This document shows, one piece after another, positions 1 through 45,923 of a stretch of 45,923 bases of DNA; within the stretch, counting starts at the first letter, position 1; each line of letters begins with the position of its first letter. The stretch covers positions 1 to 45,923 of the forward strand of contig JAAXKN010000035.1 of NCBI GenBank assembly GCA_025612375.1, read 5' to 3'. The notes below the pieces were generated by a model. That model made no database searches. It had not been told where the DNA came from and saw only the letters and a list, made by a program, of their open reading frames with translations. Origin of the DNA: Ignavibacteria bacterium. Its GTDB lineage: Bacteria; Bacteroidota; Ignavibacteria; Ignavibacteriales; SURF-24. The position numbers and the translations under genes were made by a program.

Positions 1-1578
1 TAGTAGATGCATCCCCTTGTATATATCTCTGTCCGCCTGGAAAATTGCATTAATATGATCCTTAACACTTGAAGAATTTGACACATAAGCAAAGGAAGCA
101 AGCAAAAGAGTTGTAGTTACATCCCTGCCTATTGAACTAACATTTTCAATATCCATCATTGTTGAAGCCCAGAGTATTCCTCTTATATGATCATCATCAA
201 TATTCAGGGACCAATTAGAAGGATATTTATATTCAGCATGCAATGAGCGTCCTTCCCAGCAATTATCTACACGATTTGCCCACCAGGGAAAAATCACATC
301 AGGTTGAAAAGTAGAAAAAGTTCTTCTAAAACTAAGCGCTAAGTAATCTCCAGTTCCCTCGCTTATAGCTGATTCATCCGACAGCTCATTCGGCATACCT
401 GTCCCAACCATTAAAGCATCATGAATCGCATGGCTATATTCGTGTATTATTACGCTCATATCTTCAGCTAAATCCATACATCCGCCGCCAAAAATCAGCA
501 AAAAACCACTTGGGTTATAAGATGCGTTATCACCCATAAAGCCATGGGCATCAAATCTAATATAACTATTACCATTCCATTGAGGATTAAAGCCTAATCC
601 ACCGATGTACTGCCTGTATGTATCAATAAAATAATAAGCATTGGTTTCCTCAAAACCAGGCTGACTGCGATCGTAAAAGAACTCGGAAGTAGTGTTTTGG
701 ACAGGTTCATATATTGACATTAATTGTTCGGATCTGGCATAAAGGCCTTGGAGTGTATAAATACCATTAACAGGATCATTTAAATTCGCTAAAGTTACTG
801 TTATATACGCCCCATCAATTTCTGGATAGTCGGTATTATCTCTATTCGAGAGTGATGTATTTCCGGATGCGCTTATCGGATCAGGCCTAAATACACGACC
901 TTTTCCTGAACCGTAATATATCCCTATATCCATTATTTTAAGAATTCTCCCGTTTGTTGCATCTATAAAAATCTGCCAGTCACCCTGGGGTTTCTTTGCT
1001 ATGAAATTGATTTTCCAAGCCAAATAAGATTGGTCAAGTGAATCCTGATAAATATAAAGTTCACCTTTAGGTTGACCAACAAGGGCCTTCTCATCTGTAT
1101 TTAATGTCTGAACAACACTTTTTAAAGCCTCCTCCTTGGTAATGACGGCGTTTGTGGTATTTAATCCCTTTACCCGTTTATTCCCATTAACAACCATTGT
1201 TACTCTGTTTTCTTTATTTACATTCACAACTGTTTCGGATCCGAATATAGGTATCCCCAAATAGGTCTGTAAAAACCCGACGTGTTTTGCCCCCGGGGTT
1301 TCAATTGTATCCAATAAATGGAAGTCATTAATATCGGTGATACCTAGAACTATTTTATTCTCGTTCAAAAACTGTTTAGCAATTGCATCCGGCTTACCGC
1401 TATACACCTTTGAGTCAATGTTGAATATTGCCTGAACAGTGTTTGTCCTCTTATTGATTTTCATATTATTACAATATTCAAAATCGTCATTCTTGTTCTG
1501 GGCAAATATTAGGAGTGATTGAAAAACAATAATTACGGTCATAAGGGTACAATATTTCAGAAATTGACATTTAACCAT
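1..1578 (-). CDS. Secreted thermolysin-superfamily zinc metallopeptidase (M36/M4-like), C-terminus outside window
   Basis: Open reading frame of 526 codons running off the left edge; read directly from the minus strand. The N-terminus is a signal peptide ending near LLIFAQ. Residues about 35-200 resemble the FTP/PepSY propeptide region of secreted zinc proteases. The catalytic motif HEYSH is at residues 379-383 (zinc ligands H379 and H383, catalytic E380), and ISEGTGDY places the third ligand at E407, 24 residues later, as in gluzincins of the M4/M36 type. The start is the ATG at 1578, with AAGGAG 7-12 nt upstream. It follows the YCF48-like gene by 17 bp on the same strand, so the two are probably co-transcribed. 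The missing C-terminus may carry a sorting domain like its neighbour. Family assignment between M36 and M4 is uncertain; the metalloprotease call is firm. Confidence 0.85.
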   Translation of the reverse strand, partial: MVKCQFLKYCTLMTVIIVFQSLLIFAQNKNDDFEYCNNMKINKRTNTVQAIFNIDSKVYSGKPDAIAKQFLNENKIVLGITDINDFHLLDTIETPGAKHVGFLQTYLGIPIFGSETVVNVNKENRVTMVVNGNKRVKGLNTTNAVITKEEALKSVVQTLNTDEKALVGQPKGELYIYQDSLDQSYLAWKINFIAKKPQGDWQIFIDATNGRILKIMDIGIYYGSGKGRVFRPDPISASGNTSLSNRDNTDYPEIDGAYITVTLANLNDPVNGIYTLQGLYARSEQLMSIYEPVQNTTSEFFYDRSQPGFEETNAYYFIDTYRQYIGGLGFNPQWNGNSYIRFDAHGFMGDNASYNPSGFLLIFGGGCMDLAEDMSVIIHEYSHAIHDALMVGTGMPNELSDESAISEGTGDYLALSFRRTFSTFQPDVIFPWWANRVDNCWEGRSLHAEYKYPSNWSLNIDDDHIRGILWASTMMDIENVSSIGRDVTTTLLLASFAYVSNSSSVKDHINAIFQADRDIYKGMHLL

Positions 1579-1595
1579 TTTTTCTCCTTGTAATG

Positions 1596-2978
1596 TCATT
1601 TTAATAAGATGAGTTTTTTAGATTCCCTTTTGTTTTCTGTAGTTAACCTATAGAAATAAATGCCTGATGGAAGATCACGCTGATTATTGTCCCGTCCATC
1701 CCAATGAAACTTGTAGGGTCCTTTTTCATGATAACCCGTTATGGCTTTTTTTACCTCCTTTCCCATACTGTTAAATATAATTAGTTTTACATGGGATGGC
1801 TTATTTATGGAGTATTCAATCGTTGTGCTTGAATTGAATGGGTTTGGATAGTTCTGCTGCAAACTAAAATCATCCGGATTCGTCGTTTCTTCTTTACTGA
1901 CTTCTGAGATACCGCTTAAATCTGCCCTGTAGAGAAAATGATGCTGGTTATCATCGCCATCTCCGAATACATAGGCAACCCTGTCATCTTTAAGAAGAAT
2001 CATTTTCTCCAGGTCGGCACTGATGTTTTCCAGCTGTTTAGTCCAGGTTTTCCCTCCATCCGTTGTCCTGAGAATCGCCCCCTTGTTTTTCGAGCCGGGG
2101 ACACCACAGGTAATCCATCCATTCTTATCGTCAAGAAACTTTACTTTCCTGAAGGCACCCATTCCATAATAACTTTGCTGTATCCATTTCTTTCCGCCAT
2201 TGGTGGTGGAATAAAAGTTTCCAGTCCCAAACACAAAATTAGTCCCTACTGCAAATCCCCTGAGGGAATCCAGGAAATCCACCCCATACATAAGGTATGC
2301 TATCGTGTCCTGGTATTGCCAGGATTTTCCCCCGTCAGTAGTATTAAGGATAGATCCGGCATCAGTAACAGAGCTCGAAGCGCTCCTTACCATCCAGCCA
2401 AGCCGTTCATTTACAAAATCCACCTGGGTGACTGAAAACAGTTTGCCGTCGTCGGTTCCTTTTGTCCATGTATGCCCCCCATCTGAAGTAAACCACCTGT
2501 ATTCAGAAAAAATAATCCCATTATCTTTATCGAAAAAGTACATACATGATGGTGCGTTGCCCTTAACCCAGGTCGTATCCCAGCTTGCCCCCCCGTCAGA
2601 AGTAGTGTGAACAAAAAATAAACTGTCAGAAGAGAAACTTTCCACACATTTCAAATCGCCCGGGCCGGTGGAATAAAGGGTGCACCAGGAAAATCTCTTC
2701 GTGGTTTGGGACTTAATGACATTCCAGTTCTTGCCGCCGTTGGTGGTCCTGTAAAGATATTTATAATAATCACCATAGGGTGATTCCTTCTGAAAGTAGA
2801 TCCATAACCAGCCGTTATCCTTATCTGAGAAGGTAATGTGGGCCCCGGAGTAAAGGCACTCCTGCTCCGGTAGATTTATTTTCTCCCATGTTTGAGGGTA
2901 GAATGGCTGATTAAAGGCAATAACAACTAAAAAATTAACAGGAATTACGAAACTAAATAACAACCTGAAGAGCTTCAT
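1596..2978 (-). CDS. Secreted YCF48-like/BNR-repeat beta-propeller protein with type IX sorting domain
   Basis: 460 residues. An N-terminal signal peptide (residues 1-25) is followed by at least six Asp-box-like repeats of the form TTDGGKTW/TSDGGHTW, spaced about 45-60 residues, which is the pattern of YCF48/BNR-type propellers. After a linker (SKEETTNPDDF) comes a C-terminal domain of about 90 residues starting SLQQNYPNPFNSSTTIEY and ending in a Lys-rich KKLILLK, the type A sorting domain used by the type IX secretion system. The protein is therefore expected at or beyond the outer membrane. ATG at 2978 has GGAGG about 11 nt upstream. It lies 17 bp upstream of the metallopeptidase and probably forms an operon with it. 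The propeller's ligand is unknown; no enzymatic residues can be assigned. Confidence 0.85.
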   Translation of the reverse strand: MKLFRLLFSFVIPVNFLVVIAFNQPFYPQTWEKINLPEQECLYSGAHITFSDKDNGWLWIYFQKESPYGDYYKYLYRTTNGGKNWNVIKSQTTKRFSWCTLYSTGPGDLKCVESFSSDSLFFVHTTSDGGASWDTTWVKGNAPSCMYFFDKDNGIIFSEYRWFTSDGGHTWTKGTDDGKLFSVTQVDFVNERLGWMVRSASSSVTDAGSILNTTDGGKSWQYQDTIAYLMYGVDFLDSLRGFAVGTNFVFGTGNFYSTTNGGKKWIQQSYYGMGAFRKVKFLDDKNGWITCGVPGSKNKGAILRTTDGGKTWTKQLENISADLEKMILLKDDRVAYVFGDGDDNQHHFLYRADLSGISEVSKEETTNPDDFSLQQNYPNPFNSSTTIEYSINKPSHVKLIIFNSMGKEVKKAITGYHEKGPYKFHWDGRDNNQRDLPSGIYFYRLTTENKRESKKLILLK

Positions 2979-3363
2979 TTTAAGTTATTCCTCCATTTAC
3001 ATAAAGAATTTACTTGACCAAAGTATGGGATAAAATTTTCAATGAGTATGGCGCTTTTCGGGATGATTATTACTATCATAGTATCTAAAGAACGTTCTGC
3101 CTTTTTTCCGAATTATTTCTTTAAACCACGCTGATAGCCAAATAGTAGATTTGTATCTTAAATTTGCTATAACGGCTTGATTTGCTGCAGGACTTAAATT
3201 TATTGGTCCTGATTATTTAGTGGAGATAACTTAGGTATAAATAAGGTTTTTATCAAGAGCAACCCGTACTTCGGTAATTTTCCCGGATTCTGTCTTTTGT
3301 GGCTCGGTAACGGTCCGGATTTATGAATTGATAAATTCTTTGATTTAAGGCATCTATATTACT
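2979..3363. other. Divergent intergenic region, 385 bp
   Basis: AT-rich region between the minus-strand YCF48-like gene and the plus-strand archease gene; it must contain the promoters of both. No ORF with start signals or homology was recognised. A small inverted repeat CAGGAC (3188-3193) / GTCCTG (3206-3211) encloses the palindromic TAAATTTA. I could not place a convincing TTG-N20-TAnnTTTG promoter. Confidence 0.5.
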
Positions 3364-3804
3364 ATGGATAATAATACAAAATACCGTTTCCTCGAGCATA
3401 CAGCCGACATTGCCGTTGAGGTCAGGGGAGAGACTCTGGAGGAGCTGTTTAATAACTCCGCACAGGCATGGCTTGAGGCGGTGCTGGGAGGGGACTTTGT
3501 TCCCTACATTAATGACGTAAAAGATGTTACTTTAAGGGAGCTTTCTTCTGAGGAACTCCTGGTAGGCTTCCTGAGCGAACTCAATTACCTCTTGTTTGTT
3601 CACAGGTGGATTCCCGCGCGCGTAAGCGGACTTACAATTGAAAAAGACGGCGATGAGCTTCTTTTAATCGCTCGCCTGGAAGGGGAGGAGTTCTCAATCG
3701 AACGGCACTCCCTTAAAGAGGAGATTAAGGCTGTTACCTTCCACAACATGAATATTGTAAAGCAAAACAATGAATTTGTAACAAGAATTGTCTTTGACAT
3801 TTAA
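3364..3804 (+). CDS. Archease, RtcB activator
   Basis: 146 residues, the normal archease length. The opening YRFLEHTADIAVEVRG is the family signature (H12, D15), and the C-terminus ends RIVFDI, supplying the conserved terminal acidic residue; these acidic residues bind the metal used in RtcB activation. Archease speeds the guanylylation of RtcB and allows multiple turnover. The gene lies 14 bp upstream of rtcB, which supports this role. The ATG at 3364 has only a weak, distant purine stretch upstream, common in this group. No alternative start fits the domain better. Confidence 0.93.
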   Translation: MDNNTKYRFLEHTADIAVEVRGETLEELFNNSAQAWLEAVLGGDFVPYINDVKDVTLRELSSEELLVGFLSELNYLLFVHRWIPARVSGLTIEKDGDELLLIARLEGEEFSIERHSLKEEIKAVTFHNMNIVKQNNEFVTRIVFDI

Positions 3805-3818
3805 ACGGGGCGGCACTT

Positions 3819-5273
3819 ATGCTTGTAAACGGCATTGAACTAAATAAAATTACGGATGAGCTCTGGGAAATCCCGCGCCATAAGGAAATGAGGGTCCCCG
3901 GCAGAATCTATATTTCAAAAGAGATGATTGAGTCGGGCCTTAAGAACGATGAGGCGATTAACCAGGTGGTAAACGTTGCCCACCTGCCGGGGATTCAGAA
4001 GTACAGCCTTGCCATGCCGGATATTCACTGGGGCTATGGGTTCCCGATCGGTGGCGTTGCGGCAACCGACTTGAACGACGGCGTCGTCTCTCCCGGAGGT
4101 GTCGGCTACGACATCAACTGCGGAGTAAGGCTTCTTGCCACTTCACTTGAATATAAGCCCCTGGAGAAAATAATCCCCAAACTTATTGAAAATATGTTCC
4201 GCAACGTCCCTACCGGCGTAGGCTCGAGCGGGGCGATAAAGAAGGTTTCCCCTCAGGAGATGAAACGCATACTCCGTATGGGCTCGCACTGGGCAATTCA
4301 AAACGGATTCGGGAGTGATGAGGATACGGAGTTCACGGAGGAGTCGGGCATGCTTAAAGGTGCCGATCCCGAAAGTGTCTTTGAAAGGGCAATTGAAAGG
4401 GGCCTGGACCAGGTGGGCACCCTGGGCTCCGGAAACCACTTCATGGAAGTGGACGTTGTGGAAAATATTTATAACGAAGATACTGCCCGCCAGTTCGGAC
4501 TCTTTAAGGGACAGCTTGTTGTCTTAATCCACACGGGAAGCCGCGGACTGGGCTACCAGGTCTGCGACGACTACCTGAAGGTTCTCCTTAAGGCTGAAAG
4601 CAAATACGGCTTTAAGCTTCCCGACCGCCAGCTTGCCTGCGCACCCGTAAAGTCGGATGAGGGACAAAGATATCTTGGCGCCATGCAGGCCGCCGCCAAC
4701 TTCGCGTGGAATAACCGCCAGGTAATAATGCACCTGGCAAAGAAAAGCCTCATGGAGACCTTTAATATGTCTGAAAGGGACCTGGGCTTCCATCTTATTT
4801 ACGACGTCTGCCATAATATCGCAAAGATTGAAGAACACGATATCGACGGGAAAAAGAAAAAAGTCTGCGTCCACCGCAAAGGGGCTACACGCGCCTTTGC
4901 CCCGGGAAGCATGAATATTCCCTTAAGATACAAGGATACCGGGCAGCCTGTTATAATTCCGGGCGACATGGGGCGGTATTCATATGTAATGGCTGGGACA
5001 GAGAAAGCTATGGAAGAAACTTTCGGAAGCTCCTGCCACGGAGCCGGACGAACGCAGAGCCGCCATCAGGCACTTAAAAGTGCAAAGGGGCGCGACCTCA
5101 TCTCAGAACTCAACAAAAAGGGAATTTCCATTCAGGCGCACGGGCATAAGACAATTGCTGAAGAAATGCCCGAGGCTTATAAGGACGTGGCAGACGTGGT
5201 AAACGTAATGCACAATGCAGGCATTACTCTCAAAGTGGCAAAGCTTAGACCCGTGGGAGTGATTAAAGGCTAA
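3819..5273 (+). CDS. rtcB: RNA-splicing ligase RtcB
   Basis: 484 residues. RtcB joins RNA 2',3'-cyclic phosphate (or 3'-phosphate) ends to 5'-hydroxyl ends using GTP and Mn2+. Visible active-site elements are GVGYDINCGVR (D98, C101), GTLGSGNHFMEVD (N206, H207), HTGSRGLG (H238) and SSCHGAGR, whose H407 is the expected guanylylated histidine. The length matches archaeal and bacterial RtcB with no truncation. GGGGCGG lies 5-11 nt before the ATG. It is co-transcribed with archease and followed directly by a terminator. In bacteria this pair is usually read as RNA repair, for example of cleaved tRNA or rRNA; no RtcR-type regulator or RtcA cyclase is present nearby. Confidence 0.96.
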   Translation: MLVNGIELNKITDELWEIPRHKEMRVPGRIYISKEMIESGLKNDEAINQVVNVAHLPGIQKYSLAMPDIHWGYGFPIGGVAATDLNDGVVSPGGVGYDINCGVRLLATSLEYKPLEKIIPKLIENMFRNVPTGVGSSGAIKKVSPQEMKRILRMGSHWAIQNGFGSDEDTEFTEESGMLKGADPESVFERAIERGLDQVGTLGSGNHFMEVDVVENIYNEDTARQFGLFKGQLVVLIHTGSRGLGYQVCDDYLKVLLKAESKYGFKLPDRQLACAPVKSDEGQRYLGAMQAAANFAWNNRQVIMHLAKKSLMETFNMSERDLGFHLIYDVCHNIAKIEEHDIDGKKKKVCVHRKGATRAFAPGSMNIPLRYKDTGQPVIIPGDMGRYSYVMAGTEKAMEETFGSSCHGAGRTQSRHQALKSAKGRDLISELNKKGISIQAHGHKTIAEEMPEAYKDVADVVNVMHNAGITLKVAKLRPVGVIKG

Positions 5274-5275
5274 TA

Positions 5276-5308
5276 AAAAGGCCCGGGTAGTTTCTCCGGG
5301 TCTTTTTT
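5276..5308 (+). terminator. Rho-independent terminator after rtcB
   Basis: GGCCCGGG and CTCCGGGTC arms form a GC-rich hairpin followed by TTTTTT, beginning 3 nt after the rtcB stop codon. The A-run on the left side means it may also serve the convergent cysK transcript. Confidence 0.85.
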
Positions 5309-5322
5309 CAGAATTTATCTTT

Positions 5323-6264
5323 TCAGGCCTTTTCAGCCCTGGCCTCAGCCTGGTCGAACAAGCCTTCAACAGAAAGGTATCTTTCTCCCGTATCATAGCA
5401 GAAAGTTAAGACGCGCTTACCGTCGGGTATTTCGGGCAGCTTTTTAGCTACCGCCGCAAGCGCGGCGCCCGAAGAAATGCCTATAAAGAGCCCTTCTTCC
5501 CTTGCCGCCTTCAAAGCGTACTCATAAGCCTCATCTTTTGTCACTTCAATTGTTCCGTCCAAAAGGTCGGTCTTAAGAATGCTCGGAATAAAGCCCGCGC
5601 CAAGCCCCTGCAGCGGGTGAGGGCCCGGTTTTCCGCCGCCAATTACAGCCGAGAGCTGCGGCTCAACGGCGAAGACCTTAGTTGAGGGGAATCTTTCCTT
5701 TAAGACCTCGGCCACGCCAGTAATGTGGCCGCCGGTGCCGACGCCTGTAATTAAATAGTCAAAGCCGTCGGGGAAATCCTTTACTATTTCCTGTGCCGTA
5801 GCATCCCGGTGGATTTTTGTATTTGCCTCATTATCGAACTGCATCGGCATCCAGGCGTTTTTATTTTCTTTTACGAGCTCATTTGCTCTTTCAATTGCCC
5901 CCTTCATTCCTTTTTCCCTGGGTGTCAGCTCCAGCTTTGCGCCGTAGGCGGCCATGATCTTCCTGCGTTCCATAGACATCGATTCCGGCATAACCAGAAT
6001 GATCTCATACTTCTTCACCGCGGCAACCATCGCCAGGCCTATTCCGGTGTTGCCCGAGGTAGGCTCAACAATTACGCTTCCTTTATGGAGTATGCCTCTT
6101 CTTTCGGCATCTTCTATCATCGACAGGCCTATTCTATCCTTGATACTTCCGCCGGGATTTGCCTTTTCCAGCTTCATCCATACTTCAACCCTGCTGCTGA
6201 AAAGATTATTTATTCTGACTTCCGGCGTGTTGCCGATTGTTTCCAGCACATTATTTGCCCTCAT
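5323..6264 (-). CDS. cysK: Cysteine synthase (O-acetylserine sulfhydrylase)
   Basis: 313 residues, standard for fold-type II PLP enzymes of the CysK/CysM group. The PLP lysine is K42 in [23 protein letters not shown] is the substrate-binding loop and [10 protein letters not shown] binds the PLP phosphate. It converts O-acetyl-L-serine and sulfide to cysteine. It lies 24 bp downstream of the serine acetyltransferase gene on the same strand, so the two steps of cysteine synthesis form one operon. The C-terminal tail is slightly longer than in many CysK proteins and rich in Ala and Glu. CysM and cystathionine beta-synthase core proteins share the motifs, but the cysE neighbour favours CysK. Confidence 0.95.
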
Positions 6265-6288
6265 TTTTCAAGCCCTCTTCCTTTCTTG

Positions 6289-7152
6289 TTAAATTGAGTA
6301 ATTAATTGGTTCCTCTTCCGACTGCTTTATGCTTCTTACTTTAATTTCACTTTTATGATATACTATAGAATAAGGCGGCACACTCTGTGTAAGCCACACA
6401 TTTCCTCCAATTACGCTGTGGTGCCCTATTACGGTCTCTCCTCCTAATATCGTTGCCCCGGAATAGATAACCGAGTCGCTTTCAATTGTAGGATGCCTTT
6501 TTGATTTTGCCATTTTCTTGCTGACACTCAAAGCGCCCAGCGTCACGCCCTGATAGAGTTTCACATTATCGCCAATCATGCTAGTTTCGCCTATAACAAT
6601 ACCGGTGCCATGGTCAATAAAAAACGAGCGACCAATTTCGGCTCCGGGATGGATGTCAATTCCCGTCATCTGGTGGGCATATTCAGTTAAAATGCGCGGG
6701 AAAAACGGCACGTGCATGGCGTAAAACTCATGGGCTATCCTGAAGATTGCAATTGCAAAGAATCCCGGGTAGGTCATAATCACCTCGTCGATGCTTTCTG
6801 CTGCCGGGTCGCCCTTAAGGATCGCCTCGGCATCAAGCATGAGTTTTTCATGAATTTCCGAGCTCTTGACGCAGAAATTCTCCGCTATATCATCCACCTC
6901 CATCAGTATGGAGGACTGCAGGGGCCTTAAAATATGCAGCAGCTTTTTCTTTATCAGCAGAAGTTCAACCTCAATATCCTTGGGCGAATAGAATATCTTT
7001 TTCCCGAAATGGGGAAATAGTATCTGCAGGAATTCTTCTGCAAAATTCTGCACTTCATTTTTCTCGGGCAGTATTACATTAGGTGGCTGCCTGAGCCTGA
7101 AGAGTTTTGCTGAAAACGATTCTGCATGCATGCATTTAGTATTGGGATCCAT
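6289..7152 (-). CDS. cysE: Serine O-acetyltransferase
   Basis: 287 residues. The N-terminal half is alpha-helical; the C-terminal half is a left-handed beta-helix built of hexapeptide repeats containing [21 protein letters not shown] and [10 protein letters not shown], the serine acetyltransferase signature with the active-site Asp and His. It makes O-acetylserine from serine and acetyl-CoA for the adjacent cysK. The N-terminal extension of about 80 residues is longer than in the short EpsC-type enzymes and resembles the plant/long bacterial type. The family is commonly feedback-inhibited by cysteine through the C-terminal tail. The ATG at 7152 is the first of several possible; one in-frame alternative lies 7 codons later. 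Confidence 0.93.
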
Positions 7153-7341
7153 CTCAACCTTCTTTTAAGCTTTAATATAATAACGCAAGGGCACACAACA
7201 CCCAAAATCCAAAGCGGAACTAATAGTTATAGTCAAAAAAAATACTTTAAAAATCAACAGAACGGCAAAATAATATAATTTATCCACTTTATGGTGTGAC
7301 CTGAGGCAGAAAATTTATTTATTTTTTATGCGCCGGACTAG
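7153..7341. other. Divergent intergenic region between cysE and DUF3857 gene 1
   Basis: About 190 bp of AT-rich sequence carrying the cysE promoter on the minus strand and leading into the plus-strand promoter-like leader at 7342-7373. No ORF and no strong hairpin was found. A TTATCCACT sequence at about 7280-7288 resembles a DnaA box but is single. Confidence 0.4.
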
Positions 7342-7373
7342 TTTGACAAAGGCTCGTAAAATCCTGATTTTTG
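7342..7373 (+). promoter_or_regulatory. Bacteroidetes-type promoter, leader copy 1
   Basis: TTTG at 7342-7345, a 20-bp spacer, then GATTTTTG at 7366-7373, matching the Bacteroidetes primary-sigma consensus TTTG-N19-21-TAnnTTTG with one mismatch in the -7 box. The same elements with the same spacing recur in front of the paralogue at 9457-9488. Transcription would start near 7380, about 20 nt before ATG 7400, so the in-frame ATG at 7328 would lie outside the mRNA. Confidence 0.6.
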
Positions 7374-7399
7374 GTTTCAAAAATAATCATGGTTCCAGA

Positions 7400-9442
7400 A
7401 TGAAACTATTTTCCTTCTTTACTGTACTTTCCTTCTTACTTTGTGTTTCTTTAAGCAATTCTTTTGCCCAGATGGAGCCTCCGATGAAGTGGGGTGAAAT
7501 TCCGATGGCTGATCTTCAGATGAAATCTTTCCCGAAGGATACCAACGCTACGGCACTCATACTTGGTGACTACGGGGAATCTTTTTTTGACGATAATCTT
7601 AATATAGTATATAAAAGACACCTGAGGGTGAAGATACTTACTTCCAGAGGATATGAATGGGCTACTCACTCGGTTACATTGTTTACAGAAAAACGCACAG
7701 AATCGATAAGCGATATAGAAGGGGTGACTTACCGTCTTGATGAAAACGGGGATATAATAAGGAATAAGTTGAATGAGAGCGATATATTTAAGGAAGCATA
7801 TAACGATAAGTGGACGCGCTTCCGCTTTACTCTTCCTGCCTTGCAGCCGGGATGTATTATTGAGATGCGCTATACTGTTAAGACTACCAATCCTGTATTG
7901 ATGAGGGAATGGGTATTTCAGCATAATGAGCCGGTGCGCTGGAGTGAATACCGCGTCCGTTTTCCAAAGAGAATTGCTTACTCAGGTATTCTGCAGGGCT
8001 ATGAGAATTTTGCAGTAAAAGAACAGGAAGAAGTTACACAGGTATTCTCAGGCGCTGCGGAATCTTTTTTGGGTTCACCTATGCCAAAATGCTATCAGTG
8101 GCGCTGGGTTCTTAAGGATGCACCAGCCATCAGGAAGGAACCATTCATTACTACTACAGACGATTATGTGAATAAAGTAAAGCTGCAGCTTTCCGGTTAT
8201 GCCCGGCCTGAAGGTAATATAGAAAAAGTGCTCGAGGATTGGCCGGCGCTTGTAAAGGAACTGCTGGATCGTAAGGATTATTATGGCAGGATTGAAGAGA
8301 CGAGCGAAGTCGGAGATCTGGCAGAAAAGATTACCATGGGAATTAACGACCCGGAAGAAAAGTTAAAAGCCATATATAATTGGCTCCGCTCTTCGATTGT
8401 TTGGTCCGGTGAGGAGCGCGTTTTTCCTGAGCAGAATCCGGACGACCTTCTGGAATCTAAAAAGGGCAACAATGCCGACATTACTGTCCTGCTCCTGTCC
8501 CTACTGAAAAGTGCAGGAATAATGGGGGAACCGGTCATTTTAAGCACACGCGAAAATGGCAGGGTTTTGGACCTTTACCCGGTCATATCGCAATTTAACT
8601 ATGTGATCGCCAGGATAAATGTGGGCTCAAAATCTTTTCTTCTGGATGCAACTGACCCATACAGGCCAATGAGTCTGCTGCCCGAAAAGGTGCTTGATAC
8701 AAAGGGATTGGTTCTTAACGATGAAAACATCCAATGGATAGACATTCAATCCGGTACGACCAGTTTAAATACTTCGCTTGTAATGCTTACAGTCTCAGAA
8801 GACGGCTCAGTAGCCGGGAATTTTCAAAAGGTGATAACCGACTACAGTCTTTTGAATCTCCGTCAGGAACTAGGCGGGAAAAAAGAGGTTGAAGTTGCCC
8901 GCGAAAATTTTGAAACAGAGAGGCTGGGCATCTCTATTGATTCCGTCGCTTTCAGCTTTAAGGAAGAGCCGGTATTATCCGTGACAATTTCTTCAACTTT
9001 CTCATCAAATTCCTATGCTCAAAAAAACGGCTCAATAATCTATATAAACCCACAGGTAGCTGACCGCATCTGGCAAAATCCTTTTAAGTCTGAGATAAGA
9101 AGATACCCCGTTGATTACGGCTATAAAAGGAAAACTTCAACAACAGTAATTATAAAATTCCCCGAAGGCTATGAGCTTAAGGAAAAATTAAAAGACATTT
9201 CGATTTATGGAGGGAATAAGGACTTTTCATTTAAGCGCCTTTCAGAGATTCAGGGGAATACACTTTTTCTAAAGAGCAGCATTGGAATAAGTTCAACACA
9301 GATCGGTCCCGAATTTTACGAACAGCTAAGAACCTTCTATGAAAAAATAGTCTCGGCCGAGTCAGAGCAGATAGTTTTATCGCGCATTCCGGCTCAAACT
9401 GTAGATGCTGCTGCACCGGTCTCCGGCGGAAAAACACCATAA
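7400..9442 (+). CDS. Exported DUF3857/transglutaminase-fold protein, catalytic residues lost (paralogue 1)
   Basis: 680 residues from ATG 7400. A signal peptide (MKLFSFFTVLSF...NSFAQ) is followed by a DUF3857 beta-rich domain (about 40-290), a transglutaminase-like core (about 300-430) and a C-terminal beta domain. The ORF extends upstream to 7328, but that start would place 24 residues before the signal peptide and overlap the promoter. In the core, the usual G-D-C-K-D Cys is replaced by Asn (N358 in KKGNNAD) and the His of FNHV by Tyr (Y401 in FNYV); Asp (D416 in LLDATDP) remains. It therefore should not act as a Cys protease or transglutaminase. A close tandem paralogue follows at once. 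Role unknown; location periplasm or cell surface. Confidence 0.85.
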   Translation: MKLFSFFTVLSFLLCVSLSNSFAQMEPPMKWGEIPMADLQMKSFPKDTNATALILGDYGESFFDDNLNIVYKRHLRVKILTSRGYEWATHSVTLFTEKRTESISDIEGVTYRLDENGDIIRNKLNESDIFKEAYNDKWTRFRFTLPALQPGCIIEMRYTVKTTNPVLMREWVFQHNEPVRWSEYRVRFPKRIAYSGILQGYENFAVKEQEEVTQVFSGAAESFLGSPMPKCYQWRWVLKDAPAIRKEPFITTTDDYVNKVKLQLSGYARPEGNIEKVLEDWPALVKELLDRKDYYGRIEETSEVGDLAEKITMGINDPEEKLKAIYNWLRSSIVWSGEERVFPEQNPDDLLESKKGNNADITVLLLSLLKSAGIMGEPVILSTRENGRVLDLYPVISQFNYVIARINVGSKSFLLDATDPYRPMSLLPEKVLDTKGLVLNDENIQWIDIQSGTTSLNTSLVMLTVSEDGSVAGNFQKVITDYSLLNLRQELGGKKEVEVARENFETERLGISIDSVAFSFKEEPVLSVTISSTFSSNSYAQKNGSIIYINPQVADRIWQNPFKSEIRRYPVDYGYKRKTSTTVIIKFPEGYELKEKLKDISIYGGNKDFSFKRLSEIQGNTLFLKSSIGISSTQIGPEFYEQLRTFYEKIVSAESEQIVLSRIPAQTVDAAAPVSGGKTP

Positions 9443-9456
9443 AGAGGGATCTTCCG

Positions 9457-9488
9457 TTTGACAAAGGCGGATAAAATCCTGATTTTTG
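9457..9488 (+). promoter_or_regulatory. Bacteroidetes-type promoter, leader copy 2
   Basis: TTTG at 9457-9460, a 20-bp spacer, then GATTTTTG at 9481-9488. The sequence around it is nearly the same as in the leader of paralogue 1, and lies 15 nt after the stop of that gene. It predicts a separate transcript for paralogue 2 starting near 9495. Confidence 0.6.
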
Positions 9489-9514
9489 ACTTCACAAATA
9501 TTCAGGAGTCCTGC

Positions 9515-11623
9515 ATGAAACTGTTTTCCTTCTTTACTGTACTTTCCTTCTTTCTTTGTGTTTCTTTCAGTAATTCTTTTGCCCAGATGGAGCCGCCTGT
9601 TAAATGGGGTGAGATCCCCATGGCGGACCTTCAGATGAAATCTTTCCCAAAGGACACCAATGCTACAGCACTCATACTCTGTGACTACGGTGAATCTGCT
9701 TTCAATGACGAATTTAATATTATTTTCAAAAGACATCTGAGGGTTAAGATTCTTACGGCAAAAGGGTACGACTGGGGTACCCATTCAGTAACCCTATATA
9801 CTGAGCGCGCAACTGAACGGATACACGATATTGAAGGAATAACATACCGCCTGGATGAAAAAGGCGCCATTGTAAAGAATGAATTAAGCAGCAGCGATAT
9901 TTTTGAAGAAGAGGTCAGTGACGGCTGGACACGCTACCGCTTCACGCTTCCGGCATTGCAGCCGGGCTGCGTAATTGAACTCAGGTACAATATTATAACA
10001 ACAAGCATCGCCCGTATGCGCGACTGGATATTTCAGCACAGTGAGCCGGTACGCTGGAGCGAATACCGTATGCGCTACCCCAAGGCAATTGCTTATGCCG
10101 GCGTTACGCGTGGATTTGAATCTTTTGCCGTGGATGATAAAGAGGATGTTACACAGGTCTTCTCAGGAACCGCGTTAACTTATTTCAAACAGCCGGTAGT
10201 CAACTGCACTCAGTGGCGGATTGCCGTCAAGGATGCCCCGGCTATAAGGGAGGAGCCGTTTATTACTACAACTGAAGATTACCTCAGCAAGCTGGATATA
10301 CAGCTTGCAGGCTACGCCCTGCCCGATTTCGGCCAAAAAAGGGTACTTAACGACTGGCCCACGGTTGTTACAGAACTCCTGGACGACAAATACTTCTATA
10401 AAATTATAGACGACACGAGGCAGGTAAGAAAACTTTCAGAACAATTAACAGCCGGACTTCAGGCGCCTGAAGATAAAATGAAGGCAATTTATGACTGGGT
10501 CCGTTCCTCAATCGTCTGGTCGGGTGAGCACCGCGTCTTTGCCGGGCAGGAGGTTGACGATCTTCTGGAATCCAAGAAGGGGAACAGTGCCGATATAACA
10601 TTTTTACTTATATCCCTTCTGAAGACTGCCGGCATAGATGCAGATCCTGTAATTTTCAGCACACGCGGGAACGGCGCAATTCAGGATATTTATCCCATAA
10701 TTTCACAGTTTAATTACGTCACTGCCAGGGCAACCATAGGCACAAAGAATTATCTTCTGGATGCAACTGATCCTAACAGGCCTATGGACCTTCTGCCGGT
10801 AAAGATACTCGGGACAAGGGGGCTCCTCATAAGGGAGAAGAACTGGGGATGGGTTGGCGTTTCATCCGACAGGGTTGATGAGGGGAGTTCATCTGTCTCA
10901 ATTTTACTTTCAGAAGACGGTTCAGTTTCAGGAAAGCTTGAAAAGTCTCTTTCGGCATATTCCAGCCTCAAACTGCGCCAGGAGCTGAGTGAAAAAAAGG
11001 AAACTGAAATTGCAAAAAGCCAGTTCGACAGTGAAAGGTCGGGAATTACGCTGGACTCGGTTTTAATAGGCAATAAAGACAGCCTCGGCATGCCGCTGAA
11101 CATAAAGGCATCCTTTACTTCCGGTTCCTATGCCCAGAGAAACGGGGATATGATCTATCTGAATCCGCAGGTTATAGACCGCCTTTGGGAAAACCCCTTT
11201 AAGGCTCCGGTCAGGAAGTTTCCCGTGGATTACGCATACAAGAGAAAATATACAACAACAGTAACCATAAATATTCCTGAAGGCTTTGAAGTAAAAGAAC
11301 AGCTGAAAGACATGACAGCATACGGCGGGGCAAGGGCTCTTTCCTTTACGCGTCAGACAAAACTTGAAGGGAAGAAAATGACTGTCACATGCACAACTGA
11401 AATTAAGGAAGCACAGATTAAGCCGCTGTATTATGAACAGCTAAGAGATTTATATGCCACCATGGCCTCTGCCGGATCTGAACAGATAGTTTTATCGCGC
11501 ATACAGGAAAAAGTTCAGCCCGTTACAGCTCCCCTGGGCAATGGCGGCGGCACCACAGAAAAAACAGAACTGCCAGGAAAAACAGAGAAAACAAAATCAA
11601 AAGTAAAGAAGGGGAAAGCCTGA
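9515..11623 (+). CDS. Exported DUF3857/transglutaminase-fold protein, catalytic residues lost (paralogue 2)
   Basis: 702 residues from ATG 9515, which has AGGAG 7 nt upstream and begins the signal peptide; the in-frame TTG at 9458 lies in the promoter. Domain order equals paralogue 1. Core positions are S358 (KKGNSAD, normally Cys), Y401 (FNYV, normally His) and D416 (LLDATDP), numbered exactly as in paralogue 1, so both share the loss of Cys and His. The first 55 residues differ from paralogue 1 at only 3 or 4 positions, the rest much more. A Lys/Glu/Thr-rich tail of about 35 residues (from PLGNGGG to KKGKA) is unique to this copy. The stop is one nucleotide before the next ATG, suggesting translational coupling with the third family member. 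Confidence 0.86.
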   Translation: MKLFSFFTVLSFFLCVSFSNSFAQMEPPVKWGEIPMADLQMKSFPKDTNATALILCDYGESAFNDEFNIIFKRHLRVKILTAKGYDWGTHSVTLYTERATERIHDIEGITYRLDEKGAIVKNELSSSDIFEEEVSDGWTRYRFTLPALQPGCVIELRYNIITTSIARMRDWIFQHSEPVRWSEYRMRYPKAIAYAGVTRGFESFAVDDKEDVTQVFSGTALTYFKQPVVNCTQWRIAVKDAPAIREEPFITTTEDYLSKLDIQLAGYALPDFGQKRVLNDWPTVVTELLDDKYFYKIIDDTRQVRKLSEQLTAGLQAPEDKMKAIYDWVRSSIVWSGEHRVFAGQEVDDLLESKKGNSADITFLLISLLKTAGIDADPVIFSTRGNGAIQDIYPIISQFNYVTARATIGTKNYLLDATDPNRPMDLLPVKILGTRGLLIREKNWGWVGVSSDRVDEGSSSVSILLSEDGSVSGKLEKSLSAYSSLKLRQELSEKKETEIAKSQFDSERSGITLDSVLIGNKDSLGMPLNIKASFTSGSYAQRNGDMIYLNPQVIDRLWENPFKAPVRKFPVDYAYKRKYTTTVTINIPEGFEVKEQLKDMTAYGGARALSFTRQTKLEGKKMTVTCTTEIKEAQIKPLYYEQLRDLYATMASAGSEQIVLSRIQEKVQPVTAPLGNGGGTTEKTELPGKTEKTKSKVKKGKA

Positions 11624-11624
11624 G

Positions 11625-13544
11625 ATGAGAATACCGGCCCGTTTTTTTGCCTGTTTTGCGCTGCTTGCGATATCAGGTTTCTTAACCCTTACGCGTGCAG
11701 ATGATAATGAATATAATGTGAGAAAAATACCTTCTTCCCTCAAAAAAGACGCTGGTGCCGTTATAAGAGAAGACTACATGAGGTTTGAAGTCAAAAATGA
11801 GAGACGGGCCTTGCTGAAGGTAAAGCGCGCAGTAACCATATTCAACAAGGACAAACAGGATTACGGGCAGCTCGTCTTGGGGTACGATAAATTCGTCCGG
11901 ATTGAAAACCTGGAGGGAAGAATCCTGGATGCCAATGGCGAAGAGGTGCGTGAGCTTGAAGACCGTGACATAAAAGATGTAAGCGACTTCAACAATTTTT
12001 CACTTTTTGAGGATAACCGCAAAAAAACAGCTGAACTCTACTACGACCGCTTTCCATACACGGTTGAATTTACGTATGAAGTTTCCTACAAGGGCTATCT
12101 CGGCTTTCCGGCCTGGTTTTCGCAGGAATCGCTGGAGCCGGTGGAAAAAAGCCGCTTTGAGGTGCTTTTGCCGGATGGACAGAATCTTAGGTACTGGACC
12201 AATGCCGATACTCTAAAGCCGGTTGTAACTGATGAGGGCGGGCAAAAACTCTATTCCTGGGAGGCCCGGAACCTCCCTTTGCTCTCAAAGGACGTCATCG
12301 GCGACGACATTGAGGATATTGCCGGAATCGTACGCATTGCCCCCGCAAACTTTGAACTTGACGGGTACGCGGGAAACATGGAAACCTGGAAAGATTTCGG
12401 ACTTTGGATCAATAATCTTTATAAGGAGAGAAATTCTCTTCCTGAAGATGCAGTCAGTGATGTAAAGACAATTGCCTCATCATGCAGCAGCAAGCTGGAA
12501 CTCGTAAGAAAATTATACCGCTACATGCAGAAGCGCACGAGGTATGTAAGCGTGCAGCTTGGCATCGGGGGCCATCAGCCCTTTGAGGCAAAGTATGTGC
12601 ACGAAAAGGGCTACGGCGACTGCAAGGCGCTCAGCAACTATATGGCAGCGCTCTTAAAGGAAGCCGGAATAAAAGCTTATCCCGTTCTGATAAGAAGCGG
12701 ACATTTCCGTTATCCCATTATAAGCGAATTCCCATCCAACCAGTTCAACCATGTAATTGTCTGCGTTCCGCTTGAAAAGGACACCATCTGGCTTGAATGC
12801 ACCAGCCAGACGACTCCTCCGGGTTTTCTTGGCAGTGACTGCGAAAACCGCAAGGCCTTAATGATAACTGAAAGCGGAGGCGTTTTAATTCAGACACCGG
12901 CAGGTACTTCAAAGGGAAATATGCAGCAGAGAAATCTCAACGTAAATCTTTCTTCCTTTGGGAGCCTTAGAGTCAGCGCAGCAATAAAGTGGACAGGCAA
13001 TCAGCAGGAAGTCCCCCGCTTCATAATAAAAGAAAGCACACCTGAAGAAAGGGAAAAGTGGGTCCTAAATTCACTTGAGACACCAATGGCCAGGCTTGAG
13101 CAGATAAAGGCAGACGGAGTTGAAGAAAACAGCCCGGAAGTCAGAATGGACCTGAAGCTTTTGCTCTCCGGCTATGCTTCAGCACAGGGAAGCAGAATAT
13201 TTTTTCAGCCGAACATAATGGAAAGGCGCACTACTGTCCCGAAAGAGGTGGCCCAAAGACTCTCGCCTGTCAGGTTTCACTATCCTTATCTGGACGTTGA
13301 TACTGTTTATTTTACAATACCCGCAGGCTTTCAGGTGGAAGCACTTCCCGGGGAAACTAACCTTAAGACAAATTTTGGGAATTTTTCCTCCCAGACACGC
13401 AAGATGGACCCTTCGACGCTTATTTACACGCGGCGTCTTGAAATAAACAGCTATGCCATTGATGCAAAATACTATGGCGAGTACAGAAAATTCATCTCCG
13501 AGATTGTAAAGTCAGACAGGGCGCAGGTAGTGCTGGTAAAATAA
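11625..13544 (+). CDS. Exported DUF3857/transglutaminase-like protein with intact Cys-His
   Basis: 639 residues. A signal peptide (residues 1-25, ending near TRADD) is followed by DUF3857 (about 40-250), a transglutaminase-like core (about 270-410) and a C-terminal beta domain ending YGEYRKFISEI...VVLVK. Cys333 (GYGDCKAL) and His376 (FNHVIV) are present; the third position is Glu391 in WLECTSQT, a form I recall as common in Bacteroidetes members of this family. It could be an active Cys-dependent peptidase or transglutaminase, in contrast to the two preceding paralogues. ATG 11625 is one base after the previous stop, so it is probably translated from the same mRNA. Substrate unknown. A perfect hairpin follows the gene. 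Confidence 0.87.
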   Translation: MRIPARFFACFALLAISGFLTLTRADDNEYNVRKIPSSLKKDAGAVIREDYMRFEVKNERRALLKVKRAVTIFNKDKQDYGQLVLGYDKFVRIENLEGRILDANGEEVRELEDRDIKDVSDFNNFSLFEDNRKKTAELYYDRFPYTVEFTYEVSYKGYLGFPAWFSQESLEPVEKSRFEVLLPDGQNLRYWTNADTLKPVVTDEGGQKLYSWEARNLPLLSKDVIGDDIEDIAGIVRIAPANFELDGYAGNMETWKDFGLWINNLYKERNSLPEDAVSDVKTIASSCSSKLELVRKLYRYMQKRTRYVSVQLGIGGHQPFEAKYVHEKGYGDCKALSNYMAALLKEAGIKAYPVLIRSGHFRYPIISEFPSNQFNHVIVCVPLEKDTIWLECTSQTTPPGFLGSDCENRKALMITESGGVLIQTPAGTSKGNMQQRNLNVNLSSFGSLRVSAAIKWTGNQQEVPRFIIKESTPEEREKWVLNSLETPMARLEQIKADGVEENSPEVRMDLKLLLSGYASAQGSRIFFQPNIMERRTTVPKEVAQRLSPVRFHYPYLDVDTVYFTIPAGFQVEALPGETNLKTNFGNFSSQTRKMDPSTLIYTRRLEINSYAIDAKYYGEYRKFISEIVKSDRAQVVLVK

Positions 13545-13550
13545 AATTTC

Positions 13551-13578
13551 TGCCGGAGAGAATTCCATCTCTCCGGCA
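13551..13578 (+). terminator. Hairpin after the DUF3857 gene cluster
   Basis: A perfect 10-bp stem TGCCGGAGAG / CTCTCCGGCA with an 8-nt loop, 6 nt after the stop codon. There is no U-run afterwards, so termination may be weak or factor-assisted. Confidence 0.6.
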
Positions 13579-13640
13579 CACACAGAAACCCCGGTAAACT
13601 CTTCCTTTAACTTTTCATCACTCCCTCCAGTAAAAATGGA

Positions 13641-13668
13641 GTTGAATTATAAAGCAATATTATTCAAC
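13641..13668. promoter_or_regulatory. Inverted repeat upstream of the repeat-protein gene
   Basis: GTTGAAT (13641-13647) and ATTCAAC (13662-13668) form a perfect 7-bp inverted repeat with 14 bp between, about 75 bp before ATG 13743, in AT-rich sequence. It could be an operator for a dimeric regulator; no other copy was found in the window. Confidence 0.3.
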
Positions 13669-13742
13669 TTAATTTATGTACTGCTTCTCAGGGAGAATAA
13701 AATTCCTCGGGCAGAACTTACTTACTCAGGAAGGAGACTAAA

Positions 13743-14426
13743 ATGAAAAGCTTACTATTCGTTTTCATTGTACTTTCAATGACCTGTTTTGCACAGCTGG
13801 ATACTCTGGACAGGGTGGATCTGAAGAATAACCAGTCCTATACGGGAAAGGTAATAAAGGTTACCTCGAATACCGTCCAGTTCAGGGAATCTGTTTCAAA
13901 CCTTCTGCACGAGTTCAATAAAAGCGAAATTAAAGACATGAAGCTTTCAAACGGGGTGACTGTAACGTTTGACAATACTGCCCCCCTGGGGCAGCAGCAG
14001 AATGTAACCGGCAGTTCAAGAACAGAGACACAGACGCAGCTGCCGCAGAATACACAAACTCAAACACAGCCGCCGCAAAATACGCAGACGCAGAATCCAC
14101 CGGCACAGAATACACAAACACAGAATACCCAAACCCAGAATCCGCCATCGCAAAACCAGGCAGTAGGCAGCCAAAGGACACAAACGGGAACTACAACCGG
14201 GCAGACGGAGAACAAATCACAGACGGAGAATAAGGGGCAGACAGAGAATAAGGGGCAGACAGAGAATAAGGGGCAGACAGAGAATAAGGGACGGCAGTCG
14301 CAGACTACACAGAACGCCCCGGCGCCGGCTGACGACAGCGGTTCAAAAATGGATACTTCCATGATAATTGTGCTGGCTGCAGGAGGCCTTGTGGCACTGC
14401 TGTTAATTGGAGCGCTGATTTTCTAA
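13743..14426 (+). CDS. Exported protein with low-complexity Gln/Thr/Asn linker and C-terminal membrane segment
   Basis: 227 residues. A signal peptide (1-17) is followed by a small beta-rich domain (about 18-80, with DLKNNQSYTGKVIKVTSNTV, similar in style to the short 'LKNG..i.G.V' domains of secreted Bacteroidetes proteins), then a linker (about 85-200) of QTQPPQNTQTQ and repeated QTENKG units, and a hydrophobic segment MIIVLAAGGLVALLLIGALIF at the very C-terminus. The five QTENKG-type units are encoded by near-identical 18-bp repeats. The topology suggests anchoring in the inner membrane with the N-domain outside. GGAG lies 8-11 nt before the ATG (AAGGAGACTAAAATG). The long minus-strand frames over the linker are by-products of the repeat. 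Function unknown. Confidence 0.8.
   Translation: MKSLLFVFIVLSMTCFAQLDTLDRVDLKNNQSYTGKVIKVTSNTVQFRESVSNLLHEFNKSEIKDMKLSNGVTVTFDNTAPLGQQQNVTGSSRTETQTQLPQNTQTQTQPPQNTQTQNPPAQNTQTQNTQTQNPPSQNQAVGSQRTQTGTTTGQTENKSQTENKGQTENKGQTENKGQTENKGRQSQTTQNAPAPADDSGSKMDTSMIIVLAAGGLVALLLIGALIF
14202..14291 (+). repeat. Five tandem 18-bp repeats in the linker
   Basis: Five copies of CAGACAGAGAATAAGGGG-type units starting at 14202, 14220, 14238, 14256 and 14274. Copies 3 and 4 are identical; copy 1 is the most diverged and copies 2 and 5 differ by one base. The period is a multiple of three, so copy-number change keeps the frame. Confidence 0.95.
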
Positions 14427-14461
14427 GGCAGACTTAATAAAAGAAAGGCAGATAAAAGAAT

Positions 14462-14509
14462 GTCAGAAGCTAAGAATCACCGGCTTTTCCAGCATTCTTA
14501 ACTTCTGAC
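14462..14509. terminator. Bidirectional terminator between convergent genes
   Basis: Arms GTCAGAAG-C-TAAGAAT (14462-14477) and ATTCTTA-A-CTTCTGAC (14494-14509) pair with a single mismatch around a 16-nt loop. It lies between the plus-strand repeat protein and the minus-strand peptidase and can serve both. Confidence 0.7.
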
Positions 14510-14535
14510 CATAAAAGAAGTTTTAAGCTCCCGGG

Positions 14536-15711
14536 TTACAGCCCCAGCTTTTTGGCAATTTCTTTGGGTATTGCGTCTTTATGTATCATAATGGCAACCG
14601 TTTTAAGGCGTACGTACGGGGCTGACATATAGATATAGCCTCCGTTGGTCTGTTCAGTGCCCCAGGAATTTTTTGTTATGTAATACTTTGTATCCTTCTG
14701 GTCGTGCGCCAGTCCTACCAGGTGCATCAGGTGGTCGTCGGTTGTAGTAAAGTTGTTGAACGATTCCTGCCTGTCTTCCTGTGTAACTGTCTTTTCAACT
14801 TCAGGCGAAGTTATTACTTCATCTTTCTCAGCTGCCGACTTGTCGTTCCAGTCCTTAAAGGGAAGTACGGCATAGCCTTTTTTCTGTGAAAACTCGTGCT
14901 CGCTTACATCCCCGTCCCAGGCCACAGAATATCCGTTTTCAAGTGCATTATCCATTACCGCCTCGAGTTCCTCCATGGGGAGGTTATAGTATTCAGCCCG
15001 GCTCCAGTTGTCAGGAATTTCAAGTGTAAATTTGCTATAGTAGGGGTGGTGTGTATATGAAGTCAGTTCCACATAGTCATCCAGATTCAGTTTCAGGTCA
15101 CCGGCAAATGACTTTGGAGTATAGCTTTTGCCCTTATAGGTAAATTCAGAGGGGAGCTTTCCCATATAAACATCCAGAACAGACTCGTAAACTTCTTTCC
15201 AGCGGCGGCTTAATTTACCGCTTTTATTCTCGGCCATAGTTTTCAGCATGCTTTCTGTAACGGCCTTCATTTCCTGCTGGTTAAGCTTTTCCTCGCCGTT
15301 ATTTCTTCCGGTATAGACTTCTTCGGGCACAATGCCATAGGTGCGAATCTGGTTTAAGACGTCGTGTGCCTGTCCTCCCTCGCCGTAGTTGGCCATTCCC
15401 TGGTATCTTAAGTAATTTTCAGCCTTTAAGGGGTAAGTATTCCGTATAATAAACATTTCAGAAAGGTCGTATTCCCCTTTATTCTGCCTTAAAAGTTCGG
15501 TTTCCAGGAACGACACCGTAGCAAAGCACCAGCAGGTGCCGGTTTTTGCCTGGTTTTTTACGGGTGTAGTTTTAATTTCAAAGTCTTTTGTAAATGAGTA
15601 AACCGCTTTCGGCTCATCTTTTCCTTTAGTATCCCCCTGTGCAAATGTTTCAGGGGAAAAAATCAGGGACAGGATGAAAAGGGCGGCAGGAATTTTAAGA
15701 AGCAATTTCAC
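14536..15711 (-). CDS. Exported C1B (bleomycin hydrolase/aminopeptidase C-like) cysteine peptidase
   Basis: 391 residues from a GTG start at 15711, which has AGGAGG 8 nt upstream. A signal peptide (ending near ETFAQ, residue 25) is followed by a papain-fold domain with Gln54 (VKNQ), Cys60 (GTCWCFAT), His327 (DDHLMHLVG) and Asn348 (KNSWG), a complete C1 catalytic set. The long stretch between Cys and His, including the YWxxP-like YNLPMEELEAVM region, is typical of the C1B family rather than papain. C1B enzymes form ring-shaped oligomers that trim peptides and are usually cytoplasmic, so the signal peptide is the unusual feature; exported versions occur in Bacteroidetes. It probably degrades peptides in the periplasm. 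Single-gene transcript, ended by the shared hairpin. Confidence 0.88.
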   Translation of the reverse strand: MKLLLKIPAALFILSLIFSPETFAQGDTKGKDEPKAVYSFTKDFEIKTTPVKNQAKTGTCWCFATVSFLETELLRQNKGEYDLSEMFIIRNTYPLKAENYLRYQGMANYGEGGQAHDVLNQIRTYGIVPEEVYTGRNNGEEKLNQQEMKAVTESMLKTMAENKSGKLSRRWKEVYESVLDVYMGKLPSEFTYKGKSYTPKSFAGDLKLNLDDYVELTSYTHHPYYSKFTLEIPDNWSRAEYYNLPMEELEAVMDNALENGYSVAWDGDVSEHEFSQKKGYAVLPFKDWNDKSAAEKDEVITSPEVEKTVTQEDRQESFNNFTTTDDHLMHLVGLAHDQKDTKYYITKNSWGTEQTNGGYIYMSAPYVRLKTVAIMIHKDAIPKEIAKKLGL

Positions 15712-16077
15712 GGGACTCCTCCTTTTTTAGTGTTATTAATGCCGGGTGCAAATTACGAATTCCCGCGGCATTTACACAAATTTAATTTCTGTCTCACATT
15801 TTACTCCCGGGAATCTTTCTTTACGGGCATTTTTATGTCCGGAAATTCCCTGCGTGTCAAAATTATGGGCTGTTTCCTTTATCCCGGCGGGCTTATTTTT
15901 GGGCCTGTAAATTCATTTGAAAATTGCAGTTAAGAGGCTTAAATTATAAAGATTGTGAATTAAATTTGTCTAAGGTGTTAAATTAGGCTGTTTTTCAGGC
16001 TCCGGGGCTCCTTTAAATCTTGTATTTTTTTGCGCGATTCCTTAACTTAGAATTCTTTATTTTCAAGGAGTATAATT
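15712..16077. other. Divergent intergenic region, 366 bp, upstream of rpmH
   Basis: Separates the minus-strand peptidase from rpmH. It is AT-rich towards rpmH. CAAAATTA at 15858-15865 (TAATTTTG on the minus strand) and TAAATTTG at 15961-15968 match the -7 consensus, but neither has a TTG at the expected distance. A 67-codon frame on the plus strand (15730-15933) lacks a ribosome site and any family resemblance. No cluster of DnaA boxes was found. Confidence 0.5.
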
Positions 16078-16224
16078 ATGAAAAGAACATTTCAGCCAAG
16101 CAAAAGAAAAAGAGTTAATAAACACGGATTCCGTGAACGCATGAGTACGAAAAACGGCCGCAAGGTTTTATCACGCAGGCGTGCAAAGGGAAGAAAAAGA
16201 TTAACCGTTAGCGACGAGAGATAA
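16078..16224 (+). CDS. rpmH: 50S ribosomal protein L34
   Basis: 48 residues, [20 protein letters not shown] at the start and rich in Arg/Lys throughout, the invariant L34 pattern. AAGGAG lies 9-14 nt before the ATG at 16078 and the gene ends with TAA at 16222-16224. It is the first gene of the conserved rpmH-rnpA-yidD-yidC order. The short C-terminal extension LTVSDER is slightly beyond the usual end of L34. Confidence 0.97.
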
Positions 16225-16229
16225 AAGTC

Positions 16230-16631
16230 TTGGCAAAGTTTGGTCTTTCTAAAGATGAAAGGATCAAAAAAGAAAAAGACTTTAGACAGGTATATTCGGT
16301 TGGTAAGGTTATTTATTCAGACGATCAGAAGCTGAAGGTTAGTTATTTTCCCGAAAAGAATTCTGAGCAGCCTGGTATTAAGATAGCTGCCGCTGTTTCA
16401 AAGAAAGCGGGCAATGCGGTTTGGAGAAACAGGGTTAAGCGTTTGTTAAGAGAATCCTACCGCTTTAACAAAGAAATTTTGACGGCAAATTGCATTGAAA
16501 AATCAATTTGCCTTAAAATTATTTTTTCTCCAAACAACTTGAATCAGAAAAGACAGAAGAAACTTAAGCTGGGTGATATTATGCCTGCTGTTATTGATTT
16601 GTTGAACAAAATAAACAGCCGACTGCAATGA
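16230..16631 (+). CDS. rnpA: Ribonuclease P protein component
   Basis: 133 residues. RnpA assists the RNase P RNA in removing tRNA 5' leaders. The central motif [21 protein letters not shown] is the basic helix signature (K-x-G-x-A-V-x-R-N-x-x-K-R-x-x-R), and the N-terminus has the [14 protein letters not shown] segment. The start is a TTG at 16230, five bases after the rpmH stop; no better ATG exists upstream in frame. The last four bases overlap the yidD start (ATGA), indicating coupled translation. The C-terminal half is diverged, as is common for RnpA. Confidence 0.95.
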
Positions 16632-16837
16632 GGCACTTATTTGTATTTTTAATCAGAATTTACCAAAAGCTGATATCACCGCTTTTTCCACCTTCATGCA
16701 GATTTTATCCCTCCTGTAGTGAGTATAGCCGCCAAGCTTTTTTGAAGTATGGAGTTCTTAAAGGAGGCATAAAATCTGTATGGCGGATCTTAAGATGTAA
16801 CCCCTTCAACAAAGGGGGGTATGACCCATTAGATTAA
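16628..16837 (+). CDS. yidD: Membrane protein insertion efficiency factor YidD
   Basis: 69 residues. The motif [20 protein letters not shown] followed by [10 protein letters not shown] and ending [12 protein letters not shown] is diagnostic of YidD, a small membrane-associated protein with conserved cysteines ([14 protein letters not shown]) that aids YidC-dependent insertion. It overlaps rnpA by 4 nt and lies 19 bp before yidC. Confidence 0.96.
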
Positions 16838-16856
16838 TTTCTGGAATATAAAACAG

Positions 16857-18728
16857 ATGGATAAACAAACAACAATTGCCTTCGTACTAATCGGAGCAAT
16901 ACTTATAGTATGGCTTTACCTGAGTTCCCCCACACCTCAAAACCCGCCTGTCAAAAAGCCGGGCGATACAACTCTGGTTAATAAGACCACGCCGCAGAAT
17001 GAAAACCAAAATCAGCAGAAGCCCCTTCAGGAGAATAAACCTTCCCAGGCGCAGAGTGACACTTCGGCTCTTGGAAAAGCACTCCAGGGCGCCAAGGCCC
17101 CGGAACAGATCGTTACAATTGAAAACGACCTTGTAAAACTGGAACTTACCAGTAACGGCGGCAGGATAAGAAGATACTTCCTTAAAAAATACAACACCTG
17201 GTATGCTGATCTTCCGCAGTATTCAAACGATTTTTATGAAAGACAGGTTCAGCTTGTTAATGACGACGGCGATTTTAATATAGTCTTCGTCTCAAAAGAC
17301 GGCAAGCTCGTCAATACTTCTGATGCCGCTTTTCAGTCAAGCGCCGAGAGGAGCTACTACCGTATATCAAACAACGACTCCATACTGGTAAGCTACACTC
17401 TTCCTGTCGGGAAAGGCCACATAAAGAAAACTTATGTTTTCCGCGCCAATGATTATGCCGCCCGCTGCGACATAGAGATGAAGAACATGGAGAACTTCAT
17501 CAGCAATTACAGGTATGACGTTGTCTGGGATAACGGCATTAACTTTGTCGAAAAGAATTCAGCCGATGAGGCCCGTTATTCAAATGCAAGCGCCTATGCC
17601 GGAGATGAGCAGGTAATTGTAAACGCCAAAATGGGCGAGAACGTACAGAAAGAATTTAACGGCAGGGTAGACTGGATTGACGTAAGAAACAAGTATTTCA
17701 CCGTCACCATAGCTCCTGTTAAGCCGAGCCCTGATGGCGGAGCGCTGATAAAAGGAACTGAAAAGGCCGTCGGGAACAATTCCGGCGTAAGGCAGTACTT
17801 CAGCACAAGCCTTAAGGTGCCTTTTAATAATTCCAGTTACCAGAAGAACTCATTCCTCCTCTATATCGGGCCCGTTGACTATTCGCTCCTTAAGTCTTAC
17901 GGAAAGAATTTTGAAAGGATAGTTGATTTTGGAAGCCTCTTCGGCCTCAAGTTTATTATCAGGCCGATTTCGGAATACCTGCTTCTGCCTTTGTTTGAGC
18001 TGCTGCACAGGTTCATACCGAACTACGGCTGGGTTATAATAGTGTTCTCTCTGATCATTAAAGTTCTTCTGCACCCGTTGACAAGAAGCAGCATGAAATC
18101 TATGAAAAAGATGCAGCTTCTGCAGCCCAAGATTGCAGAGATCAAAGAGAAATTCAAGGATGACCCGCAGAAGGTAAACAAGGAAACCATGAGGCTTTAT
18201 TCGACCTACGGCATCAATCCTGCCGGAGGATGCCTGCCGATGCTTCTGCAGATGCCTATACTTGTAGCGCTCTGGGGATTGTTCAACGTGGCAATTGAGC
18301 TCAGGCAGCAGCCGTTTGCCCTCTGGATACACAACCTTTCGGTGCCTGATGTTATTATGGATCTTGGCTTCAAGATTCCGCTTTTCGGCTTCAGCCAGAT
18401 AAGCGGCCTGGCTCTTCTGCTTGGAATTACAATGTTCATACAGCAGAAAATGAGCGTCAAGGATCCGACACAAAAGGCTCTTGTCTACATGATGCCAATT
18501 CTCTTTACGGTGATGTTCATGGGGTTCCCTGCAGGACTGAACCTTTACTATTTCATGTTCAACCTGTTCTCAATTGCACAGCAGTGGTATGTCAACCACA
18601 GCCACAGCAATGTTGAACTGGTTCCTGTAAAGACAAACAAAAAGCAGGGCGGAATGATGGCGCGCCTCATGGAAGCAGCCGAGAAAAGCGCTCAGCAGCA
18701 GCAGACAGCCAAAAAGAAGAAAAGATAG
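16857..18728 (+). CDS. yidC: Membrane protein insertase YidC
   Basis: 623 residues, the long Gram-negative form. An N-terminal membrane segment (residues 5-22) is followed by a Gln/Asn/Pro-rich linker, a large periplasmic beta-sandwich (about 80-340) and the conserved insertase core (about 360-590) containing GWVIIVFSLIIKVLLHPLT and the NPAGGCLPMLLQMPILVALW motif, with further hydrophobic helices to residue 590. The tail is basic (AKKKKR), which would contact ribosomes. It inserts membrane proteins alone or with SecYEG. The ATG at 16857 lies after yidD with no clear Shine-Dalgarno site. A terminator follows. Confidence 0.97.
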   Translation: MDKQTTIAFVLIGAILIVWLYLSSPTPQNPPVKKPGDTTLVNKTTPQNENQNQQKPLQENKPSQAQSDTSALGKALQGAKAPEQIVTIENDLVKLELTSNGGRIRRYFLKKYNTWYADLPQYSNDFYERQVQLVNDDGDFNIVFVSKDGKLVNTSDAAFQSSAERSYYRISNNDSILVSYTLPVGKGHIKKTYVFRANDYAARCDIEMKNMENFISNYRYDVVWDNGINFVEKNSADEARYSNASAYAGDEQVIVNAKMGENVQKEFNGRVDWIDVRNKYFTVTIAPVKPSPDGGALIKGTEKAVGNNSGVRQYFSTSLKVPFNNSSYQKNSFLLYIGPVDYSLLKSYGKNFERIVDFGSLFGLKFIIRPISEYLLLPLFELLHRFIPNYGWVIIVFSLIIKVLLHPLTRSSMKSMKKMQLLQPKIAEIKEKFKDDPQKVNKETMRLYSTYGINPAGGCLPMLLQMPILVALWGLFNVAIELRQQPFALWIHNLSVPDVIMDLGFKIPLFGFSQISGLALLLGITMFIQQKMSVKDPTQKALVYMMPILFTVMFMGFPAGLNLYYFMFNLFSIAQQWYVNHSHSNVELVPVKTNKKQGGMMARLMEAAEKSAQQQQTAKKKKR

Positions 18729-18739
18729 TTTTAATATTG

Positions 18740-18811
18740 CCGGTTTTCAGCTATATTTAGTTTCAGCCAAATTGAGCTTTAATTATACTTATAACTGAAA
18801 ACCGGTTTTTT
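18740..18811 (+). terminator. Terminator after yidC
   Basis: CCGGTTTTCAG (18740-18750) and CTGAAAACCGG (18795-18805) are perfect 11-bp complements separated by 44 nt, followed by TTTTTTG. It closes the rpmH-yidC transcript and lies immediately before the patatin gene. Confidence 0.7.
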
Positions 18812-18842
18812 GTTATATACAGGCCAAAATGAACAAGCTTAC

Positions 18843-21575
18843 ATGAATAAGCTACTAAAAAACAGATTCCGCCGCGGCATTCTCACAATTCTACTGCCAT
18901 TTATGATTGCTGGCACATCGCAGGCACAGCAAAAAGACGTTATTGCCCTTGAGTACAAAGAATCCCGTCTTCCGTTCGGCCTTAATGAAAAAGTTGTTGC
19001 CCAGCAGCCTTCGGTTGCCCTCGTCTTAAGCGGAGGCGGAGCGCGCGGCCTTGCACAGATAGGCGTTCTGCGCGCACTTTCCGAGCACGAAATACCGGTC
19101 AGCCTTATTGTCGGAACAAGCATGGGAAGCATCATAGGCGGACTGTATTCGGCAGGCTACAGCATTCAGGATCTCGACTCCATAGTCCGTGTAATTCCCT
19201 GGAGCGACCTTATGACCTCCACCGAAGAGACAAACAGAAAAGATTTATTTGTCGACCAGAAAGTTACAGAGGACAAGGCCCTGGTAGCCTTCCGCTTAGA
19301 AGGGCTTCACCTGGTGCTCCCGACCTCAATTACAACAGGGCAGCGTCTTTCAAATTTGCTGAACCTGCTGGCTTTGAATGCACCGATACACGTAAATTCA
19401 GATTTTGACGAGCTTAAGTATAGCTTCAGAGCCGTCTGCACCGATCTTGTTACAGGAAATCTTGTAATGCTTAACCATGGCTCCTTAAGCCAGGCCATGC
19501 GCGCAAGTTCCAGCGTTTCTCTTCTGGTTTCACCCGTAAAAATTGATTCTCTTCTTCTGGTCGATGGCGGACTTGTAGCCAACATACCGGTCCAGCTTGC
19601 AAAGGACTCGGGAAGCGACCTTACAATTGCATTTAACACCACAAGCCCACTTAATACGGCAAAGGAGCTGGATTACCCGTGGAATGTTGCAGACCAGCTG
19701 GTAAGCATCCCGATGCGCCTGCTTACAGAGCAGCAGCTTAAGGCGGCAGACATTGTAGTAAGCCCTAAAATCGGGAACAAAAAGAACACAGATTTTACAG
19801 GAATTGATTCTATTATATATAAGGGGTATGCTTCCACGCTGCCTTTAATCGGCACAATAGAAGAAAAGATAAAAGAGCTCTACAGAACAAAGCTTAAGGA
19901 AAAGGAATTTTACGTAAAAAATGTCGTTTATGACGAAAATGCGCCCCAGATACAGAGGGCCTTCCTTTACAAGTATTCCAGAAAGGACTCCGTCGGCAGC
20001 CATGAGATTTTAAGTGACCTGGCTTCAATCTACAGCTCGGGCGACTACGACAGCCTTTCGGTTGGCATCAGGCGCGATGAGGCCGGTTCGCACCTGAACT
20101 TCATCTTTAAGAAGAACCCGACCATTAATAAAGTAAGTGTCGGGGGGCTTACGCTCTTCAGCCGTTCTATTGTTGACAGCCTCTTTGATGAGGTTACAGG
20201 CAGGCCATATAATGCAAACAGGGTACTGGAAAAGCTTCTGAGCGTAATGAAGCTTTACAGAAGCTCCGGCTATTCGCTTGCCGAAGTAGAGCACGTTGCA
20301 TTCGACCCTGAGACAGGGGAGCTCAAAGTAAGAATATCTGAAGGGAAAATTGCCAGGATAGTAATTGAGGGAAACAGGAAGACAAGAGATGATATTATAA
20401 GAAGGGAATTTCCTCTTTCAGAAGGGGATTACTTCCTCTCCGGCAAAATTGAGCAGGGGCTTGCAAACCTGAGGGGGACGAACCTTTTTAGCGACGTTAC
20501 CATAACAGCCGCAAAAAATACTGAAGAAAACGTACTTTACCTGAAAGTTGATGAAAAGCCCTCAAGCCTCATGCGTTTCGGGCTCAGGATAGACAATGAG
20601 AACCAGACACAGCTGAGCCTGGACCTGCGCGATGAAAACATAGCAGGCTCGGGTACAGAGCTGGGCCTTATACTCTCGGGCGGCATAAGGAACAGGTCCT
20701 ATATTCTGGAACACAAGGCAAACAGGATTTTCAACAGTTATCTTACATATAAGGTACGCGCATTCTATGAGTTTAACGACGTTTATACCTACAAGATGGA
20801 TGAGGTCCGTTCGGAAAGATATTTCTCGCGCTCAGTTGACGGGGAATACCGGCAGATCAGCCAGGGATTTTCCCTGGGGCTTGGAATGCAGGTAAAAAAG
20901 TATGGCAATCTTATAATACAGGGGAAATACGAAGGTATTGAAGTAAAAAACAAAAGGGATTATAAGGGCGGCACCTATAAAACCCAGGTTTCCTCGGTTG
21001 AGGCATCTTCAACTATTGATTCGCAGGACAAATATCCTTTCCCGAATTACGGTTTTCTTATAAAAGCATCCTATGAAACGGCTCAGAAATTATTCTTTAG
21101 CGACCTGGGATATTCCAAGTTTTATATCGATTATACGAGTTATTTCACCACATATAACAAGGTGCACACTATAACTCCTCACTTTGCTTTTGGCTTTGCA
21201 GACGAGACACTCCCTTTAAGCCAGCAGTTTTCGCTTGGCGGGCAGAACTCATTTTTCGGCCTGAGAGATAACGAGTTCCGCGGAAGGCAGCTCTTCCTTG
21301 CGTCCATCCAGTACAGGGCAAAGCTTCCCGTCAAACTTTTCTTTGATGCTTACCTCAAGGTCAGGTATGATATGGGCAGCGTCTGGCAGTCCAGGGCACA
21401 GATGAGATTTGTGGATTTCATGCACGGAATGGGCACTTCTGTGTCTTTCGATACCCCTCTTGGTCCGGCGGACTTCTCCGTTGGAAGAAGTTTTCTTTTT
21501 GAAAGGAACCTGCCCAATAATCCGCTCAGGTTAGGGCCGGTATACTTTTATTTTACGATAGGGTATTACTACTAG
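18843..21575 (+). CDS. Patatin-like phospholipase fused to Omp85/BamA-type barrel
   Basis: 910 residues from ATG 18843; an in-frame TTG 33 nt upstream falls inside the yidC terminator and is not credible. A signal peptide (ending near SQAQ) is followed by a patatin domain (about 55-310) with GGGARG (oxyanion), the nucleophile S93 in GTSMG and D241 in VDGGL; then POTRA-like modules (about 365-540, with VIEGNRKTRDDIIRREFPLSEGD) and a C-terminal 16-strand-type barrel ending in aromatic FYFTIGYYY. This is the architecture of PlpD-type (type Vd) proteins: a lipase carried to the outer membrane by its own barrel. Bacteroidetes homologues often remain attached. Substrate unknown. Monocistronic. Confidence 0.9.
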   Translation: MNKLLKNRFRRGILTILLPFMIAGTSQAQQKDVIALEYKESRLPFGLNEKVVAQQPSVALVLSGGGARGLAQIGVLRALSEHEIPVSLIVGTSMGSIIGGLYSAGYSIQDLDSIVRVIPWSDLMTSTEETNRKDLFVDQKVTEDKALVAFRLEGLHLVLPTSITTGQRLSNLLNLLALNAPIHVNSDFDELKYSFRAVCTDLVTGNLVMLNHGSLSQAMRASSSVSLLVSPVKIDSLLLVDGGLVANIPVQLAKDSGSDLTIAFNTTSPLNTAKELDYPWNVADQLVSIPMRLLTEQQLKAADIVVSPKIGNKKNTDFTGIDSIIYKGYASTLPLIGTIEEKIKELYRTKLKEKEFYVKNVVYDENAPQIQRAFLYKYSRKDSVGSHEILSDLASIYSSGDYDSLSVGIRRDEAGSHLNFIFKKNPTINKVSVGGLTLFSRSIVDSLFDEVTGRPYNANRVLEKLLSVMKLYRSSGYSLAEVEHVAFDPETGELKVRISEGKIARIVIEGNRKTRDDIIRREFPLSEGDYFLSGKIEQGLANLRGTNLFSDVTITAAKNTEENVLYLKVDEKPSSLMRFGLRIDNENQTQLSLDLRDENIAGSGTELGLILSGGIRNRSYILEHKANRIFNSYLTYKVRAFYEFNDVYTYKMDEVRSERYFSRSVDGEYRQISQGFSLGLGMQVKKYGNLIIQGKYEGIEVKNKRDYKGGTYKTQVSSVEASSTIDSQDKYPFPNYGFLIKASYETAQKLFFSDLGYSKFYIDYTSYFTTYNKVHTITPHFAFGFADETLPLSQQFSLGGQNSFFGLRDNEFRGRQLFLASIQYRAKLPVKLFFDAYLKVRYDMGSVWQSRAQMRFVDFMHGMGTSVSFDTPLGPADFSVGRSFLFERNLPNNPLRLGPVYFYFTIGYYY

Positions 21576-21594
21576 AGTTAAGTTCCCTTTTGAG

Positions 21595-22131
21595 CTACAT
21601 TCCGCCGCGCGCATATTTAGCTGCCATTGCAAGATACTTCTGTTTCATTACCTTATCCTGCAGGATGTCGTAAAGGTCCGCAATTGCCCTGCAGACCCTG
21701 CTTTTATGGCGGACTTCTTCGATGCCGTTTTTTAAGAGTTCAAGCAGGACTTTTTTAGGAGGGACATCGAGTTCAGGGTTATACATCTTAGCCATAGAAA
21801 TATATGGCTGGTAGTCGGTGCGGTTTGATTCTATTGCTTTTCTGTAATATTCAAAGGCTGTTTCGAGGTGTTCGCCGGCATGCATGCTTTCGAGTATATT
21901 AGCCGCCCACATATATATGTCGTAACGGATATCATTATACTCGCGGCAGAGTTTTTCAGTATACATTTTTATTTCGTCGGGGCTCAGTATTATATTGCTG
22001 AGCAGGATCTTAAAGAGCTCTGCATCCTTCAGTTTATGTTTAATTGCCTTTTGAAACGAATCAAACAGTTCGCCAGATGAAGTGGCCTCCCTGAAAATCC
22101 TTTCCAGATCCAGCTTTAACTTTGACTCCAT
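21595..22131 (-). CDS. Small helical-repeat (TPR-like) protein
   Basis: 178 residues with no signal peptide. The sequence is almost entirely alpha-helical; the segment LETAFEYYRKAIESNRTDYQPYISMAKMYNP resembles a TPR unit, flanked by less regular helix pairs. It probably binds a protein partner in the cytoplasm. It is convergent with the patatin gene (19-bp gap) and has no co-directional neighbour, so context gives no function. The ATG at 22131 is preceded by only a weak purine stretch. Confidence 0.7.
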   Translation of the reverse strand: MESKLKLDLERIFREATSSGELFDSFQKAIKHKLKDAELFKILLSNIILSPDEIKMYTEKLCREYNDIRYDIYMWAANILESMHAGEHLETAFEYYRKAIESNRTDYQPYISMAKMYNPELDVPPKKVLLELLKNGIEEVRHKSRVCRAIADLYDILQDKVMKQKYLAMAAKYARGGM

Positions 22132-22365
22132 AAATTACCCGGATACTAAATACGCAAATAATTAGTTCGAGACCCCAGGGGCAAAACTCAGTTCTTTTTA
22201 AGCCAGCGGGTCTTTTCTTAAGCTTTTAATATAAAAATTCCGGCAGATTAAGGAAAACAAAAATTTAGACCTCTTTATTCTTAAAATATAAGACAAAATT
22301 TCTCCTGATGTATAATAATAAATTTAACATAAAGGGACGACTTGTTTTTTTTTATTATGTAAAAT
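22132..22365. other. AT-rich intergenic region upstream of the GH20 gene
   Basis: Divergent region between the small helical protein and the hexosaminidase, very AT-rich with T- and A-runs. No ORF was recognised. The recognisable control elements lie at its right end (22366-22401) and are listed separately. Confidence 0.5.
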
Positions 22366-22396
22366 TGTAAGTTTTCCTGGGTTAAATTTCAATTTG
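22366..22396 (+). promoter_or_regulatory. Promoter of the GH20 gene
   Basis: TTG at 22366-22368, a 20-bp spacer, then TCAATTTG at 22389-22396, one mismatch from the Bacteroidetes -7 consensus TAnnTTTG. Transcription would begin about 22403, giving a leader of about 48 nt before ATG 22451. Confidence 0.5.
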
Positions 22397-22401
22397 AAAT
22401 T
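22385..22401. promoter_or_regulatory. 17-bp palindrome overlapping the GH20 -7 box
   Basis: AATTTCAATTTGAAATT is a perfect palindrome of 8+8 bases around one central T. It covers the proposed -7 element, the position expected of a repressor operator. Confidence 0.5.
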
Positions 22402-22450
22402 CCGGAAGCATCATCAAAAAAAACTAAATCCCCCAATTAAAGGAATATTA

Positions 22451-24895
22451 ATGAAACGGTTTTTATTTTTACTTATTGCATGCATGACCTATGCGTTTAA
22501 CCTTCAGGCTCAGAGTGAAGACATACAGGTTGTGCCATATCCAAGAATAGTAAACAGGCAGGCAGGAGCATTCAGGCTTTCCCCCGCGATCAAAATAGTG
22601 CTCTCAGGCCCCAACAGCTCAAAGAACAGGTTTGCAGCAGAATTATTAAAGCAGACCCTCTCCACAATTAAAGTAGAAGCCACAGTCTCAGAAGGGCAGC
22701 CCGAAAAGGGGAGCATCGTGCTCCTGGAGTATGCTCCCGGGAGCAGGCTCGTTTCAAAAAGCCCTGTTGAACTTAACGAGGAAGGCTACTCGCTTTCTGT
22801 TTCTAAAGACGGCATTTCCATACAAAGCACCTCGGGAAAAGGAATTCTTTACGGCGTAATGACCTTGAACCAGATCCTGGACAGATCCAGGGACAATACG
22901 CTCTCAGCTCTTGAAATCCTGGACTGGCCCGATATGAAGATGCGCGGCATCTCAGACGACATAAGCCGCGGACAGGTTCCGAATCTGGATGAATTCAAGA
23001 GGATCATAAGATTTTTGGCCCGCTATAAAATGAACATTTATATGCCGTACATTGAAGACGTGCTCCGCTTCGACCAGTACCCGGCAATAGGGCAGAACAG
23101 GGGAGCACTGACAAAAGACGAGGTAAAAGAGCTGGTGGCATACGCCAAAAACTATTATATAGATATAATTCCGGCATTTCAGACGCTCGGGCACTATGAA
23201 AACCTCCTTTCACAGGAAGAATTCGTGAAATACGCCGAGTTTCCGGGAGCAGCCTCGCTTAACGTTTCAAGCGACTCGACCTACACATTCTTAAATAATC
23301 TCCTTAAAGAGGCTACGGCTTTATTCCCGTCTGAATACTTCAACATGGGAGCAGATGAGACATACGACGTGGGACTTGGGAAAAGCCGTCACCTGGTTGA
23401 AGAATCTTCCATGGCACAGGTTCACCTTAAGCATTACCTGAAAGTTTACGATATGTTAAAAGGCTACGGCAAAAAGGTAATGATGTATGGAGACATTATT
23501 TTAAGCCACCCCGAAATTCTTGAAGGGCTGCCAAAAGATATTACGGTTGTAGACTGGCACTACAGGCCCGACGCGGCATATCCTTCGACGGAAGTTTTTG
23601 CAAAGGCCGGGCACCCGTACCTTGTTTCCCCCACGGTATGGAATTACTCCTCAAATTTCCCTGTAAATGAAAACGCCATACCGAATATCAGGTACATCAC
23701 AGAGTCCGGCCTTAAGAATGGGGCTATCGGTATGATCAACTCCAACTGGGGCGACTACGGGGGTGAGACCTACAAGGAATTAAACGATTACGGCTACGCC
23801 TGGTCGGCACAGTGCGCATGGAACCTTAAGGCAAGCAATGAGGCTAAGTTCTCACACGACTTCCTTACAGATTTTTACGGCACGGATGACGCCCGCCTGG
23901 CAAGTCTTTACGAAACTATAAACTCGCCCCTTAACCAGGTTGTATGGCACGAAGTCTTCCGCCACCCGCTTCTTCCATTCCGCGACCCCTCATGGTGGGA
24001 GCCTAAGGTGTCACCCGTTGTAAAGATCAGCTGGATGAAATCCACTCTTCCCACGGCAAAAAGCATTATTAACGACGTTAAAGCTTCAGCTAAAAGCAAT
24101 AAGGACCAGCTCGATCTTATCAGTTTCCTTATCAGGCTTGACGAATGGTACCAGACAAAGCTTAACACACAGTTCATACTGCAGGACAAGCTCCAGGGAA
24201 AGGACGTCGATATAAAGAGCCTGAACAGTATGATTGACGGGAATATAGCGGAACTTAACAAGCTGAAAGGTGAATTTGCAGATAACTGGCTTAAGTATTA
24301 CAAAAAAGACAACCTCAACATGATTGAGGACAAGTTCACACGTCTTATCAGCTACTTTACCGAGACAAAGCAGCAGCTTGCAAATGGTACACTTAAGGCG
24401 CCGCAGATCCCAAGCGAGTGGATCTACTGCAAGGTAAACGACACAACATTTGCAAAGAATGCCTCGTTTACTAAGACTTTTACACTTAATGAAAAACCCT
24501 CATCGGCTCTTCTGCAGCTGCTGGGTGACACGTACGCCAGGCTTTTTATTAACGGGCAGTATGTTGACGAGGTTTACGCTAAACGCTCACTTTCACTTCT
24601 GGTTGACTACAGGAGGATTAAATTCCTGGACGTCACAAAATACCTGAAGGAAGGGGAGAACACCATTAAAGTTGAAGTTCAGAACTTTCTTCCCAAAGGC
24701 TTTGCAGGATTTAACTTAATGGCCGAAGTTAAAGCAGGCGGGAGCACAATTGAGATTTTAAGCGATCAGTCCTGGAAGGCAGAGTCACCTGAAAAAGGCG
24801 CTCAGGGCATGGGGACGGCTGTAAAAAGGGACTACCCGTTCATTGTTACAGCCCCCGATTTTGAGACAAAAAGACCAAGCTGGATTGAAAGATAA
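22451..24895 (+). CDS. Exported glycoside hydrolase family 20 beta-N-acetylhexosaminidase
   Basis: 814 residues from ATG 22451, which has AAAGGA 7-12 nt upstream and starts a signal peptide (MKRFLFLLIACMTYAFNLQAQ-type); an in-frame ATG at 22394 would overlap the promoter and add 19 basic residues before it. An N-terminal GH20b-type domain (about 25-145) is followed by the (beta/alpha)8 catalytic domain (about 150-480) with the D302-E303 pair in NMGADET (E general acid, D stabilising the acetamido group), an alpha-helical region, and a C-terminal galactose-binding-like beta domain (about 650-800). It removes terminal GlcNAc or GalNAc from chitin fragments, glycans or peptidoglycan-derived material. 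The SDR gene follows after 68 bp, possibly on the same transcript. Confidence 0.9.
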   Translation: MKRFLFLLIACMTYAFNLQAQSEDIQVVPYPRIVNRQAGAFRLSPAIKIVLSGPNSSKNRFAAELLKQTLSTIKVEATVSEGQPEKGSIVLLEYAPGSRLVSKSPVELNEEGYSLSVSKDGISIQSTSGKGILYGVMTLNQILDRSRDNTLSALEILDWPDMKMRGISDDISRGQVPNLDEFKRIIRFLARYKMNIYMPYIEDVLRFDQYPAIGQNRGALTKDEVKELVAYAKNYYIDIIPAFQTLGHYENLLSQEEFVKYAEFPGAASLNVSSDSTYTFLNNLLKEATALFPSEYFNMGADETYDVGLGKSRHLVEESSMAQVHLKHYLKVYDMLKGYGKKVMMYGDIILSHPEILEGLPKDITVVDWHYRPDAAYPSTEVFAKAGHPYLVSPTVWNYSSNFPVNENAIPNIRYITESGLKNGAIGMINSNWGDYGGETYKELNDYGYAWSAQCAWNLKASNEAKFSHDFLTDFYGTDDARLASLYETINSPLNQVVWHEVFRHPLLPFRDPSWWEPKVSPVVKISWMKSTLPTAKSIINDVKASAKSNKDQLDLISFLIRLDEWYQTKLNTQFILQDKLQGKDVDIKSLNSMIDGNIAELNKLKGEFADNWLKYYKKDNLNMIEDKFTRLISYFTETKQQLANGTLKAPQIPSEWIYCKVNDTTFAKNASFTKTFTLNEKPSSALLQLLGDTYARLFINGQYVDEVYAKRSLSLLVDYRRIKFLDVTKYLKEGENTIKVEVQNFLPKGFAGFNLMAEVKAGGSTIEILSDQSWKAESPEKGAQGMGTAVKRDYPFIVTAPDFETKRPSWIER

Positions 24896-24963
24896 ATCCG
24901 GGTTTCAGTCCTGAGAAAATAAAAGTAAAAGCATTTTTCTATAACTAATAATACAGGAGCAAA

Positions 24964-25737
24964 ATGGAAGCGTTAAAAAACAAAGTAGTATTTATCACCG
25001 GTGCTACTTCGGGCATCGGGAAAGCATGTGCCGAGGAATTTGCAAAAGCCGGCAGCAACCTCATACTTTGCGCCAGAAGGATCGACATTCTAAACATCAT
25101 CTCTGAAAACATCAGAAAAGAGTTCGGCGTTAAGGTTTACGATTTCAAGCTGGACGTAAGGAACAGGAAAGCTGTTGAGTCAGCAATAGATTCACTTCCC
25201 GAAGAATGGAAGAATATCGACATCCTGGTCAATAACGCAGGGCTGGCAGTTGGCATGAACAAGTTCTACGAGGACAATCCGGATAACTGGGATGTAATGA
25301 TTGATACAAACGTAAAAGGGCTTCTTTACGTCTCAAGAGCCGTTGTGCCTCTTATGGTAAAAAGGGACAGCGGGCACATAATTAACCTGGGTTCAATTGC
25401 AGGGCAGCAGGCATATCCAAAGGGAAGCGTATACTGTGCTACAAAGCATGCCGTTGATGCAATTACAAAATCACTCAGAATGGATCTTGTTGAAACAAAG
25501 ATCAAGGTTAGCTCAATTGATCCGGGAATGGTTGAGACAAATTTCAGTGTGATCAGGTTTGAAGGAGACGCTGAAAAGGCAAAGAATGTCTACAGGGGAC
25601 TTGATCCGCTGGTAGGCAAGGACATTGCAGAAACAATTGTCTTTATGGCCTCGCGTCCGGCGCACGTAGTAATTGCCGACGTGGTAATTTACCCCGTCCA
25701 TCAGGCATCGGCTACGGTTTCATACAAGAAGGTATAG
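24964..25737 (+). CDS. Short-chain dehydrogenase/reductase, YdfG-like
   Basis: 257 residues, classical SDR. The Rossmann motif TGATSGIG is at residues 12-19, NNAG at 90-93, and the catalytic triad is S144 (NLGSIAG), Y157 and K161 (YCATK). An Arg pair (ARR, 38-39) after beta-2 suggests NADPH preference. The closest named relatives with this pattern, including DPGMVETNFS and the ending VVIYPVHQA, are YdfG-type 3-hydroxy acid (serine/malonic semialdehyde) dehydrogenases. CAGGAG lies 5 nt before the ATG at 24964. Located between the GH20 gene and a bidirectional terminator. Confidence 0.9.
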   Translation: MEALKNKVVFITGATSGIGKACAEEFAKAGSNLILCARRIDILNIISENIRKEFGVKVYDFKLDVRNRKAVESAIDSLPEEWKNIDILVNNAGLAVGMNKFYEDNPDNWDVMIDTNVKGLLYVSRAVVPLMVKRDSGHIINLGSIAGQQAYPKGSVYCATKHAVDAITKSLRMDLVETKIKVSSIDPGMVETNFSVIRFEGDAEKAKNVYRGLDPLVGKDIAETIVFMASRPAHVVIADVVIYPVHQASATVSYKKV

Positions 25738-25753
25738 AACAGCAGATTAAGCA

Positions 25754-25800
25754 ACAAAAAAACCCGGCTCCTTAATAAAAGGAAGCCGGGTTTTCTTTTT
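25754..25800. terminator. Bidirectional terminator
   Basis: A-run, then AACCCGGCTCC and GGAAGCCGGGTT arms around a short loop, then T-run. It lies between the convergent SDR and YrdC-type genes and suits both. Confidence 0.9.
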
Positions 25801-25822
25801 TAATCTTCTATATACTTTGTCA

Positions 25823-26437
25823 CTAGGCCCGGAATATACTTACGTCTCCTGCTCCTTCTCTGATAATCTCCGGGACGTCGTCACTTAAGTCAACAATTGA
25901 TGAGACTCCGCCCTGAAGGTTTCCGCTTGCAAGCATTAAGTCCACCTGTGTGTTGAATATGCTCCTGATCTCAGCCGGGTCATATATAATTTCATTTTTC
26001 CTGTTTGTAACGCTTGTTGAGACAATCGGGTTACCTAGCTCTTTTACAAGAGTAAGGGCAACGTTGTGCTGCGGAACCCTGATGCCTACGGTCTGCCTTT
26101 TTGACCATAACTTCTTGGGTACTTCCCTTGCCGCCGGCAGAATGAAAGTGTAGGGCCCGGGCAGAAGGTGCTTCATTGTCCTGTATGCATAGTCTGAGAC
26201 TTTAGCATACTTTGAAATATCTTTCAGATCCGCACATACAAAACTTAAGAGTTTTGTGCCTGAATCCTGTTTAATTGCAAATACCCTGTCGAGGGCCTCT
26301 TTGTTGAAAATATCGCAGCCGATACCATAAACTGTATCTGTAGGATAGATTATAACGCCGCCATTCTTTAAGACCTCAACTGCCTTGTTAATATAGCGCA
26401 ACTGAGGAGTTAAAGGATGGAGTTCATAATATTCCAT
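25823..26437 (-). CDS. YrdC/Sua5/YciO-type protein, probable threonylcarbamoyl-AMP synthase
   Basis: 204 residues, single YrdC domain. The motif KNGGVIIYPTDTVYGIGCD near the N-terminus and KRQTVGIRVPQHNVA...NPIVSTSVT in the middle are typical of the nucleotide- and threonine-binding core. TsaC/Sua5 makes threonylcarbamoyl-AMP for the t6A37 modification of ANN-decoding tRNAs. The opening YELHPLTPQLRYINKAVEVL and the short length are closer to the YciO branch, whose role is less certain. No other t6A gene is nearby, so the assignment rests on the domain. Confidence 0.85.
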   Translation of the reverse strand: MEYYELHPLTPQLRYINKAVEVLKNGGVIIYPTDTVYGIGCDIFNKEALDRVFAIKQDSGTKLLSFVCADLKDISKYAKVSDYAYRTMKHLLPGPYTFILPAAREVPKKLWSKRQTVGIRVPQHNVALTLVKELGNPIVSTSVTNRKNEIIYDPAEIRSIFNTQVDLMLASGNLQGGVSSIVDLSDDVPEIIREGAGDVSIFRA

Positions 26438-26702
26438 ATAAGCTCCTTTACTTTTAATTATTAATATTGCCGCTGTAAATTAACGGTGAGCACCCGTGAA
26501 CCGTTTTGTGTCTGGACTGGAAACTCATGACTATATAACTTCTCTAATTCTTATACATTAAGATATAAGTACTTCTGAATTTGTCAACTATATTATTTTC
26601 CTACCTTTTGCCGCCAAAAGACGCCCCTTTGTCAATCACCTTTTATTATAGATAAAAAATTCCTAAGTTTGCAGAAGCAAAACTAACAACAATCAACACC
26701 AC
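26438..26702. promoter_or_regulatory. Divergent intergenic region with promoter for the phosphate-uptake genes
   Basis: 265 bp. TAAGTTTGC at 26664-26672 matches the Bacteroidetes -7 consensus exactly; the upstream element is weak (TTTA at 26642-26645, 18-bp spacer). Transcription would start near 26677, 26 nt before ATG 26703. No PHO-box-like direct repeats were recognised. Confidence 0.4.
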
Positions 26703-27314
26703 ATGTTTAAAGCACTATTACCCAAAGAAGAAAAGTATTTTGAAGATTTCAGCGCCATGATAATCGCAATCAGCGAAATGGCTACACTGGCCAAGAATTT
26801 CTTCGGAAATGCCAATTATGACGAAGAAACATCCTTAAAACTTAAAGCGCTTGAAAAAAGGTGCGATGAGATCTCACACAAGGTGTTCAATAAGCTCGAC
26901 AAGAGCTTCCTGACCCCTTTTGACCGCGAGGACATATACGCACTCATCAAAACCCTTGAAAAAGTATCCGACGCCATCAACGCCGCCGTTACACGCGCAA
27001 AAGTTTATAACCTCACCGAGCCTTTGAAAGTAGCTGAAAAGCTCCTGCAGATCGCTTCAATGCAGATCAAGGAACTTTATACCTCAATTGTGGACAGAAA
27101 AGTAAAATCCAACGATAACCTGAAAATTGTAAAAGACCTGGAACAGGAAGCTGATCTGATCTACAGGGAAGCTATCACTAAGCTCTTTAAGGAAGAAAGC
27201 AACGCAATTGAACTCATAAAGAGAAAAGAGGTACTGGACGTTCTTGAAGATATAACAGACAAATGCCAGGCGGTAGCTTCTGTAATTTTTACAATTTCAC
27301 TTAAAAACGGCTGA
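26703..27314 (+). CDS. DUF47 PhoU-like accessory protein of PiT transporter
   Basis: 203 residues, all-helical, with the DUF47 hallmarks: KALEKRCDEISHKVFNKL (metal-binding acidic/His motif) near residues 48-65, TPFDREDIYALIKTLEKVSDAIN around 70-95 and KDLEQEADLIYREA in the third helix pair. DUF47 proteins are cytoplasmic, related to PhoU, and almost always precede a PiT-family phosphate permease, as here (19-bp gap). They are thought to modulate the transporter. There is no clear Shine-Dalgarno site before ATG 26703. Confidence 0.92.
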   Translation: MFKALLPKEEKYFEDFSAMIIAISEMATLAKNFFGNANYDEETSLKLKALEKRCDEISHKVFNKLDKSFLTPFDREDIYALIKTLEKVSDAINAAVTRAKVYNLTEPLKVAEKLLQIASMQIKELYTSIVDRKVKSNDNLKIVKDLEQEADLIYREAITKLFKEESNAIELIKRKEVLDVLEDITDKCQAVASVIFTISLKNG

Positions 27315-27333
27315 TTAACACAAAAAATCATAT

Positions 27334-28365
27334 ATGAATTTATCATTAACACTTCCCTTTATCGGGATAACGCTCCCTCTTATTGCAGTTTTAATTATTA
27401 CGCTAGCCTTTCTTTTTGATTTCTATAACGGTATGCACGACGCCGCAAATTCCATTGCAACTGTTGTAGCCACAAAGGTCCTTACGCCTTTTCAGGCCGT
27501 AGCCTGGGCGGCTTTCTTTAACTTTGCCGCCATTTTTGTCTTTGGCCTCGGCGTGGCAGCAACAATAGGAAAAGGCCTGGTGGTAGTCTCTGTACTTGAC
27601 AATACCGTTATTCTCTCGGCGCTGGTAGGAGCAATCATAATGGCTGCCGCAGCAACACACCTTGGCATCCCCTTAAGCATATCGCACTGCCTTATCGGCG
27701 GCCTGGGCGGCGTGGCAGTATTAAAAGCCGGCTTCGGCGCCCTTATTGCCAGCGGATTTCTAAAGATTATAGCTTTCATTTTCATTTCTCCGGTGCTCGG
27801 ATACCTCATTGCAGGAATTTTTTCAGTTATAACAATATGGATTGTAAAAGATTCGGCGCCCAGGAAAGTGGACAAGCATTTCAGAAAGCTTCAGATAGCC
27901 TCGGCTGCAGCATACAGCTTAAGCCACGGGGGTAACGACGCTCAGAAGACCATGGGGCTTATTACAATGGTTCTCATTGCAAACAAGGCCTTAAGCCCCG
28001 CGGCACACACACCTTACTGGGTCGTTTTTTCATGTAACACGGTTATTGCCCTTGGTACACTCTTCGGAGGCTGGAAGGTAATTAAGACGCTCGGAATGAA
28101 AATGACAAAGCTGACCCCCTTTGGCGGCTTCAGCGCCGAGAGCTCGGCCAGCATTACAATTTTTATTGCCTCGGCTTTCGGTGTACCTGTCAGCACAACG
28201 CACACCATTTCAGGCGCAATTGCAGGCGTGGGAGCCGCTAAAAGCACAAAGGCCGTGCGCTGGAAAGTTGCCCGAAATATTATATGGGCATGGATACTTA
28301 CAATTCCTCTTTCTGCGGCATTCGGCATGGCGGCTTATAAGCTTCTGCTTTTGATTAATCTCTGA
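27334..28365 (+). CDS. Inorganic phosphate transporter, PiT family
   Basis: 343 residues with about 10 hydrophobic segments. The two inverted PiT signatures are visible: FYNGMHDAANSIATVVATKV near residues 30-50 and SLSHGGNDAQKTMGLI near 195-212. PiT proteins carry metal-phosphate or H+/Na+-coupled phosphate into the cytoplasm. The length is typical of the short bacterial forms. It is in an operon with the DUF47 gene and is followed by a strong terminator. Confidence 0.94.
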   Translation: MNLSLTLPFIGITLPLIAVLIITLAFLFDFYNGMHDAANSIATVVATKVLTPFQAVAWAAFFNFAAIFVFGLGVAATIGKGLVVVSVLDNTVILSALVGAIIMAAAATHLGIPLSISHCLIGGLGGVAVLKAGFGALIASGFLKIIAFIFISPVLGYLIAGIFSVITIWIVKDSAPRKVDKHFRKLQIASAAAYSLSHGGNDAQKTMGLITMVLIANKALSPAAHTPYWVVFSCNTVIALGTLFGGWKVIKTLGMKMTKLTPFGGFSAESSASITIFIASAFGVPVSTTHTISGAIAGVGAAKSTKAVRWKVARNIIWAWILTIPLSAAFGMAAYKLLLLINL

Positions 28366-28382
28366 GTGTGTTAATTTTATTA

Positions 28383-28416
28383 ATCCCCGGAAATATCACC
28401 GGGGATATTTTTTTTT
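28383..28416 (+). terminator. Terminator after the PiT gene
   Basis: ATCCCCGG (28383-28390) and CCGGGGAT (28399-28406) with an 8-nt loop, followed by a run of nine T. Confidence 0.9.
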
Positions 28417-28438
28417 AGTATTCAGTACAGAACAAAAG

Positions 28439-29611
28439 ATGTCCATAAAAAGATTACCCCGTCAGGTTATTATTCTCAGCATGGTAAGCCTCTTTACAGA
28501 CGTTGCCAGTGAGATGCTCTATCCCGTAACTCCAATTTTTCTGACTTCGCTAGGGGCTACAATGGCCGCAATAGGCCTTATTGAAGGGATTGCCGAGATA
28601 ACGGCTGGACTTCTGAAGGGTTATTTCGGGGTTTTATCCGACAAACTTGGCAAGCGTTCAATTTTTGTTATAATTGGCTACGGTCTTTCGGGCCTTGTTA
28701 AGCCTCTTCCGGGCATATTCCAGAACTTCGGAATGGTTTTATTCTCAAGAGTTACCGACAGGGTAGGTAAGGGTGTCCGTACGGCTCCCAGGGATGCGCT
28801 TCTTGCAGGATATTCCAACGGCAACACGGGTGCAGTCTTCGGATTCCACCGCGCAATGGATACGCTGGGCGCGGCGTTGGGACCTTTGGGCGCGCTCCTT
28901 TTACTGGCACTCTACCCGGGAAATTACTCCATTATCTTTCTTATCGCCTTTATCCCGTCTTTAATTGCCGTTGCCTTTACGCTTACTGTTAAGGATAAGC
29001 CGGTTGAAGCAATTATTAAAAAGAAAGGGCATTACCTGGAGTTCTGGCGCCGGGCTCCCCGGGAATATAAGACTCTGATTGTCCTTTTTACACTGTTTTC
29101 GCTCGTCAACAGCAGCGACGTGTTTTTAATACTCAAATCGCGCTCAATTGCAAAGTCGGACTCACTTGCAATATTCGGCTACGTGTTTTATAACCTTGTT
29201 TATGCATCTTTTTCCTATCCCGCAGGTCTTTTGTCGGACAGGATAGGGAAGAAGAACGTGCTTACATCAGGGCTTGTTGTCTTTTCAATTGTTTATTCAG
29301 GTTTTGCCTTCTCAGGAAGTTTTATTCTGATGTGGGCTCTTTTTGCTCTTTACGGCATTTATGCCGCCTCCACAGAAGGGATAACCAAGGCCTGGATTGC
29401 GGACTTGATCAGGGATGAAAACAGGGGATCGGCAATAGGGCTTCTTACAATGCTTTCCAGCTTTGCTGTTATGGCGGGCTCTGTATTGACGGGAATTCTC
29501 TGGGACCGTTTCGGCTCTTCGGTTCCTTTCATTATTTCTTCGGTTGTAAGCCTCCTGATTGCAGTTATACTGTTTTTCTTCAAGAGTTCTGCTGAAAACA
29601 GCAAATCCTGA
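28439..29611 (+). CDS. MFS transporter
   Basis: 390 residues with 11-12 predicted membrane helices. The MFS loop signature appears twice: GVLSDKLGKRS (after helix 2) and GLLSDRIGKKN (after helix 8), as expected for the duplicated six-helix fold. The first half also contains DRVGKGVRTAPRDALLA and GFHRAMDTLGAALGPLGALL, a pattern common in a widespread uncharacterised MFS group whose substrate is not known. The start at 28439 lies after the PiT terminator with no good ribosome site. It is probably transcribed separately. Confidence 0.88.
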   Translation: MSIKRLPRQVIILSMVSLFTDVASEMLYPVTPIFLTSLGATMAAIGLIEGIAEITAGLLKGYFGVLSDKLGKRSIFVIIGYGLSGLVKPLPGIFQNFGMVLFSRVTDRVGKGVRTAPRDALLAGYSNGNTGAVFGFHRAMDTLGAALGPLGALLLLALYPGNYSIIFLIAFIPSLIAVAFTLTVKDKPVEAIIKKKGHYLEFWRRAPREYKTLIVLFTLFSLVNSSDVFLILKSRSIAKSDSLAIFGYVFYNLVYASFSYPAGLLSDRIGKKNVLTSGLVVFSIVYSGFAFSGSFILMWALFALYGIYAASTEGITKAWIADLIRDENRGSAIGLLTMLSSFAVMAGSVLTGILWDRFGSSVPFIISSVVSLLIAVILFFFKSSAENSKS

Positions 29612-29655
29612 ACTCCGCACCTAAAAGAAAATTATTGCGGAGTTCAGGATTTTAT
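29604..29655 (+). terminator. Terminator overlapping the end of the MFS gene
   Basis: A perfect 15-bp stem: AATCCTGAACTCCGC (29604-29618) pairs with GCGGAGTTCAGGATT (29637-29651), followed by TTTTAT. The left arm contains the MFS stop codon. Confidence 0.85.
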
Positions 29656-29697
29656 ATTCCAGTATCCTTTTCACGACCTGATTTAAGACGTACCCGG

Positions 29698-29910
29698 CTA
29701 ATTATACTGTGCCCTTAAGTGACTCAGCTTTCCAAGAGCATCATCCGAAAGTACGTGTGTTATCTTTCCATAACTATCTACTACACTTACAATGCCATTA
29801 CCGATTTCAAATCTGCATATCATGAACTCATAAACGGTCAACTCTACATCACTGACCCTGAAATTGCCGCTTTCTTCGTCAAAACTGTAGCCTTCAAGAT
29901 TAAAGACCAT
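29698..29910 (-). CDS. Small acidic protein of unknown function
   Basis: 70 residues, rich in Asp/Glu with no signal peptide or membrane segment. The sequence (MVFNLEGYSFDEESGNFRVS at the start, DDALGKLSHLRAQYN at the end) suggests a small alpha/beta fold; I recognise no family. The call as a gene rests on AAAGGAGGT placed 7 nt before ATG 29910, the strongest ribosome site in the window. A palindrome CTTAAATTTAAG at 29978-29989 lies 68 bp upstream and may be part of its control region. It stands alone, convergent with the MFS gene. Confidence 0.65.
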   Translation of the reverse strand: MVFNLEGYSFDEESGNFRVSDVELTVYEFMICRFEIGNGIVSVVDSYGKITHVLSDDALGKLSHLRAQYN

Positions 29911-30128
29911 ATCTGACCTCCTTTCATGAGTTAATGTGTGAAATCTGTGTAGATACCTCCTTGTTTTATATTACTGTCTTAAATTTAAGGTAGAAATATT
30001 ACTTTTTTTAGTCTACCCCACAATTTATGACCGTAACGCCGGTTCTTCTAAGTTTAACACCCCGGGCGTAAGTACGGTTCCCGCCACCTGGAGAAATATT
30101 TTAAGTCCTGATTAAAGATACAAAAAAA

Positions 30129-31796
30129 TTAAAAATTCAGAACAGGGTGTTTCAGCTGGAAGCCTGTTTTATCCTGGTATGCTTTTGCAACAGCTGCTAT
30201 TCTGCCTTCTTCAAAAAGCTTTCCAACAAATGTAATGCTTGTCGGGTGCCCGTCTTTTGTAAAGCCGTTCGGTACAACCACCAAAGGATGCCCCGTAAGG
30301 TTGGTTACAAGTGAGTTATCTCCTTCGTCCGAAGGCGCCATGTAAAGGTCCACATCTTTAACCATTTTGTCCATTCTCTGGATAAGCTCATAGCGGATGC
30401 GGTTGGCGTTGATATATTCCACTGCCGGAATGAACCTCGACTGGCGGAAAACATTAGGCCAGGCGTTTTTTATCTGGCGCACCATGAGGTCGTCGCGGTT
30501 GCTTCTTGTAAGGTCGTCAAAAGCCGCCGCGGCCTCGGCGTCCAGTATGAATGAAATTGCGTTAACCGGAAGGTCCGGCAGTTCAAGGGGAACGAGTGTG
30601 GCGCCCATTTTTCTTAAAGTCTCAAGCGTTATGGAGTCGTTTTCCTTGAAGGCATAGTTATGTGAAAAGTCATTCTTCAGGTACCCGATCTTAAGGCCCT
30701 TGAGGCTCACGTTATAATTATAATTAAAAGGAACGTTATAGAGGCTCTGGTCGATCCCGTCAGGACCGTATATATAATTAAGAACAATCGCACAGTCTTC
30801 AGCGTTGCGGCATATGGGTCCGATTTTATCCATAGACCAGCTGAGCGCCATAGCGCCCGTACGGCTTACGCGGCCGTATGTGGGACGGAGTCCGGAGACG
30901 CCGCAGATAGTGGAAGGAGATACAATTGAGCCCCAGGTTTCAGTCCCGATTGCAAAAGGGAGGAGCCCTGCGGAGACAGAAGAAGCCGAGCCCGCCGAAG
31001 AGCCCGAGGAGCCCTGCTTCAGGTCCCAGGGGTTGCGCGTCATGCCTCCAAACCATACATCTCCCCATGCAAGGGCGCCCATTGAAAGCTTGGCCACCAG
31101 AACGGCACCGGCCTGTTCAAGCTTTTTAATTACAGTTGCGTCCATGTCAATTACCTGGTCCCTGTAAGGCGCTGCGCCCCAGGTGGTCTTATACCCCTTT
31201 TTAGCCAGGAGGTCCTTTGCGCCGTAGGGAATTCCGTGAAGAAGCCCGCGGTACCTGCCCTGTGCAATTTCCTTATCGGCGCGCCTTGCCTGTTCCAAAG
31301 CCAGATCCTCGGTCAGTGTAATAACGCACTGAAGTTTGGGGCCGTATTTCTTCAGACGTTCAATGTACATTTTTGTTAAAGCCTCAGAAGTAACTTTTCT
31401 GGTCTTTATTAAGTTAGCCAGTTCACCGATTGAGTAGTATACCAGGTCCTCAATATTCTGCGGCATTTTGACATTGCTATAGCTGCCGGCCTTAAAAGGG
31501 AGCTGTTTTGTTTCGAACTTCATGCCTACCGGAATGGGATTAAATAGTATGGCAGGAGGGATACTGTTATTAAGCTCCACCTTTCTCATCTCTTCGTAAT
31601 TTTTAAGCTGGCTGTTGAGGCCCGTAAGCATTGAATCGCGTTCGGCACCCGTAAAATTCAGTCCAATCAGTTTTTCAGCACTTTCAACCACCGGCCCGGT
31701 TATAACGCCTTCAAATTTCACGGCTGCGGCACCAAGCAAAAATGAGAAAAGAGAAACAGAAAGAATATATATGTACTTTTTGTAACCTGGCTTCAC
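30129..31796 (-). CDS. Exported or membrane-anchored amidase (amidase signature family)
   Basis: 555 residues. An N-terminal hydrophobic segment (residues 8-26) looks like a signal peptide or anchor, and a non-conserved region to about 110 precedes the amidase signature domain. The Ser-cisSer-Lys triad is K194 (GAKDLL), S266 (in the Gly/Ser-rich stretch GSSGSSAGSAS) and S290 (TWGSIVSP). It should hydrolyse amide bonds; GatA subunits of tRNA amidotransferase share the fold, but they are cytoplasmic and need GatB/GatC, which are not here. A secreted amidase acting on an external amide or peptide is more likely. Downstream of the slipin/carboxypeptidase-regulatory-like pair by 82 bp. Confidence 0.87.
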   Translation of the reverse strand: MKPGYKKYIYILSVSLFSFLLGAAAVKFEGVITGPVVESAEKLIGLNFTGAERDSMLTGLNSQLKNYEEMRKVELNNSIPPAILFNPIPVGMKFETKQLPFKAGSYSNVKMPQNIEDLVYYSIGELANLIKTRKVTSEALTKMYIERLKKYGPKLQCVITLTEDLALEQARRADKEIAQGRYRGLLHGIPYGAKDLLAKKGYKTTWGAAPYRDQVIDMDATVIKKLEQAGAVLVAKLSMGALAWGDVWFGGMTRNPWDLKQGSSGSSAGSASSVSAGLLPFAIGTETWGSIVSPSTICGVSGLRPTYGRVSRTGAMALSWSMDKIGPICRNAEDCAIVLNYIYGPDGIDQSLYNVPFNYNYNVSLKGLKIGYLKNDFSHNYAFKENDSITLETLRKMGATLVPLELPDLPVNAISFILDAEAAAAFDDLTRSNRDDLMVRQIKNAWPNVFRQSRFIPAVEYINANRIRYELIQRMDKMVKDVDLYMAPSDEGDNSLVTNLTGHPLVVVPNGFTKDGHPTSITFVGKLFEEGRIAAVAKAYQDKTGFQLKHPVLNF

Positions 31797-31878
31797 GAAT
31801 CCTCCTTATAATTAAATTTCTTGTTGAAATGATTCCGATTACTGAAACAACTTACTTTTATTTTCGCATCTTTTGTTT

Positions 31879-32925
31879 TTATTCTCCGGGCAGATAATTA
31901 TAGGGAAGGGCAGTAGCCATTCGCTGTTCAGCCCAGTCGCCAGTTACCTTCAGGTTGTTGGCATCCACCCTGTTGCCTGCCATATCGAGCAGAATAAAAT
32001 ACGGGGCGCCCGGCGTTAAATAGGTAACTGCCGAGGTTCTTCCCGTATACTCCACTTTAAGCGCGGTATCGAGGTTCAGCCTCAAGAACTCCCCGCCAAA
32101 CTCCTCCATATTAAAGTCCTCTTCAGAAACAGCGCTCCCGCCTCCGCTGGTAAGCATGAGCATAGATCCTTTTCTGACGCCGAAGCCCTCATCATAAAGC
32201 CTTTTCTTTATAAGGGAGCTGAAAAAGTGCTTCGGGGAGCCCAGGTAGCAGTAGCGCCTGTTTTCCTTCCACTCATCTTTTTCTTCATCATCTTCAGCCT
32301 TAAGCTCCTGGAACCTTACACGCGTAAGATAGTCCACGTCGCCGCTGATATGGCAGGAGAATGCTTCCAGTATAATGAATAGTTTATATCCCAGGGCTTT
32401 GTTTTCCAGTATAATTATGCTGTCAGAAAGGGCTTTTACCTCCTCAGTCTTCTCATCTTTACTAAAGTTTATCACTTCGGGATTAAGTATCTTTACCTCG
32501 CGTGAGAATTTTCCGCTTCCTATGAACTCCCGTTCAAAGATCTCAAGGTACTCATTCCAGTCATCCGTAACTTTTCCGGCAACGTTTATCTGCCCTAAGA
32601 CCACCGGCTTCTGTTTTAACTGTGCGTCCAGAGCCAGGCTAATTCCTTTAATCACTTTTACCGGAATTCTTTTCATCTCATAACCCACCATGCTGACGAT
32701 AAGATGGTATGAGCCCGGATCAGCGTTCACAATTTCATAACTGCCCTTAAGGTCCGTAACCGTTCCAAATGTTGTATTTTCAAGGAATACCGTGGCATTT
32801 GTTAAAGGCTCCTTTGTTTCCAGATCAGTTACTTTTCCTTTTATTGCGCCATGTGCCAATTCCTGAGAGAAAAATGACACGGGCACAATAAAAATAAGGA
32901 AGATAGTAAAAAGCATCTTTTGCAT
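31879..32925 (-). CDS. Exported protein with carboxypeptidase-regulatory-like domain
   Basis: 348 residues. A signal peptide (about 1-20, ending FFSQ) is followed by a CarboxypepD_reg-like beta-sandwich (about 25-110) with the pattern GKVTDLETKEPLTNATVFLENTT...GTVTDLKGSYEI...PGSYHLIVSMVGYE. The remaining about 240 residues, including DDWNEYLEIFEREFIGSGKFSRE and DSIIILENKALGYKLFIILE, form a region often found in Bacteroidetes surface or periplasmic proteins, without a known activity. There is no TonB box or barrel, so it is not a TonB-dependent receptor. It lies 29 bp after the slipin gene on the same strand and is probably co-transcribed. Confidence 0.82.
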   Translation of the reverse strand: MQKMLFTIFLIFIVPVSFFSQELAHGAIKGKVTDLETKEPLTNATVFLENTTFGTVTDLKGSYEIVNADPGSYHLIVSMVGYEMKRIPVKVIKGISLALDAQLKQKPVVLGQINVAGKVTDDWNEYLEIFEREFIGSGKFSREVKILNPEVINFSKDEKTEEVKALSDSIIILENKALGYKLFIILEAFSCHISGDVDYLTRVRFQELKAEDDEEKDEWKENRRYCYLGSPKHFFSSLIKKRLYDEGFGVRKGSMLMLTSGGGSAVSEEDFNMEEFGGEFLRLNLDTALKVEYTGRTSAVTYLTPGAPYFILLDMAGNRVDANNLKVTGDWAEQRMATALPYNYLPGE

Positions 32926-32954
32926 CTATATTTCCGGCTGATTTTTTTAGTCTG

Positions 32955-33884
32955 CTACTTTTTTACTATATGGTCCACAAATCCTCTTAACGCATCGCCC
33001 AGTTCAGCAGGGAAGAGGATGACTGTGTTTGACGGCGTGGGCCCCAGGCCGTCCACCGTCTGGAGTGTTCTAAGCTGAATTGCGCCCGGGCTTTCGAGCA
33101 TAATGCGTGCGGCTTCGGCCAGGTTGGCCGCTGCCAGCTTGTCGCCTTCGGCTTTTGTAATGTTTGCTCTTTTTTCCCTTTCAGCCGAGGCCTGGCGCGA
33201 CATCATGCGCTTTAAGTCCTCCGGCATTTCAACGTCAAGAAGCCTTACTGAATCGAGGTGGATGCCCCATTCCTTAATTCTTTCTTCCACTACTTTACCT
33301 ATCTGCTCCTGAATCTGCTCTCTTTCTGTTAGGAGCTCATCTAAGGTAAGCCCGCCAACAACGTCGCGGAGGGAGGCCTGTGCAAACTGGGAGATGGCAA
33401 ACTGGAAGTCCTGTATTCTGATAACGGCTTTCTCCGCATCCTCCACACGGAAGAAGAGTGCGCCGTCGATCTGTGCCGGAACGTTGTCGCGCGTAATAAC
33501 CTTCTGGCTTGGAATATTTATGGCAAGCACGCGTACGTCAATAAACCTCACGTATTCAAGAAAGGGAAGAATATACATCATGCCGGGGCCTTTTAAGCCC
33601 TGGAACTTACCCAGCCTGAGGACCACGCCGCGCTCCCATTCGGCGGCAACCCTGACGCCCGAGACAACTATTATTATTAGTATTACGCCCAAAATCATTA
33701 CAGGGACTGATATTTCGGGAGGCAGTCTGAGAATAAGAAATAATATTATGGCCAGAATTACAGATGGAATTAAAAACAGTATAAACCTGAGAGATGAGCC
33801 CAAAGAGACGTGGCCCGTTACAGGTTCGGCGTACTTTTTCGTCTGGCGTGATGAAGCCATGTTGAGAATATCGGTTGTATCCAT
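32955..33884 (-). CDS. Slipin family SPFH/Band 7 membrane scaffold protein
   Basis: 309 residues. Two hydrophobic stretches (about 30-75, including LRFILFLIPSVILAIILFLI) anchor the N-terminus; the SPFH domain spans about 80-240 with EWERGVVLRLGKFQGLKGPG and the slipin signature DVRVLAINIPSQKVITRDN. A coiled region rich in Ala/Glu (RQASAEREKRANITKAEGDK) follows. These proteins oligomerise at the membrane. Bacterial slipins are often paired with an NfeD protease partner; none is adjacent here. The ATG at 33884 has GAGGGG about 10 nt upstream. First gene of the slipin/carboxypeptidase-regulatory-like unit. Confidence 0.92.
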   Translation of the reverse strand: MDTTDILNMASSRQTKKYAEPVTGHVSLGSSLRFILFLIPSVILAIILFLILRLPPEISVPVMILGVILIIIVVSGVRVAAEWERGVVLRLGKFQGLKGPGMMYILPFLEYVRFIDVRVLAINIPSQKVITRDNVPAQIDGALFFRVEDAEKAVIRIQDFQFAISQFAQASLRDVVGGLTLDELLTEREQIQEQIGKVVEERIKEWGIHLDSVRLLDVEMPEDLKRMMSRQASAEREKRANITKAEGDKLAAANLAEAARIMLESPGAIQLRTLQTVDGLGPTPSNTVILFPAELGDALRGFVDHIVKK

Positions 33885-34053
33885 TTTGTGTGACCCCTCT
33901 TTATAATTTGAATATATTTTACCAGAAAAATTAAATGAGGAACTGCAAAAGAAAAACCTGTTTGCGTATATGATCAGGTAATTCTCTTACTTAACAACTT
34001 ATAGCTTTTTAATATAAGTGTAAAGAGGTATTTAAAGTCAGATGAATGTGTAA

Positions 34054-34075
34054 CTTCAGGCCAGGCTGCCTGAAG
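34054..34075 (-). terminator. Hairpin downstream of the hdr-flox operon
   Basis: A perfect 8-bp stem CTTCAGGC / GCCTGAAG with a 6-nt loop, 65 bp after the stop of the last operon gene. No U-run follows on the minus strand, so it is a weak candidate for the operon end. Confidence 0.45.
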
Positions 34076-34140
34076 CTCTTGAAGGTTGAGCCCGGCGCCT
34101 GGTCACTAAAGTTTTTCAGAGGGTTTCAAAATCTTTCAGC

Positions 34141-34974
34141 TTAGAAGTCCACTGGCAGAGCTTCCAGCTCGCGTGCCGTAAAGACGGGACCGTCTATGCA
34201 GACGTAAGTTTTCCCGACGTTGCAGCGCCCGCATTTTCCAAGGCCGCACTTCATGCGGTTTTCGAGCGTGGTTACAACCTGTTCGGGCTTAAAGCCGAGT
34301 TCAGACAGGTTAGCCAGCACAAATTTTATCATTATTGGGGGTCCGCAGGTAATTGCAACCGTGTTTTCAGGCTCCGGGGCAAGCTCTTTTAATACCGTGG
34401 GGACAAATCCTATTTTCCCGTCCCAGTCACTTGTTTCTCCTCCGGGGTCCACGGTTTTTACAAAGTCGACGTCACTTCTTTCTTCCCATTCCTTAAGCTC
34501 ATCTTTATAGCAGAGGTCGGAAACGCTTCTTGCGCCGTAAAGGATTGTGATCCTGCCGAACTCCTGCCTTAAGTCCAGGCAGTTCCATATAAGTGAGCGC
34601 AAAGGTGCAAGGCCTATTCCGCCGCCTACAAAAATGAGGTTTTTTCCTCTCATGTCTTCAATCGGAAAACTGTTCCCGTAAGGGCCGCGGAAGCCAATTA
34701 CGTCCCCCACGTCCTTATTTTTAAGGGCGTTTGTAACTTTACCCACCACCTTAAAGCTGCATTCAATGTAGCCTTTTCTTGTCGGCGAGGAAGCAATGCA
34801 GAAAGTTGATTCGCCGTCACCGAAAGAGGAGTATTCGCCGAACTGTCCGGCCTTAAAGGAAAATTTTTCAGCCTCTTCAGGATCGGTAAAAGAAAGCCTG
34901 AAGGTTTTTGTGTCGGGAGTCTCCTGCCTTACTTCATCTATTTTTGCCAGGTAAGGTTTATAAATGTTGTTCAT
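34141..34974 (-). CDS. floxA: FloxA-like NAD(P)H:acceptor FAD/[2Fe-2S] oxidoreductase subunit
   Basis: 277 residues. An N-terminal ferredoxin-reductase-like FAD domain (about 8-100, GQFGEYSSFGDGESTFCIAS) is followed by a NAD(P)-binding domain (about 105-230, FVGGGIGLAPLRSLI) and a C-terminal cysteine cluster (MKCGLGKCGRCNVGKTYVC) as in the electron-transfer subunits of dihydroorotate dehydrogenase and of group 3b hydrogenases. In this context it matches FloxA, the subunit that takes electrons from NADH and passes them to FloxB/C/D and HdrA. No NiFe hydrogenase large or small subunit is nearby, which argues against a hydrogenase gamma subunit. It is the last gene of the operon, 17 bp after floxB. 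Confidence 0.85.
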   Translation of the reverse strand: MNNIYKPYLAKIDEVRQETPDTKTFRLSFTDPEEAEKFSFKAGQFGEYSSFGDGESTFCIASSPTRKGYIECSFKVVGKVTNALKNKDVGDVIGFRGPYGNSFPIEDMRGKNLIFVGGGIGLAPLRSLIWNCLDLRQEFGRITILYGARSVSDLCYKDELKEWEERSDVDFVKTVDPGGETSDWDGKIGFVPTVLKELAPEPENTVAITCGPPIMIKFVLANLSELGFKPEQVVTTLENRMKCGLGKCGRCNVGKTYVCIDGPVFTARELEALPVDF

Positions 34975-34991
34975 TCAATATGTCTCCTCTT

Positions 34992-36026
34992 TCAAGCGGT
35001 TTCTTCTTTTGTAAGTTCAGAAACAACCTGGTAGATATCCAGATTCACCGGGCAGCTTCTTACGCATCTGCCGCACCCGGTGCAAAGCGTTTTATTAAAA
35101 CGGTCGCTGTAGTACTTAAACTTGTGCATTACTCTCTGGCGGTATCTTTTTGACTGCACCTCGCGCGGGTTATGGCCCGAGGCGTGAAGCGTAAAGAGCG
35201 GGAACTGGCACGCGTCCCAGTTCTTGCGCCTGAGGCCCTGGGAGTACTTTGTCTCATCCACTATGTCAAAGCAGTGGCAGGTAGGGCAGAGGTATGCGCA
35301 GCTGCCGCATCCGAGGCAGCGCGAAGAGTACTCGTCCCAAAGCGGGCTTTCAAAATTCTTGTCCAGCCACTCCTTTATTTTTACCGTGTCCAGCGGGCTT
35401 CTCATTTTATTTTCCAGGTCCCTGTAAAGAGGAATGTCTTCCACTACTTCAATTACTTCTTCAAAAAGCTCTTTTACAGAGTCAATTACCTTTTGCCCTT
35501 TTTCAGAATTTACATATGCTATATAGGTTCCGGCGCTATTTTTTTTGAACAGGATATCGCTTCCCTGGATGCTGTCCGGTTTTAAGCCCACGGAGGTACA
35601 GAAGCATGCCTCATCGATTGACTCGCAGGCGAATGTTATTAAAGCTGCATTCCGGCGCCTGGTTAAATAAAACTCGTCTTTATATTCATAGTTAAAAATG
35701 TCGTCAGTGATTGTAAATGCCGCAGCGTCGCAGGGGCGGAGGCCCACGATCAGCTTTTCATCTTCTTCGGGATGTGCGTCATGGATCTTCACGTCTTTAT
35801 TCCTGAAAGAAAACTCCACCACAGCCTCGGTAACGGGGAACATAAATTCCTTTGCCGAACGCACGGTATTGATATATTTCTCCGGAAGTACGGCTTCTTC
35901 AGCCTTATCTATTTTACCGAAGAGGAGTGTCCTGCCCGCAAACCTGGGAGCAATAACGTTTTTCCCTTTTTGCAGAAGAGCACCAAGAAACTCCGTGTAG
36001 CCGGTTTTAAGCTTATAAATTTTCAT
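34992..36026 (-). CDS. floxB: FloxB-like 4Fe-4S dicluster subunit
   Basis: 344 residues of the AsrA/sulfhydrogenase-beta type. Cysteine motifs GLRPCDAAAF, CESIDEACFC, CLGCGSCAYLCPTCHCFD and CTGCGRCVRSCPVNLDIY indicate two [4Fe-4S] clusters in a C-terminal ferredoxin-like region (about 230-330) plus further ligands in the N-terminal domain. It should relay electrons between the NAD(P)H-oxidising FloxA and the rest of the complex. Its start overlaps the stop of floxC by 4 nt, so translation is coupled. Similar proteins occur in anaerobic sulfite reductase and group 3b hydrogenases; neighbours favour Flox. Confidence 0.83.
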   Translation of the reverse strand: MKIYKLKTGYTEFLGALLQKGKNVIAPRFAGRTLLFGKIDKAEEAVLPEKYINTVRSAKEFMFPVTEAVVEFSFRNKDVKIHDAHPEEDEKLIVGLRPCDAAAFTITDDIFNYEYKDEFYLTRRRNAALITFACESIDEACFCTSVGLKPDSIQGSDILFKKNSAGTYIAYVNSEKGQKVIDSVKELFEEVIEVVEDIPLYRDLENKMRSPLDTVKIKEWLDKNFESPLWDEYSSRCLGCGSCAYLCPTCHCFDIVDETKYSQGLRRKNWDACQFPLFTLHASGHNPREVQSKRYRQRVMHKFKYYSDRFNKTLCTGCGRCVRSCPVNLDIYQVVSELTKEETA

Positions 36027-36898
36027 CTTATAAATTCCTCGTTGTCTTCCATCTTAAATTCAGTAAGAGGCGGCTTTGCTTCCGGGTCCACGCCTGAGCG
36101 GTAGCCGTAAAGGTCAAAAATCTCTTTACTCATTTTCATATTAAGCAGGCTTAAAGGTATATTCTGATGGCAGACCCTGTCGCACTCGCCGCAGCCGATG
36201 CATCGCCCGGCAAGGTGGAACGCTCTTATAAGGTGCCATGCCATGTTGCCTACAGGGTGGGCACTCGATTCAATCCAGCGCGGCTGCGTCTTATCCACAA
36301 TGCACTGCTCGCAATAGCACAGCGGGCACGCCTGGCGGCAGGCGTAGCAGCGGATGCATTTGTCAAATTCCTTCGTCCAGAACTGCCAGCGCTCCTGGGT
36401 ACTCATGTTTTCAATTTCTTTTACCCTTGCAAAAGGATCTGTAACTTCGGGCTCTTTTTCTTCTATGGCTTCGCCAATTACAGCGTCACTATACTGCGGG
36501 TTATGCATCCTGCAGGCGCGGCATTTTCCTGAAAGGCCGTTTCCGTTCCGGACACCCTGGCAGCTCATGCCAATAATAAAAATGTCTTCACGTTTTATCT
36601 GGTGCTCCTGAATGAGCGCCGTAACGGTCCTGATGTCACACGGCTTTAAGAACACTGCAACCGGTTTGTCAGACTTAAGGAGCCTGTAGGACTTTGTCAG
36701 ATACACGGCCAGGTTGTTTACGCAGTATTCATTAAAGATAAACTTTTCGGCATCCAAAGGATTGCGGGCAATCAGGGTCTGAACCCTGCCTTTTAATGTC
36801 CCTTCGGCATAGCCTATTACAGCGGAGACCTTTCCCTGTTCTAAAAGCTCACGTGCAAGCTTCTTTGCTTCAGATGATTGTTTTATATCATTTGACAT
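36023..36898 (-). CDS. floxC: FloxC-like iron-sulfur subunit (FrhB-related N-domain plus 4Fe-4S)
   Basis: 291 residues. The N-terminal half (about 20-140) resembles the coenzyme F420 hydrogenase beta family (VFLKPCDIRTVTAL, IIGMSCQGV, GKCRACRMHNPQYSDAVIGE); the C-terminal half holds CIRCYACRQACPLCYCEQC and CIGCGECDRVCHQNIP, two [4Fe-4S] clusters with extra cysteines. It overlaps the preceding mvhD-like gene by 11 nt and floxB by 4 nt. It is expected to sit between FloxB and FloxD in the electron path. The FloxB/FloxC labels could be interchanged, as both belong to related families. Confidence 0.8.
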   Translation of the reverse strand: MSNDIKQSSEAKKLARELLEQGKVSAVIGYAEGTLKGRVQTLIARNPLDAEKFIFNEYCVNNLAVYLTKSYRLLKSDKPVAVFLKPCDIRTVTALIQEHQIKREDIFIIGMSCQGVRNGNGLSGKCRACRMHNPQYSDAVIGEAIEEKEPEVTDPFARVKEIENMSTQERWQFWTKEFDKCIRCYACRQACPLCYCEQCIVDKTQPRWIESSAHPVGNMAWHLIRAFHLAGRCIGCGECDRVCHQNIPLSLLNMKMSKEIFDLYGYRSGVDPEAKPPLTEFKMEDNEEFIR

Positions 36899-37388
36899 TT
36901 TCCACCTGTTCCTTTTCAGATATCACTTCCGGTTCAGACATTTCGTTTTGAAAGGGGAATGAGCCTGCTATGAGCTTTTGATATTCAGTAAAGGGCCCGA
37001 GGCTTCGGATCTCATCTGTAACCTCATTTACAACGTCGCGCCACTTGGCGCCTTCGGCTGCAGAGACCCAGCTGAACTGAACCCTGTTGGGGTCGATGCC
37101 CACAAATTCCAGGAGCTTGCGGAAGACTGCAAAGCGCCTGCGTGCGTGAAAGTTGCCTGCATTGTAATGGCAGTCGTTCGGGTGGCAGCCGCTAATAAGG
37201 ACTCCGTCGGCACCGTTTTCAAAAGCCTTAATTACGAGCGAAAAGTCTATCCTTCCTGTACACGGCAGTCTTAAGACCCTGACGTTGGGTTCATATTTAA
37301 GGCGGCTCGTGCCGGCCAGGTCGGCTCCCGTGTAAGTGCACCATGTGCAAACAAAAGCCGCTATTTTAGGTTCAAAATTTTCGTTCAT
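36888..37388 (-). CDS. MvhD/FloxD-type [2Fe-2S] protein linking to HdrA
   Basis: 166 residues. The MvhD domain (about 8-140) is complete, with C14 and C17 (FVCTWCTYTGADLAG), C43 (LPCTGRID), and C68 and C73 (GCHPNDCHYNAGN) as the five conserved cysteines of the [2Fe-2S] site. In methanogens MvhD carries electrons from hydrogenase to HdrA; here, next to the flox genes, it would take them from FloxABC. It lies 38 bp after hdrA. The C-terminal 30 residues are rich in Glu and not conserved. Confidence 0.9.
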   Translation of the reverse strand: MNENFEPKIAAFVCTWCTYTGADLAGTSRLKYEPNVRVLRLPCTGRIDFSLVIKAFENGADGVLISGCHPNDCHYNAGNFHARRRFAVFRKLLEFVGIDPNRVQFSWVSAAEGAKWRDVVNEVTDEIRSLGPFTEYQKLIAGSFPFQNEMSEPEVISEKEQVENVK

Positions 37389-37426
37389 TTTTCCTTCCGT
37401 TCCAAACGGTCAAATTCAGTTTTATG

Positions 37427-39427
37427 TTAAACAAACAGAGCGTTTATCTGTGAATACACCTGCTCGTCGGTAAAGCCCATGAGGTCGATTGACTTTGAGC
37501 GGCAGATAGATACACACGTGCCGCATCCCTGGCATTTGCCCTCATTTACGTGTGAGACAATTTTAATTACTTCACCTTTGCGGTTTTTAATTTCTTTTCT
37601 TTCAATTGCGTTATACGGGCAGGCGGTAATACAAAACTCGCAGCCTGCGCATGTATTTTCATTTACCCTTGCCACATAGGGCTCGCGTTCCAGTTCAAGT
37701 GAGCTGAAAAGCCCCAGCACTTTTGAAGCTGCGGCTGAAGCCTGTGCCACGGCTTCCGGAATATCTTTAGGTGCCTGGCAGGCCCCGGCAAGAAATATTC
37801 CCGCGCTGTTGGTTTCAACGGGGCGGAGTTTCGGGTGTGCCTCAGAGAGGAAATGGTACTGGTCGTATCCCACGCCGAGCTTCTGTGCCAGGGGCACAAT
37901 GTCCGGCTGTGCAGCAATGGCAGTAGCAAGGACGACCATATCGGCCTTAATTTCCACCTGTGCGCCGCTTAAGGTGTCGGCGCCTTTAACGATCAGCTTG
38001 CCGTCTTCCTGTGAAATTTTAGATACACGGCCTCTTAAATAAACCGCTCCGTCTTCCTCAATTGCGCGGCGTACAAATTCGTCGTAGTTCTTGCCCCCGG
38101 CCCGGATATCCATATAGAAGACAAAAGCCTTTCCGTTATGGACTTTGTGCTTATAGAGCATAGTGTGCTTGGCCGTATACATGCAGCAGATCTTTGAGCA
38201 GTAGCTGACCCCCTTGGCCGCGTCCCTTGAACCCACGCACTGTATAAAGACTATTGTCTCAGGGGTCTTCCCGTCCGAAGGGCGTTTGAGCTCGCCGTAG
38301 GTCGGGCCCGAGGCGCTTACAAGGCGTTCGAACTGGAGTCCCGAAACCACGTCCGGGTACTTGCCGTATCCGTATTCGCCGTAGCCTTTTAAGATATTAT
38401 CTGTCTTTTTGTCAATTGTGTAAAGGTCGTAACCCGTAGCAACTACAATTGCGCCAATTTCCTCATTTATAAATGAATCGGTCTGGTCGAACCTGACGGC
38501 TTTGGGTCCGCAGAGTTTTTCGCAGAGGCCGCACTTTCCGTTTATGAATTTCGTGCAGTGTTCGCGGTCTATAACAGGTTTGTTCGGAACAGCCTGCGGG
38601 AAAGGGACGTATATGGCCTTACGCAAGCCGAGCCCCTCGTTAAATTCGCTGGGAATTTTTTTCTGCGGGCACTTTTCCTGGCAGATGCCGCATCCGGTGC
38701 ACACGCTTTCATCGATGTAGCGCGCTTTTTTACGGATGGTTACGTTGAAGTTGCCTATGTAGCCCGAAACCTTCTCGATTTCGGAATAAGTATAAAGCTT
38801 TATATTTTTATGCGTATTTGCGCTTACCATTTTGGGAGTAAGGATGCACTGCGAGCAGTCGAGTGTCGGGAAGGTCTCTGAAAGCTGCGCCATGTGGCCC
38901 CCGATGGAAGGGGATTTTTCAACCAGGATTACTTCCTTACCGCCATCTGCAATATCGAGTGCTGCCTGAATGCCTGCAATTCCGCCGCCGATAACTAGCG
39001 CTTTTTTTGTCACAGGAATTCTTATCGGTTCAAGGGGCAGGTTGCGTTTTACCTTTTCGACCATTACGCGTATAAGGTCAAGCGCCTTTTCAGTTGCTAT
39101 AGGCTTATCCTCGTGCACCCAGGAGCAGTGTTCCCTGATGTTTGCAATTTCGCAGAGGAAAGGGTTCATTCCGGCTTCAGTTACGGCACGCCTGAAGGTT
39201 TTTTCGTGCATAAGGGGGCTGCAGCTGGCAACAACGACGCCCGAGAGCTTGTGTTCCCTGATGGCATCTTTAATCATATTCTGCCCCGGATCGGAACACA
39301 TGTACTTATAATCCACCGAATAGACTACATCCCTCAGGAGCGCGGCCTTCTTCGAAACAGCCGGGCAGTCAACAGTCCGGCCTATATTTTCGCCGCAGTG
39401 GCAAACAAAAACACCTATGCGGGCCAT
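37427..39427 (-). CDS. hdrA: Heterodisulfide reductase subunit A, FAD/iron-sulfur bifurcation subunit
   Basis: 666 residues. Domains in order: an N-terminal cysteine-rich [4Fe-4S] domain (C9, C11, C44, C69, C92, C101), a thioredoxin-reductase-like FAD domain starting at VIGGGIAGIQAALDIADGG (145-163) with TLDCSQCILTPKM (C191, C194), an inserted ferredoxin domain with two clusters (CTGCGICQEKC at 243-253 and a second set at 291-306), the second half of the FAD domain, and a C-terminal two-cluster ferredoxin (CAGCEFCITAC, CQGCGTCVSIC). All ligand sets look intact. In known complexes the FAD of HdrA splits electron pairs between ferredoxin and HdrB. The C-terminal ferredoxin is the likely exit to free ferredoxin. 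Central gene of the operon. Confidence 0.95.
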   Translation of the reverse strand: MARIGVFVCHCGENIGRTVDCPAVSKKAALLRDVVYSVDYKYMCSDPGQNMIKDAIREHKLSGVVVASCSPLMHEKTFRRAVTEAGMNPFLCEIANIREHCSWVHEDKPIATEKALDLIRVMVEKVKRNLPLEPIRIPVTKKALVIGGGIAGIQAALDIADGGKEVILVEKSPSIGGHMAQLSETFPTLDCSQCILTPKMVSANTHKNIKLYTYSEIEKVSGYIGNFNVTIRKKARYIDESVCTGCGICQEKCPQKKIPSEFNEGLGLRKAIYVPFPQAVPNKPVIDREHCTKFINGKCGLCEKLCGPKAVRFDQTDSFINEEIGAIVVATGYDLYTIDKKTDNILKGYGEYGYGKYPDVVSGLQFERLVSASGPTYGELKRPSDGKTPETIVFIQCVGSRDAAKGVSYCSKICCMYTAKHTMLYKHKVHNGKAFVFYMDIRAGGKNYDEFVRRAIEEDGAVYLRGRVSKISQEDGKLIVKGADTLSGAQVEIKADMVVLATAIAAQPDIVPLAQKLGVGYDQYHFLSEAHPKLRPVETNSAGIFLAGACQAPKDIPEAVAQASAAASKVLGLFSSLELEREPYVARVNENTCAGCEFCITACPYNAIERKEIKNRKGEVIKIVSHVNEGKCQGCGTCVSICRSKSIDLMGFTDEQVYSQINALFV

Positions 39428-39491
39428 ATTGGAAAACTCCTTTTTAGATACTCTCTCTTTTAGAAATCTCTTTTTAGAAAACTCTTCCTGC

Positions 39492-40352
39492 TTAAATTTT
39501 AGCCAGTTCCTGAGTGCTTACAAAATGGGAATTAAGCCCGAGCTCGGCTGAAGGAATGCCAAGGGCAAGCCCCAGAAGCTGCGTAATGTAAACAACCGGC
39601 ATCTTAAAATCTGTTTTGTACTTCTTATTTATCTGCTCCTGCCTCATATCCAGGTTGGCCTGGCACAGTGGGCATGCAACAGCAATCATTTGTGCGCCCT
39701 GGCTTTGGGCCGAAGAAAATATCCTTCTGCCCAGCTCAAGTACAATATCTGTCTCGGGAATTGCATGGCTTCCGCCGCAGCACTCAGTCTTGCACGACCA
39801 TTCTACGGCATGCGCGCCCAGAAGATTTACCAGTTCATCCATCGACTGCGGATCCTCGGGGTCGTCGAAATTTACAACTTTGGATGGACGAACAAGAAGA
39901 CAGCCGTAATAACATGCGACGTTAAAACCAGATAATGGTTTCTGGATGGCTGTCTTCAGGTTGTCCTGACCATAGATATCCCGGAAGAATTCCAGGATAT
40001 TAAAAACTTTAATGTCATGCTCTACTTTTCCGCCCGTGAGCTCATTCATCCTTTTTTCAAGTAAAGGGGAGTGGGAAGCCGCGTAAGAGGCGTTTTTAAG
40101 CCTGTTGTAGCAGGCGGCGCAGGGTGCCAGAACGTTATCAAGCCCCTGTTTTGAAGCATTTACGAGGTTGCTGTAGGCAAGCGCCACACCAAGCTCTTCT
40201 TTTGTGGTGTGTGCCGGCGTTGCGCCGCAGCAGTTCCAGTCCTCTACTTCATTAAGCTCTATATTAAGCTTTCTGCAAACTGCCTTAAGCGACATGCTGT
40301 ATTCCTTTGCAGTCGAGTGCAGCGAACATCCCGGATAATAACCATAAGCCAT
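39492..40352 (-). CDS. hdrB: Heterodisulfide reductase subunit B, catalytic
   Basis: 286 residues with two CCG domains. The first has C9, C41-C42, C78 and C81; the second has C151, C191-C192, C227 and C230, with the spacing of HdrB proteins that hold two non-cubane [4Fe-4S] clusters cleaving disulfides. It is therefore expected to be active. In methanogens the substrate is CoM-S-S-CoB; in sulfate reducers the DsrC trisulfide or disulfide has been proposed. No DsrC-type gene is in this window, so the substrate is unknown. It starts 12 bp after hdrC and is followed by hdrA after 64 bp. Confidence 0.94.
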   Translation of the reverse strand: MAYGYYPGCSLHSTAKEYSMSLKAVCRKLNIELNEVEDWNCCGATPAHTTKEELGVALAYSNLVNASKQGLDNVLAPCAACYNRLKNASYAASHSPLLEKRMNELTGGKVEHDIKVFNILEFFRDIYGQDNLKTAIQKPLSGFNVACYYGCLLVRPSKVVNFDDPEDPQSMDELVNLLGAHAVEWSCKTECCGGSHAIPETDIVLELGRRIFSSAQSQGAQMIAVACPLCQANLDMRQEQINKKYKTDFKMPVVYITQLLGLALGIPSAELGLNSHFVSTQELAKI

Positions 40353-40364
40353 TTGTTTTTTCTC

Positions 40365-40940
40365 CTAATGCTCTTTTTTTTCTTCTTTGGGTTCGAAGTA
40401 AGAGGAATTGTTGAATATATTTTTAATTTTTTCTTTGTTCTTTATACTCTGCGGAAAAAGCCCCAGCTTTCCTTTCTGCAGCATCACAGGTCCCAGCATG
40501 GCGTCTTTTAAGGGGGTCCTGTTTCTCAGGTTAAAGCTGATAGTCATTCCGAACTCAAAGAGGCGGCCGTTGGATTTAACTGAATCCAGAAACGCGCCCG
40601 AGAAATTCACCACTTCCTTCACAGCAGGCTTAACGCCCTCGCGCGAGGCCAGAATGCGCACTGTTTCCATAACTTTTGCAACGTCAATTTCCATTGGGCA
40701 GCGTTCGGAGCACGTGCTGCACGAAGCGCAAAGGTAAGGGGTTTTGGAATTTAAGACCGTTTCTTTCTGGTTTAACTGTATTAGCCTTATCAGCCTGGTA
40801 GGGGACTCTTGTGTAAATTGCGACACAGGGCATCCGGCAGAACACTTTCCGCACTGGTAGCAGTCGTAAAGGTTAAGGCCGCTTAAAGCCTCAATTTCAT
40901 CTGCGAATTGACTGACGTTGTTGTCTAACTTCAACTGCAT
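40365..40940 (-). CDS. hdrC: Heterodisulfide reductase subunit C, two [4Fe-4S] clusters
   Basis: 191 residues. Two ferredoxin-like cysteine sets are present: C27-C30-C33-C37 (CYQCGKCSAGCP) and C71-C74-C77-C81 (CASCSTCSERCP). HdrC passes electrons from HdrA to HdrB. The N-terminal helix and C-terminal helical part match the soluble HdrC form; no membrane segments, so this is the cytoplasmic HdrABC type rather than membrane HdrDE. It is the first gene of the operon; its promoter must lie in 40941-41300. Confidence 0.94.
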   Translation of the reverse strand: MQLKLDNNVSQFADEIEALSGLNLYDCYQCGKCSAGCPVSQFTQESPTRLIRLIQLNQKETVLNSKTPYLCASCSTCSERCPMEIDVAKVMETVRILASREGVKPAVKEVVNFSGAFLDSVKSNGRLFEFGMTISFNLRNRTPLKDAMLGPVMLQKGKLGLFPQSIKNKEKIKNIFNNSSYFEPKEEKKEH

Positions 40941-41312
40941 AATTGTACTCCGGATTTGTGATTTATTCAGATGCTGCAGTCCTATTTTTGTGCAGGAAAC
41001 ACACTAATCAGAAATTATAATCACACAGCCTTATACACCAGTCTAAAGTCAACTTAACGAAACATAATAACAGAATCTGCAACATATGGAAATGTATCAA
41101 ATACTTTGCCTGAAAAATTAGAGCCAAATATCTTATTTCCGGTATAAAATCGAAGGGGGGAGTATACCGACAGCTTTAGTCTTTTCAATTTTGACTAAAT
41201 TTCCTTACTAATTTTGAGAATTACCCGGAATTTCGGCGGATTTTTCAACCTGGTTTCCTCAGGGCAGTACAATATCGCAAGCTGAAACAGGATTAAGGAT
41301 CTTTCAGGTTAC
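40941..41312. other. Long divergent intergenic region between hdrC and glgP
   Basis: About 370 bp of AT-rich sequence before the orphan terminator at 41313. No ORF or tRNA was found. TAATTTTG at 41209-41216 on the plus strand matches the -7 consensus, but has no TTG at the usual distance. AACCTG (41247-41252) can pair with CAGGTT (41305-41310), directly before the terminator stem, or its neighbourhood with GAAACAGG (41285-41292). The hdr promoter could not be located. Confidence 0.45.
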
Positions 41313-41355
41313 ATAAAGGCAGGGCACAGGAAGAAGTGTCCTGCCTTTATTTTTA
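41313..41355 (+). terminator. Strong terminator upstream of glgP, no gene before it
   Basis: ATAAAGGCAGGGCAC (41313-41327) pairs with GTGTCCTGCCTTTAT (41336-41350) over 15 bp with one G-U, 8-nt loop, then TTTTT. It is oriented like glgP and lies about 80 bp before the glgP start; the only neighbour upstream is divergent hdrC. It may end a small RNA or be an attenuator in the glgP leader. Confidence 0.8.
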
Positions 41356-41434
41356 TGATTTTTATTTATTATTAGCTTATCTTAAAATAATACCCGGCCC
41401 CTATAATACTGTTTTGAAACAATGAGGAGACAGT

Positions 41435-43915
41435 GTGAATCATAAGGATCAATCGGTCTTCTTTACCGACAGCGAAAGAACAGGCAGCTACTCACTTAAA
41501 AACCAGTTTGACGAGCACATGGAATTTATGCTCGTTAAAGACCGGATTACGGCAACACCGGAGGATATATACTACGCCCTGTCCATGTCGGTGCGCGACC
41601 GCCTGGTGCGCAACTGGCTTAGAACCCAGCAGCTCTATAAGGAAAAAGACGTAAAAAAGGTTTATTACCTTTCCCTGGAATTTCTTATGGGAAGGCTCCT
41701 TGGAAACTCCCTAATAAATATGGGCTTTTATGACGAATGCTTCCATATCCTCCACGAAAATGGCTACTTGCTTGAGGACATCAGGGAGGCGGAAAATGAA
41801 ATGGGACTTGGTAACGGGGGCTTAGGGCGCCTGGCAGCATGCTACCTGGACTCTATGGCAACGCTGGAGCTTCCAGCCTTCGGATACGGCATACGCTATG
41901 AATTCGGAATATTTAAGCAGGAGATCCAAAACGGCTATCAGGTTGAGCAGCCCGATAACTGGCTTAGCTACGGAAACCCCTGGGAAATCTTAAGGCGTGA
42001 GATCACCTTCCGCGTCAAGTTCTCGGGCAGGGTTGTTACTTCAAAAGACGAAAACGGCAGGCTCTGTTTCGACTGGACGGATACAGACGACGTCTTTGCC
42101 GTGGCATACGACATACCGGTGCCGGGCTATAAGACACAGACCGTTAATAACCTCAGGCTCTGGCAGGCAAAGGCTACAACGGAATTTAACCTGAAGGAAT
42201 TTAACAGCGGGAACTACCTTGCCGCCGTTGAAAGCAAGAACTTTTCTGAAAACATATCCAAAGTCCTATACCCCAACGACACGTTTGAAAGGGGGAAGTA
42301 TTTAAGGCTCCGCCAGGAATACTTTTTTGTCGCGGCAACTCTTCAGGACATAATCCGCAAATACAGGATTAACCACAAAACATTTAATAAGTTTGCCGAA
42401 AAAACTGCAATACAGTTAAACGATACACACCCCGTAATTGCTATTCCTGAACTTATGCGCATTCTTATGGATGAGGAGCACCTGGACTGGGATGAGGCAT
42501 GGGACATAACAGCCCGAACGTTTTCCTATACCAACCATACCGTTGTGCCGGAGGCACTGGAGGAGTGGCCGGTTTCAATTTTTGAACAGCTCCTGCCCCG
42601 CCACCTTCAGATCATCTATGAAATTAACTACCGGTTCCTGGAATTTGCAAGGGACAGCTATACTAAAGATGAACGGGTTATTGCCAGGCTTTCAATTATT
42701 GGGGAGACGCCTGAGAAGGTGGTCCGTATGGCAAACCTCGCAATCGTGGGATGCCACACGGTAAACGGTGTTGCCGCAATGCACACGGAGATCTTAAAAA
42801 GCCGCATTTTTCCCGAATTTCATGAGATTTTTCCGGGTAAGTTTATAAACATTACAAACGGCGTTACTCCAAGAAGATGGCTTAAAATTGCAAACCCTTA
42901 TCTTTCACTCTTAATTGACGAGAAGGTTGGAAACGGATGGGCAAAAGACCTGAAACGCCTTAAGGAACTGGAAAGGTTTTTAGATGATGAGGAGTTTCTT
43001 GAAAACTGGAGGCGTGCAAAATGGCTGAGGAAAAATTACCTTTCCGGCCTGATTGAAAAAGAATACGGCACAAGGCCCGATGAAAACTCCCTTTTTGACG
43101 TACAGGTTAAAAGATTCCATGAATATAAAAGACAGCTTCTTAACGTTCTTCACGTAATTACGCTCTACAACAGGCTGAAGGATAACCCGGGAGGGGACTT
43201 TGTGCCCAGGACCGTAATATTTTCGGGCAAGGCTGCTCCTGCATACAGCATGGCCAAGCTTATAATAAAGCTCATAAACTCAGTAGCCGGCGCAATAAAT
43301 AATGACCCCGCCACAGGGAACAGGTTAAAAGTCTTTTTCCTTAAGAACTATTCGGTAACACTTGCTCAGAGGATTATCCCGGCAGCCGATTTGTCTGAAC
43401 AGATCTCAACTGCAGGCTTTGAGGCCTCTGGTACCGGAAATATGAAACTTGCCCTCAATGGTGCCCTTACAATCGGTACTCTCGACGGTGCAAACGTGGA
43501 GATTTTAGAAGAGGTGGGAGAGGATAATATCTTCATATTCGGACTAAACTCAGAGGAAGTTGCAGAAAGAAAACGCCAGGGCTATAATCCAAGGGCTTAT
43601 TATGAAAAAAATCCGGAGCTAAGAAGGGTAATTGACATGATAAGCGGAAATTATTTTAACCCCCGGGAGCCCGGTATCTTCAGCCCGGTAGTTGAAAGCC
43701 TTTTGAACGTGGATTATTATATGCTTTTTGCCGACTATGAGTCTTACCTTCTGGCACAGGAGGCTGCCTCAAAGCTTTACTTAAACCGGAGGGAATGGAC
43801 CAGGAAGTCTGTCCTTAATGCCTCAAGAATGGGCCTTTTCTCCAGCGACCGGGCAATTAAGGAATACGCCCGCAAGGTGTGGCATGTAAGCAGGGTAAAG
43901 GAGAGGGCAAGTTAA
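41435..43915 (+). CDS. glgP: Glycogen/starch phosphorylase
   Basis: 826 residues, the full-length GT35 form. GTG start at 41435 with GAGGAGA 5 nt upstream. The PLP site is EASGTGNMKLALNGALTIGT with lysine K671; GNGGLGRLAACYLDSMATL near residues 130-148 and QLNDTHP near 328 are further family signatures. It removes terminal glucose units from alpha-1,4-glucans as glucose 1-phosphate. The large-enzyme type (as in E. coli GlgP/MalP) is seen, not the shorter AMP-lacking archaeal type. The residues for allosteric AMP binding or the phosphorylation peptide of animal enzymes are not recognisable. No other glycogen gene is nearby. Confidence 0.96.
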   Translation: MNHKDQSVFFTDSERTGSYSLKNQFDEHMEFMLVKDRITATPEDIYYALSMSVRDRLVRNWLRTQQLYKEKDVKKVYYLSLEFLMGRLLGNSLINMGFYDECFHILHENGYLLEDIREAENEMGLGNGGLGRLAACYLDSMATLELPAFGYGIRYEFGIFKQEIQNGYQVEQPDNWLSYGNPWEILRREITFRVKFSGRVVTSKDENGRLCFDWTDTDDVFAVAYDIPVPGYKTQTVNNLRLWQAKATTEFNLKEFNSGNYLAAVESKNFSENISKVLYPNDTFERGKYLRLRQEYFFVAATLQDIIRKYRINHKTFNKFAEKTAIQLNDTHPVIAIPELMRILMDEEHLDWDEAWDITARTFSYTNHTVVPEALEEWPVSIFEQLLPRHLQIIYEINYRFLEFARDSYTKDERVIARLSIIGETPEKVVRMANLAIVGCHTVNGVAAMHTEILKSRIFPEFHEIFPGKFINITNGVTPRRWLKIANPYLSLLIDEKVGNGWAKDLKRLKELERFLDDEEFLENWRRAKWLRKNYLSGLIEKEYGTRPDENSLFDVQVKRFHEYKRQLLNVLHVITLYNRLKDNPGGDFVPRTVIFSGKAAPAYSMAKLIIKLINSVAGAINNDPATGNRLKVFFLKNYSVTLAQRIIPAADLSEQISTAGFEASGTGNMKLALNGALTIGTLDGANVEILEEVGEDNIFIFGLNSEEVAERKRQGYNPRAYYEKNPELRRVIDMISGNYFNPREPGIFSPVVESLLNVDYYMLFADYESYLLAQEAASKLYLNRREWTRKSVLNASRMGLFSSDRAIKEYARKVWHVSRVKERAS

Positions 43916-44079
43916 TTTTCCCTAATTTATTTTGCCTTGAATAGCTAGCGGGTTTTGTGGATATTTACACTTCAAATGCAGCGGTTTGGCTCATTTTGAG
44001 GAAGGAAAAGAGCCTTAGGGGAGGTTTAGCGGCGTTTTATTTTTTACTTTGTCTATTGAACTTTGTACATTAAACCTAT
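43916..44079. other. Intergenic region between glgP and the TPR gene
   Basis: 164 bp; AT-rich towards the TPR gene, with TTTG-containing sequences (GAACTTTG at 44058-44065) but no well-spaced promoter pair. No terminator hairpin was found after glgP. Confidence 0.4.
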
Positions 44080-45923
44080 ATGAAATTTAGAATTCTCACA
44101 TGTTTATTCTTCTTTTTTACCGTGTACGCTACAGTACCGGCCCAGTTCAACGACCTCTATAACCGTCTGCGCCTGGGGCAAAGCTATGAGCAGGCAGGTG
44201 ACCTGCAGAAGGCAAAGACTATCTATGAGGACCTCCTGAGGCAGCAGCCCGATAACTACCAGTTTTTTGACGCCCTGATAAGAGTTTATACACAGCTTAA
44301 AAACTACAACGAGGCGGTTGGAATTATTGAAAAAAGGCTGCAGATGAATCCGCAGGATGTAAATCTCTACGGCATGCTTGGAAGCACGTATTACTTAAAA
44401 GGGGACGAGAAAAAGGGCAATGAGGTCTGGGATAGTGCGCTTAAAGTCCTGCCCGATAAACCGATGGCCTACAGGGTACTTGCAAATTACGCCGTTGAAA
44501 GAAGAGCTTTTGAAAAGGCAGCCGAGATACTAAATAAAGGCAAGGCAGTATCCCCCGAGGCCTATACGTTCTCCTTTGACCTGGCCAATCTTTATTCCAT
44601 TATGATGAAATACAAGGATGCGGCAGAGGAATACTGCTTCATTCTTTCCAAGGAAGCCGACCAGATGAGCCTCGTTCAGGCACGCCTGGCTTCTTATATA
44701 AATAAGCCCGATGCACTGAGCCAAACGATTGAGACCGTGGAAAAATGGGCGGGCGATCAGAAGGATAATATAAATTTCAGCCTCCTATTGGGCTGGCTTT
44801 ATATGGAAAGCAACGATTACGAGAAAGCCTACGATATTTATCTTCATATCGACAAGGAGCACAGCAATTCAGGAGCCGAAATATTCAGTTTTGCACAAAA
44901 GGCACTGCAGGAAGGGCACTTTGATGAGGCCGCGAAAGCCTACAGGAAAATATTTGAAACCTACCCAAACAGCCCTTTTGCCCCGAATGCAAAAATAGGG
45001 TATGCAAAGACGCTTGAAGCCTCGCTGGATAAAAAATTTAACCTCAGTGACGTGAACTGGAAACCCTTCAGCGGTGTTAATACCCAAAACAGCTCCGAAT
45101 ATTCGGAGGCAATTCATGCATATAAGGACTTGCTGAAGGATTACCAGGGGATGGAAGTTACAAATGAAGCCAATTTCAGAATCGGCGTAATTGAAATGGA
45201 CAAGCTTAACGACATCCAGGCAGCCGAAGGTTCATTTAAGAAGGTAGTGGATTATTCGGTTATGTCGAACTTTGCCCCGGAGTCTTTTTCGCGCCTGGCA
45301 GAAATTGAAATTATGAAGGGGAATCTTCAGCTTGCAGAGGACTATTACGCAAAGGTTTCTGATAACCCGAGGGTATCGGGCACGGACAAGAATTTTGCCG
45401 GGTATATGAGGGGCAGAATTGAATTCTGGAACGGAAACTTCCAGCTGGCCTCGCAGATTTTAAGTGCGGTTGAAAACAATCTTGAGGACAACCATACAAA
45501 CGACGCAATTGAGCTTTCACTGCTTATAAATACGTCAAAACAGGATTCAATGAGCCTGTTGAACTTTGCAAAGGCGGACATGCTGACATTTAAGAAACAG
45601 TTTAAGGAAGCTGCGCAGTTTTACCAGGATTTGTCGAAAAATGAAAACCTCCTTACACTGCACGACCTGTCGGCTTTCCGTTTTGCCGAGATGGTTTTAG
45701 CGCAGGACAATCTGCCCATTGCGGTTGAACTGCTTAACGGCATAGCGCTTCAGGCCGAGAAGAATATTTATGCCGATCATGCCGTCTACCTTCTGGGGCA
45801 GATTTACCAGTACGGCATTAAAGATAATGCAAAAGCCATAGAGTCCTATGAGAATTTGCTTGCAAAATTCCCAAACTCCTTATATCTTGATGACGCCAGA
45901 GAAAATATTAGTAAACTGAAAAA
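44080..45923 (+). CDS. Exported tetratricopeptide-repeat protein, C-terminus outside window
   Basis: 614 codons, open at the right edge; read directly from the sequence. ATG 44080 begins a signal peptide (MKFRILTCLFFFFTVYATVP, then AQ). The rest is a chain of TPR units, for example GQSYEQAGDLQKAKTIYEDL, YNEAVGIIEKRLQMNP, FDEAAKAYRKIFETYPNSPF, YSEAIHAYKDLLKDY and NAKAIESYENLLAKFPNSLY, at least ten in total with some degenerate. Such proteins scaffold envelope complexes in the periplasm. The last visible units look like the end of a repeat array (LDDARENISKLK), so little may be missing. No enzymatic domain is seen. Function unknown. Confidence 0.87.
   Translation, partial: MKFRILTCLFFFFTVYATVPAQFNDLYNRLRLGQSYEQAGDLQKAKTIYEDLLRQQPDNYQFFDALIRVYTQLKNYNEAVGIIEKRLQMNPQDVNLYGMLGSTYYLKGDEKKGNEVWDSALKVLPDKPMAYRVLANYAVERRAFEKAAEILNKGKAVSPEAYTFSFDLANLYSIMMKYKDAAEEYCFILSKEADQMSLVQARLASYINKPDALSQTIETVEKWAGDQKDNINFSLLLGWLYMESNDYEKAYDIYLHIDKEHSNSGAEIFSFAQKALQEGHFDEAAKAYRKIFETYPNSPFAPNAKIGYAKTLEASLDKKFNLSDVNWKPFSGVNTQNSSEYSEAIHAYKDLLKDYQGMEVTNEANFRIGVIEMDKLNDIQAAEGSFKKVVDYSVMSNFAPESFSRLAEIEIMKGNLQLAEDYYAKVSDNPRVSGTDKNFAGYMRGRIEFWNGNFQLASQILSAVENNLEDNHTNDAIELSLLINTSKQDSMSLLNFAKADMLTFKKQFKEAAQFYQDLSKNENLLTLHDLSAFRFAEMVLAQDNLPIAVELLNGIALQAEKNIYADHAVYLLGQIYQYGIKDNAKAIESYENLLAKFPNSLYLDDARENISKLK

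Follow-up and report, generated by a model that had tools for sequence, protein, structure and literature searches.

Cys-less DUF3857/transglutaminase-fold proteins of an Ignavibacteria bacterium appear to belong to an old, maintained pairing with an intact-looking paralogue

Two tandem genes of an Ignavibacteria bacterium encode DUF3857/transglutaminase-fold proteins (p1 and p2) with replaced catalytic residues, directly upstream of a distant relative whose site looks intact (p3; Table 1), which raises the question of whether p1 and p2 are decaying genes, unusual enzymes or pseudoenzymes maintained with an active partner. The stretch analysed, hereafter the window, is 45,923 nucleotides long (contig JAAXKN010000035.1). 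The DUF3857 (PF12969) and Transglut_core (PF01841) domains score above their curated Pfam cut-offs in all three proteins, while DUF3858 (PF12970) matches p2 and p3 weakly, below its Pfam cut-off. The p1 and p2 proteins share 59% amino acid identity, while p3 shares only ~18% with p2. Counted from the ATG codons at 7400 and 9515, the Cys site in the alignment corresponds to N358 of p1 (GNNAD, 356-360) and S358 of p2 (GNSAD) and the His site to Y401 in both (FNY, 399-401), so that neither catalytic residue is present, while D416 is found in both within LDATDP; each residue lies where the earlier note had placed it. The p3 protein contains the motifs GDCKA (C333), FNHV (H376) and WLECTS, the latter with Glu391 as third residue. 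The triad of this superfamily is usually Cys-His-Asp/Glu (PMC4866520), and since Asp and Glu are both usual in third place, the p3 triad looks intact despite Glu391. The earlier description of p3 as an active relative thus stands for Cys333 and His376, but its third residue is not Asp.

Table 1. Features of the p1-p2-p3 locus, with positions in the window.
Feature	Position	Strand	Remark
Promoter-like element TTTG-N20-GAnnTTTG, upstream of p1	7342..7373	+	kept in sister genome
p1, putative exported DUF3857/transglutaminase-fold pseudoenzyme, 680 aa	7400..9442	+	N358/Y401/D416; class P in tree
KKGNN, one-time Cys motif of p1	8459..8473	+	N358 codon 8471-8473; alignment
Promoter-like element upstream of p2, duplicated along with the gene	9457..9488	+	
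p2, putative exported DUF3857/transglutaminase-fold pseudoenzyme, 702 aa	9515..11623	+	S358/Y401/D416
p3, putative exported partner with intact-looking site, 639 aa	11625..13544	+	C333/H376/E391

Homologues of p1 and p2 (class P) and of p3, their linked partner (class A), were gathered in two sets, 32 loci on named genome contigs and 395 genomes of the phylum, and residues were counted over the distinct sequences of both sets (116 P and 74 A proteins). Class P occurs in Ignavibacteria, Rhodothermia, Cytophagia, Bacteroidales, other Bacteroidota and Calditrichota, and DUF3857 is matched at an E-value of 0.001 in 25/25 P and 24/24 A proteins. Cys, His and Glu are present in all 74 A proteins, while Cys is absent from 115 of the 116 P proteins, which argues against chance as the cause of its loss in p1 and p2. 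In the 32-locus set, no P protein has the Cys, and the gene linked to it encodes GDCKxLxN or GDCKDLxT, the His and the Glu. The earlier note had both Cys and His lost; this holds for p1 and p2, but the His site of class P is occupied by Tyr in 60, His in 19 and other residues in the remaining proteins, so that the loss of His is uneven and applies to some lineages only. The Asp is retained in 113/116 P proteins, while the Gln302, Arg306, GxGG loop, Asp332 and Lys334 of class A are likewise gone. The single P protein with a Cys is encoded on the complement strand at position 6685 of L137 (G361), carries Phe in place of the His and comes from a tandem of three P genes next to one A gene.

A replacement Cys/His pair at a conserved active-site position, which would have pointed to an alternative alignment, was looked for in the P alignment, and no Cys or His column able to replace the triad is conserved among P proteins. 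Together with the residue counts for the 116 P proteins, this led us to reject misalignment as the cause of the apparent loss. P proteins could instead be enzymes with different or migrated residues, such as a Ser nucleophile, given that the Cys site is most often occupied by Ser (44/116) and that Ser-His-Asp occurs in nine of 67 P proteins, from one group of families. At this site, however, Ser exchanges freely with Val (18), Ala (13), Asn (8), Gly (8), Gln (8), Ile (7) and Thr (6), with Lys (2), Pro (1) and Cys (1) making up the remainder, and Gly-His-Asp (7) is nearly as frequent as Ser-His-Asp. On this free exchange, and with no conserved replacement column, the Ser-nucleophile reading was rejected as very improbable.

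A further possibility is that p1 and p2 are pseudogenes in decay, as broken extra P copies exist in relatives (L042 and L040). Both reading frames are intact, however, and their orthologues occupy the equivalent position in the sister genome L035 (an Ignavibacteria metagenome bin, JAAXKQ010000008.1), the closest named relative, which has the same three genes, gene order and flanking genes. Against this genome the NG86 dN/dS is 0.14 for p1, 0.08 for p2 and 0.10 for p3, values that are rough given a dS of 1.1-2.3, and YN00 yields 0.18 for p1. A Biopython maximum-likelihood estimate of 0.71 for p1 was treated as a failed fit, as its dS of 0.24 is implausible and NG86 and YN00 disagree with it. 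Seventeen residues, spread over all domains and including S382, G387 and F399 at the former active site, are invariant over 25 diverse P proteins, and p1 and p2 keep every one; the conserved part of the degenerate P cleft comprises S382, T383, R384, G387, F399 and N400. Decay was rejected on the intact frames, dN/dS and invariants, and its likelihood is practically nil. The conserved loss, for which the earlier note had proposed a check on purifying selection, thus coincides with dN/dS values in p1 and p2 as low as that of p3.

Structure prediction, also proposed there for the core, yielded AlphaFold2 models with a pLDDT of 81 for p2 and 91 for p3. Both match the solved structure 3kd4 best (p2: Z 18.6, rmsd 8.1 over 479 residues; p3: Z 26.2, rmsd 3.8 over 489 residues), followed by transglutaminases and peptide N-glycanases, which match in the core, indicating that P keeps the three-domain fold. 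The 3kd4 protein, BDI_1141 of Parabacteroides distasonis ('putative protease'), has the same three-domain build as the models and is likewise Cys-less, with YGTPLEI in place of the YGDCKAL of class A, while its class, P or A, is unclear by profile (36.0 versus 41.5 bits). A PDB sequence search with p2 alone as query and a search of the phylum with the 3kd4 core sequence both returned no match. Models, invariants and dN/dS thus concur that the catalytic residues have been lost while fold and gene are maintained, as is characteristic of pseudoenzymes.

The age of the loss was approached through a maximum-likelihood tree of 125 proteins, constructed with a short-search method without bootstrap and with the active-site columns removed. 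One branch (SH-aLRT 100) separates all 67 P proteins from the rest, and all 49 A proteins form a second group, also with a support of 100; other Cys-His-Asp DUF3857 proteins lie on the A side. Inside class P, p1 and p2 each group with their own orthologue in L035, which places their duplication close to genus level, while the tandem P genes of Cytophagales and others arose by independent duplications, some of them older. As read from the tree, P lost its Cys in the ancestry of the Bacteroidota/Ignavibacteria group, at an age comparable to that of the phylum, which leaves the p1/p2 duplication as the only recent event. The earlier suggestion, made from the shared Tyr, that the loss preceded the duplication is borne out by the tree and the 116 P proteins, with Tyr401 far older than the p1/p2 duplication and the Cys loss predating the diversification of the phylum.

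A second pair of DUF3857 genes is located on contig C50 of the genome to which the window belongs (L003/L004, about 16500-20600), where an active-looking Cys-His-Asp protein is followed by a distant, 677-aa Cys-less relative. The latter has Ala-Arg-Asp at the triad positions (KKGDATDIAY) and scores 76.9 bits with the P profile as opposed to 28.1 bits with the A profile. A similar pair is found in G048 and a comparable one, with Met-Tyr-Phe, in L019. The pair on C50 suggests that live/dead pairing may be older than class A.

The arrangement of the three genes differs at the two junctions. The stop codon of p2 (11621-11623) is separated from the p3 ATG by 1 nt, while a gap of 72 nt with a duplicated promoter-like leader lies between p1 and p2. 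The p2-p3 spacing fits the translational coupling postulated in the earlier note, while the gap and leader after p1 make it possible that p2 and p3 are expressed apart from it. The element upstream of p1 differs at one base from the Bacteroidota promoter consensus (TTTG/TAnnTTTG); the window contains only two promoter-like matches against 0.51 expected, and as at least two occur in 10 of 100 shuffles, this count is weak evidence alone. The start codons at 7400 and 9515 are preferred over in-frame codons farther upstream (ATG at 7328 and TTG at 9458), as the frame is not open there in the sister genome and the conserved promoter-like leader occupies this region. In L035 the two P genes share every base of their first 50 codons, and p1 and p2 have 88% DNA identity over this part, as against 70-74% between orthologues, which are more alike across most of the remainder. 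This higher likeness within than between genomes reflects gene conversion, separately in the window and in L035, which has homogenised the two P genes at their 5′ ends (7400-7550 and 9515-9665) and leaders. The converted part covers the signal peptide and also the promoter-like element that precedes each gene.

All three proteins begin with a signal-peptide-like stretch. Gln24 of p2 is located directly behind the hydrophobic stretch, and Gln occupies this position in 95% of P proteins, which fits the Q-rule of Bacteroidetes for exported proteins (PMC5837995). Directly after p3 (13743-14426) lies a gene for a small, exported-looking protein with Q/T-rich TENKGQ repeats, common only to the sister genome among the compared loci, and a Patatin-POTRA-Omp85 protein is encoded at 18810-21575, adjoining a yidC gene.

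Across the 395 genomes 96 A genes were found, and a P gene is adjacent on the same strand in every case (96/96). The listed P gene is directly beside its A gene, on the same strand, in 91 cases from 21 families; for the other five a P neighbour was found on inspection, with one cut by a contig end and three P genes present in G361. P precedes A in 58 of these cases (P-A) and follows it in 33 (A-P), suggesting that the linkage has outlasted rearrangement, while no further neighbours conserved over the phylum were found among the compared loci. The distance matrices of P and A are correlated (r = 0.876, with 0/2000 permutations as high), although such co-divergence is also expected from co-inheritance alone, and the correlation thus adds little. 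Homologous triplets that are unlinked and decaying, which would have spoken against the interpretation of p1 and p2 as two pseudoenzymes linked to an active relative, are not what the phylum presents: P-A linkage is kept and frames are open, and the comparative data support that interpretation. Judged from sequence, P and A represent an old, maintained partnership of a dead and a live paralogue rather than a product of decay.

The dependence is nonetheless one-sided. None of the 96 A genes lacks a P gene, while P genes without a nearby A gene occur at four of 52 testable loci (L037, L057, L066 and L083) and at 16 further inspected loci, all Cys-less and several in genomes without a listed A. 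Stand-alone Cys-less P genes are present at L117-L132, those of L118-L124 having Gln at the Cys site and lying between dihydroorotase-like and tsaB-like genes. By sequence reading the neighbours of stand-alone P genes look housekeeping (dihydroorotase-like, tsaB-like, pgk-like), and no functional hint was found among them at the inspected loci. As no A gene is within reach of these P genes, P must have some A-independent use, and it probably also acts alone.

This one-sidedness would fit P being an independent envelope binding or structural protein that A processes, cross-links or cleaves, the two forming an enzyme and its substrate rather than subunits. Erythrocyte protein 4.2 is a non-catalytic protein that could serve as a model. 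It retains the transglutaminase-superfamily fold, as P does, and is a fold match of the p2 and p3 models (PDB 7uzs), but it differs from P in being vertebrate and cytoskeletal, in having no operon partner and in its independent loss. A mere substrate, however, needs no conserved cleft, and in P it is the cleft and not the surface alone that is conserved; we regard this explanation as unlikely. P might also inhibit or safeguard A by masking it until it is required, which would account for A always being carried with P. Such a role, which would leave stand-alone P purposeless and requires fewer copies than the tandem P genes that are old in some lineages, appears improbable.

We favour, at a probability of roughly 0.55, the reading that P and A form an exported complex, to which P contributes as a non-catalytic subunit by binding substrate or activating A. 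In such an envelope system p1 and p2 would be the non-catalytic subunits and p3 the catalytic one, with P and A forming a complex at one to three P genes per A gene. The degenerate P cleft, in which S-T-R..G and F-N motifs are conserved, would hold a substrate or peptide and/or switch A on, and A, through its Cys-His-Glu site, would act as a cysteine peptidase or transamidase with an envelope protein or peptide as its target. The extra P copy at the p1/p2 locus may vary binding specificity or stoichiometry. Above all, a simple two-subunit model has to account for the finding of stand-alone P but no stand-alone A. A more far-reaching proposal, which we consider possible but doubtful, is a phylum-wide bipartite envelope cysteine enzyme, in which a Cys-His-Glu enzyme and one to three dead paralogues supplying the substrate site would form an obligatory complex and perform a new protein cross-linking or processing step of Bacteroidota.

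The nearest parallels are the AdoMetDC-prozyme and deoxyhypusine synthase pairs of trypanosomatids (PMC5201418, PMC3663545), in which a dead paralogue accompanies an active one; P and A are similarly kept together, by genetic linkage. Heteromer activation is proven for the trypanosomatid pairs but only inferred for P-A, the enzymes are unrelated, and the former are confined to one eukaryotic group whereas P-A spans a bacterial phylum. A literature search retrieved no publication describing the P-A pair, DUF3857 appeared in the literature searched only as a gene neighbour of lolA, and no relevant literature was found for DUF3858 or BDI_1141, with 3KD4 mentioned only as a fold match of vasohibins. 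A study of two tandem flavobacterial genes was dropped, as no transglutaminase or DUF terms were found in it.

The well-studied pairs of dead and live paralogues found in the literature are mostly eukaryotic, while P-A is kept by linkage across a bacterial phylum, and in culturable Bacteroidota it offers a direct test case for what pseudoenzymes do for their partners. DUF3857 is a family without an assigned function, the solved structure of which (3kd4) is itself Cys-less, and the pair suggests that many 'transglutaminase' and 'protease' annotations of Bacteroidota proteins are wrong.
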